This document shows positions 1 to 64,000 of a stretch of 64,000 nt of DNA, one piece after another. The position numbers and the translations under genes were made by a program. The stretch lies in the NCBI RefSeq assembly GCF_018257575.1, contig NZ_JAERJP010000008.1:62188-126187 (forward strand), read 5' to 3'. The stretch is from Tatumella sp. JGM91 (GTDB lineage Bacteria; Pseudomonadota; Gammaproteobacteria; Enterobacterales; Enterobacteriaceae). Position 1 is the stretch's first letter. Every line of letters starts with the position of its first letter. The notes under the pieces were generated by a model, which did not search any database, was not told the DNA's origin, and worked only from the letters and a program-made list of their open reading frames with translations.

Positions 1-2
1 TT

Positions 3-1343
3 TACCTGGTATTTTTTGCGCTCCTGAAACTGGGCGTGGCTCCGGTCAATGCCCTGTACAGCCATCAGCGCAGTGAATTACTGTCTTACGCCGAACAGAT
101 TTCCCCGGCACTGTTAATCGCTGACCGCCGGCATGGTCTGTTTGCTGATGACCAGTTTATACAACAGGTTCCGTCACTGAAAACCGTGGTCATGCACCAT
201 GCTCTCACCGGTGATAACTGTCTGACGGACTGGCTGACCACCCCCGGCGAGCATTTTGTTGCTGATCCCACTGCGGCAGATGAAGTCGCTTTTTTCCAGT
301 TATCCGGCGGCAGTACCGGTACACCGAAACTGATCCCGCGTACCCATAATGACTACTACTACAGTATCCGTGCCAGCAACGATATCTGTGCCGTCGACGC
401 GGATACCCGCTACCTGTGCGCCCTGCCCGCTGCACATAATTACCCGATGAGTTCTCCGGGCTGTCTGGGGGTATTTTATGCCGGTGGTTTCGTGGTAATG
501 GCATCTGACCCCAGTGCCACACAATGCTTTCCGCTGATAGAGAAACATCAGATCACCATGACCGCGCTGGTTCCTCCGGCGGTCAGTCTGTGGCTGCAAT
601 CGATCAGTGATCAGGGAAATGCCCGGCAGCTTCGCTGTTTAAAAGTGTTACAGGTCGGCGGGGCGCGGCTCAGTGAATCTCTGGCACGACGGATAATTTC
701 TGATATCGGCTGCCAGCTGCAACAGGTATTTGGCATGGCCGAAGGGCTGGTGAACTATACACGGCTCGACGATCCCGAAGAGGTTATTGTTTCGACCCAG
801 GGACGACCAATGTCTGAAGATGACGAGGTGCGGGTGGCTGATGAGAACGGCAGGCTGTTACCGCCGGGGACTACCGGCCGCCTGCTGACACGCGGGCCTT
901 ATACATTCCGCGGCTATTTCAATAACCCGGCTCACAATGCGACCTGCTTTGATGCCGAAGGCTTTTACTGTTCCGGCGACCTGATTGAGATCACCGCAGA
1001 AGGAAACATCAAAGTTCAGGGACGGGAAAAAGATCAGATTAACCGCGGAGGTGAGAAGATCGCAGCCGAAGAGATAGAGAATCTGCTGCAACGTCACCCG
1101 GAGATTATTCATGCTGCTCTGGTATCAATGAATGATGAACTGATGGGAGAGAAAAGTTGCGCATTTATTGTCGCGACTCAACCGGTTAAACCGGCACATT
1201 TACGTCGTCATCTGCGTGAACAGGGTATCGCCGAATTTAAACTGCCTGACCGGATAGTACAGCAGGACACACTGCCCTTAACCCATGTCGGGAAAGTGGA
1301 TAAAAAAGCCCTGCGTGAATGGCTGAACCAGCAGCCCAAATAA
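3..1343 (+). CDS. entE: 2,3-dihydroxybenzoate-AMP ligase EntE, 5' end outside the window
   Basis: Adenylates 2,3-dihydroxybenzoate and transfers it to the phosphopantetheine arm of EntB in cytoplasmic catecholate siderophore synthesis. The frame is open to the left edge from base 3, so about 90 N-terminal residues are missing compared with the usual 536. A GTG at 36 is an internal valine, not a start. Visible ANL-family motifs are the P-loop-like [20 protein letters not shown], the core [15 protein letters not shown], the YCSGD loop, and the hinge with catalytic lysine region near [18 protein letters not shown]; the C-terminal [15 protein letters not shown] carries the A10 lysine. EntB starts 29 bases downstream, which indicates one operon. 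Function is firm; which final siderophore is made cannot be seen because entF and entC are outside the window. Confidence 0.95.
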
Positions 1344-1372
1344 CCCAATGACGACCGGACAATGGAGTTACC

Positions 1373-2224
1373 ATGAGTATCCCTAAACTTGAATCCTATG
1401 CTCTGCCTGCCGCAGATGAACTTCCCGACAATAAAGTACAGTGGGTATTTGAACCCGCACGGGCAGCATTGTTAATCCATGATATGCAGAACTATTTCCT
1501 GAATTTCTGGGCCAGTGACAGCCCGTTAATTCATCAGGTAGTGGACAATATTGCCCGTTTACGTGCCCAATGCTATGCCCTCGGGATCCCGGTGTTTTAT
1601 ACCGCGCAACCAGATCAGCAAAGTGATGAAGATCGCGCGTTGCTGAATGATATGTGGGGACCCGGCTTAAACCGTCATCCTGAACAACAGCAAGTTACTG
1701 ATGCACTGACCCCTGGCGAACACGACAAGGTGCTGACCAAATGGCGGTACAGCGCTTTCCACCGTGCAGATCTTGAACAGCAACTGAAAAATGCCGGGCG
1801 GGATCAGCTGATAATTACCGGGGTATATGCCCATATTGGCTGCCTGACGACAGCAACAGATGCCTTTATGCGTAATATAAAACCCTTTATGGTAGCCGAT
1901 GCACTGGCGGACTTCAGCCGGGAAGAACATCTGATGGCGCTGAAATATACTGCCGGCCGCTGCGGAAAAGTGGTTACCTGTAATGAGCTTATTTTATTGC
2001 CGGAAAGTAAAGCCGCCTTACGGGCTATGGTGTTACCTTTACTTGAGGATGACGATCAGCCGGAAGATGATGAGAACCTGACAGACTACGGCCTGGACTC
2101 CGTGAGAGTTATGGCACTGGCTGCACGCTGGCGAATGGCACGCCCGGAGATTGATTTTGTGGCTCTGGCCAGAAATGCATCTATTGATGGCTGGTGGAGA
2201 TTACTGGCAGGAGAACAGCAATGA
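1373..2224 (+). CDS. entB: Isochorismatase / aryl carrier protein EntB
   Basis: Bifunctional enzyme of 283 residues. The N-terminal isochorismatase domain (about 1-210) hydrolyses isochorismate to 2,3-dihydro-2,3-dihydroxybenzoate; the visible active-site segments are LLIHDMQNYF (Asp37), LTKWRYSAF (Lys123) and GVYAHIGCLTTA. The C-terminal aryl carrier domain (about 215-283) has DYGLDSVRVM, with Ser243 as the phosphopantetheine site that receives dihydroxybenzoate from EntE. The start is ATG with an upstream GGAG. The stop overlaps the entA start (ATGA), so translation is coupled. Length and layout match E. coli EntB (285 residues). Confidence 0.96.
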   Translation: MSIPKLESYALPAADELPDNKVQWVFEPARAALLIHDMQNYFLNFWASDSPLIHQVVDNIARLRAQCYALGIPVFYTAQPDQQSDEDRALLNDMWGPGLNRHPEQQQVTDALTPGEHDKVLTKWRYSAFHRADLEQQLKNAGRDQLIITGVYAHIGCLTTATDAFMRNIKPFMVADALADFSREEHLMALKYTAGRCGKVVTCNELILLPESKAALRAMVLPLLEDDDQPEDDENLTDYGLDSVRVMALAARWRMARPEIDFVALARNASIDGWWRLLAGEQQ

Positions 2225-2979
2225 GCCACTCACCGGAATTTCAGGGGAAACAGGTCTGGGTAACCGGTGCGGGCCAGGGGATTGGTTATCATACCGCGCT
2301 GGCTTTTCACCAGGCTGGTGCCACGGTGACGGCTTTTGATATTAAATTTGATCAGCACAACTACCCGTTTACCTGCCAGCTACTGAACGTCGCCGATCCG
2401 GTACAGGTCAGACAAACCTGCCAGGCATTACTTCATCAACAGCCACAACTGGATATATTGATCAACGCTGCCGGGATCCTGCGGACCGGTGCAACAGATG
2501 AGATTTCGTTTGAAAACTGGCAACAGTGTCTCAGCGTTAATGCCGGCGGCGCATTTAACCTGTTTCAGCAGACATTACCTGTATTCCGCAAACAACAGCG
2601 GGGCGCGATAGTCACAGTAGCCTCTAATTCTGCCCATGCGCCGCGGCTGGGGATGTCCGCTTATGGAGCATCTAAAGCGGCATTACGCAGTTTATGTCTG
2701 ACGGTGGGTCTGGAAATGGCACCTTATGGCGTGCGCTGTAATATCGTCTCTCCGGGTTCAACTGACACAGAAATGCAGCGCAGTCTGTGGAAAACGCCAC
2801 AGGCCGAGCAGCAGACTATTGATGGCTTTCCGGAGCAGTTTAAGCTGGGGATCCCATTGAAGAAGATCGCCCGGCCACAGGAAATAGCCGATACGATTCT
2901 GTTCCTGGCCTCCGATAAGGCCAGTCATGTGGTATTACAGGATATCGTCGTCGATGGCGGAGCCACCCTGGGGGCCTGA
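2221..2979 (+). CDS. entA: 2,3-dihydro-2,3-dihydroxybenzoate dehydrogenase EntA
   Basis: NAD-dependent short-chain dehydrogenase that oxidises the EntB product to 2,3-dihydroxybenzoate. The 252-residue protein has the Rossmann motif TGAGQGIG (about 15-22), the NAAG stretch (82-85), and catalytic YGASK with Tyr148 and Lys152. The ATG at 2221 overlaps the entB stop and is preceded by GGAG in GGCAGGAGAACAGCA; an in-frame ATG 27 bases upstream lies inside entB and would add nine residues absent from the family. Third gene of the entEBAH run, four bases before entH. Confidence 0.96.
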   Translation: MSHSPEFQGKQVWVTGAGQGIGYHTALAFHQAGATVTAFDIKFDQHNYPFTCQLLNVADPVQVRQTCQALLHQQPQLDILINAAGILRTGATDEISFENWQQCLSVNAGGAFNLFQQTLPVFRKQQRGAIVTVASNSAHAPRLGMSAYGASKAALRSLCLTVGLEMAPYGVRCNIVSPGSTDTEMQRSLWKTPQAEQQTIDGFPEQFKLGIPLKKIARPQEIADTILFLASDKASHVVLQDIVVDGGATLGA

Positions 2980-2983
2980 GAAT

Positions 2984-3403
2984 ATGTCACGGTTCTGGAA
3001 GCGGATAATGACTCCGGATGAACTGAACGCCCTCGGACAACAGTGTCTGGTCAGCCACTTAGGGATCGAGTTTACCGTTATCGGTGAACAGCATCTGGAA
3101 GCGACAATGCCTGTTGACCCGCGGACCCGGCAGCCATTCGGATTATTACATGGCGGGGCATCGGTGGTTCTGGCCGAGTCGATGGGCTCAGTGGCGGCTT
3201 ATCTCGCCACCGAAGAAGGGAAAAGCGTCGTCGGTATTGAAGTCAATGCCAGCCACCATCGCGCCGTTTCACAAGGACTGGTGTATGCAAACTGTCATCC
3301 GCTGCATATTGGTGCACAGTTACAAGTCTGGCAGACCGAGATCCGTAACAGTAAAGGTAAGCTGTGCTGTACTGCCAGGCTGACAGTGTCGGTGTTAGGC
3401 TAA
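2984..3403 (+). CDS. entH: Proofreading thioesterase EntH
   Basis: Hotdog-fold thioesterase of 139 residues that clears wrongly loaded acyl groups from the EntB carrier domain. The hallmark HGGASVVLAES motif (about residues 60-70), preceded by QPFGLL, and the following VGIEVNASHH are conserved with E. coli EntH (YbdB). The chosen ATG follows entA by four bases; an earlier in-frame start would lie inside entA. It is the last gene of the operon and converges on obgE. No terminator reading in its own direction was clear; the hairpin after it has its U-tract on the other strand. Confidence 0.93.
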   Translation: MSRFWKRIMTPDELNALGQQCLVSHLGIEFTVIGEQHLEATMPVDPRTRQPFGLLHGGASVVLAESMGSVAAYLATEEGKSVVGIEVNASHHRAVSQGLVYANCHPLHIGAQLQVWQTEIRNSKGKLCCTARLTVSVLG

Positions 3404-3409
3404 AGGTAC

Positions 3410-3435
3410 AAAAAAGCCGGAGTCTTGCTCCGGCT
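3410..3435 (-). terminator. Rho-independent terminator of obgE
   Basis: Stem AGCCGGAG / CTCCGGCT (3415-3422 with 3428-3435) with a five-base loop. The A-run at 3410-3415 becomes a U-tract on the minus strand, so the hairpin ends obgE transcription. It lies between the convergent ends of entH and obgE and may also slow entH transcription, but it lacks a T-run on the plus strand. Confidence 0.85.
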
Positions 3436-3466
3436 ATGACTGAAAAGGGGTTAAGATCCTTAAGGA

Positions 3467-4841
<1,375 letters not shown>

Positions 4842-4870
4842 AAAAAGCCCCGCACAAGCTGCGGGGCTTT
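4842..4870 (-). terminator. Rho-independent terminator of rplU-rpmA
   Basis: Perfect stem AAAGCCCCGC (4844-4853) with GCGGGGCTTT (4861-4870), loop of seven bases. On the minus strand it sits 47 bases beyond the rpmA stop and is followed by a U-tract. Confidence 0.92.
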
Positions 4871-4916
4871 AATTCGTTAAGTCAGACAGTGATTATACTG
4901 TCAGGACCTTTCAACC

Positions 4917-5174
4917 TTACTCAGCAACGATGCTGACGTATTTACGGTTGTCCGGGCCTTTAACTTCGAATTTGATCTGACCAGTTGCAGTTGCAAACAG
5001 GGTGTGGTCACGACCACAACCTACGTTGTTGCCTGCATGGAATTTGGTTCCGCGCTGACGAACGATGATGCTGCCTGCCAGTACAGTTTCGCCGCCGAAG
5101 CGTTTAACGCCCAGACGTTTTGCGTTGGAATCGCGACCGTTACGTGTGGAGCCGCCAGCCTTTTTATGAGCCAT
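4917..5174 (-). CDS. rpmA: 50S ribosomal protein L27
   Basis: L27, 85 residues, whose N-terminal tail reaches the peptidyl-transferase centre. The sequence begins [16 protein letters not shown] and contains the family signature [15 protein letters not shown]. It ends in VSIVAE. Downstream partner of rplU (15 bases apart) in a two-gene operon closed by a strong terminator. Confidence 0.98.
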
Positions 5175-5189
5175 TTGTCAAATCTCCTG

Positions 5190-5558
<369 letters not shown>

Positions 5559-5574
5559 TCACAATAGGGCGCGA

Positions 5575-5603
5575 ATTCTACGCAAATATCAGGCAGAAGA
5601 CAA
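5575..5603 (-). promoter_or_regulatory. rplU promoter
   Basis: On the minus strand, TTGTCT (-35, plus coordinates 5598-5603) and TAGAAT (-10, 5575-5580) are separated by 17 bases. The following CGCGCCC discriminator is the kind seen at promoters under stringent control, and E. coli rplU-rpmA is known to be regulated that way. The transcript start would be about 65 bases before the rplU ATG. Confidence 0.7.
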
Positions 5604-5675
5604 GTCTCCTTTGCAGGGTATTGCAGAAAAAAAACACAGGGCACAGCCGGGTGTTTCCTGTAACCAAATTTCCAG

Positions 5676-5681
5676 TACAAT
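5676..5681 (+). promoter_or_regulatory. Possible -10 element of ispB
   Basis: TACAAT on the plus strand in the 341-base divergent region between rplU and ispB, about 160 bases before the ispB start. No strong -35 partner was found, so this is a weak prediction. The rest of the interval up to 5842 holds no gene I can support; in-frame starts upstream of ispB are judged untranslated. Confidence 0.35.
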
Positions 5682-5842
5682 AGGCTTCATTCGTAGTTCA
5701 CTGGCGTTTGTTGATCTTGCCGGGAGCTGCCGCTACTGCCGACAGAGAAATTTATTCAGATATACGCCGATACAAACTATCTGGACACTCCTGTTTAAAC
5801 GGCCATATGATGGCTAAAACCGAGTCAAAACTGAACAGACGT

Positions 5843-6814
5843 ATGAACTTAGAACAAATTACAGAAATCACCTCCGCTGATATGGCGGCCGTCAATCAGA
5901 CCATTCTTGACCAGCTTGATTCCGATGTTGCGCTTATCAGCCAACTGGGCCATTACATCGTCAGCGGCGGCGGCAAACGTATTCGTCCGATGATTGCAGT
6001 GCTGTCAGCAAGAGCACTTAATTATCAGGGCGACCAGCATGTGCTGAACGCAGCACTGATTGAATTTATCCATACCGCTACCCTGCTGCACGATGATGTG
6101 GTGGACGAATCAGATATGCGCCGTGGTAAAGCGACTGCGAATGCGACTTTCGGTAATGCTGCCAGCGTACTGGTCGGCGATTTTATTTACACCCGTGCTT
6201 TTCAGATGATGACCAGCCTGGGATCGTTAAAGATCCTTGCACTGATGTCTGAAGCGGTGAATGTGATCTCCGAAGGCGAAGTTCTGCAGCTAATGAACTG
6301 TAACGATCCGGATATTACCGAAGAAAGCTATATGCGGGTGATTTACAGTAAAACGGCGCGCTTATTTGAAGCTGCGGCCCAGACGTCTGCAATTCTGGCT
6401 GATGCCACCGCCGGACAGGAACAGGCATTGCGCGATTACGGCCGTTATATTGGTACAGCCTTTCAGCTGATCGATGATTTACTCGACTACAGTACTGACA
6501 ATATCGCCCTGGGTAAAAATGTCGGCGACGACCTGAGTGAAGGGAAACCTACCCTGCCATTATTACATGCGATGCAACATGGTACTCCTGAACAATCTGC
6601 CATGATCCGTCAGGCGATCGAGCAAGGTAATGGCCGGCATCTGTTAGATCAGGTACAGGAGGCCATGCAGCAATGTGGTTCCTTAAACTGGACCCGTCAG
6701 CGTGCTGAAGCCGAAGCCGATAAGGCGATTCGCGCATTACAGGTGCTGCCTGCCAGCCCGTGGCGCGAAGCGTTAGAATCTCTGGCACACATGTCAGTAC
6801 AGCGCGATCACTGA
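5843..6814 (+). CDS. ispB: Octaprenyl diphosphate synthase IspB
   Basis: Trans-prenyltransferase of 323 residues that elongates farnesyl diphosphate to the C40 chain used for ubiquinone and menaquinone. The two aspartate-rich motifs are DDVVD (84-88) and DDLLD (211-215); GGGKRIRP near 42-49 binds diphosphate. The ATG at 5843 (MNLEQ) gives the E. coli length; the frame is open 45 codons further upstream, but that part has no family similarity. Essential in E. coli. Followed by sfsB after 322 bases. Confidence 0.97.
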   Translation: MNLEQITEITSADMAAVNQTILDQLDSDVALISQLGHYIVSGGGKRIRPMIAVLSARALNYQGDQHVLNAALIEFIHTATLLHDDVVDESDMRRGKATANATFGNAASVLVGDFIYTRAFQMMTSLGSLKILALMSEAVNVISEGEVLQLMNCNDPDITEESYMRVIYSKTARLFEAAAQTSAILADATAGQEQALRDYGRYIGTAFQLIDDLLDYSTDNIALGKNVGDDLSEGKPTLPLLHAMQHGTPEQSAMIRQAIEQGNGRHLLDQVQEAMQQCGSLNWTRQRAEAEADKAIRALQVLPASPWREALESLAHMSVQRDH

Positions 6815-6862
6815 TCTCCCCCGACGGATCACTCTTTTCTGCAGCCGGATCCTTCTGTGTTA

Positions 6863-6888
6863 TATCGCCGGATAACGATCCGGCGATA
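6863..6888. repeat. Strong hairpin after ispB
   Basis: Perfect 10-base stem TATCGCCGGA / TCCGGCGATA with loop TAACGA, about 50 bases after the ispB stop. Neither side carries a T-run, so it is not a standard terminator; it may protect the ispB mRNA end. The rest of 6815-7136 holds only AT-rich sequence leading to the sfsB ribosome binding site AAAAGGAG. Confidence 0.55.
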
Positions 6889-7136
6889 AGCCCATATTGC
6901 CTCCATCCTTTCTTACCCTGCTTTGCCTGTGATCCCTGACGCCTGATTTTCGGATGATTTCAGCGTTCTTTTCTTCATATTTGCGACCACCGTAGTAATT
7001 TAGCGCTTTTTAGATAATTTTTATGAAATAATTGGTCGTTTTTTGCTATATCTGTTGCCATAAACAATGTAATTTTATCGCGTTAAATGGTGTGATATCC
7101 CGGAGAGTATTACCGGCATCTGAAAAGGAGAATAAG

Positions 7137-7433
7137 ATGAATACGCTGAAAAAGGATTGGCATACTGCCGATATTATTGCTGCCCTGAGAAAGAAAGGTA
7201 CCTCTCTGGCCGCTGTCTCGCGAAATGCCGGACTCAGTTCTTCAACACTGGCTAATGCCTTATCCCGCCCATGGCCTAAAGGCGAATGGCTGATAGCCAA
7301 AGCAATTGACATCCATCCTGCCGAAATCTGGCCCAGCCGTTATTACCATCCGGTAACCCATGAATTACTGGACAGAGAAAAACTGATGCGTCGTCTGCCA
7401 CGTAATCAGCAACCGCATCTCCCGCCAGCGTAA
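7137..7433 (+). CDS. sfsB: Ner/Nlp-like DNA-binding protein SfsB
   Basis: Small helix-turn-helix regulator of 98 residues, related to the Ner repressor of phage Mu and to E. coli SfsB (Nlp, 92 residues), a reported activator of maltose genes. It shows DWHTADIIAALRKKGTSLAA, then the recognition region GLSSSTLANALSRPWPKGEW and IWPSRY. The ATG at 7137 follows AAAAGGAG by 7 bases; an upstream start at 7032 lacks homology. The C-terminal end (RRLPRNQQPHLPPA) differs from E. coli. Converges on murA. Confidence 0.9.
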   Translation: MNTLKKDWHTADIIAALRKKGTSLAAVSRNAGLSSSTLANALSRPWPKGEWLIAKAIDIHPAEIWPSRYYHPVTHELLDREKLMRRLPRNQQPHLPPA

Positions 7434-7445
7434 TTTTCTGCGGCG

Positions 7446-7480
7446 ATAAAAAAGGCCTGTGCATAAGCAACAGGCCTTGT
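7446..7480 (-). terminator. Rho-independent terminator of murA
   Basis: Stem AAGGCCTGT (7452-7460) with ACAGGCCTT (7470-7478). The A-run 7448-7453 gives a U-tract on the minus strand. It lies between the convergent sfsB and murA genes and clearly serves murA. Confidence 0.85.
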
Positions 7481-7501
7481 AGCTGATGGTCCGGTAACGG
7501 A

Positions 7502-8797
<1,296 letters not shown>

Positions 8798-8852
8798 TTA
8801 GCATTTATAAAAGGTACTGACCTGCCGGCCTGCGTTTACCTGACTAACAGGC

Positions 8853-9107
8853 TCAAAAGCCGCTCAGTTTACGATCCCGGGCCCATTCAGCCGGGCTATA
8901 GGTCTTAATTGATACCGCGTGAATACGGTTATCCGCGATATACTCCATCAGCGGAGCATAGACGGTCTGTTGCTTTTTCACACGGCTCATGGTTTCAAAA
9001 ATATCACTGACGGCGATCACCTGGAAATGGCTGCCATCACCACTGACATGTACTTCGTCCAGCGACAGTGCCTGCATCAGGACTGCCTGAATCTCATTAT
9101 TTTCCAT
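8853..9107 (-). CDS. ibaG: BolA-family protein IbaG
   Basis: BolA-like protein of 84 residues that with monothiol glutaredoxin binds [2Fe-2S] clusters; E. coli IbaG is linked to acid stress. It begins [20 protein letters not shown] and has [18 protein letters not shown], then the helix-turn with KKQQTVY and [15 protein letters not shown]. The ATG at 9107 matches the family; the frame extends 18 codons further without similarity. It stands alone between the mla terminator and murA and is probably co-transcribed with murA. Confidence 0.94.
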
Positions 9108-9175
9108 TGCTTTTAGCTTCCGATAATAATAATCAGCCCATATCTTATTAGAAAGTGGCATTATCTTAAATACAC

Positions 9176-9200
9176 AAAAGCCCCCGTGACTGCCGGGGGC
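9176..9200 (-). terminator. Rho-independent terminator of mlaFEDCB
   Basis: Stem GCCCCCG (9180-9186) with CGGGGGC (9194-9200), loop of seven bases. AAAA at 9176-9179 gives a short U-tract on the minus strand. It lies between mlaB and ibaG, so the two transcription units are at least partly separated. Confidence 0.8.
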
Positions 9201-9221
9201 CTGAGAGGGAAAAGGCTGAGG

Positions 9222-9527
9222 TCAGGGGGTTTCCTGAGAAGAAACAATAATATGTTGCAGATTATACAGAGTGATTAATGACTGTAATTTGTCAGATATC
9301 CCCGTGAATGTCAGCACTGCTCCGTGGCGGCGGACAATATCCTGCAAATGGATCAGCAGTGCCAGTCCGGATGAGTCGACCCGCTCCAGACCGGAAAGAT
9401 CAATGTCACTGATCCCCTGCATTACCGTATCGCGTTGTTCCCACAACGGCAGCAAAGTTTCATGATCCAGTTTTCCGGTCAGCCGCAGCGAAGCAGCCTG
9501 TTGCTGCCAGTGGAGTTCAGCATTCAT
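9222..9527 (-). CDS. mlaB: MlaB, STAS-domain subunit of the phospholipid transporter
   Basis: Cytoplasmic STAS protein of 101 residues that stabilises the MlaF ATPase in the inner-membrane MlaFEDB complex. The signature VDSSGLALLIHLQD is at about 50-63. The start ATG overlaps the mlaC stop by one base (TGATG), typical of translational coupling. Last gene of the operon. Confidence 0.93.
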   Translation of the reverse strand: MNAELHWQQQAASLRLTGKLDHETLLPLWEQRDTVMQGISDIDLSGLERVDSSGLALLIHLQDIVRRHGAVLTFTGISDKLQSLITLYNLQHIIVSSQETP

Positions 9528-10174
9528 CAGTTTTGCTGACCCAGAGTAATCGGCTGTGCTGCATAGGTTTTTAACCGCGCGGTTAATCCGTCAATACCCT
9601 GAGTCCGTAACAGATCACCCCACTCATTCTGCTTAGTGGTGATCATACTGATACCTTCTGCCACCATATCGTAGGCCTGCCAGGCACCGGTACGGGTATT
9701 TTTACGCCATTGGAAATCCAGACGAACCGGAGGACGTCCATTCGGGTCAATGATAGTGACGCGGATAGCGACAATATTGGCATTACCCAGCGGCTGTGCC
9801 GGCTCGATTTGATAAGTCTGACCGTGATACATCGCCAGCGCCTGCCCGTAAGCCTGTGCCAGATAATCACCAAATGCTTTGTAATACGCATCGCGCTGTG
9901 CAGGGGTTGCTTCATTGTAGAAACGTCCCAGCACTAATGCACCGGCATATTTTACCTGGACATAAGGCATCAGCTCTTCACGTACCACATCACGCAGATA
10001 GTCAGGATTTTGTTTGATTTTTGCCTGGTCATTTTTCAGACGGGTAAAGGTTTTCGCCGCAGCCTGATTCATCAGTGTGTAAGGATTACTCTGATCGACA
10101 GAATCTGCTGCCTGTGATGCCGCAACAGGCAGAATAACCAGCAATGCTGCCATAATTAAACGCTTAAATAACAT
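9527..10174 (-). CDS. mlaC: MlaC, periplasmic phospholipid shuttle
   Basis: Soluble periplasmic protein of 215 residues that carries glycerophospholipids from the outer-membrane MlaA-porin complex to MlaD. An N-terminal signal peptide (hydrophobic [13 protein letters not shown], probable cleavage after SQA) is followed by the Ttg2 fold; [20 protein letters not shown] and [15 protein letters not shown] are family signatures. Fourth gene of mlaFEDCB. Confidence 0.95.
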
Positions 10175-10186
10175 AAACTTATCCTC

Positions 10187-10723
10187 TTAATGGGCCGGTA
10201 CTGCTGCAGACGAACTGTCAGCACCTGCCGGTGAACTCTTATCACTACTACTGTTGCCGTTTTTATACAGGAACTGGCCGATCAGGTCCTCAAGTACGAT
10301 GGCTGATTTGGTATCACGTAAAGTATCGCCATTTTTCAGGATCGAAGATCCTAAATCCGGGTCATTAAAGCCCAGATTAAGCGCCAGAAATTGTTCCCCC
10401 AGCAGGCCCTGGGTACGGATAGCCAGCGAACTGGTGTCAGGGATTTTTCCGGCATAAGCATCATCAATCGCCATGGTAACTTTCGGGGATAATGTACTGT
10501 CGTCCAGAGAAATATTGGTGACACGACCGATAACTACCCCGCCAATTTTTACCGGAGAGCTGACCTTCAGACCGCCGATATTGTCGAAAGTGGCATACAG
10601 TTTCCATGTCGGCTCGGTACCAAAAGATTTAAGGTCAGCGACACGCAGACAAAGAAACAGCGCCGCGGCCAGCGCCAGTAACAGGAAAATACCTACCCAG
10701 ATTTCACTTTTTTTACTTTGCAT
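10187..10723 (-). CDS. mlaD: MlaD, MCE-domain subunit
   Basis: Inner-membrane-anchored periplasmic protein of 178 residues whose MCE domain forms a hexameric ring passing lipid from MlaC to MlaE. One N-terminal transmembrane helix (about 9-28) is followed by the MCE domain (YATFDNIGGLKVSSPVKIGG). The conserved tail segment VLEDLIGQFLY precedes a low-complexity Ser/Ala end. The start MQSKKSEIW is at 10723; an in-frame ATG five codons upstream overlaps mlaE and has no homology support. Confidence 0.95.
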   Translation of the reverse strand: MQSKKSEIWVGIFLLLALAAALFLCLRVADLKSFGTEPTWKLYATFDNIGGLKVSSPVKIGGVVIGRVTNISLDDSTLSPKVTMAIDDAYAGKIPDTSSLAIRTQGLLGEQFLALNLGFNDPDLGSSILKNGDTLRDTKSAIVLEDLIGQFLYKNGNSSSDKSSPAGADSSSAAVPAH

Positions 10724-10727
10724 TGCG

Positions 10728-11510
10728 TTAATTCCCAAACATCAGTGCTGTCAGCACAAAATCTAACCCAAGGATGGCAAGAGACGAATGAACTACGGTT
10801 CGTGTCGTCGCACGACTGATACCTTCAGAAGTCGGCACCGCATCATAGCCATTGAAGAGTGCTATCCATGAAACGGCGATCGCGAAAACAATACTCTTGA
10901 TGACACAGTTAACAATATCCATACGGAAATCGACGGCACTCTGCATCGCCGACCAGAAGAACCCCGCATCAATGCCCTTCCAGCTGACACCGACCAGTGC
11001 GCCACCGGCAATCCCTACCGCCGTAAACATAATCGCCAGCAACGGCATGCTGATGACCCCGGCCCAGAACCGGGGTGCCACTACCCGTCTCAGAGGATCG
11101 ACAGCCATCATCTCCATACTCGACAGCTGTTCGGTCGCTTTCATCAGCCCGACTTCGGCGGTCAGTGCTGAACCGGCCCGGCCGGCAAATAATAACGCCG
11201 TCACCACCGGTCCCAGCTCACGTAATAACGATAACGCGACCAGCATACCGAGACTGGTTTCCGCGCCGTAGGTTTGCAAGACCAGGTATCCCTGTAACCC
11301 CAGCACCATGCCAATAAACAGGCCCGATACCAGGATGATCAACAGAGAAAGCACACCGACACTATAGAGTTGTTTCACCACCAGCCGACTGTGTTTTGCA
11401 AATTCCGGTTTCCCCACCAGGGCATGGAACAACATGACGCCTGCACGTCCGAATGACGCACAGCTTTGGATCCCCCAGCGCCCTAATGATGCTAATGCTT
11501 TCAACAACAT
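10728..11510 (-). CDS. mlaE: MlaE, permease subunit
   Basis: Integral inner-membrane permease (260 residues) of the MlaFEDB ABC transporter. Several hydrophobic helices are seen; [23 protein letters not shown] is split over the conserved core (about 100-122), and the MlaE-family segment [21 protein letters not shown] follows. The ATG at 11510 gives the family length; the reading frame runs 50 codons further upstream into mlaF without similarity. Confidence 0.95.
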
Positions 11511-11514
11511 GAAT

Positions 11515-12330
11515 TTAATGTCTCCCGGGGCTAAGCAAATCGGTGAGATAATCACCGGCCGGATACCTGAAAGGTACCGGGCCATCCGCATGACCATCAA
11601 TAAACTGCCGAACACGTGGATCCGTATTTTTCCGTAACTCTGCCGCGTCTCCCTGGGCAATCACATGCTGGCCCGCCACGATATAAGCATAATCCGCAAT
11701 ACTGAGAACTTCAGGTACATCATGGGAAACCACAATACAGGTCAGCCCCAGAGCATGATTAAGTTCATCAATCAGCTTCACCAACACCCCCATAGTAATA
11801 GGGTCCTGACCGACAAATGGTTCATCGAACATAATCAGTTCCGGCTCAAGAGCAATAGCACGGGCCAGGGCAACACGCCTCGCCATGCCCCCGGACAGTT
11901 CAGCCGGAGTCAGTTTTTCTGCCCCCCGTAACCCGACAGCTTCCAGTTTCATCATCACGGTACTGTGCAGAAGTGCCGGCGGCAGAGAGGTGTGTTCCCG
12001 CAATGGCCAGGCCACATTCTCATATACACTTAAATCCGTGAAGAGTGCCCCTGACTGAAACAGCATGCTCATTTTCTTGCGGACTTCATACAGCTTACTA
12101 CGTGACAGGCTAGGAATATTTTCATTATGAAAGAAAATATCTCCGTTATCCGGCTGTAACTGACCACCGATAAGACGTAATAAGGTGGTTTTACCGATAC
12201 CGGAAGGCCCCATAATGGCAGTAATTTTTCCTTCAGGCACCGTTAAAGAAATGTCATCAAAGATTTTTCGGGATCCGCGGGAAAAGCTCATTCCCCGGAT
12301 TTCAACCAAACCTTTTTGTTGCTGGACCAT
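11515..12330 (-). CDS. mlaF: MlaF, ATPase subunit
   Basis: ABC ATPase (271 residues) that powers MlaFEDB. Walker A is GPSGIGKTT (about 41-49), the signature is [15 protein letters not shown], Walker B is [13 protein letters not shown] and the switch histidine is in VVSHDV. First gene of the operon, divergent from yrbG across 226 bases that must hold both promoters. Confidence 0.96.
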
Positions 12331-12556
12331 GTTAACCCCTCACAGGTGACCGGGAATTTTAGTTATCTATGATGCCAGTACGGAGAAGGGCATCTTGTCA
12401 TTTTTACAGAAAATTACAGGCTGTTTTTGTGTAATTCCGTCATAAAATTTACTTTTCACGTTTCGGCAGTCAAAATCATCGTTTGTTTACTGTTGATCTT
12501 ACTTTTTACTGTGATGCAGTCAGGCTGTATTACGGGCTTTTGGCAAAGGAATTCCC

Positions 12557-13537
12557 ATGCTTGTCGCTATTGTTCTGCTGGTTCTCGGCTTACTGTTGCT
12601 GGCCTATGGCGCAGACCGTCTTGTTTTTAGCGCATCTATTCTTTGCCGGACGCTGGGGATCCCGCCCCTGATAATCGGGATGACTGTCGTCGGTATCGGC
12701 ACCTCATTACCGGAAATCATACTTTCACTGTCCGCCGCACAGCATGGTCAGCGGGATTTTGCCGTGGGGATCGCTCTCGGGTCAAATATCACTAATATAT
12801 TATTGATCCTCGGCGGTGCCGCATTACTCCATCCTCTGAAAATACACTCTGCTCTGCTGCGCCGTGAACTGCCACTGATGTTACTGGTCACATTACTCAG
12901 CGGGTTATTATTAGCCGATAATATGCTGACCCGCACCGAAGGTGCCTGCCTGTTAGTCATGGCAGTGGTTTATCTGTGGGGTATTCTCCGTATCGCGGGC
13001 AAAACTCAGGCATCCACCGGAGACCAGCTGACACGCGAACAGGTCGCAGAATTACCCGGCGAAGATGCCGGTAATACAGTCGCTTTCCTCTGGCTTGGGG
13101 TCGCTCTGGTATTATTACCGGTCGCAACAGGGATGATCCTCGATAATGCGACAGTGGTCGGCGATTATCTGGGGATCAGTGAATTAGTGATGGCATTAAT
13201 TTTTATCTCCATCGGTACCAGCCTGCCCGAGCTTGCCACCGTTATTGCCGGTACTCTGAAAGGTGAAGGGGATATTGCCGTCGGCAACCTGTTGGGTGCT
13301 AACATTTATAATACCGCGATTGTCTTAGGGCTGCCGGCATTAGTCTCTCCCGGCAGTATCGACAGCAATGCATTCTCCCGTGATTACTGGATTATGCTGG
13401 GCGTCAGTACTGTTTTTGCGTTGATTTGCCTGAAGAAAAACCGGACTATCGGCAGGCTGACCGGCGCTGTTTTACTCTGCGGATTTTTTATCTGGGTCGC
13501 CATACTCTGGTTTTGCCCGATGATTAATGATTTTTAA
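12557..13537 (+). CDS. yrbG: YrbG, putative Na+/Ca2+ exchanger family protein
   Basis: Inner-membrane protein of 326 residues of the CaCA family, with ten or so predicted helices in two inverted halves. The alpha repeats are visible as VVGIGTSLPEIILSLSAA (N half) and FISIGTSLPELATVIAGT (C half), each followed by GNI/GAN stretches (ALGSNITNILLILG and LLGANIYNTAIVLG). Ion specificity is not established in E. coli. It stands ahead of kdsD by 14 bases, as in E. coli. Confidence 0.92.
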   Translation: MLVAIVLLVLGLLLLAYGADRLVFSASILCRTLGIPPLIIGMTVVGIGTSLPEIILSLSAAQHGQRDFAVGIALGSNITNILLILGGAALLHPLKIHSALLRRELPLMLLVTLLSGLLLADNMLTRTEGACLLVMAVVYLWGILRIAGKTQASTGDQLTREQVAELPGEDAGNTVAFLWLGVALVLLPVATGMILDNATVVGDYLGISELVMALIFISIGTSLPELATVIAGTLKGEGDIAVGNLLGANIYNTAIVLGLPALVSPGSIDSNAFSRDYWIMLGVSTVFALICLKKNRTIGRLTGAVLLCGFFIWVAILWFCPMINDF

Positions 13538-13551
13538 AAGGACGCGCTGAA

Positions 13552-14538
13552 ATGTCTGATCAATCACCCACTACCGGTTTTGATTTTAAGGAAGCAGGCA
13601 GGAAAGTTCTGCGTATCGAGCGTGAAGGTCTTGCGCAACTGGAACAATACATTAATGCAGACTTTTCCCGTGCCTGTGAAATACTATACCAGTGCCAGGG
13701 AAAAGTCGTCGTGATGGGGATGGGCAAGTCGGGCCATATTGCCCGCAAAATGGCTGCCACCTTTGCCAGTACCGGGACCCCGTCTTTCTTCGTTCATCCG
13801 GCCGAAGCCAGTCACGGTGACCTGGGGATGGTCGGCCGTGACGATGTGGTGATTGCTATTTCCAATAGTGGTGAGTCACATGAAATTCTGGCACTGATCC
13901 CGGTGATTAAGCGCCTCAATATCACCCTGATTTGTATCAGCAGCAGGCCGGAAAGTGCGATGGGAAAAGCAGCCGATTTGCACCTGACAGTCAAAGTTCC
14001 TGAGGAAGCCTGTCCGCTAGGGCTGGCCCCGACGACCAGCACTACCGCCACCCTGGTGATGGGTGATGCCCTGGCCGTCGCGTTGCTGGAAGCCAGGGGC
14101 TTTACCGCCGAAGATTTTGCGTTGTCTCATCCCGGCGGAGCTCTGGGGCGTAAACTGTTATTGCATGTCAGTGATGTGATGCATTCAGGAGACGAAATCC
14201 CCTGTGTGTCGCGCCATGCGACCCTGCGCGATGCCTTACTGGAAATTACCCGCAAAAAACTGGGTATGACAGTGATTACGGAAGACGATATGACCATTGC
14301 CGGTATTTTTACAGATGGTGACCTGCGGCGGGTCATTGATATGGATATTAATTTCCAGTCCACCCCGATTGCTGAGGTGATGACACCCGGCGGGATCCGC
14401 GTGCCAGCGACAATTCTGGCTGTCGATGCATTAAATATAATGCAAAACAAAAACATAACCTCACTGCTGGTTGCCGATAACAATCGTCTTGTGGGTGTGA
14501 TACATATGCACGATATGTTGCGTGCCGGTGTTGTCTGA
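13552..14538 (+). CDS. kdsD: D-arabinose 5-phosphate isomerase KdsD
   Basis: Converts ribulose 5-phosphate to arabinose 5-phosphate, the first step to Kdo of LPS. 328 residues: an SIS sugar isomerase domain (about 40-180; GMGKSGHIARKMAATFASTG, then SNSGES) and two CBS domains (about 205-325). Start ATG follows AAAAGGA. Ten or so bases later kdsC follows, so the operon probably runs yrbG-kdsD-kdsC-lptCAB. Confidence 0.96.
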   Translation: MSDQSPTTGFDFKEAGRKVLRIEREGLAQLEQYINADFSRACEILYQCQGKVVVMGMGKSGHIARKMAATFASTGTPSFFVHPAEASHGDLGMVGRDDVVIAISNSGESHEILALIPVIKRLNITLICISSRPESAMGKAADLHLTVKVPEEACPLGLAPTTSTTATLVMGDALAVALLEARGFTAEDFALSHPGGALGRKLLLHVSDVMHSGDEIPCVSRHATLRDALLEITRKKLGMTVITEDDMTIAGIFTDGDLRRVIDMDINFQSTPIAEVMTPGGIRVPATILAVDALNIMQNKNITSLLVADNNRLVGVIHMHDMLRAGVV

Positions 14539-14551
14539 GAGGGAAAGCGAG

Positions 14552-15115
14552 ATGAAAGATAAACTCCCCATTGATACATGCTACGGGCCTGTCAGCCCGC
14601 AGATCATGGCCAGTGCTGAAAAAATAAAATTACTGATTTGCGATGTCGATGGGGTAATGTCTGATGGCCTGATTTATATGGGAAATAATGGTGAAGAGCT
14701 GAAAGCATTTAACGTCCGTGATGGCTATGGTATTCGCTGTCTGTTAACCAATAATGTTGAAGTTGCTATTATCACCGGCAGAAAAGCCGGACTTCTGGAA
14801 GACCGCTGCCAGACGCTCGGCATCAGACATTTGTATCAGGGCCAGTCAGATAAGCTTTTGGCCTTTGCCGACCTTCTGGATAAACTGTCCCTCAGTCCGG
14901 AACAGGTTGCCTATATCGGGGATGACCTGATTGACTGGCCAGTAATGGAAAGATCAGGACTCAGTGTGTCGGTCGCTGATGCCCATCCGTTGTTAATTCA
15001 GCGTGCCGATTACGTCACCCGTATTAATGGCGGACGTGGTGCGGTGCGTGAGATTTGTGATGTTATTTTAATGGCACAAAATAAATTTGAGGATGCCAAA
15101 GGGTTATCAATATGA
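14552..15115 (+). CDS. kdsC: Kdo 8-phosphate phosphatase KdsC
   Basis: HAD-superfamily phosphatase (187 residues) that dephosphorylates Kdo-8-phosphate. Catalytic DVDGVMSDG is at about 34-42 after LLIC, and the metal-binding GDDLIDWPVM lies near 128-137. The ATG at 14552 is preceded by GAGAGGGAAAG; an in-frame start 30 bases upstream overlaps kdsD and is rejected. The stop overlaps the lptC start (ATGA). Confidence 0.96.
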   Translation: MKDKLPIDTCYGPVSPQIMASAEKIKLLICDVDGVMSDGLIYMGNNGEELKAFNVRDGYGIRCLLTNNVEVAIITGRKAGLLEDRCQTLGIRHLYQGQSDKLLAFADLLDKLSLSPEQVAYIGDDLIDWPVMERSGLSVSVADAHPLLIQRADYVTRINGGRGAVREICDVILMAQNKFEDAKGLSI

Positions 15116-15684
15116 GTACAAGCAGGCGCTGGATTACCCTTCTGCTGGCAATTATTGCGGTAGTACTGATTGGCTGGAACCTGACAAACCAGGATACCCC
15201 GCCTTCTTCGGTGGTGCAGGACGATCAGAGTCCGACCTATACCATCGCTACCTCTGACACTGTGGCCTACAACCCGGAAGGCGGGCTGGCATATAAGCTC
15301 GATTCCGACAAAGTGTCATATTTTGATACCCCGCAGGTCAGCTGGTTCGATAATCCGGTGATGACCACTTACGATCAGCAAAAAGCCCCTGCCTGGTCGG
15401 TAAAAGCAGATAAAGCAAAATTAACTAAAAACCGGATGCTGTATCTTTATGGTCATGTTGAAGTTAACGCCCTGAATGCAGATGCAAAGATTGAACGTAT
15501 CATTACAGATAATGCGCAGGTGAATCTGGTCACTCAGGATGTTACCTCTGATGACCAGGTCACCTTGTATGGTCAGGGGTTCCAGTCCACCGGAATGAAA
15601 TTACGTGGCAATTTACGGGCCAAAACCGCCGAATTAATTGAAAAGGTCAAAACCGATTATGAAATTCAAAACCAAAAAAAATAG
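15112..15684 (+). CDS. lptC: LPS export protein LptC
   Basis: Bitopic inner-membrane protein of 190 residues that receives LPS from LptB2FG and passes it to LptA. One N-terminal transmembrane segment (about 6-25, WITLLLAIIAVVLIGW) is followed by a periplasmic beta-jellyroll with SDKVSYFDTPQVSWF and LYGHVEVNAL. Overlaps kdsC upstream by four bases and lptA downstream by 26. Confidence 0.95.
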   Translation: MSTSRRWITLLLAIIAVVLIGWNLTNQDTPPSSVVQDDQSPTYTIATSDTVAYNPEGGLAYKLDSDKVSYFDTPQVSWFDNPVMTTYDQQKAPAWSVKADKAKLTKNRMLYLYGHVEVNALNADAKIERIITDNAQVNLVTQDVTSDDQVTLYGQGFQSTGMKLRGNLRAKTAELIEKVKTDYEIQNQKK

Positions 15685-16210
15685 CTTCAGGTTGCTGGTG
15701 CTGGCAACACTCCTGAGCTGTAGCCTGCCCGCGCTGGCTCTGACTGGTGACTCGGATAAACCCGTAAACATTACCTCAGAAAACCAGTCTATGGATATGC
15801 AGGGCAATGTCGCCACGTTCACCGGTAATGTCATTATCACTCAGGGCTCCATCAAAATTACGGCGGACAAAGTCGTAGTCACCCGGCCAGGCGGAGACAG
15901 TCAGAAGACACTGGTCGATGCTTTCGGCTCCCCGGCAACTTTCTACCAGATGCAGGATAACGGCAAACCGGTCAAAGGCCGCGCCAGCAAACTGCATTAC
16001 GACCTGGCAAAAGACCTGGTTGAACTTACCGGTAATGCCTATATCGAACAGCTGAACAGTAATATTAAAGGCGATCGAATTACCTATCTGGTGAAAGAAC
16101 AGAAAATGCAGGCCTACAGCCAGGGGCAGCAGAAACGGGTCACCACAACCCTGATGCCTTCTGAGTTGCAGAACAATAACACCACCGCACATCCTAAACA
16201 GAGTCAATAA
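15659..16210 (+). CDS. lptA: LPS transport periplasmic protein LptA
   Basis: Forms the periplasmic bridge carrying LPS from LptC to LptD. 183 residues with a signal peptide, probable cleavage after LPALA before LTGDSD. OstA-type beta-jellyroll: [20 protein letters not shown] and [16 protein letters not shown] are split over the core. The start at 15659 (MKFKT) lies inside the end of lptC; a start seven codons earlier is possible but lacks homology. Confidence 0.95.
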
Positions 16211-16215
16211 TCGTT

Positions 16216-16941
16216 ATGGCGACTTTAATTGCACAGAATCTGGCGAAAGCTTACAAAGGGCGGCGGGTCGTTGAAGATGTCAGCCTGGAAGTGAAGTCAG
16301 GCGAGATTGTCGGATTGCTCGGCCCTAACGGAGCTGGTAAAACCACCACTTTTTACATGGTGGTTGGGATCGTACCGCGTGATGCCGGTAAGATTACTAT
16401 CGACAATGAAGATATCAGTCTGCTTCCGCTGCATGCCCGCGCGAGGCTCGGTATTGGTTACCTGCCACAGGAAGCTTCTATTTTCCGGCGGTTAAGTGTG
16501 TACGATAACCTGATGGCCGTGCTGCAAATCCGTAAGGATCTGAATGCACAACAACGGGCTGATCGCGCCAATGAACTTATGGAAGAATTTCATATTGAAC
16601 ATTTGCGTGACAGTATGGGACAGGCTCTCTCCGGGGGGGAACGACGCAGAGTGGAGATTGCCAGAGCTCTGGCAGCAAACCCTAAGTTTATTCTGCTGGA
16701 TGAACCTTTTGCCGGTGTTGACCCGATTTCGGTCATTGATATCAAAAAGATTATTGAGCACCTGCGGGACAGCGGCCTCGGGGTACTGATTACGGACCAT
16801 AATGTCCGTGAAACCCTTGCAGTCTGTGAACGCGCCTATATTGTCAGCCAGGGTAAACTGATCGCTCACGGTACTCCGGGTGAAATTCTGGCAGATGAAC
16901 ATGTAAAACGTGTTTATCTGGGTGAAGAGTTCCGGCTCTGA
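16216..16941 (+). CDS. lptB: LPS export ATPase LptB
   Basis: ABC ATPase of 241 residues that drives LPS extraction by LptFG. Walker [10 protein letters not shown] (36-44), Q-loop LPQEASIF, signature [15 protein letters not shown], Walker [14 protein letters not shown] and switch His in ITDHNVRET. Five bases after lptA; rpoN starts 51 bases later without a clear terminator between. Confidence 0.97.
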
Positions 16942-16992
16942 CTCTGTTAATGTGTTCTTATTGAATTTTTTTCGGGAAATGCACTTCTTACT

Positions 16993-18426
16993 ATGAAGCA
17001 AAGTTTGCAATTCAGGCTCAGCCAACAACTGGCAATGACCCCCCAGTTGCAACAGGCGATACGACTGTTGCAGCTTTCCACGCATGAGTTACAACAGGAA
17101 TTGCAGGTCGCGCTGGAAAGTAATCCCTTGCTGGACCAGGCTGAGTTACTTAATGAAGTTGATTCTGAGGAGTCGGGTGAAACCGCTTCTCTGGATACCC
17201 GCGAAGCATTAGAACAAAAAGAGATGCCGGAAGAATTACCTCTGGATGCCACCTGGGATGAAATTTATACCGCCGGTACGCCTTCAGGTACCGGCACCGA
17301 TTATCAGGATGATGAACTGCCCGTTTACCAGGGTGAAACCACCCAGTCACTGCAGGATTACCTGATGTGGCAGGCCGAACTGACCCCGTTCAGTGATACG
17401 GACCGGGCAATAGCAACATCGATTATCGATGCCATTGATAACACCGGTTACCTGACAGTTCCGCTTGAGGATATTCTCGAGAGTATTGGCGATGACGAAC
17501 TCAGTCTGGAAGAAGTGGAAGCCGTTCTGAAACGGGTCCAGCACTTTGACCCTGTCGGTGCAGGTGCCCGTGATTTAAAAGACTGTCTGCTGGTTCAGCT
17601 GTCACAATTCAGTCCTGATACACCGATGCTGGAAGAAGCCCGTCTGATTATCAGCCAGCATCTGGACTTACTGGCGAGTCACGATTTCCGCAGTCTGATG
17701 CGTGTTACTCGCCTGAAAGATGATGTGCTGAAACAAGCCATGTTACTGATTCAGTCTCTGGATCCCCGCCCCGGCCAGTCAATTAATACGGGTGACTCCG
17801 AATACGTTATTCCTGATGTACTGGTGCGCAAAGTTGCCAATCGCTGGGCGGTCGAACTGAATACGGACAGTCTGCCAAAACTAAGAATCAATCAGCATTA
17901 TGCAGCAATGAGTGGTGGCGCCAGAAATGACAGCGATAACCAGTTTATCCGCAGTAATTTGCAGGAAGCCCGCTGGCTGATCAAAAGCCTTGAAAGCCGT
18001 AACGATACTCTATTGCGGGTATCACGCTGTATCGTGGAGCAACAGCAGGCATTTTTCGAGCAGGGTGAAGAATATATGCGGCCAATGGTTCTGGCTGATA
18101 TTGCCCGGGCCGTGGAGATGCATGAATCAACGATTTCCCGGGTTACGACCCAAAAGTATCTGCACAGTCCGCGCGGTATTTTCGAACTGAAATACTTTTT
18201 CTCCAGCCATGTCAGCACCGAAGGTGGCGGCGAAGCATCATCAACCGCTATCCGCGCGCTGGTAAAAAAATTAATCTCGTCAGAAAATCCGGTAAAACCC
18301 TTGAGTGACAGTAAACTCACCTCTATGTTATCGGAACAGGGTATTATGGTTGCGAGACGTACCGTCGCTAAATATCGTGAATCGTTATCTATTCCGCCAT
18401 CAAACCAGCGGAAACAGTTGCTTTGA
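16993..18426 (+). CDS. rpoN: RNA polymerase sigma-54 factor RpoN
   Basis: Alternative sigma factor for nitrogen and other enhancer-dependent genes; needs an AAA+ activator. 477 residues: Gln/Leu-rich region I (1-50, [17 protein letters not shown]), acidic region II (about 55-120), core-binding region, helix-turn-helix ([15 protein letters not shown]) and the RpoN box [10 protein letters not shown] at 454-463. In E. coli hpf follows directly; here 252 non-coding bases precede ptsN. Confidence 0.97.
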
Positions 18427-18678
18427 TGCCCTGAAGCAGGGCTTATGCACTGGCAACAACAGTCATTGGCGGCGCCGGTTGACCCGCCCATGCAACAGAT
18501 GTGAAACGAGACAGGTTTTATATCGATGTATCCATAAAAAGAAAGCAGTTAACGCCAGCCTGCGGCTGCTTTCGTTCACTACCTAAGGTAACGGTCATTC
18601 GTTTCAGGGTTAACAGCCTGCGACAAATAACCGCCAGGCACCATGAAAATGGTCAGATAAACCGGCAAGCGAAATAAT
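18427..18678. other. Gap between rpoN and ptsN where hpf is expected
   Basis: No open frame resembling the hibernation factor Hpf (about 95 residues) is seen on either strand. Two hairpins are visible: GCCCTGAAGCAGGGC just after the rpoN stop (18428-18442) and GAAAGCAG / CTGCTTTC (18541-18548 with 18566-18573), which has an inner alternative CAGCC / GGCTG. Neither has a T-run. No clear promoter for ptsN was found. Confidence 0.6.
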
Positions 18679-19170
18679 ATGAATAGTGATCTGATACTTG
18701 AACTGAGTAATGTGCTTACTCCGGAATGCACCCGTAATAATGTGGATTGCCAGAGTAAAAAGCGTGCACTGGAGATCATCAGTGAACTGGCAGCAACACA
18801 GCTGAACCTGCCGCACCAGGCTATCTTTGAAACGATCCTCAACCGCGAAAGAATGGGGAGTACCGGTATCGGTAACGGTATTGCTATCCCGCACGGTAAG
18901 CTGGAAGAAGATACTCTGAGAACCATAGGTGTACTGATCCGGCTGGAACACCCTATTCCGTTTGATGCGGTCGATAATCAGCCAGTAGACCTGCTGTTCG
19001 CATTACTGGTGCCGGCAGATCAGTGCAAAACGCACTTACATACGTTATCTCAGGTCGCTAAACGCCTGGCCGACAAAACTGTCTGTCGCCGGTTACGGGC
19101 CGCACAGAGTGATCAGGAGCTGTTTAATATCATCATGGAACAGCCGGATAATACGGACGAAAAACAATAA
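18679..19170 (+). CDS. ptsN: Nitrogen-PTS regulatory protein PtsN (EIIA-Ntr)
   Basis: 163-residue EIIA domain; terminal acceptor of the nitrogen-related phosphotransfer chain EI-Ntr to NPr to EIIA-Ntr, which modulates K+ uptake and other systems. The phosphorylated histidine is His72 in GIAIPHGKLEE. The ATG at 18679 has only a weak ribosome binding site. Followed by rapZ after 42 bases. Confidence 0.95.
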   Translation: MNSDLILELSNVLTPECTRNNVDCQSKKRALEIISELAATQLNLPHQAIFETILNRERMGSTGIGNGIAIPHGKLEEDTLRTIGVLIRLEHPIPFDAVDNQPVDLLFALLVPADQCKTHLHTLSQVAKRLADKTVCRRLRAAQSDQELFNIIMEQPDNTDEKQ

Positions 19171-19212
19171 TAAATTAACCTGTACTGCAGGGATAATTAC
19201 GGGAGAAGGATC

Positions 19213-20067
19213 ATGGTACTGATGATCGTAAGTGGTCGTTCAGGGTCTGGAAAATCTGTTGCACTCAGGGCCCTGGAAGATATGGGCTTTTATTGTGTCG
19301 ACAATTTACCTGTCGATTTACTGCCGGAGCTGGCGAAATCGCTGGAGAAACGCAATATTTCTGCCGCAGTCAGTATTGATGTGCGTAATATGCCGGAATC
19401 TCCGGAAATTTTTGAAGATGCATTTAACCGCCTGTCAGCACAATTTTCTCCGCAGTTGTTGTTTCTTGATGCCGACCGAAATACTCTGATCCGCCGCTAC
19501 AGTGATACCCGCCGCCTGCACCCCCTTTCCAGTAAAAATCTATCCCTGGAAAGTGCCATTGACGAAGAGAGCGATCTGCTGGAACCCCTGCGTACCAGAG
19601 CAGACCTGATTATCGATACATCAGAAATGTCGGTACATGAACTGGCAGAAATGTTAAGAGCACGGTTATTGGGCAAACGGGAACGGGAGCTCACAATGGT
19701 ATTTGAATCCTTCGGGTTTAAATACGGTATCCCTATCGATGCTGACTATGTCTTCGATGTCCGCTTTTTGCCAAACCCGCACTGGGATCCTAAGTTACGT
19801 CCTCTGACAGGACTGGACCGCCCGGTCGCTGCGTTTCTTGATCGCCATACAGAAGTACACAATTTTATTTATCAGACCCGCAGCTATCTTGAACTATGGT
19901 TACCTATGCTGGAAACCAATAACCGCAGTTATCTGACGGTAGCTATTGGTTGTACCGGCGGGAAACATCGTTCTGTTTATATTGCCGAACAGCTGGCTGA
20001 TTATTTCCGTTCACGGGGAAAAAATGTTCAGTCACGCCATCGAACACTGGAAAAGAAAAAATCATGA
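19213..20067 (+). CDS. rapZ: RNase adapter protein RapZ
   Basis: RNA-binding adapter that recruits RNase E to sRNA GlmZ and so tunes glucosamine-6-phosphate synthase. 284 residues: Walker A GRSGSGKS (8-15), Walker B-like region, and the basic C-terminal domain with [14 protein letters not shown] and the positively charged tail [18 protein letters not shown]. The stop overlaps the npr start (ATGA). Confidence 0.96.
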
Positions 20068-20336
20068 CGGTCAGACAATCAGTAGAAATCAGAAATAAGC
20101 TGGGTATGCATGCCCGCCCGGCAATGAAGTTATTCGAACTGGTACAAAGCTATGATGCCGAAGTGATCCTGCGTAATGAATCAGGTACTGAAGCTGATGC
20201 CAGCAGTGTCATCGCCCTGCTTATGCTGGATTCCGCCCAGGGCGGGCAAATTGAAGTTGAAGCCACTGGCCCCGGGGAGGCTGAAGTCCTTAAGGCTGTC
20301 ATTGAGTTATTTAATGCCGGTTTTGATGAAGATTAG
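20064..20336 (+). CDS. npr: Phosphocarrier protein NPr
   Basis: HPr-like carrier (90 residues) of the nitrogen PTS that passes phosphate from EI-Ntr to PtsN. His16 lies in [12 protein letters not shown]; the regulatory serine region [15 protein letters not shown] is present. Translationally coupled to rapZ. Convergent with mtgA; the 18-base gap holds GCGGGGGCCCGC, a short GC-rich palindrome. Confidence 0.96.
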
Positions 20337-20354
20337 TTCGCGGGGGCCCGCAGA

Positions 20355-21077
20355 CTAGTACAGATGATATTTGTTCAGAAATTCAAGGCCACCCAACTGT
20401 CCCATCTGTTGTGAAATCCATTGCTGGCGTTCACGGGGGTACGCAGAAGGCGCACTGACGTGATAGACAATCGGATTAGGCAATACTGCCGCCAGTAATG
20501 CTGCCTGCTGCCGGGTGAGCTGACTGGCCGGTTTGTGAAAGTACGCCTGCGAAGCCGCTTCAACACCAAAAATTCCCGGACCAAACTCGGCAATATTCAG
20601 ATAGACGGTCAGTATCCTTTTTTTACTCCAGACCGTTTCAATACCCGCCGTCAGTATGGCTTCAAGCCCTTTACGCACCCAGCTGCGCCCATCCCAGAGA
20701 AACAGATTCTTAGCCGTTTGCTGAGAAAGTGTTGATGCTCCGCGCATTGATCCCCGCCCGGAACTGTCCAGCACCGACTGCAAGGCGCCGAAATAAAAGC
20801 CCCAATGGTTCGGGAACTTTTGGTCTTCGCCGGCAATCACTGCCAGTGGCATCCAGGGAGAGATATCCGCCATACTGACCCATGAAGAGCGGGCCCGGTA
20901 AGACAGGTTGCCGGACAATAATGCGCCGGCCTGGCGTTCCGCCATCACTGCAGAAAAGGGGACCGGTATCACCGAAAATAGCAGGATCCCCGCGACAGCA
21001 ATTACCATTATCCCTGACAGTAAGAAAAGCAGCTTACGTCTGACCCTGACCATTAGAGGATTATGCTGAGTTTTCAA
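20355..21077 (-). CDS. mtgA: Monofunctional peptidoglycan glycosyltransferase MtgA
   Basis: Inner-membrane-anchored GT51 enzyme that polymerises lipid II into glycan strands. 240 residues: one N-terminal membrane helix (about 16-36), then [11 protein letters not shown] with the catalytic glutamate, [17 protein letters not shown], and [15 protein letters not shown]. The TTG start at 21077 is chosen because it restores the E. coli N-terminal spacing before VRRKLL and has GGGG ten bases upstream; an ATG eight codons later is the alternative. Confidence 0.93.
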
Positions 21078-21177
21078 TTATTGTCCCCGGGGTACGTTCT
21101 GCGAGTGATTCCTCCTGCAGAGTAGCCCTGATTCAGATTTTTTCATAAATTTTTTAATCGTCTGCCGTCCGGATTAG

Positions 21178-21230
21178 GCTGCCTGCCGTGATAAAAACCC
21201 ACGTGAAAATGATATTTTTCAGGTGGCAGC
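21178..21230. repeat. Imperfect hairpin with two competing stems
   Basis: Outer arms GCTGCC (21178-21183) and GGCAGC (21225-21230). Inner arms CCAC-G-TGAAAA (21199-21209) and TTTTCA-G-GTGG (21216-21226) share two bases with the outer right arm. Possible RNA element upstream of mtgA, or chance. Confidence 0.4.
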
Positions 21231-21315
21231 CCTTGCCGTATCAGTGTTTCCGTGATTACAGGAATCGGTTCCATTAATATTCACCACGAAATAAAGTATA
21301 AATTTATCTTATGTA

Positions 21316-21329
21316 TTGATCTGCATCAA
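21316..21329. promoter_or_regulatory. FNR-type binding site
   Basis: TTGATCTGCATCAA matches the FNR consensus TTGAT-N4-ATCAA at all ten positions. On the plus strand TAACAT (21353-21358) would give a start about 42 bases from the site centre, the spacing of an FNR-activated class II promoter. No gene follows on that strand before arcZ. The site is also 240 bases upstream of mtgA on the other strand. Confidence 0.6.
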
Positions 21330-21831
21330 ATTTTACAAACAACCACTATAGTTAACATAAAAAAAACAATCCGCAGACTTTACAGAAATTACCGCCTGCC
21401 GCCACAACTATACTTAAGATAAATGCTTTCAGCCTGATAAATTTTCCTACAGACCTTTCTTTTATCACCGGACCGGATAGCCACGACTGCACCAATAGGT
21501 GACAGAAGCTGATCTGTATTCACAGAATACTTAGATTGTAATTATCTTACTTATTGTTTTTTTGTATAAATAAGACAATTTAGTATGAAAAGGAACGGCA
21601 ACAGGAAAAACACCTTTAAATATAGGGTTTTATTGGTTATTTTTTACTGTACTGGTAATTCGGCAGGCAGATACATACCGTGAAAATCCACAAGGGTCAC
21701 GGTGATTTTCCCGTCAATGGATGATTTGTAAACAGTAAGATTATCCACAATGAGAACATTTCAACTTCACAAATCTTAATGAATTGTAGCAAAGTGACCG
21801 CAGTTTTTGTTAAGGTAGCGGTGCTGAGAAA

Positions 21832-21952
21832 CCAATACCTGCTGCCGGCCGGGATACATCCCGATAACGATCACTTTTTAACCGGCAGAGTCACTGTTTC
21901 CCTGGTGTTGGCGCAATATTCGCGCACCCCGGTCTATCCGGGGTCATTTTTT
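21832..21952 (+). ncRNA. arcZ: Small regulatory RNA ArcZ
   Basis: The 3' half, from TTTCCCTGGTGTTGGCGCA at about 21897 on, is nearly identical to E. coli ArcZ, including the seed that pairs with rpoS and other mRNAs with Hfq, and the terminator: stem ACCCCGG (21926-21932) / CCGGGGT (21938-21944) with T6 at 21947-21952. It lies between the old elbB site and arcB and converges on arcB, as in E. coli. The 3' end is firm; the 5' end is set by analogy with the 121-base E. coli RNA and is uncertain by tens of bases, since the 5' half is poorly conserved. Confidence 0.88.
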
Positions 21953-21972
21953 CCGGCGATCTGCTCCTGCGA

Positions 21973-24309
21973 TTATTTTCCCCGGCTATTTACCCATTGC
22001 CTGAGCATTGCGACTTCATGACGCCACTCATGCCGTAGTTCATCAATCCATTCCTGAACATTATCCCACCAGGCGGGTAACTCCGGCGTCTGTATCTGTT
22101 TAGCCACCTGCTGCAAATGTATTAAACCGACAGAACCTGCAGCACCTTTGATCTTATGCCCTTCTTCCGCAATTCCTTTCTGATCGCGGGCCATCATGTT
22201 GGAATCCAGTACATCAAGGTAACCGGGCATCATCTTCTCAAACATGTCCAGGCTCTGGCGAATGAGCTGCGGGCCGACCAGTTCCATATACTGCTCCAGC
22301 ATCTCAATATCCAGGTGCCCCTCTTCTGCGTGAGAAGCGTTGTCGGCCGGGAGTTCAGCTAATGGCTGATGCTGATTCCAGAATCGGCCGATAACCGCTG
22401 TTAACGCCGAAACTGACAGCGGTTTACTCAGTACATCATCCATACCGGCATCCAGGTACTCTTTCTTATCTTTGAGGACGTTCGCCGTCAGGGCGACCAG
22501 CGGTGGTAACTGCTGCCCCGCGAAGCGCTGATGCAGGGTACGGGCGACCTGCAGGCCAGTCATATCCGGTAACTGGATATCTAACAGCACCATATCAAAC
22601 TCTGACGGGTCAAACATTTGCAGTGCTTCAGCGCCAGTCATTGCGACTTCGGTACTGCAACCAAGTTTCTCCAGTACCGAACGTGCCACCACGACATTCA
22701 GCTCGATATCTTCAACCAGTAAAATATGCAACGCCGGGAGCGGTAAAATATCATCTTCATTACTGTCTTCCGCGGCCGCGAGCACCTGCGGTGCATGAAT
22801 CTGCAGGCTGAAACAGGCACCTTCACCCGGTTCACTCTGTACTCTGATATCGCCACCCATCGCCTGAGCGAGACGGTGAGAAATCGCCAGACCGATACCG
22901 GTCCCGGTCGCTGGCTTACCGCCATGCTGATCTTTGACCTGATAATACATAGCAAAGATCTTATCCTGTTCATCGGGCGGGATACCAATACCGGAATCCT
23001 GTACGTCGAACCGCAATTGCTGCTGTTGCTCGTCATAACCGACCGTGACCACAATCTCGCCCTGACGGGTAAATTTCACCGCATTGCCGATAAGATTCCA
23101 TAAAATCTGTCGCAGCCGGGTGCCATCAGCAATAATCGTTCGCGGTAGCGGAGGTTGCGCTGACATCACAAATTTCAGCCCTTTCGGCTGAACCAGTAAC
23201 CCGGAGAGATTTTCCAGATCAGCGAGAAATCCGGTGAAATCAATCGGCTGGTTATCCAGTTGTACTTTACGACGTTCAATTTTATCCATTTCAATCACAT
23301 CGTTAAAAATATTGCCCAGAGTGATTGCTGAGACATGGATAGTTTTCAGATAATTAAGTTGTTCCTGACTGAGCTCTGTATCCAGCAAAATACGGCTAAG
23401 ACCGACAATGCCATTTAAAGGTGTCCGCAGTTCATGACTGATCGTCGAGATAAAGGTGGTTTTTTCGCGGCTGGCATTTTCCAGCGCATCCTGATAACGC
23501 TTACGTTCAGTAATGTCGCGACCGAAGCCCATCAGTCCGCTGCGTTTACCTACCCGGTCGTAATAAGGGACTTTACGGATTTCAAAACAGGCTTTTTTGC
23601 CGTCGGGATATTGTATCCACTGCTCATACGTCAGAGCCACATTGTGACGAAACACTTTCTCGTCTGTTTCAAGTATCTTTTCGGCGGTATCTGCATCATA
23701 AATATCTTTAGGTGACAGTCCCACCAGCTGCTTTTCGTTTCTGCCAGTCAGCAGTTCCACAGCACGGTTACAGCCGGAAAACTGGCGGTCAATATTGCGG
23801 TAGAACACCAGGTCCGGTGAAGCATCAAGAAAAGATCGCAGAAAAGTCGACTGTTGCTCCAGCTCAATCTGGGTTTTTTCACGACTTGCCATTTCCTCCC
23901 TGAGTTTGTCCATCACCTGTTCACGGGCCAGCTCAGCTTTTTTACGATCATTAATTTCCTGATTAAGCTGCTGAATATTTTCTTTCAATTGCTGATTAAG
24001 CTGTAAGTCACGCTTGCGCATTTCTTCCAGCTTATCCACCAGCCTTTCCAGGCGCTGACGCGAGTCTTCCAGCTGATCGACCACCACAGATAAAAAGTAG
24101 ACAGCCCACGGGGTAATTAATAAGCCAAAAAATACCGACCGGACCACATCGATACTCTCTACGCGGCCCTGTAATACCAGCGTGACCGCCATCTGAACGA
24201 TCATCGCCAGCACGACCAGCGCAGAAGCCAGAAGTAATGAAAAACGGATCAGGCCAAGTTTGACCATAAGATCCACGTAATATTGTGCTAACAGTCTTAT
24301 TTGTTTCAT
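21973..24309 (-). CDS. arcB: Aerobic respiration control sensor kinase ArcB
   Basis: Tripartite sensor kinase (778 residues) that phosphorylates ArcA when the quinone pool is reduced. Two transmembrane helices (about 22-43 and 58-77), a coiled-coil linker, PAS domain (about 153-268), HisKA with His292 in SHELRTPLNG, HATPase (N, G1, G2 boxes), receiver with DIQLPDM, and Hpt domain with HKIKGAAGSVG. Redox-sensing Cys180 and Cys241 are both present. The ATG at 24309 gives exactly the E. coli length; ten further codons upstream are not supported. Its 3' end faces arcZ. Confidence 0.97.
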   Translation of the reverse strand: MKQIRLLAQYYVDLMVKLGLIRFSLLLASALVVLAMIVQMAVTLVLQGRVESIDVVRSVFFGLLITPWAVYFLSVVVDQLEDSRQRLERLVDKLEEMRKRDLQLNQQLKENIQQLNQEINDRKKAELAREQVMDKLREEMASREKTQIELEQQSTFLRSFLDASPDLVFYRNIDRQFSGCNRAVELLTGRNEKQLVGLSPKDIYDADTAEKILETDEKVFRHNVALTYEQWIQYPDGKKACFEIRKVPYYDRVGKRSGLMGFGRDITERKRYQDALENASREKTTFISTISHELRTPLNGIVGLSRILLDTELSQEQLNYLKTIHVSAITLGNIFNDVIEMDKIERRKVQLDNQPIDFTGFLADLENLSGLLVQPKGLKFVMSAQPPLPRTIIADGTRLRQILWNLIGNAVKFTRQGEIVVTVGYDEQQQQLRFDVQDSGIGIPPDEQDKIFAMYYQVKDQHGGKPATGTGIGLAISHRLAQAMGGDIRVQSEPGEGACFSLQIHAPQVLAAAEDSNEDDILPLPALHILLVEDIELNVVVARSVLEKLGCSTEVAMTGAEALQMFDPSEFDMVLLDIQLPDMTGLQVARTLHQRFAGQQLPPLVALTANVLKDKKEYLDAGMDDVLSKPLSVSALTAVIGRFWNQHQPLAELPADNASHAEEGHLDIEMLEQYMELVGPQLIRQSLDMFEKMMPGYLDVLDSNMMARDQKGIAEEGHKIKGAAGSVGLIHLQQVAKQIQTPELPAWWDNVQEWIDELRHEWRHEVAMLRQWVNSRGK

Positions 24310-25058
24310 AACGCGCTCCCGGACAATGACCTTCATCATATCCTAAATTGTCAGCCCTGAGAGACACGCCGGAAAATTCCCCGGGATCAATCACAGTTAG
24401 CGATTAATTATGGCCGCCTCCGGAGGCATACTGATACTTTGCCGCAACCGCCGGGTATACCGCCCCGCCCCGAAGATAAATATAAATTCATATTTGATGA
24501 ATCAATAATCAGGAAAGAGTTGATTAATTTTATTAATATCCCGCCCGGGGGAATGCAAAAAAACATTGATAAAAAAAAACAGATACATCATATGAGTTTA
24601 CCTAATATTCCAGCACTTTATGCTGAGAATTACCCCGGCACCAGCATGGTGCAGGCTCAGGGGCAGCGCACTATAGTGAGACAGCTCACACTTCACTGGC
24701 TGGTAATATCAGAGCCCGCCGACAGCTCTCTGATATAAATCTATAATAATCATAACGATAGTTATTAATCAGTGACCGGTACTGAAAAAACGCCACTATT
24801 TGACCTGACTTAACTTTCCCGATAAGTTGGAAATCCACTGGAAGCTTTCTGTGCGGATCCACTGTCCGCCATATTTATGCAGTAGCAGAGGTTCCCTGTA
24901 GCAAGTTCCCGGCACTTGTCACATCGACGAAACCAGTCCTGGCTGTAAGGGCGAAAAACGAATGTCCGCGTAACCCGCACATTCACTATTACGCCTGCAC
25001 TGAGCCTGTCTGAATGCCGGAATAATAAGGGTCTATAGAGCCCGGGGAGGTTCACTAA
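24310..25058. other. Long leader region upstream of gltB, without yhcC
   Basis: E. coli has the radical-SAM gene yhcC upstream of gltB and arcB; no trace is seen. The part next to gltB (about 24790-25058) probably holds the promoter and a long 5' leader of gltBD. A perfect 9-base stem ATATCAGAG (24706-24714) / CTCTGATAT (24728-24736) lies in the middle, as does GCACCAGCATGGTGC. AT-rich runs occur at 24480-24600. A 48-codon frame at 24592-24738 lacks a ribosome binding site and was not called. Confidence 0.5.
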
Positions 25059-28000
25059 ATGTTGTATGATAAATCCCTTGAAAAGGATAACTGTGGTTTT
25101 GGTCTTATCGCCCATATAGAAGGTGAACCCAGCCATAAAGTAGTACGTACTGCCATTCACGCCCTTGCCAGAATGCAGCATCGCGGTGCAATCCTGGCTG
25201 ACGGTAAAACCGGCGATGGCTGCGGACTGTTATTACAAAAACCGGACCGTTTTTTCCGCGTCGTCGCAGAAGAAAAAGGCTGGCGTCTGGCGAAAAACTA
25301 CGCCGTCGGAATGTTGTTTTTCAGCACCGATGAGGCTAAAGCCAGTGCCGCCCGTCAAATTGTCGAAGAAGAACTCGTTCGCGAAACGCTTTCTGTCGCG
25401 GGCTGGCGTGAAGTACCGACCAATCAGGACGTACTGGGTGAAATTGCCCTCTCCTCGTTACCTGATATCCGGCAGGTCTTTATTAACGCCCCTGCAGGCT
25501 GGCGTCCGCGGGATATGGAACGTCGCCTGTATATGGCCCGCCGCCGGATAGAAAAACGGGTTGAAGCACTGAATGACAGTGATTTCTATGTCTGTAGTTT
25601 CTCCAACCAGGTGAATATCTACAAAGGGTTGTGCATGCCTGCAGACCTGCCACGTTTCTATCTGGATTTGGCAGATTTACGTCTGGAATCAGCAATTTGC
25701 CTTTTCCATCAGCGTTTCTCAACCAACACAGTGCCCCGCTGGCCGCTGGCGCAGCCTTTCCGTTATATGGCACATAACGGCGAAATTAATACCATTGCCG
25801 GTAACCGTCAGTGGGCTCGGGCGCGTGCATATAAATTCAATACACCACTGATCCCGGATTTGCAGGCCGCTGCGCCGTTTGTCAATGAAACCGGTTCAGA
25901 CTCCAGCTCAATGGATAATATGCTGGAACTGTTTCTGAGTGGCGGGATGGACCTGATTCGTGCCATGCGTTTACTGGTACCGCCAGCCTGGCAGAATAAT
26001 CCGGATATGGATCCTGAGTTACGTGCCTTTTTCGATTTTAATTCCATGCATATGGAGCCCTGGGATGGCCCGGCAGGGATTGTCATGTCTGACGGTCGCT
26101 ACGCAGCCTGTAACCTGGACCGCAATGGTTTACGCCCGGCACGCTATGTGATCACCAAAGATAAACTGATTACCTGCGCCTCTGAAGTCGGGATTTGGGA
26201 TTACCAGCCGGATGAAGTGGTCGAAAAAGGTCGCGTCGGTCCCGGCGAATTAATGGTAATTGATACCCGTGAAGGGCGAATCCTGCATTCCGCTGAAACG
26301 GATAATGACCTGAAAAGCCGCCATCCTTATAAAGAATGGATGGAGAAAAACGTTAAACGCCTGGTACCGTTCGAAGAGCTTTCTGAACAACAGGTGGGCA
26401 GCCGTCAGCTGTCTGATGCCATGCTGGCGACTTATCACAAGCAATTCGGCTACAGCAGCGAAGAACTGGATACTGTACTGCGGGTACTGGGTGAAAATGG
26501 CCAGGAAGCCGTCGGATCTATGGGTGACGATACTCCGTTTGCCGTACTTTCAAGTCGTCCGCGGATCATTTATGACTATTTCCGCCAGCAATTTGCGCAA
26601 GTCACTAACCCGCCGATTGACCCGTTGCGGGAAAACCACGTGATGTCACTGGCGACTTGTATCGGTCAGGAGATGAATGTCTTTTGTGAAGCAGAAGGCC
26701 AGGCGCACCGGGTCAGCTTTAAATCACCGATCCTGCTCTATTCTGATTTTACCCAGCTGACCACGCTGGAAGGTAAATATTACCGTGCAGATACCCTTGA
26801 CTGTACCTTTGAGCCTGAAACCGAAACTCTGGAACAGGCCATTCACCGGCTGAATGACCAGGCCGAAGAGCTGGTCCGCCAGGGGACGGTATTACTGGTG
26901 CTTTCTGACCGTCAGATCAGTGCCGGTCGTCTGCCGGTTCCGGCCCCGATGATTGTCGGTGCAGTCCAGACACGGCTGGTAGAAAAAAATCTGCGTTGTG
27001 ATGCCAATATCATCGTCGAAACGGCGTCTGCCCGTGACCCCCACCATTTTGCCGTGTTGTTTGGTTTCGGAGCGACAGCGGTCTACCCGTGGCTGGCTTA
27101 TGAATCTCTGGCACAGATGTCAGACCGCCGGGTGATCGCAAAAGATTACCGCGCGGTAATGCTGAATTATCGTAACGGGATAAATAAAGGGCTGTATAAG
27201 ATTATGTCCAAAATGGGCATTTCGACTATCGCCTCTTATCGTTGCTCTAAACTTTTTGAAGCGGTCGGGTTACATCAGGATGTGACACGTCTGTGCTTCC
27301 AGAATGTTACCAGCCGTATTGCCGGTGCCAGTTTTGATGACTTCCAACAGGACCTGGTCAACCTGGCGAAACGGGCATGGCTGCAGCGTAAAACGCTGGA
27401 TCATGGCGGTTTGCTGAAATATGTTCATGGCGGTGAGTACCATGCCTATAATCCTGATGTAGTGAATACGCTGCAGCAGGCAGTACAGAGTGGTGAATAT
27501 AGCGATTATCAGCAGTATTCGGCTCTGGTAAATAACCGCCCGGTAGCAACCTTCCGTGACCTTCTGCAGCTGCAACCCGGAACAAGTACACTGAGCATTG
27601 ACGATGTTGAACCGGCCAGCGAGCTGTACAAACGTTTTGATACTGCCGCAATGTCGATTGGCGCATTAAGTCCGGAAGCCCATGAATCCCTGGCAGAAGC
27701 CATGAACAGTATTGGCGGATTCTCTAACTCCGGAGAAGGTGGCGAAGATCCGGCACGCTACGGCACCGGTAAAGTCTCACGTATCAAGCAGGTAGCTTCC
27801 GGACGTTTCGGTGTCACCCCCGCTTATCTGGTGAATGCAGATGTTATTCAGATCAAGGTTGCTCAGGGGGCCAAACCGGGAGAAGGCGGACAGCTGCCGG
27901 GCGATAAGGTCACACCTTATATTGCCAGACTGCGTTACTCAGTGCCGGGTGTTACTCTGATTTCGCCGCCACCCCATCACGATATCTATTCAATCGAAGA

Positions 28001-29525
28001 TTTAGCCCAGCTGATTTTCGATTTGAAGCAGGTCAACCCGCAGGCGATGATTTCCGTCAAACTGGTTTCAGAGCCTGGTGTCGGTACCATTGCGACAGGT
28101 GTCGCCAAAGCCTATGCCGACCTTATTACCGTTGCCGGTTACGATGGCGGTACCGGTGCCAGCCCGCTGACGTCGGTGAAGTATGCCGGCTGCCCGTGGG
28201 AGCTGGGATTAGTGGAAACCCAGCAGGCTCTGGTCGCGAATGGCTTACGTCATAAAATTCGTCTGCAGGTAGATGGCGGCCTTAAGACCGGGCTGGACAT
28301 TATTAAAGCGGCGATTCTCGGCGCAGAAAGTTTCGGCTTCGGTACCGGCCCGATGGTTGCTCTGGGCTGTAAATATTTGCGTATTTGCCACCTGAATAAC
28401 TGTGCGACGGGTGTGGCCACTCAGGATGATAAACTACGTAAAAACCACTATCACGGCCTGCCGTTCAAAGTGACCAATTACTTTGAATTTATTGCCCGTG
28501 AGACCCGTGAAATTATGGCTTCACTGGGAGTGACCCGGTTGACCGACTTGATTGGTCGCACTGAGCTGCTCAAAGAGCTGGACGGATTTACCGCGAAGCA
28601 ACAGAAGCTCGACCTGTCATCACTGCTGAAAATCGCCGAGCCAATGCCCGGTAAAGCGGTGCACTGTACTGAGAGTAACCCGCCATTCGATAAGGGGTTG
28701 TTAAATAAGGCCTTACTGGAACAGGCATTACCGTTTATTGAACAGAGACAAAGTAAGACCTTTTACTTTGATATCCGCAATACGGACCGTTCAGTAGGTG
28801 CGATGTTATCCGGCGCTATCGCCCGTATTCACGGTGATCAAGGCCTGGCTGCTGATCCTGTCCGCGTGCACCTTGCCGGGACTGCCGGACAAAGTTTCGG
28901 GGTATGGAATGCCGGCGGACTGGAAATGATCCTGACAGGCGACGCTAACGATTACGTCGGTAAAGGTATGGCCGGCGGTCTGCTGGCAATCCGTCCGCCG
29001 ATGGGATCGGCGTTCCGCAGTGCCGAGGCCACCATCGCAGGTAATACCTGCCTGTACGGAGCCACCGGCGGTAAATTATTTGCCGCCGGCCGCGCAGGTG
29101 AACGGTATGCGGTTCGTAACTCCGGGGCAATTACGGTGGTTGAAGGGATCGGTGATAACGGCTGCGAATATATGACCGGTGGTATTGTCTGTGTGCTGGG
29201 CCGTACCGGTGTCAACTTTGGGGCCGGGATGACCGGTGGATTCGCGTATGTTCTCGATGAAGACGGTGAATTTCGCAAGCGTGTGAATACAGAGTTGGTA
29301 GAAGTGCTGGATGTTGAGCAACTACCAATCCATGAAGAACATCTGCGCGGACTGATCACTGAACATGTTCAGTGCACACAATCGGTCCGTGGTGAAGAAA
29401 TGCTGGCCAACTGGCCGCAGTGGTCTTCAAAATTCACCCTGGTAAAACCTAAGTCCAGTGATGTAAAAGCATTGCTGGGTCACCGCAGTCGTTCCGCAGC
29501 AGAGCTGCGGGTTCAGGCGCAGTAA
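25059..29525 (+). CDS. gltB: Glutamate synthase [NADPH] large subunit
   Basis: Transfers the amide of glutamine to 2-oxoglutarate, making two glutamates; central to nitrogen assimilation. 1488 residues: short propeptide ending before Cys12 (DNCGFGLIAH), which becomes the N-terminal nucleophile of the class II glutaminase domain; central domain; FMN-binding synthase barrel (GEGGEDPARYGTGKVSRIKQ); [3Fe-4S] ligands in CKYLRICHLNNCATG; and GXGXG C-terminal domain. The ATG at 25059 has GGGGAGG eight bases upstream; E. coli annotation begins 26 codons earlier. Confidence 0.97.
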   Translation: MLYDKSLEKDNCGFGLIAHIEGEPSHKVVRTAIHALARMQHRGAILADGKTGDGCGLLLQKPDRFFRVVAEEKGWRLAKNYAVGMLFFSTDEAKASAARQIVEEELVRETLSVAGWREVPTNQDVLGEIALSSLPDIRQVFINAPAGWRPRDMERRLYMARRRIEKRVEALNDSDFYVCSFSNQVNIYKGLCMPADLPRFYLDLADLRLESAICLFHQRFSTNTVPRWPLAQPFRYMAHNGEINTIAGNRQWARARAYKFNTPLIPDLQAAAPFVNETGSDSSSMDNMLELFLSGGMDLIRAMRLLVPPAWQNNPDMDPELRAFFDFNSMHMEPWDGPAGIVMSDGRYAACNLDRNGLRPARYVITKDKLITCASEVGIWDYQPDEVVEKGRVGPGELMVIDTREGRILHSAETDNDLKSRHPYKEWMEKNVKRLVPFEELSEQQVGSRQLSDAMLATYHKQFGYSSEELDTVLRVLGENGQEAVGSMGDDTPFAVLSSRPRIIYDYFRQQFAQVTNPPIDPLRENHVMSLATCIGQEMNVFCEAEGQAHRVSFKSPILLYSDFTQLTTLEGKYYRADTLDCTFEPETETLEQAIHRLNDQAEELVRQGTVLLVLSDRQISAGRLPVPAPMIVGAVQTRLVEKNLRCDANIIVETASARDPHHFAVLFGFGATAVYPWLAYESLAQMSDRRVIAKDYRAVMLNYRNGINKGLYKIMSKMGISTIASYRCSKLFEAVGLHQDVTRLCFQNVTSRIAGASFDDFQQDLVNLAKRAWLQRKTLDHGGLLKYVHGGEYHAYNPDVVNTLQQAVQSGEYSDYQQYSALVNNRPVATFRDLLQLQPGTSTLSIDDVEPASELYKRFDTAAMSIGALSPEAHESLAEAMNSIGGFSNSGEGGEDPARYGTGKVSRIKQVASGRFGVTPAYLVNADVIQIKVAQGAKPGEGGQLPGDKVTPYIARLRYSVPGVTLISPPPHHDIYSIEDLAQLIFDLKQVNPQAMISVKLVSEPGVGTIATGVAKAYADLITVAGYDGGTGASPLTSVKYAGCPWELGLVETQQALVANGLRHKIRLQVDGGLKTGLDIIKAAILGAESFGFGTGPMVALGCKYLRICHLNNCATGVATQDDKLRKNHYHGLPFKVTNYFEFIARETREIMASLGVTRLTDLIGRTELLKELDGFTAKQQKLDLSSLLKIAEPMPGKAVHCTESNPPFDKGLLNKALLEQALPFIEQRQSKTFYFDIRNTDRSVGAMLSGAIARIHGDQGLAADPVRVHLAGTAGQSFGVWNAGGLEMILTGDANDYVGKGMAGGLLAIRPPMGSAFRSAEATIAGNTCLYGATGGKLFAAGRAGERYAVRNSGAITVVEGIGDNGCEYMTGGIVCVLGRTGVNFGAGMTGGFAYVLDEDGEFRKRVNTELVEVLDVEQLPIHEEHLRGLITEHVQCTQSVRGEEMLANWPQWSSKFTLVKPKSSDVKALLGHRSRSAAELRVQAQ

Positions 29526-30953
<1,428 letters not shown>

Positions 30954-30975
30954 TCATATACAGAGTATTCATGTG

Positions 30976-31002
30976 AAAAGGCACAATCATGTGCCTTTTT
31001 TT
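30976..31002 (+). terminator. Rho-independent terminator of gltBD
   Basis: Stem AAAAGGCAC / GTGCCTTTT (30976-30984 with 30991-30999), six-base loop, followed by a T-run to 31002. Located 23 bases after the gltD stop. Confidence 0.92.
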
Positions 31003-31117
31003 ATTGCCTGTGACCCGTCCTGAATAGCCGTTTTTACTGTCAAATACTGCTGTACAGATGGCAGAGAGGAACCGTAGCCGTGCATCTCCCTCAGCAGCCC
31101 TGTCCTTATGCCCGGAT

Positions 31118-31150
31118 AAAAAAACCGGCCATACTGGAATATGGCCGGCT
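31118..31150 (-). terminator. Rho-independent terminator of sspA-sspB
   Basis: Stem CCGGCCAT (31125-31132) / ATGGCCGG (31141-31148). Seven A at 31118-31124 make the U-tract on the minus strand, 39 bases beyond the sspB stop. Confidence 0.9.
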
Positions 31151-31188
31151 TCAGAGAATATCTGTTGATATCAGCAGAATGTCGCGGG

Positions 31189-31683
31189 TTATTTCACGAC
31201 CCGTAAAGCCGGACGGCCACCGCGCGGAGGCTGAGGAGGCTCATTATCGTCGTCGGTGTCTGCCTCAACAGTTTCATCCGGCCGATCACCGTCAATGACA
31301 GACATAACAGGATCAGCAGTAGCCATTTGTGAGGCGGCTCCTTCTTCTGACTCATAAGCCGGTTCAGGTTCAAACATCGTTCCGGCACCATTTTCCCGTG
31401 CGTAGATAGCCATAACAGCAATCATAGGTACCACTACCTGACGCGGCACCCCGCCGAAGCGGGCATTAAAATGGACTTCTTCGTTAGTCAGTTCCAGATT
31501 ACCGACCGCACGTGGTGCAATATTCAGGACAATCTGCCCGTCCCTTGCATATTCCAGCGGAACCATCACTCCCGGCAGATTAATATCAACCACCAGATGC
31601 GGGGTCAGATCGTTATCCAGTAACCAGTCATAGAAAGCACGCAGCAGATAAGGACGACGTGCCGTCATTTCTGTCATTTCCAT
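31189..31683 (-). CDS. sspB: ClpXP protease specificity-enhancing factor SspB
   Basis: Delivers ssrA-tagged proteins to ClpXP. 164 residues: folded tag-binding domain (RRPYLLRAFYDWLLDN, NIAPRAVGNLELTN, FNARFGG), an acidic flexible linker, and the C-terminal ClpX-binding tail RGGRPALRVVK. The ATG at 31683 is two bases past the sspA stop and follows GGGGTT; a TTG two codons earlier overlaps the sspA stop. Confidence 0.95.
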   Translation of the reverse strand: MEMTEMTARRPYLLRAFYDWLLDNDLTPHLVVDINLPGVMVPLEYARDGQIVLNIAPRAVGNLELTNEEVHFNARFGGVPRQVVVPMIAVMAIYARENGAGTMFEPEPAYESEEGAASQMATADPVMSVIDGDRPDETVEADTDDDNEPPQPPRGGRPALRVVK

Positions 31684-31685
31684 AA

Positions 31686-32327
31686 TCAACCCCGGAAGTG
31701 CAGGCGCATTTCACGTTCAGCTTCGGTCAGGGAAGCCAGGAAAGAATCACGTTCAAATACGCGGGTCATATAACCTTTAAGTTCTTTCGAGCCTGCGCCA
31801 CTCAGGTCAACACCCATGGACGGCAGACGCCACAGCAGCGGCGCAAGATAGCAATCAACCAGGCTGAATTCTTCACTCATAAAGAACGGCGTACGGGAGA
31901 ATAATGGTGCAATGGCCAGCAGCTGTTCACGCAGCTGTTTACGGGCATCATCTGCTTCCTGAGCCGTACCGTTTTCGATCCGGAACATCAGGCTATACCA
32001 GTCCTGTTCGATACGGTGCATCATTAAACGGCTTTCACCACGGGCCACCGGGTAAACCGGCATTAATGGCGGGTGGGGAAAACGTTCATCCAGATATTCC
32101 ATGATAATATGGGACTGGTACAGAGTAAGCTCACGGTCAACAAGAGTCGGTACCGTACAATACGGATTCAGATCAATCAGATCCTGTGGAAGGTTATCCA
32201 TATCGACCTGTTCAATCTCCACACTAACGCCTTTTTCAGCCAGTACAATACGTACCTGGTGACTGAAAATATCAGTGAGTCCGGAAAACAGTGTCATTAC
32301 CGAACGTTTGTTGGCAGCGACAGCCAT
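31686..32327 (-). CDS. sspA: Stringent starvation protein A
   Basis: RNA polymerase-associated protein with a glutathione-S-transferase fold (213 residues), a regulator in stationary phase and acid resistance. It begins MAVAANKRSVMTLFSGLTD; PYCTVPTLVDRELTLYQSH and MEYLDERFPHPPLMPV are family signatures, the latter containing the surface-exposed Pro/His pocket needed for activity. The longer upstream open frame has no similarity. Coupled to sspB. Confidence 0.95.
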   Translation of the reverse strand: MAVAANKRSVMTLFSGLTDIFSHQVRIVLAEKGVSVEIEQVDMDNLPQDLIDLNPYCTVPTLVDRELTLYQSHIIMEYLDERFPHPPLMPVYPVARGESRLMMHRIEQDWYSLMFRIENGTAQEADDARKQLREQLLAIAPLFSRTPFFMSEEFSLVDCYLAPLLWRLPSMGVDLSGAGSKELKGYMTRVFERDSFLASLTEAEREMRLHFRG

Positions 32328-32576
32328 GAAAACCTCCACTTTGCTCAAAAAGATACTGCGAATAGTCAACCACAGCCGACTAGCCAGTAAACATGGCGCT
32401 TGCAACCTGTGCTGATGCGTTGTTTTCAACTGTTGCCTGAATTGAGCGCATCGCTTAACTGCTGACAAGCATAAATTAGTTCGCTAGTTTATCAGATCTT
32501 CGCCTGTTTGTGGCGGGTGATTAAAGATTTGCCAATAAAATGCCTGAAACAACAGAAAAACAGAGGATAAAAACAC
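32328..32576. other. Upstream region of sspA
   Basis: About 250 bases between the rpsI terminator and sspA. It must hold the sspA promoter, which I could not place with confidence. No gene is visible on either strand. Confidence 0.5.
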
Positions 32577-32601
32577 AAAAAACCCGCCGAAGCGGGTTTT
32601 T
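32577..32601 (-). terminator. Rho-independent terminator of rplM-rpsI
   Basis: Stem AAAAACCCGC / GCGGGTTTTT around the loop CGAA, 36 bases beyond the rpsI stop. The A-run and T-run are on both sides, so it can work in either direction. Confidence 0.9.
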
Positions 32602-32636
32602 GATGCCAATTGCGATGCTGCATAAGCAGCAAACAA

Positions 32637-33673
<1,037 letters not shown>

Positions 33674-33718
33674 CTCTTTTTGCGATAAAATTGCGCTCCC
33701 TCTTCCCGGCATTCGCAT

Positions 33719-34846
33719 TCAGGGCAAATGAGGGCGGCGCAGAAACTCTTCACTTTGCATTTCCTGCAAACGTGAAAGGCAACGCTGGTATTCAAATTTC
33801 AGCTGGTTGCCGGCATAAATCTCTTCCAACGCTGCTTCTGCACTGACGATCAGTTTAACATGTCGTTCGTAAAACTCATCGACTAATGCCAAAAATCGTC
33901 TGGCCTGATCTTCCTGAGCATAATTCATCACCGGTACATTAAATAACAATACACTGTGATAATGGCGGGAAAGCTCAATGTAATCCATCTGACTGCGCCC
34001 CTCACCGCACAGGGTAATAAAGTCCAGCGCGACCACACCATGTGCCGATTTCAGAGTTTGCATCTGACGATGATTGACTTCCAGTACCGGTGATTCCGCC
34101 GTCTGATAGTCACACCCGGCCAGTGATCCAAACATTGAAACCATCTCTTCCGTGGTCTGTGTGTTCAGAGGGGTTTTCCATAAATGTGCAGAAGTCAGGG
34201 TACGTAAACGGTAATCGATCCCCGCATCGACATTCATAATTTCACAATGGCGATTGATCTGCTCAATTGCCGGTAAAAAACGCGCCCGTTGCAGACCATT
34301 ACGGTAAAGCTGGTCCGGGGGGATATTTGAAGTTGCTACCAGGGTAATCCCCCGTTCAAACAGCGCTTCCATCAGGGTACCAAGCAGCATCGCGTCAGTA
34401 ATGTCCGAAACAAAAAACTCATCAAAGCACAGTATATCGGCCTGTGTTTTAAAACGGTCAGCAATAATCAGTAAAGGGTCACTTTGCCCCTGTAATTCGG
34501 TCAGTTGCTGATGTACCCGCTGCATAAAACGATGGAAGTGTAAACGAAGCTTACGTTCACCCGGAATAGACTGAAAAAACAGATCCATAATCCAGGTTTT
34601 CCCCCGTCCTACTCCGCCCCACATATACAATCCTGTGACCGGTGCAAGCAGATCTGCTTTTCCTTTACCCAGTAAACCGGATAACCGGCTAAAGACGCCT
34701 TTTTTAGGCTGAGTACTGGCAAGACTTTTTTCTGTAAGTAACTGATAAATTTCATCAAGTCGGGTTATTGCAGCCTTTTGTACGTCATCAGGCTGAAAAC
34801 TACCACGGGTAAGCTCTTGCTGATACAGGGCCAGGGGTGATGTCAT
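33719..34846 (-). CDS. zapE: Cell division protein ZapE (AFG1-like ATPase)
   Basis: Z-ring-associated ATPase of 375 residues that destabilises FtsZ bundles during constriction. Walker A GGVGRGKTW (about 78-86), Walker B ILCFDEFFVSDITDAML, and sensor region VATSNIPPDQLYRNGLQR. Divergent from zapG across 217 bases, as in E. coli. Confidence 0.94.
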   Translation of the reverse strand: MTSPLALYQQELTRGSFQPDDVQKAAITRLDEIYQLLTEKSLASTQPKKGVFSRLSGLLGKGKADLLAPVTGLYMWGGVGRGKTWIMDLFFQSIPGERKLRLHFHRFMQRVHQQLTELQGQSDPLLIIADRFKTQADILCFDEFFVSDITDAMLLGTLMEALFERGITLVATSNIPPDQLYRNGLQRARFLPAIEQINRHCEIMNVDAGIDYRLRTLTSAHLWKTPLNTQTTEEMVSMFGSLAGCDYQTAESPVLEVNHRQMQTLKSAHGVVALDFITLCGEGRSQMDYIELSRHYHSVLLFNVPVMNYAQEDQARRFLALVDEFYERHVKLIVSAEAALEEIYAGNQLKFEYQRCLSRLQEMQSEEFLRRPHLP

Positions 34847-35063
34847 TTGTATTTTCTCAGCTGTCCGGAAAAGTCCGTTTGGTGTTATTTGACGAAAAAA
34901 AAACCGTTATACAGTACGCCAGGCTGACGCAGGATTCCACTTCCGGAAGATTAACGGGTATAGTGACGGGTATTGAAGTAGGTTATCTTCTTGTTGTTAA
35001 CTGACTGGCATAAAGAAGAAAACCGTTGTGCCCTGGACAACAACGGAAATGAGGGGAGTTATT

Positions 35064-35465
35064 ATGACCTGGGAATACGGGCTAATCGGATTGGTTGCCG
35101 GCCTGATTATTGGTGCCGTCGGCATGCGCTTTGGTAACAGAAAATTACGTGAGCAACGTAACGTACAATATGAGCTGGAAAAATCTAAATCTGAGCTGGA
35201 AGACTATCGCAAGGAACTGACCGGACATTTTGCCCGCAGTGCGGAATTACTGGACAATATGGCCCATGATTATCGCCAGCTTTATCAGCATATGGCGAAA
35301 GGTTCCAGTGATCTGCTGCCGGATTTGCCCGGAGATCAAAACCCGTTTGCATGGCAGGAAACCGAAGCTGAAGCGGATAACGATCAGGCTCCGGTACAAA
35401 TCCCGCGGGATTACTCCGAAGGGGCTTCCGGATTACTCAGAAGCGGCCCGGTAAACCAGAAATAA
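35064..35465 (+). CDS. zapG: Z-ring-associated protein ZapG (YhcB)
   Basis: Inner-membrane protein of 133 residues with one N-terminal helix (about 4-22), then a coiled coil (about 28-65) and an acidic C-terminal part. E. coli YhcB coordinates cell division and envelope synthesis. Ribosome binding site GAGGGGAG precedes the ATG at 35064; the frame runs 12 codons further upstream without support. Confidence 0.92.
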   Translation: MTWEYGLIGLVAGLIIGAVGMRFGNRKLREQRNVQYELEKSKSELEDYRKELTGHFARSAELLDNMAHDYRQLYQHMAKGSSDLLPDLPGDQNPFAWQETEAEADNDQAPVQIPRDYSEGASGLLRSGPVNQK

Positions 35466-35469
35466 TCCT

Positions 35470-35497
35470 CCGGGCGCTTCAGGCGCCCGGTTTTTTT
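35470..35497 (+). terminator. Rho-independent terminator of zapG
   Basis: Perfect stem CCGGGCGC (35470-35477) / GCGCCCGG (35483-35490), five-base loop, then T7. Five bases after the zapG stop. Confidence 0.93.
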
Positions 35498-35549
35498 CTG
35501 CTGCTCTCAGCCTCTGGTCTTTGCTTTTAACCGTGAGAATACTTGCATA

Positions 35550-36926
35550 ATGAAAAAACTATCACCGCTATTGCTCGCCATGACGCTAAGTGCCGGGCTA
35601 AATCTGTCCCTGACCCCTGCTGCACATGCCAGCCTGCCGGTTAAAGTTCAGGGACAGCAGCTTCCTTCACTGGCACCGATGCTGGCTCAGGTATTACCCT
35701 CAGTGGTCAGCGTAAAAGTAAGCGGTATCCAGACCCCTTCAGCTACAGCTCAGCTACCCGGCCCCCTGAAAAAATTCTATGGTCAGCAACCCCCGCAAAA
35801 TCCGCAGGGCACGCCGTTTGAAGGACTGGGATCAGGGGTAATCATTAATGCCGGAAAAGGCTATATTCTGACCAACTACCATGTTATTAACGGTGCCAGC
35901 AAAATCACGGTGCAATTAAGCGACGGCAGTGAGTACAATGCAAAACTGACTGGCAGCGACAGCCAGTCAGATATTGCACTGATTCAGATAAGCAACCCGA
36001 AAAATCTGACCCAGATAAAAACCGGTAATTCAGACCAGTTACAGGTAGGCGATTTTGCGGTTGCTATCGGTAATCCGTATGGTTTAGGTCAGACGGCAAC
36101 TTCCGGGATCATTTCAGCCCTTGGCCGTAGCGGGTTAAATATCGAAGGACTGGAGAATTTTATTCAGACTGATGCCGCCATTAACCGGGGTAACTCCGGC
36201 GGGGCACTGGTGAATCTACGCGGTGAGCTAATCGGTATCAATACGGCAATTCTGGCTTCGGGTGGCGGTAACATTGGTATTGGCTTTGCGATTCCCGGTA
36301 ATATGGCCCTTAATATCGCCGACCAACTAATAAAATATGGTCAGGTAAAACGGGGACAGTTGGGCATTAAAGGTACTGAACTCACGGCTGATATGGCAAA
36401 AGCGTTCAGGGTTAATGTCAATCACGGAGCCTTTGTTGCGCAGGTTTTGCCAGGTTCGGCGGCCGAAAAAGCCGGTATAAAAGCCGGTGATATCATCACA
36501 ACACTCAATGATAAGGCAATTTCCGGTTTTGGCGAACTCAGGGCCAAAGTAGCAACCAGTGCCCCCGGGGAACGGGTACGCCTCGGCCTGCTGCGCGACG
36601 GCAAGCCACTGAACCTGGTGGTAACTCTGGACCAGAGCACAGCGTCTCAGCCGGTGACAAAAGAATTATCACTCCCTGCCTTACAGGGTGCTGAGTTCGG
36701 CGACGGACAAACAGCGGCCAAAGAGAAAGGTATACAAGTACTGAGTGTAAGCCCGCAAAGTGCTGCGGCACAGACGGGGTTCCGGCCCGGTGATGTTATC
36801 GTCAGTATTAACCACCAGCGTGTGCAAAGCCTGGAAGCTCTGAAAAAAGTACTCGACACGAAGCCAGACGTGATTGCATTAAATGTGATCCGCGGTAAAG
36901 AGAGTATCTATCTGTTAATGCGTTAG
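35550..36926 (+). CDS. degQ: Periplasmic serine protease DegQ
   Basis: DegP-like periplasmic protease and chaperone of 458 residues. Signal peptide (about 1-27, cleavage after AHA), protease domain with His111 (LTNYHVINGA), Asp141 (SDIALIQI) and Ser216 (RGNSGGAL), then two PDZ domains (about 260-350 and 365-455). Ends with the hydrophobic tail IYLLMR. degS follows after 93 bases. Confidence 0.97.
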   Translation: MKKLSPLLLAMTLSAGLNLSLTPAAHASLPVKVQGQQLPSLAPMLAQVLPSVVSVKVSGIQTPSATAQLPGPLKKFYGQQPPQNPQGTPFEGLGSGVIINAGKGYILTNYHVINGASKITVQLSDGSEYNAKLTGSDSQSDIALIQISNPKNLTQIKTGNSDQLQVGDFAVAIGNPYGLGQTATSGIISALGRSGLNIEGLENFIQTDAAINRGNSGGALVNLRGELIGINTAILASGGGNIGIGFAIPGNMALNIADQLIKYGQVKRGQLGIKGTELTADMAKAFRVNVNHGAFVAQVLPGSAAEKAGIKAGDIITTLNDKAISGFGELRAKVATSAPGERVRLGLLRDGKPLNLVVTLDQSTASQPVTKELSLPALQGAEFGDGQTAAKEKGIQVLSVSPQSAAAQTGFRPGDVIVSINHQRVQSLEALKKVLDTKPDVIALNVIRGKESIYLLMR

Positions 36927-36941
36927 AAAAACGCAAATGAC

Positions 36942-36969
36942 GCGGGCACAAGCGAATACCTGTGCCCGC
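36942..36969. repeat. Hairpin between degQ and degS
   Basis: Perfect 9-base stem GCGGGCACA / TGTGCCCGC with a ten-base loop, no T-run. It may be a weak terminator or an mRNA boundary between degQ and degS. Confidence 0.55.
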
Positions 36970-37019
36970 TGTTATCGTGTTATCCTTAACCATCCTTTCC
37001 CGGCAATTATACTATCGGT

Positions 37020-38099
37020 ATGCTACTCAAATTATTACGTTCAGTGATTATCGGCCTTATTGTGGCAGTGGTAATACTGCTGGCTATGCCTGAATACCAT
37101 GTCGGCAGCCGCCTGCTGGCGTTAGTTAATCATTCAGATACCAGTACCGAAGAACCTATCGTCAGTTTCAGTCAGGGTGTCCGGCGTGCAGCTCCGGCAG
37201 TGGTCAATGTCTATAACCGTAATACCCAGACCGACAACAGCCACGGGATCACCACGCTGGGTTCCGGGGTGATCATGAACAATAAAGGCTATATCCTGAC
37301 GAATAAGCATGTGATTAATAATGCTGACCAGATTATTGTAGCATTGCAGGATGGCCGGTTTTATGAGGCGACGCTGGTGGGGTCCGATGCAATGACTGAC
37401 CTTGCGGTACTGAAAATTTCTGCCACCAATTTACCGGTTATTCCGATTAATTCGCAGCGTATTCCACATATCGGCGATGTCGTGATGGCGATCGGCAATC
37501 CTTATAACCTGGGACAGACAGTCACCCAGGGCATTATCAGTGCCACAGGACGGGTAGGACTGAGCTCTTCCGGCCGGCAAAATTTCCTGCAAACAGATGC
37601 ATCGATCAATCAGGGAAATTCTGGTGGCGCATTAATTAATTCCCGCGGAGAACTGATGGGGATAAATACACTGACCTTTGACAAAAGCAGTGACGGAGAA
37701 ACGCCCGAAGGCATCGGCTTCGCTATACCCACAGCACTGGCAACCCAGATTATGGATAAACTCATCCGTTATGGCCGTGTAATACGTGGCTTTATCGGTA
37801 TTACGGCGCGGGAGATCCCGGCGCTTAATGGTCACGGAAACTCAGTGGATAAGATACAAGGAATTATCGTAAGTAAAGTCGCCCCCGGCGGGCCTGCTGA
37901 GCTGGCGGGTATTCAGGCCAACGATCTGCTGCTGAGTGTTAATGGCAAACCGGCTATTTCTGCCCAGGAGACGATGGATCAGGTGGCTGAGATCCGTCCG
38001 GGGTCAGTGGTCCAGGTCCGGCTGCTGCGTAACGATAAACAACTGACTATCCCGGTAACTCTCCGTGAATTTCCGCAAGATACCCCGGCAGTGAACTAA
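37020..38099 (+). CDS. degS: Inner-membrane stress-sensing protease DegS
   Basis: Site-1 protease that cleaves RseA when its PDZ domain binds unfolded porin tails, starting the sigma-E response. 359 residues: N-terminal membrane anchor (about 5-24), protease domain with His97 (LTNKHVINNA), Asp127 (TDLAVLKI) and Ser201 (QGNSGGALIN), and one PDZ domain (about 255-345). In E. coli mdh lies next on the opposite strand; here it is absent. Confidence 0.97.
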   Translation: MLLKLLRSVIIGLIVAVVILLAMPEYHVGSRLLALVNHSDTSTEEPIVSFSQGVRRAAPAVVNVYNRNTQTDNSHGITTLGSGVIMNNKGYILTNKHVINNADQIIVALQDGRFYEATLVGSDAMTDLAVLKISATNLPVIPINSQRIPHIGDVVMAIGNPYNLGQTVTQGIISATGRVGLSSSGRQNFLQTDASINQGNSGGALINSRGELMGINTLTFDKSSDGETPEGIGFAIPTALATQIMDKLIRYGRVIRGFIGITAREIPALNGHGNSVDKIQGIIVSKVAPGGPAELAGIQANDLLLSVNGKPAISAQETMDQVAEIRPGSVVQVRLLRNDKQLTIPVTLREFPQDTPAVN

Positions 38100-38112
38100 T
38101 TAGTATTCAATA

Positions 38113-38141
38113 GCAGCCAGTCACAACCCTGTGCTGGCTGC
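38113..38141. repeat. Strong hairpin after degS
   Basis: GCAGCCAG (38113-38120) pairs with CTGGCTGC (38134-38141), with an inner CAC / GTG extension. No T-run on either side. Probably the degS mRNA 3' end. Confidence 0.6.
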
Positions 38142-38334
38142 ACTCTCTGTCCCAGCCTGGTAATCCGCGACCTGTTTCATCATTGTCTGACTTTTTATCC
38201 AGATTAACCCCCACTTATCCGGCCGGCACTGTCCATTATTTTCACTGTCAACGCCCTGCAGACAGCAGAGCGAATACGCTATCCTTCGGTCAGCTACAAT
38301 ATAAAAAACTGCGAAAAAATGCTTATTTAGTAAT

Positions 38335-38364
38335 TTGGACTCTCAGGGTTTTATTTGTTAGAAT
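38335..38364 (+). promoter_or_regulatory. Probable argR promoter
   Basis: TTGGAC (38335-38340) and TAGAAT (38359-38364), 18 bases apart, followed by GC-rich CCGCGCC. Placed 120 bases before the argR start. The earlier part of this 384-base interval (38142-38330) shows no gene and no piece of mdh. Confidence 0.5.
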
Positions 38365-38406
38365 CCGCGCCTTGTATTATCCCGCCCCTTGATACCAACA
38401 CCACGC

Positions 38407-38444
38407 ATTGCATAAAAATTCATCCAGGTGCATAATAATGTAAT
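38407..38444. promoter_or_regulatory. Pair of ARG boxes (autoregulation of argR)
   Basis: Two 18-base boxes, 38407-38424 (TGCAT-AAAA-ATTCA core, nine of ten consensus positions) and 38427-38444 (TGCAT-AATA-ATGTA core, weaker), two bases apart. ArgR hexamers bind such tandem boxes, and argR represses itself in E. coli. Confidence 0.75.
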
Positions 38445-38483
38445 TGTCTCTGCGGGATCCTCTTTAAACAAACATGGTAGCCT

Positions 38484-38954
38484 ATGCGAACCACCTCTAA
38501 ACAAGAAGATTTAATCAGGGCTTTTAAAGCACTGCTAAAAGAAGAAAAGTTTAGTTCTCAGGGTGAGATTGTTGTTGCTCTGCAGGACGATGGCTTTACT
38601 AACATTAACCAGTCTAAAGTCTCAAGGATGCTGACCAAATTCGGCGCAGTACGTACCCGTAATGCAAAAATGGAGATGGTCTATTGTCTCCCCGCTGAAC
38701 TTGGCGTACCGACCACCAGCAGTCCGCTCAAAAACCTGGTATTAGATATTGATTATAACGATGCACTGATTGTTATTCATACCAGTCCTGGTGCGGCACA
38801 ATTGATTGCAAGATTACTTGATTCATTAGGAAAAGCGGAAGGGATCCTCGGTACCATTGCCGGCGATGACACTATTTTCGTAACCCCTTCCAGAAGCTTT
38901 ACCGTGAAAAAACTCTACGACGCCATTCTGACGTTGTTTGAACAAGAGCTCTGA
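38484..38954 (+). CDS. argR: Arginine repressor ArgR
   Basis: Arginine-dependent hexameric repressor of arginine synthesis genes, also a cofactor in cer-type recombination. 156 residues: winged helix DNA-binding domain (about 1-75, with [18 protein letters not shown]) and the C-terminal domain with arginine-binding [13 protein letters not shown]-rich stem CCCCCGG...CGGGGGG follows the stop at about 38963-38990, without a T-run. Confidence 0.97.
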
Positions 38955-38999
38955 GTCTCTGTCCCCCGGCCTCAGCCGGATGTCGGGGGGAATAAAGGC

Positions 39000-39076
39000 T
39001 TTCTGCTTTCTGCTTTCTGCTTTCTGCTTTCTGCTTTCTGCTTTCTGCTTTCTGCTTTCTGCTTTCTGCTTTCTGC
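39000..39076. repeat. Heptanucleotide tandem repeat, 11 perfect copies of TTTCTGC
   Basis: 77 bases of TTTCTGC repeated 11 times without error, preceded by GC of a partial copy. It lies 45 bases after argR in a 398-base gap before yhcN. No long open frame crosses it. A unit length not divisible by three and the perfect copies point to recent expansion by slipped-strand mispairing, so copy number may vary between cells. Confidence 0.97.
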
Positions 39077-39156
39077 AGAGATAATCACTCAGGAAACTAT
39101 GAAGCCAGCATTACACATCAACCAAACAGCACAAATTGATAAATTGTTATATGCCT

Positions 39157-39195
39157 ATGTTTTAAATGTAAAAATAACATCATTGTTTAAAACAT
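39157..39195. repeat. 10-base inverted repeat upstream of yhcN
   Basis: ATGTTTTAAA (39157-39166) and TTTAAAACAT (39186-39195), separated by 19 bases, in AT-rich DNA about 100 bases before the yhcN -10 element. It could be an operator or a hairpin; no protein can be assigned. Confidence 0.4.
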
Positions 39196-39295
39196 GGTCA
39201 TCTTTTAGTTGAATTTGTTATAAAAAATATCAGGTAAACGGTTACATTTGAAAAAACATTATTAGCAATGTATTAATTTCTTACGTTACCAGACC

Positions 39296-39323
39296 TATAA
39301 TGCGCTTCGTGATCTGAATCACA
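39296..39323 (+). promoter_or_regulatory. yhcN promoter with CRP-like site
   Basis: Perfect -10 TATAAT at 39296-39301, with no good -35. At 39308-39323 CGTGA-TCTGAA-TCACA matches the CRP consensus TGTGA-N6-TCACA at nine of ten positions. The site covers the predicted start, a position where binding would repress. It can also be read as an imperfect FNR site. Confidence 0.5.
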
Positions 39324-39352
39324 AAAATGAATAAATCAACGAGGAATAAATT

Positions 39353-39616
39353 GTGAGTATAAAAGCCGGTCTGGCTATGATGGGTGTACTTTCCGCACTG
39401 TCGTTTGGTGTATCTGCTGCACAATCAGTAACCAGCGAACAAGCACAAGCGATGCAGTCTATCGGTGTTATCTCTGTCAGTGGTCTGGACGCTTCTCCTT
39501 CTGAGATCAGTGAACAATTAAGTCATAAAGCAGATGCAATGGGAGCAACGGCCTACCGTATCACGGAAGCCTATATGAACGGTAATTATCACGAGACTGC
39601 AAGTATCTACAAATAA
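39353..39616 (+). CDS. yhcN: YhcN-like DUF1471 stress protein
   Basis: Small periplasmic protein of 87 residues of the YhcN/BhsA/McbA (DUF1471) family; E. coli YhcN is induced by acid and peroxide. Signal peptide MSIKAGLAMMGVLSALSFGV with cleavage after VSA, then GVISVSGLDASPSEISEQL, ATAYRITEAY and a final HETASIYK. It uses a GTG start at 39353, 9 bases after GAGG. The symbol rests on position next to argR and N-terminal likeness; other paralogues are similar. Confidence 0.85.
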   Translation: MSIKAGLAMMGVLSALSFGVSAAQSVTSEQAQAMQSIGVISVSGLDASPSEISEQLSHKADAMGATAYRITEAYMNGNYHETASIYK

Positions 39617-39897
39617 TAAAAGCAGATATGTTAAATTTTCACCTGTGAAATAGCGTCAGTTATTATCTTACTGAGCAGGTTTATCAATACGTCAAAAGTA
39701 AGCAATGTTGTTTATAGAATAACGATATTCAGGAGGAAGGGTATTTATTACCTTCGGTAAATATAAAAACACCTCAATATCGTAGCCGGACAGGGAACGT
39801 CGGCAAGAATAGTAATCATCAGTAAAGAATCATAATAAAGTTAATTCTTCGGGGCTGCCCCGGGAATTACATAAAGAACCATCGTAACGTCATATTA
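39617..39897. other. Possible sRNA or long 3' UTR downstream of yhcN
   Basis: About 280 bases without a supported gene. It includes GAAGG...CCTTC (about 39737-39757) and a GC-rich hairpin AATTC-TT-CGGGG...CCCCG-G-GAATT (39843-39868) before a real terminator at 39898. Either the yhcN mRNA extends this far or a separate small RNA ends there. Confidence 0.4.
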
Positions 39898-39922
39898 GCC
39901 CCCTTGTCAGGGGGGCCTTTTT
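39898..39922 (+). terminator. Rho-independent terminator downstream of yhcN
   Basis: Stem GCCCCC (39898-39903) with GGGGGC (39911-39916), seven-base loop, then T5 at 39918-39922. It is 280 bases after the yhcN stop and faces the end of aaeB. Confidence 0.75.
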
Positions 39923-39978
39923 CGGATGCTCAAATCTGCAATGATCTCCGCCAGTAAAGCCCGGGGGCAAAGATAATA

Positions 39979-41934
39979 TCAGATATTAATCAGCGTATTT
40001 TGATAGCGGGTCAGTATGTCCACCAGCCGGCGAACCGGTTCGGTGACAGATAATGGTGCTGCATATTGCTGTAACTTCTGCTGATAAATATCAAACTCCT
40101 GCAATAGCCGCTGGTAATAGTAACGTTTTTTTTCTTCACCGTGTGACGAAATTATCCGGTCTCCCGTATATCTCAGACGACGATGAAATTCTGATAACTC
40201 TTCCTGGCAGGGAATATTAGCCTGACGTAATCTCTGATGACTAATAATAAGAGTTAATGCCAGACGGTATTTATTAATATCCCCGGGAAATAAATTAAGC
40301 AGCAGGAATAATTGCTGATACAGTGAGGGAAGATGATTTTCCCTGCGTCTGTCAGGGTTAGTTGTTAATGCAGAAACCGCCGCATACATAAACCTGTTCA
40401 GTATTTTTCTGCCAGTACGGCCTTTGGATTTATCACGGATTAACAGTATCACCAGCATTGCCAGAAAACAGCCAATCACCTGTCCCAGTGCGTTATCAAG
40501 AAAGGTATTAATCCCGAAGCTCATCGGGTTACTCAATACAATGATATTCAGCGTTCCGATAAAAGCCCCGAGGGTGCCTAGCTGCCGGCGCTGGATAAAA
40601 ATACCCGAGACAAATGCCAGTGCACCAATAATCAGACACAGTAAGAACAGGCTTTGCTGGGTACCCGGCATCAGAAAAACATAATACAGCGCCCCGAGTG
40701 GTACTGCGACAGACATCCCGTACAGAAAATCTTTCGCCAGCATCAGCGGGTTAGGTAAACGCATCGCTAATGAAGTGACCACTGCCAGCATCACCATACA
40801 GGCACTGCCTGCATTCCAGCCCGAATATAACCAGAATAATGACCCAAGGGCCGTCGCCACAAAGGTACGGATACCGTTAATCATCGCCGGATGCGTTTCG
40901 GCAGAGCGTACGTGAACTTCACCTTCCCGTTGCAGGATGGTTTCTTCGATTTTATTAATACGTGCGTTGGTCTGAATACCTTTCATTAATAACAAGTACT
41001 CAGACGCAGCCCCGATCCAGCTGCTGAGTGTGACCGGGATATCTGCATTAGTATTCAGTGTCAGCAGACGCCTGAGCTCTTTTAATTGTTTACGCAGATC
41101 GACAATATTGCTGACATCCTGCCCGATTAACTCCCGGAAGGAAGCCGGAATATAGTTTTCGCGGGTATTCTGAATAAGGAACGTTTCTGCCGCCTGGGTA
41201 ATCATGGTCAGTGACAGAGTATGTAACATCTTCATTCGCCGGCTGGCATTTTGCCAGTGGCTGGATTCCATACGTAACTGGCTGCGCATACCGCTGAAAG
41301 CACTGGTCCTGCGAACCAAAGTACTCCATGCCTTATCAAGTTCTTCTTTACTGTTATGTCTGACCCCTGACTGCAGCAACTGATACTGAGATAACAGTAA
41401 TGACTCCACTTCCTGGTCGATAACTTTTTTTATCGAACGGGGAGAAAAGATCATGTCCGCCAGGATGGCGCAGACAATACCAATAATGATTTCACAACAC
41501 CGTTCTACGGCGAAACGCGGTACCAGCTGCAGTGTACCGCTGGCATTCACTGTCACCACAATAATCAGGGTCGTATAACCTGCCAGTCCCAGCGCATAAG
41601 AATTTTCGGCTCGAATAAGGGATGACTGCCAGACACAGAGTCCTGCCCAGGCACAGCAAAGCATCAGCATCACCACCGGTGCCTGTGCGGTAAAAATCAT
41701 AATGGTCAGGGCGGCAATACAACCGATAAAAGTACCGATAATCCGCAATACCCCACGGTGTCTCAGGGCTCCTGAATAAGGATCACCCCCTGCCGCAAAG
41801 GCCTGTCCGCCGGCCACAATTCCGGCTGTCATTACCGCCCAGCGCGGGGTTTCTAAATTACAATAGAAGCCCAGCATCAGCGCTAACAGGATGGCGAAAG
41901 TCAGCTTAACCGGGAAACGCAGATACTGAACCAT
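39979..41934 (-). CDS. aaeB: p-Hydroxybenzoic acid efflux pump subunit AaeB
   Basis: Inner-membrane pump of the FUSC/aromatic acid exporter family, 651 residues. Two blocks of helices (about 8-160 and 355-475) separate cytoplasmic segments; ETPRWAVMTAGIVAGGQAFA near the start and TSLAMRLPNPLMLAKDFLYG in the second block are well conserved with E. coli. It exports toxic aromatic carboxylates. The ATG at 41934 follows a GGGGGG tract; a TTG five codons upstream is less likely. Confidence 0.93.
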   Translation of the reverse strand: MVQYLRFPVKLTFAILLALMLGFYCNLETPRWAVMTAGIVAGGQAFAAGGDPYSGALRHRGVLRIIGTFIGCIAALTIMIFTAQAPVVMLMLCCAWAGLCVWQSSLIRAENSYALGLAGYTTLIIVVTVNASGTLQLVPRFAVERCCEIIIGIVCAILADMIFSPRSIKKVIDQEVESLLLSQYQLLQSGVRHNSKEELDKAWSTLVRRTSAFSGMRSQLRMESSHWQNASRRMKMLHTLSLTMITQAAETFLIQNTRENYIPASFRELIGQDVSNIVDLRKQLKELRRLLTLNTNADIPVTLSSWIGAASEYLLLMKGIQTNARINKIEETILQREGEVHVRSAETHPAMINGIRTFVATALGSLFWLYSGWNAGSACMVMLAVVTSLAMRLPNPLMLAKDFLYGMSVAVPLGALYYVFLMPGTQQSLFLLCLIIGALAFVSGIFIQRRQLGTLGAFIGTLNIIVLSNPMSFGINTFLDNALGQVIGCFLAMLVILLIRDKSKGRTGRKILNRFMYAAVSALTTNPDRRRENHLPSLYQQLFLLLNLFPGDINKYRLALTLIISHQRLRQANIPCQEELSEFHRRLRYTGDRIISSHGEEKKRYYYQRLLQEFDIYQQKLQQYAAPLSVTEPVRRLVDILTRYQNTLINI

Positions 41935-41945
41935 AGCCCCCCCAA

Positions 41946-42878
41946 TCAACCAAATTCTCTTAATCTGTTCAGCATATCTGATACAAAAGAAGGTTTTTCA
42001 TGGGGACGATCTTTATCACCGGTCACAACGACTGTCGCAGTGGTTCCTGCAGGAAAACGATTACCGGGTTGCTTATCCAGACGGATACGGACCGGTACAC
42101 GCTGAGCCAGCCTGACCCATTCAAGGTTCGAATCAACCGTTGCCATCCCTTTTGAATCGACAGTACTGCTGCTATTGGTGACCCCGGCAGCAATACTGTC
42201 TACGGTACCCCGCAGTACACTATTACTTCCCAGCGGAGTAATCTCGGCGCGGTAGCCCGGTTTAACCCCATCCAGCTTGGTTTCCTCCATATATGCAAGG
42301 ACATAGAAAGAGTCAGCTTTCACCAGTGCAACAGCAACCGAGCCACGGCTGATAAATTCACCACCGTATACCGTCAGGTTGGTCACCCAGCCATCAGAGG
42401 GCGCCCGGATATCAGTACGCGTCAGGTCTATCTGCGCCAAATCACGGGCAGCCGTTGCCTGAGCCAGCTGATGCTCACTGGTCTGCAGATCATTATTCGC
42501 CTGCTCTACGGCTTCTTTAGACAGCGCCAGAGTCCCTATTTTATTGCGTCGTGCGGCCTCACGGCGTTTTTCACTGACCACGGCCTGGTAGTAATCCACA
42601 TTCGCCTGAGCTTCATCTAAGGCTTCCTGAAAGCGCGGACGGTCAACGATAAATAGCGTATCACCTTTTTTCACAAACTGGTTATCACGCACATTAACAT
42701 CCGTAATCAGGCCGGTGACATCGGGTGAAATCGCCACCACGTCTGCCGCAAACTTAGCATCTCTGGTCCAGGGGGATTCGGTGTAATAAACCCATGCCCT
42801 GAAGACAATAATAATGGCAACAATCACCAGAATCAGGGTTATCCCATAGCGTGCGATTTTTCTTATAAGCGTTTTCAC
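41946..42878 (-). CDS. aaeA: p-Hydroxybenzoic acid efflux pump subunit AaeA
   Basis: Membrane-fusion protein (310 residues) with one N-terminal helix (about 12-30), the biotinyl-lipoyl-like region ([19 protein letters not shown]), coiled coil (about 85-150) and beta-barrel ([18 protein letters not shown]). Works with AaeB. Seven bases after aaeX. Confidence 0.94.
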
Positions 42879-42885
42879 TGAAACC

Positions 42886-43089
42886 TCAGACCATTAAACT
42901 GGAGACAAAATAAAAGACACAGCAATACAGCGCTGTGTTAAAAAGAGAAGGATGCCAGACAAGATCATAGATCCCGCTGGGTGTGAGGATCCTTTTCACT
43001 ACCCAGAACAGCAGCAATGACAGGATCAGCTCGACAAAAATAGGCGGAAAAGATAGCCCAAAAACGACTAAAACCGGATGCACACTCAT
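42886..43089 (-). CDS. aaeX: Small membrane protein AaeX
   Basis: 67-residue membrane protein of the DUF1656 family with two helices (about 7-24 and 48-65); conserved [20 protein letters not shown]. First gene of the aaeXAB operon; not essential for efflux in E. coli. A good start ATG follows AAGGA. Confidence 0.92.
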
Positions 43090-43298
43090 TTTAAATCCTT
43101 TGGAATAAATATCTTACACCCGGCCAACCAGTAACCGATAGTCGTTAACATCAGAGCAAACGTTGCCTGATGGCAGGTTAACCACAAGCCTGTGTCAGAA
43201 CACATGGATTCGTATAATTTCAGAAGTTACGGTAAGCACATAAATTATCGACCGGATCTCATTATAGTAACGTGTCTGATAGTTAGTTTTCTACATTA

Positions 43299-43314
43299 TG
43301 TGACATAAATCACT
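43299..43314. promoter_or_regulatory. CRP-like site between aaeX and aaeR
   Basis: TGTGA-CATAAA-TCACT matches the CRP consensus TGTGA-N6-TCACA at nine of ten positions. It is only 18 bases before the aaeR start, so CRP here would more likely hinder aaeR translation or late initiation than activate; it is 210 bases from aaeX. The AaeR operator was not identified. Confidence 0.4.
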
Positions 43315-43332
43315 TTTAAGTCAGAGTTAATA

Positions 43333-44253
43333 ATGGAACGGTTAAAAGGTATGTCAGTTTTTGCGAAGGTTGTCGACCTGGGGTCCTTCACAGCCGCGGC
43401 TCGTCAGCTCCGGCAAAGTGTTTCCTCAGTCAGCCAGACAATCGCGAAACTGGAAGATGACTTACAGGTTAAATTACTCAACCGTAGTACCCGCAGTATT
43501 GGTTTAACCGAAGCAGGCAGGATTTATTATCAGGGCTGCAAACGGATGCTAAACGAGGCATCGCAGGTCCATGAGCAAATTTATGCGTTTAATAACACGC
43601 CAATTGGTATGCTGCGTATCGGCAGTACCACTACCATGGCCCGGAACGTACTGTCACCGATGACAGCCAAACTGCTGAATGACTTCCCGGGACTGAGCGT
43701 TAATCTGATCACCGGTAACCCTTCTCCGGATTTGATTGCTCATGGGCTGGATTTAGTGATCAAAGCCGGCAAACTGGAGAATTCGGCTTTATTCTCACGA
43801 CGGCTGGGAAGTATGCCAATGGTACTCTGTGCATCCGCACATTTTCCGGAACTGCGTAATTTACCGGCCAGCCCCGAAGAATTAGAACGTTTTGTCTGGC
43901 TGGAATACAGTGTTTCGCCTTATAACCAATTCAGGCTGATAGCCCCCGACGGTCATCACCTGAAGATGTCGCCGAAAGGACGGTTTGCGACCAATGATCC
44001 CCTGACGTTGATTGGCTGGCTGAAAGCCGGTTCGGGGATCGCTTATATGCCGCTGATGTGGGTACTTGATGAAATCAAACGCGGTGAAATTGAGATCCTG
44101 TATCCCCGGTATCAGTCGGAACCCCGCCCTGTTTATGCGCTGTTCACCGAACGGGACAAATTACCCCTGAAAGTACAGGTATGTATTGATTATCTGACAG
44201 AATACTTCCGGGAAATGGCAGTAAAGTATCAGGAATATCGTGCCAGACTCTGA
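43333..44253 (+). CDS. aaeR: LysR-family activator AaeR
   Basis: LysR-type regulator (306 residues) divergent from aaeXAB, which in E. coli it activates with aromatic carboxylates. Helix-turn-helix at about 5-60 (GSFTAAARQLRQSVSSVSQT and LEDDLQVKLLNRSTR), then the effector domain. The ATG at 43333 begins MERLKGMSVFAKVVD, usual for the family. Confidence 0.92.
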   Translation: MERLKGMSVFAKVVDLGSFTAAARQLRQSVSSVSQTIAKLEDDLQVKLLNRSTRSIGLTEAGRIYYQGCKRMLNEASQVHEQIYAFNNTPIGMLRIGSTTTMARNVLSPMTAKLLNDFPGLSVNLITGNPSPDLIAHGLDLVIKAGKLENSALFSRRLGSMPMVLCASAHFPELRNLPASPEELERFVWLEYSVSPYNQFRLIAPDGHHLKMSPKGRFATNDPLTLIGWLKAGSGIAYMPLMWVLDEIKRGEIEILYPRYQSEPRPVYALFTERDKLPLKVQVCIDYLTEYFREMAVKYQEYRARL

Positions 44254-44304
44254 CCCGCATCACTTTATCAGCACTACGGGTCAGCCTCAGAGAGCAAACG
44301 CTGC

Positions 44305-45750
44305 TCAGGCGGTCCCGCCGACGGTCAGTTTATCCAGTTTCAATGTCGGTTGTCCTACGCCAACCGGTACGCTCTGCCCGTCTTTTCCGCAGACACCAAC
44401 TCCTTTATCCAGCGCCAGGTCATTACCGACCATCGAAACCTGCTGCATCGCTTCGATACCGGAACCAATCAGGGTCGCCCCTTTGACAGGTGAAGTAATC
44501 TTTCCTTTTTCGATCAGGTACGCCTCAGAGGTCGAGAATACAAATTTACCGGAAGTAATATCTACCTGACCACCACCAAAGTTTGGCGCATACAGCCCGA
44601 ATTCAACACTTTCAATAATATCCTGTGGCGTTGATTTCCCTGCCAGCATGTAAGTATTGGTCATCCGTGGCATCGGTAAATTCGCATAAGATTCACGGCG
44701 GCCGTTACCGGTCGGTGACACACCCATTAGCCTGGCATTCAGCTTATCCTGCATATAACCTTTAAGAATACCGTTTTCAATCAGTACATTATACTGACCA
44801 GGTACGCCTTCATCATCGATGGCCAGAGAGCCACGGCGTCCGGACATGGTGCCATCATCAACAATAGTGCAGAGTTCTGAGGCCACTTGCTGTCCTAGTT
44901 TCCCGCTAAAAACCGATGTTCCGCGGCGGTTAAAGTCGCCTTCCAGACCATGGCCTACGGCTTCATGCAATAGCACTCCCGGCCATCCTGCACCCAGTAC
45001 TACCGGCAAGGTACCTGCCGGTGCGGCGATTGCCGAGAGGTTGACCAGAGCCATACGGACCGCCTCTTTTGCCCAGGCATCGGCACGGACATCCCCGTCT
45101 TCGTCGGCAAGGAAAAAGTCATAACCGGTACGCGCACCACCACCACTGGCACCACGTTCACGTTTACCCTGGTCCTCGACCTGTACACTGACCGACAATC
45201 TGACCAGCGGGCGAATATCTGCCGCCAGAGTACCGTCAGTCGCAGCCACCAGTACCTGTTCATAAACACCTGTCAGACTGACACTGACTTCCTGTACCCG
45301 CGGATCAGCTACTCTGGCGACCTTATCCACCCGGTGTAATAAGGCTATTTTATCATCACGGGTCAGGCTATCCAGCGGATTCAGTACCGGATAGCGCGGA
45401 GTATGATCCACTTTCGCCAGTGTTTTTATTTTTCCGTTACCCGCTTCACGGACAATACTGCGCGCAGCTTCTGCACTCCGGGTCAGTGCTTTCAGCGTCA
45501 GTTGATCGGCATAAGCAAAACCGGTTTTTTCGCCACTGATGGCACGGATGCCCACACCCTGATCGATATTCCACGATCCGTCTTTAATAATACCGTCTTC
45601 GAGTACCCAGGATTCATGGTAACTCGACTGAAAGTAAAGGTCGGCATAATCCAGACGGCGTTCTGAAAGCTGGCCTAACCGGGAAAATAGATCCTGCTGT
45701 GTAATGTTATTAGCAGTTAGCAGGTGCTCACTTACCAGACTCAGTGTCAT
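44305..45750 (-). CDS. tldD: Metalloprotease subunit TldD
   Basis: Forms a heterodimeric protease with TldE (PmbA) that processes modified peptides such as microcin B17 and degrades CcdA. 481 residues; the zinc-binding HEAVGHG motif is near 262-268, followed by [14 protein letters not shown]. Convergent with aaeR. tldE is outside this window, as in E. coli. Confidence 0.96.
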
Positions 45751-45818
45751 CGTTTCTCACTCGTATTATCGCGTTTAGATATAGCCTGCTGTAATTCTGC
45801 TCTGTCGTCAAATCTGAG

Positions 45819-48800
45819 TCATTTCTCAGACCGTGGCTGACGCAGTACTTCTTCTATTTGCGGATCGTCCATCGTGCCACCAATATGATAGCGTAGCAGT
45901 GAAATTTTATTCCACAGCGGCGCCAGTACTTTACTGGCGGCAAATACCGCCGCGCCAACCACCGGATTGATCACAAATGCAGTAGCCACGCTGACCGAGG
46001 TCGAAAGTTCAGGCGCAACCACCGCTTCAAAGTCTAAGCGCCGTCTGACAAAATCAGCTTTGCCCTGCATAGCAATATCCGCTTCCAGCCCGTCGATCAG
46101 CAAATTGTCAGTCTGTAATACCCCGTTTTCAATCCATGCGGTGCCTGAGACCGAATCAAAGTAGAAGCCTTTATTGCTGAAAGTATCTTTAAAATCAAAG
46201 CTGAGTTTACGTAATAATGCATCCACGCTCACCAGCCGCAGTAACTGACCGGCTCTGCCGGTGCTGATATTTTCAACCACACCTTTACCAGTGTTCAGCT
46301 TCAGTATACCGCTCAGGCTTGAAATGTCCGGTTTCCAGGGGACATTCCGCCAGTGTAAATCATAATCAAGAGTCACAGGAGCTTCCCTGACCGGGGTAGT
46401 CACACCAAACCACTGACTGGTCTGACCAATATCCTTACTGCTCAGCTGACCTTTAAGGGCCGAACGCGGAGCCCCCGGAATATTGTCCCATTCTCCGCTG
46501 ATCTTCAGCCGGGCCTGGCCGGAATCTACCTGGCCATTAGTGAGTACTAACTTGCTTCCTGAGGGGGTCAGGCGACCGGCAACTCTGCCAAAATTCTGCC
46601 CGGCAAACCAGCACTGCTGGCAATTCATCTGCAGAGCTGGCCACTGGCTGAAATTGAGTGCCGGGGTATCTGTATCCTGACGATTCAACAGCGCCCCTGA
46701 TACTGACTGCGGATTGTAATACAGATAATTCAGATCCAGCTGCCATGGCTGACGCTGGTTTATCCGTAACTGACCACGAATTTCTTTACCCGAAGCTGTA
46801 ACCTGTGTATTCCCCGCAACTGACTGTGACAGGGAGACCGTCAGATCATTCCAATACTGCCCGCCCAGATTCAGTGACTGTGTATGTAACTCTATATTCC
46901 CCGGCAGTTTCAGCTGTCCGACAGCTGGCACTGAAGATGGTATTGATTTCGCGGATGACAGGTGATTACTGCCGAATAATGACAGCCATTGTTCACCCTC
47001 CAGTGGCGGTAAATTCAGTACCATCGCCCCTGTGGCAGGTAGCGCAGGGATCTTAGTGGTATTATTTTTCCAGATTCCGCGCTCAAGTCGTAGCTCCGGC
47101 TCCAGCAGCCAGCGGCTGGTGAAACGCTGAGCGTTACCGGCACTGCCATTCAGAATAAAACTCTGCAGGTCACCCGTCACGTTAACCGAAAACGGGAACT
47201 GACCGCCAGCTGGTTTCGATAGCGGAGCAGGTAAGTGACTGCTTACACCACCGGCATCGCCGCTGATATTCACTTTATAGCTGGCTTCACCGTGATAGGG
47301 TAAACGAATATCCACGTTACCCTGCCACGGAAAACGTCCTCTGAGTCGTGAGCGCAGAACATCCGGCAGTACCGTTAATGTTGCCGGAGACCAGACAGAT
47401 TGCAGACCGACGTTGACGGTAAAGTCGTCTTTTTGTTGCTGAGTGGAAAAACTGAAAGTCACTGGCTGCCCAAACCATGTCGCCTGAACAGGATCACTGC
47501 TTAATGCGCCATTGTTATAGCGGAAATTACCACGCAGGTTCTTCAGGGTGGTTTTCAGGGGCCGGATAAATAAATCATTGTGGTTAAATACCACATTTCC
47601 GGTGGCTGTCACCGCTTTTCCGTCCAGCGGAATATCCAGATTCAGATGGCCGCTGACATCACCTTTAATCTGTAACTGAGCTAAGGCTGCTGCCAGCGAT
47701 GTTTCCAGCGGCGTTTGTTTAAAATAGTCATGGATATCGCTGCCGCTGCCGGAGATATCCCCATTAATAATCAGCTTTTCTTTACTGTAGTCCGGAATAT
47801 CTGCGGTGACATTCGTCGCGACAGCGTTACCGAGCTGTGCCCGCGGTGCTTTCATCCACAGACCGTCGTTAGAAAAATTAAGGTCGATATTCAGGTTTTT
47901 GAGCGCCGGCCAGTCCGGCTGGAAGGCATAGGTGGCATCACGTAACGGTACACTGACCTGAAACATCCCTTCGTTATGCCTGAACGGAAAATCATGGGGA
48001 TTACCGGCAAAAAGCAGTGTCGCATTACGGGTATTCCCCCCTTTAATCGCCCCGCTCAGATAATCGGTCAGCCCTTTCCCCATCAGATGATGGGGAAAAT
48101 ACCGCCAGGCATCTCCGGCATCAGACACACTGATGCCCGCCAGGATATCCAGACGCGGCTGCCCTTTGGCCGACTGTTGATAACGAAAATCACCACCCGC
48201 GTTAACCGAACGGGCAACCGCTTTCATATTTTTTCCGTCCAGCAACAAATTCCCCTGCCGGGTATCCCACGTCAGATCCCCGGAAAAAGACTGCATTTCA
48301 AGCGGTGCGCGGAACATATCCCCTATCGTGATATTCTGAGGTCCCCCGGCAATCGTCAGCTGGCCATTATCGAAACTGCCACTGCCGCTACCTGATAGTC
48401 CGCTGACCGCTGGTACTGACTGGGATTGCTGCCACCCCAGATCATGCCAGCTGGCCTGAAAACGGCTTTGCTGCGGATGCTGTAACGAAAAATCGACCGC
48501 CAGTCTATCCACACTGCCCTGAGGCTGCAGTGCCTGCCAGTGTTCGGCAAGCTCAGGTGCCAGCGGAGAAACCAGTGGCATCAGTGGTGCGAGACGCTGT
48601 AAATCAAGATGCGTGGCCCGTAACCTGATTTCAGAGGCATCTGCCGCCGGTAGCAGATTGTTCCCTTCAGGCTGCCAGTATAAGGATAAAAGCCCCTGCG
48701 GCCAGCGCTGCTGATCCGTTTCCAGCCCCGTCTGAGGGATCGCCAGAGTCCAGCCAGGACCGGACCGGGACAGATGTGCGGTCAGATTATCAACCGTTAA

Positions 48801-49637
48801 CTGATGCTGCTGAGGTCCTGCCTGCCAGAGGGCACTGCCTTTACTCAGCAGTAAATCTCCTGAATCCATAACGCCATCTTTTAAAGTCACCCAGGCATTC
48901 AGGCTGAATTTTGCAGTTTGCAGTGTTGTGTTGTCATGCATCCAGCGCCCCAGCCAGGGTTTTACATCAACTGCATCCGCCTGTAACCAGATACGGCCAT
49001 TATCAATGGTCTGTTTAACATCCCGCAGATCCAGCCTGACTTTCACCACACCATGTTGTCCGGTAAAGCTGCTCAGGCTGACTTCACCCTCAGCACGGTG
49101 CCGTTTACGCTCATTAAACCAGGTCAGACTGGGGATGGCCAGTTTGACTATTTGCCCGGACGGGGCGGGAAAGGTAACGCTGCTGTCACGCAGGATAAAG
49201 TGGTCAAACTGATGCAAAAAAAGGTTATTCAGCTGTTCGGAAGCCAGATGCCCGCTGCCGGCAGAGGAGGTGGCGGGTAAAGCAGGAAGCGTCAGTTGCA
49301 GTTGCCAGAAAGTCAGGTCACGGAATTGCAGACGGGCATGGAGTAATGACTGCCAGACATCAAGTGCCAGCCGGACATGAGAGACTTCCAGTTCGGTGCC
49401 ATCATCAAGGGTACTGTGCAGATCTTTGATTTCGATGGCGGGGCCGAAGTTTTCCCAGCGTCCGGTCAGTTCACCGGCGCTCAGGTTGCTGTCAGTGATG
49501 GCAGAGACAACTGACATAATACGGGGCCGGTAGTCGTTCATATAAGGCATCAGGATACGTAATCCGCTGATCAGCAACGCAACAATCACTATCAGCGCAG
49601 CAACGATCAGCGATAATATCCGGGGCAAACGCCTCAC
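45819..49637 (-). CDS. yhdP: AsmA-like envelope protein YhdP
   Basis: Very large inner-membrane-anchored periplasmic protein (1272 residues) of the AsmA/VPS13-like bridge group, implicated with TamB and YdbH in phospholipid transport to the outer membrane. One N-terminal helix (about 6-29) and a long beta-rich body; AsmA-like C-terminal part with FVRRRLDFEAVVAPELSTSV. A GTG start at 49637 is chosen: it gives the E. coli N-terminus (RRLPRIL) and has AAGGAG eight bases upstream, which codes inside the longer frame from 49658. Confidence 0.93.
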   Translation of the reverse strand: MRRLPRILSLIVAALIVIVALLISGLRILMPYMNDYRPRIMSVVSAITDSNLSAGELTGRWENFGPAIEIKDLHSTLDDGTELEVSHVRLALDVWQSLLHARLQFRDLTFWQLQLTLPALPATSSAGSGHLASEQLNNLFLHQFDHFILRDSSVTFPAPSGQIVKLAIPSLTWFNERKRHRAEGEVSLSSFTGQHGVVKVRLDLRDVKQTIDNGRIWLQADAVDVKPWLGRWMHDNTTLQTAKFSLNAWVTLKDGVMDSGDLLLSKGSALWQAGPQQHQLTVDNLTAHLSRSGPGWTLAIPQTGLETDQQRWPQGLLSLYWQPEGNNLLPAADASEIRLRATHLDLQRLAPLMPLVSPLAPELAEHWQALQPQGSVDRLAVDFSLQHPQQSRFQASWHDLGWQQSQSVPAVSGLSGSGSGSFDNGQLTIAGGPQNITIGDMFRAPLEMQSFSGDLTWDTRQGNLLLDGKNMKAVARSVNAGGDFRYQQSAKGQPRLDILAGISVSDAGDAWRYFPHHLMGKGLTDYLSGAIKGGNTRNATLLFAGNPHDFPFRHNEGMFQVSVPLRDATYAFQPDWPALKNLNIDLNFSNDGLWMKAPRAQLGNAVATNVTADIPDYSKEKLIINGDISGSGSDIHDYFKQTPLETSLAAALAQLQIKGDVSGHLNLDIPLDGKAVTATGNVVFNHNDLFIRPLKTTLKNLRGNFRYNNGALSSDPVQATWFGQPVTFSFSTQQQKDDFTVNVGLQSVWSPATLTVLPDVLRSRLRGRFPWQGNVDIRLPYHGEASYKVNISGDAGGVSSHLPAPLSKPAGGQFPFSVNVTGDLQSFILNGSAGNAQRFTSRWLLEPELRLERGIWKNNTTKIPALPATGAMVLNLPPLEGEQWLSLFGSNHLSSAKSIPSSVPAVGQLKLPGNIELHTQSLNLGGQYWNDLTVSLSQSVAGNTQVTASGKEIRGQLRINQRQPWQLDLNYLYYNPQSVSGALLNRQDTDTPALNFSQWPALQMNCQQCWFAGQNFGRVAGRLTPSGSKLVLTNGQVDSGQARLKISGEWDNIPGAPRSALKGQLSSKDIGQTSQWFGVTTPVREAPVTLDYDLHWRNVPWKPDISSLSGILKLNTGKGVVENISTGRAGQLLRLVSVDALLRKLSFDFKDTFSNKGFYFDSVSGTAWIENGVLQTDNLLIDGLEADIAMQGKADFVRRRLDFEAVVAPELSTSVSVATAFVINPVVGAAVFAASKVLAPLWNKISLLRYHIGGTMDDPQIEEVLRQPRSEK

Positions 49638-49790
49638 ACAATTCTCCTTGAGATGCACTCAGTACACGAATCCGACAATACACAACCAATATGGCTGGCA
49701 GATATCCCTGCCCGTCCTGCAGTATAGCCGATCAGCGGCTTAACATCCCCCCGCCAGCGGAGAATACTTCCCCCGTCAGATCAGGGAAGA

Positions 49791-51260
49791 TTACATCATA
49801 ACCACATCAAACTGTTCGCGGGTGTACAGTGGTTCGGCATGAATTTTGACCTGTTTGCCGATAAAAATTTCCAGCTCAGCCAGTGCGTGAGACTCTTCAC
49901 TCTTTAATGCCTCACCCACCGCCGGTGAAGCATACACCAGGAAGCGGTCCGTATCGTAGGCATGATGTACGCGGACAATTTCACGCATAATCTCGTAACA
50001 CACGGTTTCAATCGTTCTGACGGAACCTCGCCCCTGACAGGAGGGACATTGTCCGCAGAGCACATGCTCAAGGCTTTCGCGGGTACGTTTACGGGTCATT
50101 TCCACCAGTCCCAGCGCAGAGAAGCCATGAATACCGGTTTTCACCCGGTCACGGCTCAGAGCCCCCTCCAGGGAGTGCAGCACGCGACGACGATGCTCGC
50201 TGTTTGCCATATCAATAAAGTCGATAATAATAATCCCCCCCAGGTTACGTAACCGTAGCTGGCGGGCAATAGCCTGTGTCGCCTCGATATTGGTATTAAA
50301 AATCGTCTCTTCGAGATTACGGTGGCCGACAAATGCTCCCGTATTAATATCGATGGTGGTCATGGCTTCAGTCTGGTCGATAATCAGATAACCGCCGGAC
50401 TTCAGCTCCACTTTACGCTCCAGCGCCCGCTGGATTTCGTTCTCGACATCATACAAGTCAAATACTGGCTGCTTACCGCTGTACAGTTCCAGTTTCTGAG
50501 TCACTTCCGGCATATATTCTGCGGTAAATTCCAGCAGTAGCTCGTAGGTCTGACGCGAGTCGATACGGATACGATCTAATTCTGCTTCTGCAAAATCGCG
50601 CAAGATCCGCTGTGCCAGCGCCAGCTCACCGTAAAGTAACGAACGGGTCTGATTCCTTTTTTTGCGCTCAGACACTTTACCCCACAGCCGTTTCAGGAAT
50701 GCCGCATCCCGCGCCAGCTCTGTTTCACCGACGCCTTCTGCCGCCGTGCGGATAATAAAACCGCCGTTTTCGTCACAATAGTCTGCAACGACATTTTTCA
50801 GCCGCTCCCGTTCCTGCTCGCTTTCTATGCGCTGAGAAACACCGACATGAGAAGCCCCTGGCATAAAAACCAGATAGCGCGACGGTAAGGTTATATCCGT
50901 GGTGAGCCGTGCACCCTTGGTACCCAGCGGATCTTTCACCACCTGTACCATCAGGTCCTGTCCCTGGCGTACCAGTTCGCCAATATCACGGACATTAAAT
51001 TTTTTCTGTTCTTCGCCGGCAACACACTCAGTATGGGGCATAATGTCCGACGCGTGCAGGAATGCCGCCTTTTCCAGACCAATATCAACAAATGCCGCCT
51101 GCATACCAGGTAACACCCGGCTGACCCTGCCCTTATAAATATTACCCGCTATCCCCCGTTTGGATTCCCTGTCAATATGGATTTCCTGCAGGATACCGCC
51201 ATCAATATAGGCAACCCGTGTCTCCGAAGGAGTCACATTTACAAGTAATTCAGCCGTCAT
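49791..51260 (-). CDS. rng: Ribonuclease G
   Basis: Endoribonuclease of the RNase E/G family that matures the 16S rRNA 5' end. 489 residues, exactly the E. coli length: S1 domain (about 35-125), catalytic DNase I-like domain with metal-binding TTIDINTG and IIIIDFIDM, and zinc-link cysteines in [11 protein letters not shown]. The start overlaps the maf end by 11 bases. Confidence 0.97.
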
Positions 51261-51843
51261 GATTATCCTTTTCCGCCGCTAACTTTTGTAACTGCCCGAG
51301 TAATTCTTCCGTCTCAACCAACGGAAGTCCGACTACCGCGTGATAACTGCCAGCGATAGAGCGGACAAAGCGCCCCCCTTTGCCCTGAATGCCATAAGCA
51401 CCGGCTTTATCCATCGGTTCTCCGCTGGCAATATACTGATCAATATCTTCCGTGCTGAGCTGACGAAAGGTAACCTCAGTAATGACTTTACTGGTCAGAG
51501 AAAATTTCCGGTTTGCCACAGTAACCGCCGTTATCACCTGATGCGTTTTTCCAGAAAGCATCGCCAGCATCTGTCGGGCATGGACTTCATCACGTGGCTT
51601 TTCCAGCACTCTGCCTTCAGTCACTACGATGGTATCCGCGCCAATCACCGGTAAGTCCTGCGGTGCAATACGGACACCGGCTTGTGCCTTATCGACCGAC
51701 AAACGACACACATAATCCTGCGGAGATTCGTCCTGATGACGGCACTCTTCAACGTCAGTCACTAAACGAGCAAAAGTAAGCCCTGACAGGGCCAGCAGTT
51801 CCTGACGCCGCGGAGAACCGGAAGCAAGATATAAGCTGTGCAT
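51250..51843 (-). CDS. yhdE: Maf-family nucleotide pyrophosphatase YhdE
   Basis: House-cleaning nucleoside triphosphate pyrophosphatase (197 residues); E. coli YhdE acts on dTTP and UTP. N-terminal [18 protein letters not shown], catalytic GADTIVV, and later YRDEV-type lysine [12 protein letters not shown]. Nine bases after mreD; overlaps rng. Confidence 0.94.
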
Positions 51844-51851
51844 AGGGTTCC

Positions 51852-52343
51852 TTACTGAACAGCAAACTGATAACGAATTTTACGCATCAGCAAAAATAAC
51901 CACGGCCAGAGAATACCGTTAACCAGCCCACCCCAGAAAATTTCCGGACGAAAGGCAACATCGCTGACCATAAATTCTGCCCAGAACACCACGACATCGA
52001 CAAACAACGACAATACCGTCACCATACAGGCCTGTTGCCAGAGGGCGAGATTACGGAATAGCTGAAATTTGTAAGCCACCAGATAGGCGACCAGACTTAA
52101 TGCCAGTGCACGGACACCGAGGGTCGAACCAACAATAAGGTCCATTACCGCCCCGAGGAAAAAACCCGTCCCCACATTCACTCTGTGGGGTAAAGCCAGT
52201 ACCCAGTACAGCAGAATAAGCAGTACCCATGATGGCCGGAACATATAAATTTGCTCCGGCCACGGCATCACTTCCAGCATCAGAGCAATAATAAAAGATA
52301 GCCAGATGACCCAGCGGCCCTGGCTGCGGTAACGGCTGCTCAA
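51852..52343 (-). CDS. mreD: Rod shape-determining protein MreD
   Basis: Integral inner-membrane protein (163 residues) of the elongasome, with five or six helices. [20 protein letters not shown] and [19 protein letters not shown] are conserved. Its start overlaps the mreC stop (ATGA). Confidence 0.95.
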
Positions 52344-53350
52344 GGACGTTCTCCACGCACAGTATCTGCTGATGGCGTGGTGCTGGTGCTGCCGGTGCCG
52401 GCTGAATAATCACTGGTGGCCGTCTTACCTGCTTCACCTGCCGGTGGCAGTACCTGTGGCATCATTTGCATCAGTCGCTGATCCGCCGCCTGATGTACCG
52501 CTTCCGGCGTTACTAAATTGCTGTCTGTATCACCCGCGCCCCACAGCAACAACAGGTAACGCAGACGCTGTAACCCGGCCGTCGGCCTGGCCTGAATAAT
52601 TGTTGCTGCCTGTCTGGTGTCCACTGTTACCGAAGAGACAACGGCCACCGGATACCCTTCAGGAAAACGCCCGCCCAGCCCGGAGCTGACTAACATATCA
52701 CCCACCCGGATATCAGGGGTACCGGACATATTTTCCAGTTGCAGACTTTCTGAACACCCGGTCCCGGAGGCGATAGCACGGACATCATTACGTAATACCT
52801 GAACCGGTAAAGCATGGGATGCATCGCAAATCAGCATCACCCGGCTGCTGAATTTTCCGACAGAGACCACCTGACCGACGACGCCTTTATCACTAATCAC
52901 CGGCTGACCTTCATAAACCCCGCTATCACTGCCCCGGTCAATGATCACCTGGTCACTGTAAGGATCTGCCCCGGCGGAGATCACCTGAGTAATCATTTTA
53001 CGCTCACCCGGACGCAAGGGGGAACCGAGCAGCTCCCGCAGCCGGATATTTTCTTCTTTATACTGATCCAGCAGCAGCAACTGGCTATTCTTCAGCATCA
53101 GTTCCCGGCGTAATGCGGTATTTTGCTGTTCCAGCATTTGCCGTGAGGCAAAGGTTTCAGCAGCACCATCCAGAAAACGTCTCGGGCCATCAGCCAGAAA
53201 GTAAAACGGGCTTACCGAAGTATCAAGATAGCTGCGGATCTCGCGGAAAGAACTCATACGGCTATCAGCGATGATGATCGCTATCGCAGCAACTACTGCT
53301 AATACTAAGCGTAACTGCAGAGACGGTCCTCTGCTAAAAATCGGCTTCAT
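52340..53350 (-). CDS. mreC: Rod shape-determining protein MreC
   Basis: Bitopic periplasmic protein of 336 residues: N-terminal helix (about 12-30), coiled coil (about 70-108) and beta-barrel domain ([20 protein letters not shown]). It activates PBP2-RodA within the elongasome. The C-terminal end is a low-complexity Thr/Ser/Ala tail (about 295-336) typical of enterics. The ATG at 53350 starts [14 protein letters not shown]; a start 17 codons upstream has no homology. Confidence 0.94.
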
Positions 53351-53377
53351 AAATCCTGCGTGTTCCTCGACAAATAT

Positions 53378-53406
53378 AAAGGGAGTGCGATTAGCCTGCA
53401 CTCCCT
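53378..53406 (-). terminator. Attenuator hairpin between mreB and mreC
   Basis: Stem GGGAGTGC / GCACTCCC (53381-53388 with 53398-53405), nine-base loop; on the minus strand TTTATATTT follows. The short, broken U-tract suggests partial termination after mreB, giving more MreB than MreC/MreD. Confidence 0.65.
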
Positions 53407-53497
53407 TAGGCTGGACACGTCATCATTGGGTGTACATAAAGAGCAACGTGGCCGGCGAAAAACGCCAGCCAAAACATTACAGCTCTGCCAGCAAGGA

Positions 53498-54878
<1,381 letters not shown>

Positions 54879-56810
54879 TCAGTTATCACGATGTACAAAT
54901 TTAACCGGTAAGGGTGGCGCAATATAATCACCTTGTCCACCGCTAACCCCTAAATTTACCAGCGTCAGCCACTCTTCCTGTGTCCTGATCCCGGTAGCAA
55001 AGACTAATGTCGAACTGGAAAGGCAACTCTCTGCCAGACTGCTGACCAGTAACTGATTTTCAGGACGCCGGTCGATATTACGTACCAGCCCGGAGTCCAG
55101 TTTGACGATCTCTGGTTTCACCTGCTGTAAATAAGCACTGCTGACCAGTGTTTGCCCGGCCTGACTGACCACAATCCGGCACCCGAAGGCTGTCAGTCCA
55201 CGCAAAACAGGCAGTAACCGGCAAATATGTTGACCGACATCTGCTTCAGCAAGTTCAAATAAAAAGTGTTTTCTTTGCGGCTGGGGGACATGTAATAGCA
55301 TCTTATACAGCCATTGCACAAAAGAACCCTGTAACAAAGCATCTGTTGTCAGCGGGAATGACCATGCCTCTGGTTTGCCCGCCGCAGACAAGCTAATGAT
55401 CTTCGTTAGCAACTGACGATCCCAGCAGGCAGCCATCCCCATATCGCAGACCAGCGGCATATACTCTGCCGCTAAAATATATTTTTTATCTTCTTTAATC
55501 CGTCCCTGAAGCGCCCGGTGGTGCACCTTTCCCTGCAAGTCAGTCACCGCTTTCTGATATAATCGCGGCCCGCCCTGCTGATAGGTTTTATCGAGCAATG
55601 TCCGCCAGCGTACGCTGCCACGGCCCATAGCGACGGCATGACTTTCTTCCACAGCCCAGTTATTCCCGCCCAGCAGCGTTGCCCTGCGCATAGCGATATG
55701 TAGCTGCTCCATCACTCCGGCTACTGACTGACCACGCCGCCAGTCACTGATCGCAATATGAATAAAATCTTCTTTATCATAATGATGCAGAGGCACCAGC
55801 GCGTCTGCCGCAGTCAGTAACTTAGCCGCAATGCTTTCAGCATCTTTCAGTGAACGATGCGGCAGCAGTACCGCATAATCCTGCTGAAAATAGCGGGCCA
55901 GTAATGCTCCGGGGTAGCAGGAGAGCAAAGCCGATATCCCATGCAAAAATTCGAACAGCCGCTGATTATCATCCTGGCCGCAGTTTCCTGTGCCGGGCAA
56001 ATCAGCTTCGGAAAACCGAATCATCATGATACAGCCATGGTCACTGGCCTCTTCCTGTGTATCCAGTAAGGTGGCAAAACGATTATCAAAAAACAGCCGG
56101 TTATGCAGACCGCTTTCCGTATCCAGTGATGCAAATTCACGGATAAGCTTGTCAATCCTTGCCCGCCGGACCCCGGCCTGCTCTATTTCCTGTAATAAAC
56201 GGTCCAGCGCCTGACCAATACCTGCTGGCCACTCTCCGCGATCCCCTTTCACTCCCGCAGAACGTTCTCCCTGTAATATCCGCCGGGTACGGGCTTCGAG
56301 TAAGGCAACACCCGTTGACTGCCGCAGTAACCAGAAATGCAATAACACCAGTAATACAGACATCACCAGCACGACAATACCCATAAAGACAAATGTTGAT
56401 ATTCCGATAAACGAACGCAGCCAGGTCCAGGCCGGATTAAGCATCGCAATACGCAATGTCAGAGAAGGATGGTAAAGCAACGGGGCAGAAAAAGAGTAAA
56501 ACTGATTGGGCGTATCTTCAACCAGCGGAACTTCATGACGGCTCAGGGAAAGTACCGCCTGCTTACCATCATATAACTCGAGCTTTTCAATATTGACGAC
56601 CGGCATAATGCCACGCAGCCATGGCTCCATTTCTGCCGGGGTATGGTTAAACAAGGACTGATCCACGGAGGTTGTCAGTGTATTAAACTGATGCTTAATT
56701 CTCTCTTTATTCAGCCATAGAAAACTGGCAATACACCCTGATAACATCAGTAGCATCGCCAGCATACTGACGAAAGTAATCACAGCGGTAAGGCGGGCTG
56801 TTGAACGCAT
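54879..56810 (-). CDS. csrD: RNase E specificity factor CsrD
   Basis: Membrane-bound protein (643 residues) that targets the sRNAs CsrB and CsrC for RNase E decay and so raises free CsrA. Two N-terminal transmembrane helices (about 9-32 and 128-158) flank a periplasmic loop, followed by a HAMP-like region, a degenerate GGDEF domain (YFQQDYAVLLPHR in place of GGDEF) and a degenerate EAL domain (ELAEADVGQHI). The ATG at 56810 is chosen by homology; nine codons upstream are extra. It diverges from msrP. Confidence 0.92.
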   Translation of the reverse strand: MRSTARLTAVITFVSMLAMLLMLSGCIASFLWLNKERIKHQFNTLTTSVDQSLFNHTPAEMEPWLRGIMPVVNIEKLELYDGKQAVLSLSRHEVPLVEDTPNQFYSFSAPLLYHPSLTLRIAMLNPAWTWLRSFIGISTFVFMGIVVLVMSVLLVLLHFWLLRQSTGVALLEARTRRILQGERSAGVKGDRGEWPAGIGQALDRLLQEIEQAGVRRARIDKLIREFASLDTESGLHNRLFFDNRFATLLDTQEEASDHGCIMMIRFSEADLPGTGNCGQDDNQRLFEFLHGISALLSCYPGALLARYFQQDYAVLLPHRSLKDAESIAAKLLTAADALVPLHHYDKEDFIHIAISDWRRGQSVAGVMEQLHIAMRRATLLGGNNWAVEESHAVAMGRGSVRWRTLLDKTYQQGGPRLYQKAVTDLQGKVHHRALQGRIKEDKKYILAAEYMPLVCDMGMAACWDRQLLTKIISLSAAGKPEAWSFPLTTDALLQGSFVQWLYKMLLHVPQPQRKHFLFELAEADVGQHICRLLPVLRGLTAFGCRIVVSQAGQTLVSSAYLQQVKPEIVKLDSGLVRNIDRRPENQLLVSSLAESCLSSSTLVFATGIRTQEEWLTLVNLGVSGGQGDYIAPPLPVKFVHRDN

Positions 56811-57046
56811 CCATGTGCTCCCTGAGACAATGTCCATAAGACATTCACCACTCCGGGCGAATGTTCGGACAAAAATACCACATTGCTGCCAGCGAAACAG
56901 TGATAGTCCGTGGCAAATACATTTTTTTTACACTATTCGTTTTCACAGCCCCGGACATTGAGGATAGGATAAATACTGTCCCGGCGAGTACCACCGCTGA
57001 TAAATACCTTATGCCCACCTGAATTTTCCTAAAGGAAGCCCTGACG

Positions 57047-58051
57047 ATGCGAAATCCTTTCAAAGAATCGGACGTTACTCCCGAACAGGTATTTAATCGT
57101 TCCCGTCGTGAGCTGCTGAAAATACTGGGGATCAGCGGTGCAGCCCTGACGCTCCCCGCGACCGCCAGGGCCGGGCTGTCCGACTGGCTTACGGGTTTAT
57201 CTGCGCCCCCTTCGCCGGTAACCGATACCCGCCCGATAGATTTTTCGTCTCCCGCCGAATGGCAGGCTGGATTACCCCTGACGCCGGAGAATAAGGTCGA
57301 AGGTTATAATAACTTTTACGAATTCGGGATGGATAAAGCTGACCCGGCAGCTAACGCCAGCCATTTTAAAACGTCCCCCTGGCAAATCACTGTCGATGGT
57401 GAGGTATCCAGACCCGTCACCCTCAGCATGGAAGATATTTTTAAAAAATTCCCGATGGAACAACGGATTTACCGCATGCGTTGTGTTGAAGCCTGGTCAA
57501 TGGTCGTACCATGGATAGGGTTCAGTCTGGCCTCACTGCTTAAACTCGCCGATCCCACCAGCCATGCCCGATATGTCGCTTTTCAGACCCTGTATGATCC
57601 ACAGCAGATGCCCGGCCAGCGGGAGGGGCTGAACAGTGCCGGACTGCAGTATCCTTATGTGGAAGGTCTGCGACTGGATGAAGCCATGCATCCGCTGACC
57701 TTATTAACCACCGGTGTCTACGGGAAAACCCTGCCCCCGCAAAACGGTGCACCACTCAGACTGATCGTTCCGTGGAAATATGGTTTTAAAGGTATTAAAT
57801 CGATAGTAAAAATCAGCCTGACCCGTGAACAACCACCAACAACCTGGAACCTGCTGGCTGCCGATGAGTATGGCTTTTATGCCAACGTTAACCCGCATGT
57901 TGATCACCCTCGCTGGTCACAGGCAACTGAGCGCGTTATTGGTGCTGGCGGACTTTTCGATGTCACCCGCCAGCCAACCCGAATGTTTAACGGCTATGCC
58001 AGCGAAGTGGCCGGTCTCTACCAGGGCATGGATTTACGGAGAAACTTTTAA
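57047..58051 (+). CDS. msrP: Periplasmic methionine sulfoxide reductase catalytic subunit MsrP
   Basis: Molybdopterin enzyme (334 residues) that repairs oxidised methionines of periplasmic proteins. A twin-arginine signal ([10 protein letters not shown], about 19-28; cleavage near ARA) directs Tat export of the folded protein. The Mo-binding Cys146 is in [15 protein letters not shown]. The stop TAA shares its last A with the msrQ ATG. Confidence 0.96.
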
Positions 58052-58665
58052 TGGCGAACCGGGAACGCAAAGCGTCTGTAAAATTGCTGATCGTCAAAGG
58101 TTTGTTACATCTTCTTGCTTTTAGCCCGTTTATCTATCTGCTGCTGGCGGTACGTGCCGGAGCATTCAGTGCCGACCCGGCAAAAGACATTCAGCAATTC
58201 ACCGGGCTGACCGGGTTAAAACTCCTGACAGTCACCCTGCTGATCAGCCCTTTGTCCCGCTGGTTTCACCAGCCTCTGCTGTTGCGCTGCCGGCGGCTTA
58301 TCGGATTATGGTGCTTCGCCTGGGCTACCCTGCATCTGCTCAGCTACTATTTTCTTGAACTTGGCAGCGGTAATTTAGCGTTACTGGCTCAGGAAATTAT
58401 TCGCCGCCCCTATCTGACCCTCGGGATGCTCAGCTGGGTCGTCTTGTTATTACTGGCCGCGACATCCTTTTACAGAATACAACGGCGGATGGGAAAACGC
58501 TGGCAGCAACTGCATAATTGTATTTATCTGCCGGCAATTCTGGTGCCGCTGCATTATCTGTGGTCAGTGAAAGCCTGGCCCCTGCAACCTTTTATCTGGC
58601 TGACACTGGCGCTGTTACTCTGTGTCTTGCGTTCCCGGAAATTACTGCGAAAAACTCACCTTTGA
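58051..58665 (+). CDS. msrQ: Heme-binding membrane subunit MsrQ
   Basis: Inner-membrane b-type cytochrome (204 residues) that passes electrons from quinones or flavin reductase to MsrP. Six or so helices; conserved histidines in [18 protein letters not shown] and PLHYLW, likely heme ligands. Overlaps msrP by one base. Confidence 0.94.
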
Positions 58666-58894
58666 AATTATCTGATTGGCTTCTTACGCTAATTTCTGTT
58701 AAAAAGCTCCGCAGAGTGACAAGTAACTAAACTTCGCAGATAAAACGACTATTGTGCGGCGAATTGCGACGAAACAGGTATACTTAAAAAAATCCCCCTG
58801 CAATAGCACCTCTTTTTCACCAGAATGGGTGACAAATGATTACAGGGAGAGTATTTTACGCGATGTCTTTATTATTGCAGGAGATAGCTACACG

Positions 58895-59347
58895 ATGGCT
58901 GATAACTTTCATATTTTAGTTCTGCAAGGTCCGAACCTTAATTTGCTGGGAACCCGTGAACCTGAGACCTATGGTCACATGACACTACAGGATATTACCC
59001 GCCAGTTAGACCAGACCGCACAGCAACTTAATGTGAAACTGAGTCACCTGCAATCGAATGCGGAATATCAGTTGATTGACCGTATTCATGAGGCAAAAGG
59101 CAATGTGGATTTCATTATTATTAATCCTGCCGCATTTACGCACACCAGCGTAGCCCTGCGTGATGCATTGCTGGCGGTAAGTGTCCCTTTCATCGAAGTG
59201 CATCTCAGTAATGTGCATGCCCGTGAAACTTTCCGTCATCACTCATATCTGTCTGATATTGCTGTTGGCGTCATCTGCGGATTAGGCGCCGACGGGTACA
59301 GCTGGGCTTTACAAACGGCAGTTAAACGCCTGTCAAATTCAAATTAA
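58895..59347 (+). CDS. aroQ: Type II 3-dehydroquinate dehydratase AroQ
   Basis: Third step of the shikimate pathway. 150 residues; [17 protein letters not shown] at about 11-27 carries the active-site Tyr26, and later motifs are [17 protein letters not shown] and [19 protein letters not shown]. coli K-12 uses the unrelated type I enzyme AroD. The ATG at 58895 follows AGGAGA; the frame runs 47 codons further upstream without homology. In 58666-58894 a promoter for aroQ-accBC is expected; TATACT at 58776 is a candidate -10. Confidence 0.95.
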
Positions 59348-59368
59348 ACAGAGTACGGAACCACACTC

Positions 59369-59836
59369 ATGGATATTCGTAAGATTAAAAAACTGATCGA
59401 ACTTGTTGAAGAATCCGGCATCGCCGAGCTCGAGATTTCTGAAGGTGAAGAATCAGTTCGCATCAGTCGCTCACCTGCAAATATGGGCTACCCGGTTATG
59501 CAGCAGGCCTACGCAGCACCATTAGCCCCTGCGCCTGCCGCTGCACCAGCAGCCGCTGTTGCGCCAGTCGCAGAGCCAGCAGCAGCCAGCAACGAAATCA
59601 GTGGCCACATTGTGCGTTCACCGATGGTAGGGACCTTCTACCGCACGCCAAGCCCGGACGCTAAAGCTTTTGTTGAGGTCGGACAAAAAGTGACCGCCGG
59701 TGAAACTCTGTGCATCGTTGAAGCAATGAAAATGATGAACCAGATCGAAGCCGACAAGTCCGGTGTTGTCAAAGCTATCCTGGTAGAAAGCGGCCAACCT
59801 GTTGAATTTGACGAGCCACTGGTCGTCATCGAATAA
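59369..59836 (+). CDS. accB: Biotin carboxyl carrier protein of acetyl-CoA carboxylase
   Basis: 155 residues: N-terminal domain, Ala/Pro-rich flexible linker (about 49-72), and biotinyl domain with Lys121 in [11 protein letters not shown]. Carries carboxyl groups from biotin carboxylase to the transferase in the first step of fatty acid synthesis. Cotranscribed with accC, ten bases apart. Confidence 0.98.
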
Positions 59837-59846
59837 CGAGGCAACC

Positions 59847-61196
59847 ATGCTGGAAAAATTAGTTATTGCTAACCGCGGCGAAATTGCTCTGCGTATTTTA
59901 CGTGCCTGTAAAGAACTGGGCATTAAAACCGTTGCAGTACATTCCACCGCGGACCGTGACTTAAAACACGTACTGCTGGCAGACGAAACCGTATGTATTG
60001 GTCCTGCCCAGTCCGTAAAAAGCTATCTGAATATTCCTGCGCTGATTTCTGCTGCAGAAATCACCGGTGCGGATGCTATCCATCCGGGGTATGGCTTTTT
60101 ATCTGAAAACGCTGATTTTGCAGAACAGGTTGAACGCTCAGGCTTTATTTTCGTTGGCCCGAAAGCCGATACCATTCGCCTGATGGGCGATAAAGTCTCT
60201 GCAATCCATGCCATGAAAAAAGCAGGTGTACCTTGCGTGCCGGGTTCCGATGGATTCCTTGGCGATGACATGGACAAAAACCGCGAAATCGCTAAACGTA
60301 TCGGTTATCCGATTATCGTTAAAGCTTCCGGCGGCGGCGGCGGGCGTGGTATGCGTGTCGTCCGTGGCGAAAAAGATCTGGAACAGTCGATTAATATGAC
60401 CCGTGCGGAAGCAAAAGCTGCTTTCAATAACGATATGGTCTATATGGAAAAATACCTGGAAAATCCTCGCCACGTCGAGATCCAGGTCCTGGCTGACGGT
60501 CAGGGCAATGCCATTTATCTGGCAGAGCGTGACTGTTCTATGCAACGTCGCCATCAGAAAGTCGTGGAAGAAGCACCGGCTCCGGGGATCAGCGCGGAAC
60601 TGCGTAAATTTATCGGTACCCGCTGTACTCAGGCGTGTATTGATATCGGTTATCGCGGTGCAGGAACCTTTGAGTTCTTATTTGAAAACGGCGAATTTTA
60701 TTTCATCGAAATGAATACCCGTATTCAGGTAGAACATCCGGTAACGGAAATGATCACCGGTGTTGATCTTATCAAAGAGCAATTACGTATTGCCGCCGGT
60801 CTGCCTCTGGCGATTAAGCAGGATGATGTGGTGGTCAGCGGACATGCGATTGAGTGTCGTATTAACGCAGAAGACCCGAATACCTTCCTGCCTAGCCCGG
60901 GTAAAATTACGCGTTTCCATGCGCCGGGTGGTTTTGGTGTGCGCTGGGAGTCGCATATTTACTCCGGCTATTCCGTGCCTCCTTACTACGACTCAATGAT
61001 TGGTAAACTCATCACTTACGGTGAAACCCGCGAAGTTGCTATCTCCCGCATGATCAATGCGCTGGGTGAGCTAATCATTGATGGTATTAAAACTAATATC
61101 GATCTGCAGTTAAAAATTATGGCCGATGAGCATTTCCAGGCCGGTGGAACCAATATCCACTATCTGGAGAAAAAGCTGGGGCTGCAGGAAAAATAA
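59847..61196 (+). CDS. accC: Biotin carboxylase subunit of acetyl-CoA carboxylase
   Basis: ATP-dependent carboxylation of the AccB biotin. 449 residues, the usual length: N-terminal [15 protein letters not shown]-grasp glycine-rich loop [12 protein letters not shown], catalytic [14 protein letters not shown]. The ATG at 59847 has GAGG nine bases upstream; the 15 extra codons upstream overlap accB. Confidence 0.98.
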
Positions 61197-61218
61197 TTTT
61201 TTCCTGAGTAAAATTCCA

Positions 61219-61241
61219 GGGCCGGATCTTCCGGCCTTTTT
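61219..61241 (+). terminator. Rho-independent terminator of accBC
   Basis: Stem GGCCGGA (61220-61226) / TCCGGCC (61230-61236), loop TCT, then T5. 23 bases after the accC stop and 26 before yhdT. Confidence 0.9.
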
Positions 61242-61266
61242 ATTTGCCTTATGGTTGAGGTTAGCC

Positions 61267-61509
61267 ATGGATTCCCGCTTTATACAAGCCAATAAAGAGG
61301 CCCGCTGGTCTGTATTACTGACCCTCGGCTGGCTGCTTGTCTGGTCTGTAAGCGCATGGCAGGGAGGAAATACCCCGGGAGTATTTGGTTTTCCCCGCTG
61401 GTTTGAATTATCCTGTCTGTTTGCTCCGTTGTTGTTCCTGTTGTTATGCGCCCTGATGATCCGCTTTCTGTTCCGCGATATTTCGCTGGAGGATGGCGAT
61501 GAACACTAA
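61267..61509 (+). CDS. yhdT: YhdT, small DUF997 membrane protein
   Basis: 80-residue inner-membrane protein with two helices (about 16-32 and 48-68), always upstream of panF in enterics. Function unknown. Its 3' end overlaps panF by 11 bases, so it may act with or modulate translation of PanF. Confidence 0.88.
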   Translation: MDSRFIQANKEARWSVLLTLGWLLVWSVSAWQGGNTPGVFGFPRWFELSCLFAPLLFLLLCALMIRFLFRDISLEDGDEH

Positions 61510-62956
61510 AATACTGATCCCGCTGCTGGCATATTTGTTAATCGTTGCCGCTATCTCTCTGTTTGCCGTTTATCAGCAGAAACGCGCTACGGGGACTTTT
61601 CTGAACGAATATTTCCTCGGCGGAAGGACCCTCGGCGGATTTTTGCTGGCAATGACACTGACCACCGCCTATATCAGCGCCAGTTCGTTTGTTGGCGGGC
61701 CGGGTGCCGCCTATAAATACGGACTTGGCTGGGTTTTTCTGGCAATGGTTCAGGTTCCCGCCGTCTGGTTATCTCTGGGGGTTCTGGGGAAGAAATTTGC
61801 TATTCTCGCCCGTCGCTACAATGCGGTAACCCTGAACGATATTCTGTATGCCCATTTCAGGAGTAGCCTGGTGGTCTGGCTGGCCAGTATTACCCTGCTA
61901 CTCGCCTTTATCGCGGTGATAACAGTACAGTTTATTGGTGGCGCAAGGCTGCTGGAAACGGTTGCCGGAGTCCCCTACAGCCAGGGATTACTGACTTTCG
62001 GCGGGGTGATCGCTTTGTATACCGCGCTGGGCGGATTCCGCGCCAGTGTACTGAATGATGCGATGCAGGGCATAGTGATGCTGGCAGGGACGTTCCTGCT
62101 GTTATTTGCCGTGATCCACGCAGCCGGCGGCCCGGCCCATGCAGTCGCGACACTGAAACAGATTAATCCGCAGCTGATCGACCCGCGGGGTGCAGGCAAT
62201 ATCATCACCGGACCGTTGTTAGTCTCCTTCACGGTACTGGTCTGCTTCGGGGTACTGGGGCTGCCAAACACGGCTATCCGCAGTATGTCCTATCGTGACA
62301 GTAAAGCGGTACACCGGGGGATCTTTATCGGGACCCTGGTGATGACCCTGCTGATGCTGGGTATGCACCTGGCAGGAGCTCTGGGCAGAGCGGTGATCCC
62401 TGACCTGCATATTCCTGACCTGGTTATCCCGACACTGATGATCAAAGTGTTACCGCCTTTTGCCGCAGGCATTTTTCTCGCCGCGCCGATGGCGGCCATC
62501 ATGTCGAACGTCAATGCCCACTTACTTCAGGCATCAGCGACCCTGATTAAAGATCTCTATCTGCGGGTATTACCGCAGCGTGCAGGCAATGAACGTCATT
62601 TGCGGCGTTTATCCACTCTGCTGACATTAGGGCTGGGTGTGCTGATGATACTGACTGCATGGCGGCCACCGGATATGCTTATCTGGATGAATCTGCTGGC
62701 ATTCGGCGCACTAGAAACAGTATTTCTCTGGCCACTGCTGCTGGGTTTATACTGGCAGTCTGCAAACGCTACCGGCGCTGTCAGTAGTATGCTGTGCGGA
62801 GCGGTCAGCTATACCCTGCTCGCCAGTTTTGATATTCACTGGTGGAATTTCCATCCGATAGTTCCGTCACTGTTACTGAGTCTGGCCGCGTTCCTGATTG
62901 GCAACCGGCTGGGTAAACCCGCACCTCAGGCGATGATGCCGGGTGCGAAGAAATAA
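61499..62956 (+). CDS. panF: Sodium/pantothenate symporter PanF
   Basis: Sodium:solute symporter (SSSF) of 485 residues with about 13 helices that takes up pantothenate, the precursor of coenzyme [21 protein letters not shown] and the SSF signature [20 protein letters not shown] are seen. The ATG at 61499 is chosen over 61493 because GGAGG at 61488-61492 then has proper spacing. Confidence 0.95.
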
Positions 62957-62967
62957 AGAGATATGCT

Positions 62968-63849
62968 ATGCCCTGGATCCAGATAAAAATTAATACTTCC
63001 GGCACAGATGCGGAAGAAATTGGTGATGCACTGATTGAAACCGGTGCTGTTTCTGTCACTTTTGAAGATACTCATGATAATCCTGTCTATGAACCTATGC
63101 CGGGAGAAACTCCCTTGTGGGGCGATACGGATGCTATTGGTCTGTTTGATGCAGAAACGGATATGCAGCAGGTCGTTGCAATGCTGGCGCAGCATCCGCA
63201 ACTAGGTGACGGATTTCGCCATAAAATCGAACAGATAGAAGATAAAGACTGGGAACGCGAATGGATGGATAACTTCCACCCGATGTGCTTTGGTGAACGC
63301 CTGTGGATTTGTCCGAGCTGGCGTGAAGTCCCTGATCCTGATGCCGTGAATGTGATGCTGGATCCGGGTCTGGCATTTGGTACCGGCACCCACCCGACAA
63401 CATCGTTATGTCTGAGCTGGCTGGATAGTCAGGATCTGACGGGCAAGACAGTGATCGATTTTGGTTGCGGATCGGGGATCCTGGCGATCGCCGCCCTGAA
63501 ACTGGGGGCCAGCCATGCTATCGGGATTGATATCGATCCGCAGGCTATTCAGGCCAGCCGGGAAAATGCCAGCCGTAACGGTGTTTCTTCGCGGCTGGAT
63601 CTGTATCTGCCACATCAGCAGCCATCTGATTTAAAAGCCGATGTTGTGGTAGCCAATATTCTGGCAGGCCCGCTACGCGAACTGGCACCATTGATCAGTG
63701 TATTGCCTGAAACCGGCGGTAAGCTGGCCCTGTCCGGTATTCTGGCAAGCCAGGCTGAGGATGTTTGCGAAGCCTATGCGGATAAATTTGTGCTCGACCC
63801 CGTGGCAGAGAAAGAAGAGTGGTGCCGTATCACCGGCCAGCGCAGCTGA
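62968..63849 (+). CDS. prmA: Ribosomal protein L11 methyltransferase PrmA
   Basis: Trimethylates several amino groups of L11. 293 residues: N-terminal L11-recognition domain (about 1-55) and Rossmann methyltransferase domain with SAM motif [18 protein letters not shown] (about 165-182) and [10 protein letters not shown]. 11 bases after panF, so probably co-transcribed. In E. coli dusB-fis follows. Confidence 0.97.
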
Positions 63850-63858
63850 CTGACCACT

Positions 63859-63890
63859 GCACACTCCGGGGTAACCACCACAGAGTGTGC
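63859..63890 (+). terminator. Possible terminator of prmA
   Basis: Stem GCACACTC (63859-63866) / GAGTGTGC (63883-63890) with a 16-base loop, followed by a poor T-tract (TTTACCGTTATTTT). The last 110 bases of the window are AT-rich and probably belong to the dusB-fis promoter region, but no start codon can be assigned. Confidence 0.5.
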
Positions 63891-64000
63891 TTTACCGTTA
63901 TTTTCCGGCCCCGCACAGCACTGCTGATTTTTTACCTGATATCTGCCTTTTTATGGCAAATTTTATACTGCAGATATGCTGTAAATTATGTTTGTGACTG

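Follow-up and report, generated by a model that had tools for sequence, protein, structure and literature searches.

A slippage-type heptamer array in a candidate Rho-loading zone behind argR of Tatumella sp. JGM91

Between argR and yhcN of Tatumella sp. JGM91 lies an uninterrupted run of the heptamer TTTCTGC, and the locus raises the question of what kind of repeat this is, how it came to stand behind argR and whether it acts on either of its neighbours. We analysed it within a window, the whole stretch of 64,000 nucleotides of DNA in which it lies. The reading we prefer, put forward tentatively and as just short of an even chance, is that the array is a slippage-born minisatellite that occupies part of a candidate Rho-loading zone and possibly still serves as one. 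Gene order in the window is degQ, degS, argR, array, yhcN and then, on the opposite strand, a gene that we take to be aaeB-like; the annotation of E. coli K-12 gives degQ, degS, mdh, argR, yhcN. The mdh gene is absent between degS and argR in the window (38100-38483) and in the congener G005 (L172 15551-15915; L317). The window's genome also carries two more ArgR-like genes (G000:C1:59161-59601 and G000:C49:15759-16199, with 59% and 29% identity). The features of the locus are:

38484..38954, + strand: argR coding sequence, 156 aa (open reading frame; E. coli K-12 gene order apart from mdh)
38962..38990, + strand: G+C-rich hairpin behind argR, then GAATAAAGG, without a T run (RNA fold of the first 60 nt and of 38940-39120; sequence)
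38994..39162, + strand: C-rich, G-poor zone, a candidate Rho-loading zone (composition, compared with other species and with gene ends)
38998..39076, + strand: perfect heptamer array of 11.3 copies, with TTTCTGC x11 at 39000-39076 (sequence, repeat scan)
39296..39301, + strand: TATAAT, probable -10 hexamer of yhcN (conserved across six congeners; presumed promoter role; not listed by the consensus scan)
39353..39616, + strand: yhcN coding sequence, 87 aa, GTG start (open reading frame; E. coli K-12 gene order)

The sequence bears out the 11 mismatch-free copies reported in the earlier note at 39000-39076, and with partial copies included the perfect period-7 run extends over 38998-39076 (11.3 copies, 79 nt). 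It is the sole perfect tandem repeat with a period of 5-12 and a length of at least 18 nt in the window, and its head-to-tail copies go beyond chance, the longest tandem in five mononucleotide shuffles of the window being 16-18 nt. Two distances given in the same note also hold: the gap between argR and yhcN measures 398 bases (38955-39352), and the claimed distance of 220 bases to the yhcN promoter corresponds to 219 bases from the array end to the start of TATAAT at 39296-39301. Situated between the two genes and at this distance from the -10-like hexamer, the array lies neither in a coding sequence nor in a promoter, where a phase-variable repeat, whose copy number switches expression, would be expected. 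The unit is, as had likewise been claimed, free of stop codons in all frames on both strands, and the list of open reading frames contains a 48-codon frame with a TTG start that spans the array. That this open frame encodes a small repeat protein is an idea to which we give practically no credence, as the frame begins at a TTG within argR, is open merely because the unit has no stop, and would in the congeners meet other units or none.

We scanned 2.01 Mb from five genomes (457,694 bases of G000, the window's genome, including the window; 400,000 of G005; 354,866 of G004; 400,000 each of G022 and G251) for perfect arrays with a period of 4-20, at least 2.9 copies and at least 20 nt. The scan yielded 25 arrays (four in G000, seven in G005, four in G004 and five each in G022 and G251), of which 11 had been known beforehand, with some stretches picked for them. 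Such arrays are hence not rare in this genus, contrary to what the earlier note supposed for enteric chromosomes in general. Six of the arrays have a period of 6, ten a period of 7 and nine a period of 8, and none of period 4-5 or 9-20 occurred in the 2.01 Mb from the five genomes; among the 14 found without prior knowledge, six have period 6, two period 7 and six period 8. Three hexamer arrays are located inside open reading frames of at least 137 aa, a fourth hexamer and six heptamers fall wholly within short, possibly spurious frames of 64-169 aa, and the remaining arrays lie outside open reading frames, except for the one of L228, which overlaps the end of an 86-aa frame. Conspicuous single cases are a perfect TGGCTG x34 at the end of a 137-aa frame (G022 L208 18811-19014) and three successive arrays, CAACAGC x7.7, CCGAAAA x4.3 and CAAGGG x12.8 (G005 L173 7593-7786), ahead of an open reading frame that we take to resemble an integrase. 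The argR array is one of these 6-8-bp slippage-type repeats, a class common between genes in the genus.

Within the genus, TTTCTGC itself recurs in a single further species, G002, where 6.4 copies stand 50 bases upstream of an open reading frame of 142 aa. At G002 L002 1497-1846, GCAGAAA x6.4 is directly followed by 2.4 copies of a 121-bp repeat. A pattern search allowing up to three mismatches found arrays of TTACTGC, TTCCTGC and TCTCTGC in congeners. Runs of at least four consecutive units of TNNCTGC, a pattern picked after the array was seen, are present in five of the six species of the genus and, across the family, in 14 of the 290 genomes searched (as TTACTGC, TGACTGC, TTCCTGC, TACCTGC, TGCCTGC and others), and the reversed pattern in one genome only (G082) among the matches listed; single TNNCTGC units are 2.3 times commoner than reversed ones in the 2.01 Mb sampled (8059 versus 3456). 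One place with a TTACTGC array is common to G000 (8.6 copies) and G005 (6.4), and a second is common to G000 (8.4), G005 (7.3) and G003 (6.1). Between species, each represented by one genome, array length therefore differs at the same place, as in a VNTR, both behind argR and at the two TTACTGC places. In the account we favour, replication slippage would have produced a minisatellite (VNTR) of this 6-8-bp class.

Heptamer arrays are also found at contig ends (G002:C1, G082:C6, G082:C105, G261:C67); the longer arrays are thus probably points at which draft assemblies break. Long arrays being hard for short-read assemblies, such contig ends in draft genomes lend some weight to an assembly artefact with wrong or invented copies. 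We nevertheless regard an artefact as extremely unlikely, since the array as assembled measures 79 bp and is internal to a contig of 139,881 bases, away from its ends, and since G005, with a main contig of 4.49 Mb, also has arrays of this class.

Repeats of this kind have precedents. According to PMC4692102, which cites a survey of 2007, many bacterial genomes contain heptameric repeats in excess, and polymerase slippage is suggested as a cause. The arrays resemble GGGNATC of Xanthomonas and GGGGA(T/C)T of Nostoc in having a 7-base unit, in being mostly intergenic with many loci per genome, in a unit typical of the genus, and in a place often kept between species at variable length (PMC4692102). 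They differ from them in that the units are more varied between loci (6-8 bases) and carry no G-runs and thus no quadruplex: G-quadruplex heptamers have G runs of at least 3 per unit, whereas TTTCTGC/GCAGAAA contains no GG. The TAACTGA repeats of marine Beggiatoaceae (PMC4679880) are likewise perfect intergenic heptamers at many loci, but have a different unit, two to six copies and a position mostly just before start codons, while the window array stands behind a gene. The VNTR loci that serve for strain typing by MLVA in Enterobacteriaceae and plant pathogens are short-unit tandem arrays mutable by slippage as well. The array belongs to an already known kind of bacterial heptamer repeat, in an interesting place. 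From the 3' region of argR a small RNA, ArgX, is known in Lactococcus (PMC7821165, PMC9438474); nothing points to a small RNA of this sort at the window argR. The search for known RNA families gave one match, to a nematode snoRNA (E 0.8, far under the gathering score).

Directly behind argR, G000 has TTTCTGC x11.3, G004 has GCATTCCC x6.4, G002 has 2.6 copies of the same GCATTCCC octamer and G005 has TTCCTGTG x6.8; no array is found there in G001 and G003 (two of the six species of the genus). With different units or none in the congeners, the window array looks young and replaceable. Of the 176 argR loci gathered, 170 are distinct and 91 include yhcN. In six of these 91 syntenic loci, from three genera, an array of 2.9 copies or more lies no further than 250 bases past the argR stop: three of the six belong to species of the window's genus, two to species of genus g18 and one to G251. 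The arrays of g18, TCCTCAGC x9 and CCCCTCAG x4.1, are clearly related to each other, and G251 has ACCTCAA x5.4, CAAACCC x22.4 and CTTGCC x11 in a row (L248 2159-2502, with argR set on the + strand). Read on the argR strand, seven of the eight units in the six loci contain more C than G and one contains equal numbers. With the window's own species excluded, two of five congeners have an array of at least 2.9 copies here, compared with about 6.5% of long 3' gaps in the stretches sampled (P 0.037); that background rate is rough, as known arrays guided the choice of some stretches, and the test was conceived after seeing the data, so that a hot spot of array birth behind argR is only suggestive.

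The same comparison bears on an effect on yhcN, which the earlier note had proposed. The array does lie upstream of yhcN and on the same strand, and its copy number could in principle tune the yhcN promoter through spacing or DNA bending. However, the sequence on the yhcN side can be aligned across congeners whether these carry other arrays behind argR or no array at all, and the -10-like hexamer, whose core CTATAAT is present in six of six aligned congeners, is 219 bases away. We know of no regulator site at the array and consider tuning of yhcN very unlikely.

What the argR loci share is composition. At +40..+100 past the argR stop, C exceeds G in 90 of the 91 argR-yhcN loci, as against 18 of 51 other gene ends of the same loci and 47-49% per genome of 273 background gene ends (gap of at least 200 bases, four genomes); these loci are related and their counts not independent draws, and after thinning to less than 85% argR identity 55 of 56 have more C than G. 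The 85 syntenic loci without an array average 31.7% C and 14.3% G over this interval, an excess that is gone by about +220. Mean pairwise identity at the zone is 0.355 by automatic alignment, against 0.76 in the last 150 bases of argR and 0.62-0.64 at +280..+400. Composition is thus kept where there is little conservation of sequence, which makes a constraint on the place itself probable. Replication skew explains little of this, the GC skew of the whole window strand being -0.03, only a slight C excess.

A G+C-rich hairpin was found in 84 of the 91 loci, and in five of these 84 a run of four T or more lies within 3 nt of it. E. coli K-12 shows the same layout, with AAAATG after the hairpin and C-rich sequence beyond (19 C and 8 G at +40..+100). 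In the window, too, the order of an intrinsic terminator, a hairpin and directly thereafter a T run, is not what stands behind argR, the strong hairpin at 38962-38990 being followed by GAATAAAGG. The consensus scan, which found two sites where 1.1 were expected, listed a weak intrinsic-terminator-like site at 38984-39005 with 7 pairs, 3 of them G-C, whose T-rich tail comes from the first repeats. A trade-off between T runs and C excess was rejected: the C excess is the same in species with at least 5 T after the hairpin (18) and in those with fewer (66), so that species with a T-rich tail show no smaller excess. Every sampled 78-nt stretch of the window zone, starting from +39 to +130 behind the stop, holds 17-21 C and 10-14 G. 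The stretch of about 70-80 nt or more with C above G that characterizes Rho terminators is thus present behind the window argR, though weaker than at other checked argR loci: C minus G amounts to 6 in 60 nt, the 79th percentile of the background, while the 95th-99th percentiles are reached by the eight further argR loci compared. Folded alone, the array RNA is unpaired in the centroid structure and reaches a minimum energy of -9.4 kcal/mol, compared with -6.3 for shuffles (z -2.5, better than 199 of 200); a hairpin around the array stronger than chance was rejected (z -0.68).

PMC6407284 and PMC9160355 describe Rho-utilization sites as RNA that is rich in C and poor in G over at least 70-80 nt. 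The argR end resembles the terminators with rut sites or C>G bubbles presented there in its C-rich, G-poor stretch of at least 78 nt behind the stop and the missing T run after the hairpin; it departs from them in that part of the candidate zone is a perfect tandem repeat. The published rut rule, in a simplified form, accepts 82 of the 91 argR ends but likewise 21 of the 51 control ends and 141 of the 273 background ends; with C/G of at least 2 it accepts 69 of 91 argR ends versus 42 of 273 background ends. For regularly spaced C, one every 11-13 nt, a stretch behind the window argR passes at C/G 2.0, and 141 of 273 background ends pass at C/G above 1. The kept composition is a stronger argument for a Rho terminator than the rut rule. 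Among the matches listed, the literature search returned no paper on Rho and argR of enterobacteria.

From these observations we infer birth of the array by slippage, binding of Rho with termination, and tolerance of copy-number change. The array would sit in a Rho-loading zone behind argR, formed by a hairpin without a U-tract and then C-rich, G-poor RNA. Because Rho needs composition and no set sequence, a pyrimidine-rich run of heptamers with more C than G could take the place of what stood there before without loss of Rho loading, and Rho loaded on the array would stop argR transcription ahead of the yhcN promoter. A hairpin can protect an mRNA end that is trimmed back after Rho termination, and the one behind argR may mark such a trimmed end. 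Of the earlier proposal, slippage and an effect at the argR 3' end both fit the data, but mRNA 3' structure is a less likely route than Rho loading. Evidence against a role of Rho is found in the weak window zone, the slightly better fold of the array, the weak terminator-like site at 38984-39005, the many controls that pass the rut rule, the undiminished C excess of species with a T-rich tail and the lack of a C>G preference in arrays at other genes.

Several of these findings suit a neutral slippage-born repeat in non-coding DNA with no effect on argR or yhcN, whose C-rich sense strand mirrors its local source sequence, an explanation that we take seriously and hold to be somewhat less than an even chance. 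Even without selection, copying from a C-rich zone would yield C-rich units; the C excess of the window zone is modest, congeners carry other units or none behind argR, many like arrays exist elsewhere, and no strand rule holds for those at other genes. What speaks against neutrality is the composition kept in all but one of the 91 loci without a kept sequence, which makes a constraint on the place probable.

The strand comparison was made by eye on 13 arrays against the nearest gene end pointing at them. Of the 25, the four argR arrays did not enter it, nor did L228, which the contig end truncates, the arrays inside open reading frames (L208, L303, L316), or three arrays of L173 and one of L217, at which no gene end clearly points. 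C exceeds G in four (L227, L299 twice, L301), G exceeds C in five (L155, L164, L176, L180, L190), and the two are equal in four (L159, L199 twice, L206). L155/L176 and L164/L180 are orthologous pairs, and L164/L180 become C>G if a small open reading frame beside the array is ignored. There is no rule either way for arrays at other genes, and the idea that all such arrays are Rho sites gained no support. A broader proposal, in which Rho-loading zones, constrained in composition and free in sequence, are nurseries for recurrent 7- and 8-mer arrays (behind argR, with unrelated units in three genera) and copy number is a slippage-driven dial of Rho termination between argR and yhcN, appears improbable to us.

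Returning to the reading of a minisatellite in a candidate Rho-loading zone, it predicts Rho-dependent termination behind argR throughout the Enterobacteriaceae, also in E. coli K-12, at a terminator recognisable by kept composition without kept sequence. If a tandem repeat can indeed replace this zone, the locus would be a natural terminator showing that Rho reads composition and not sequence, and repeats behind genes would gain a possible effect.
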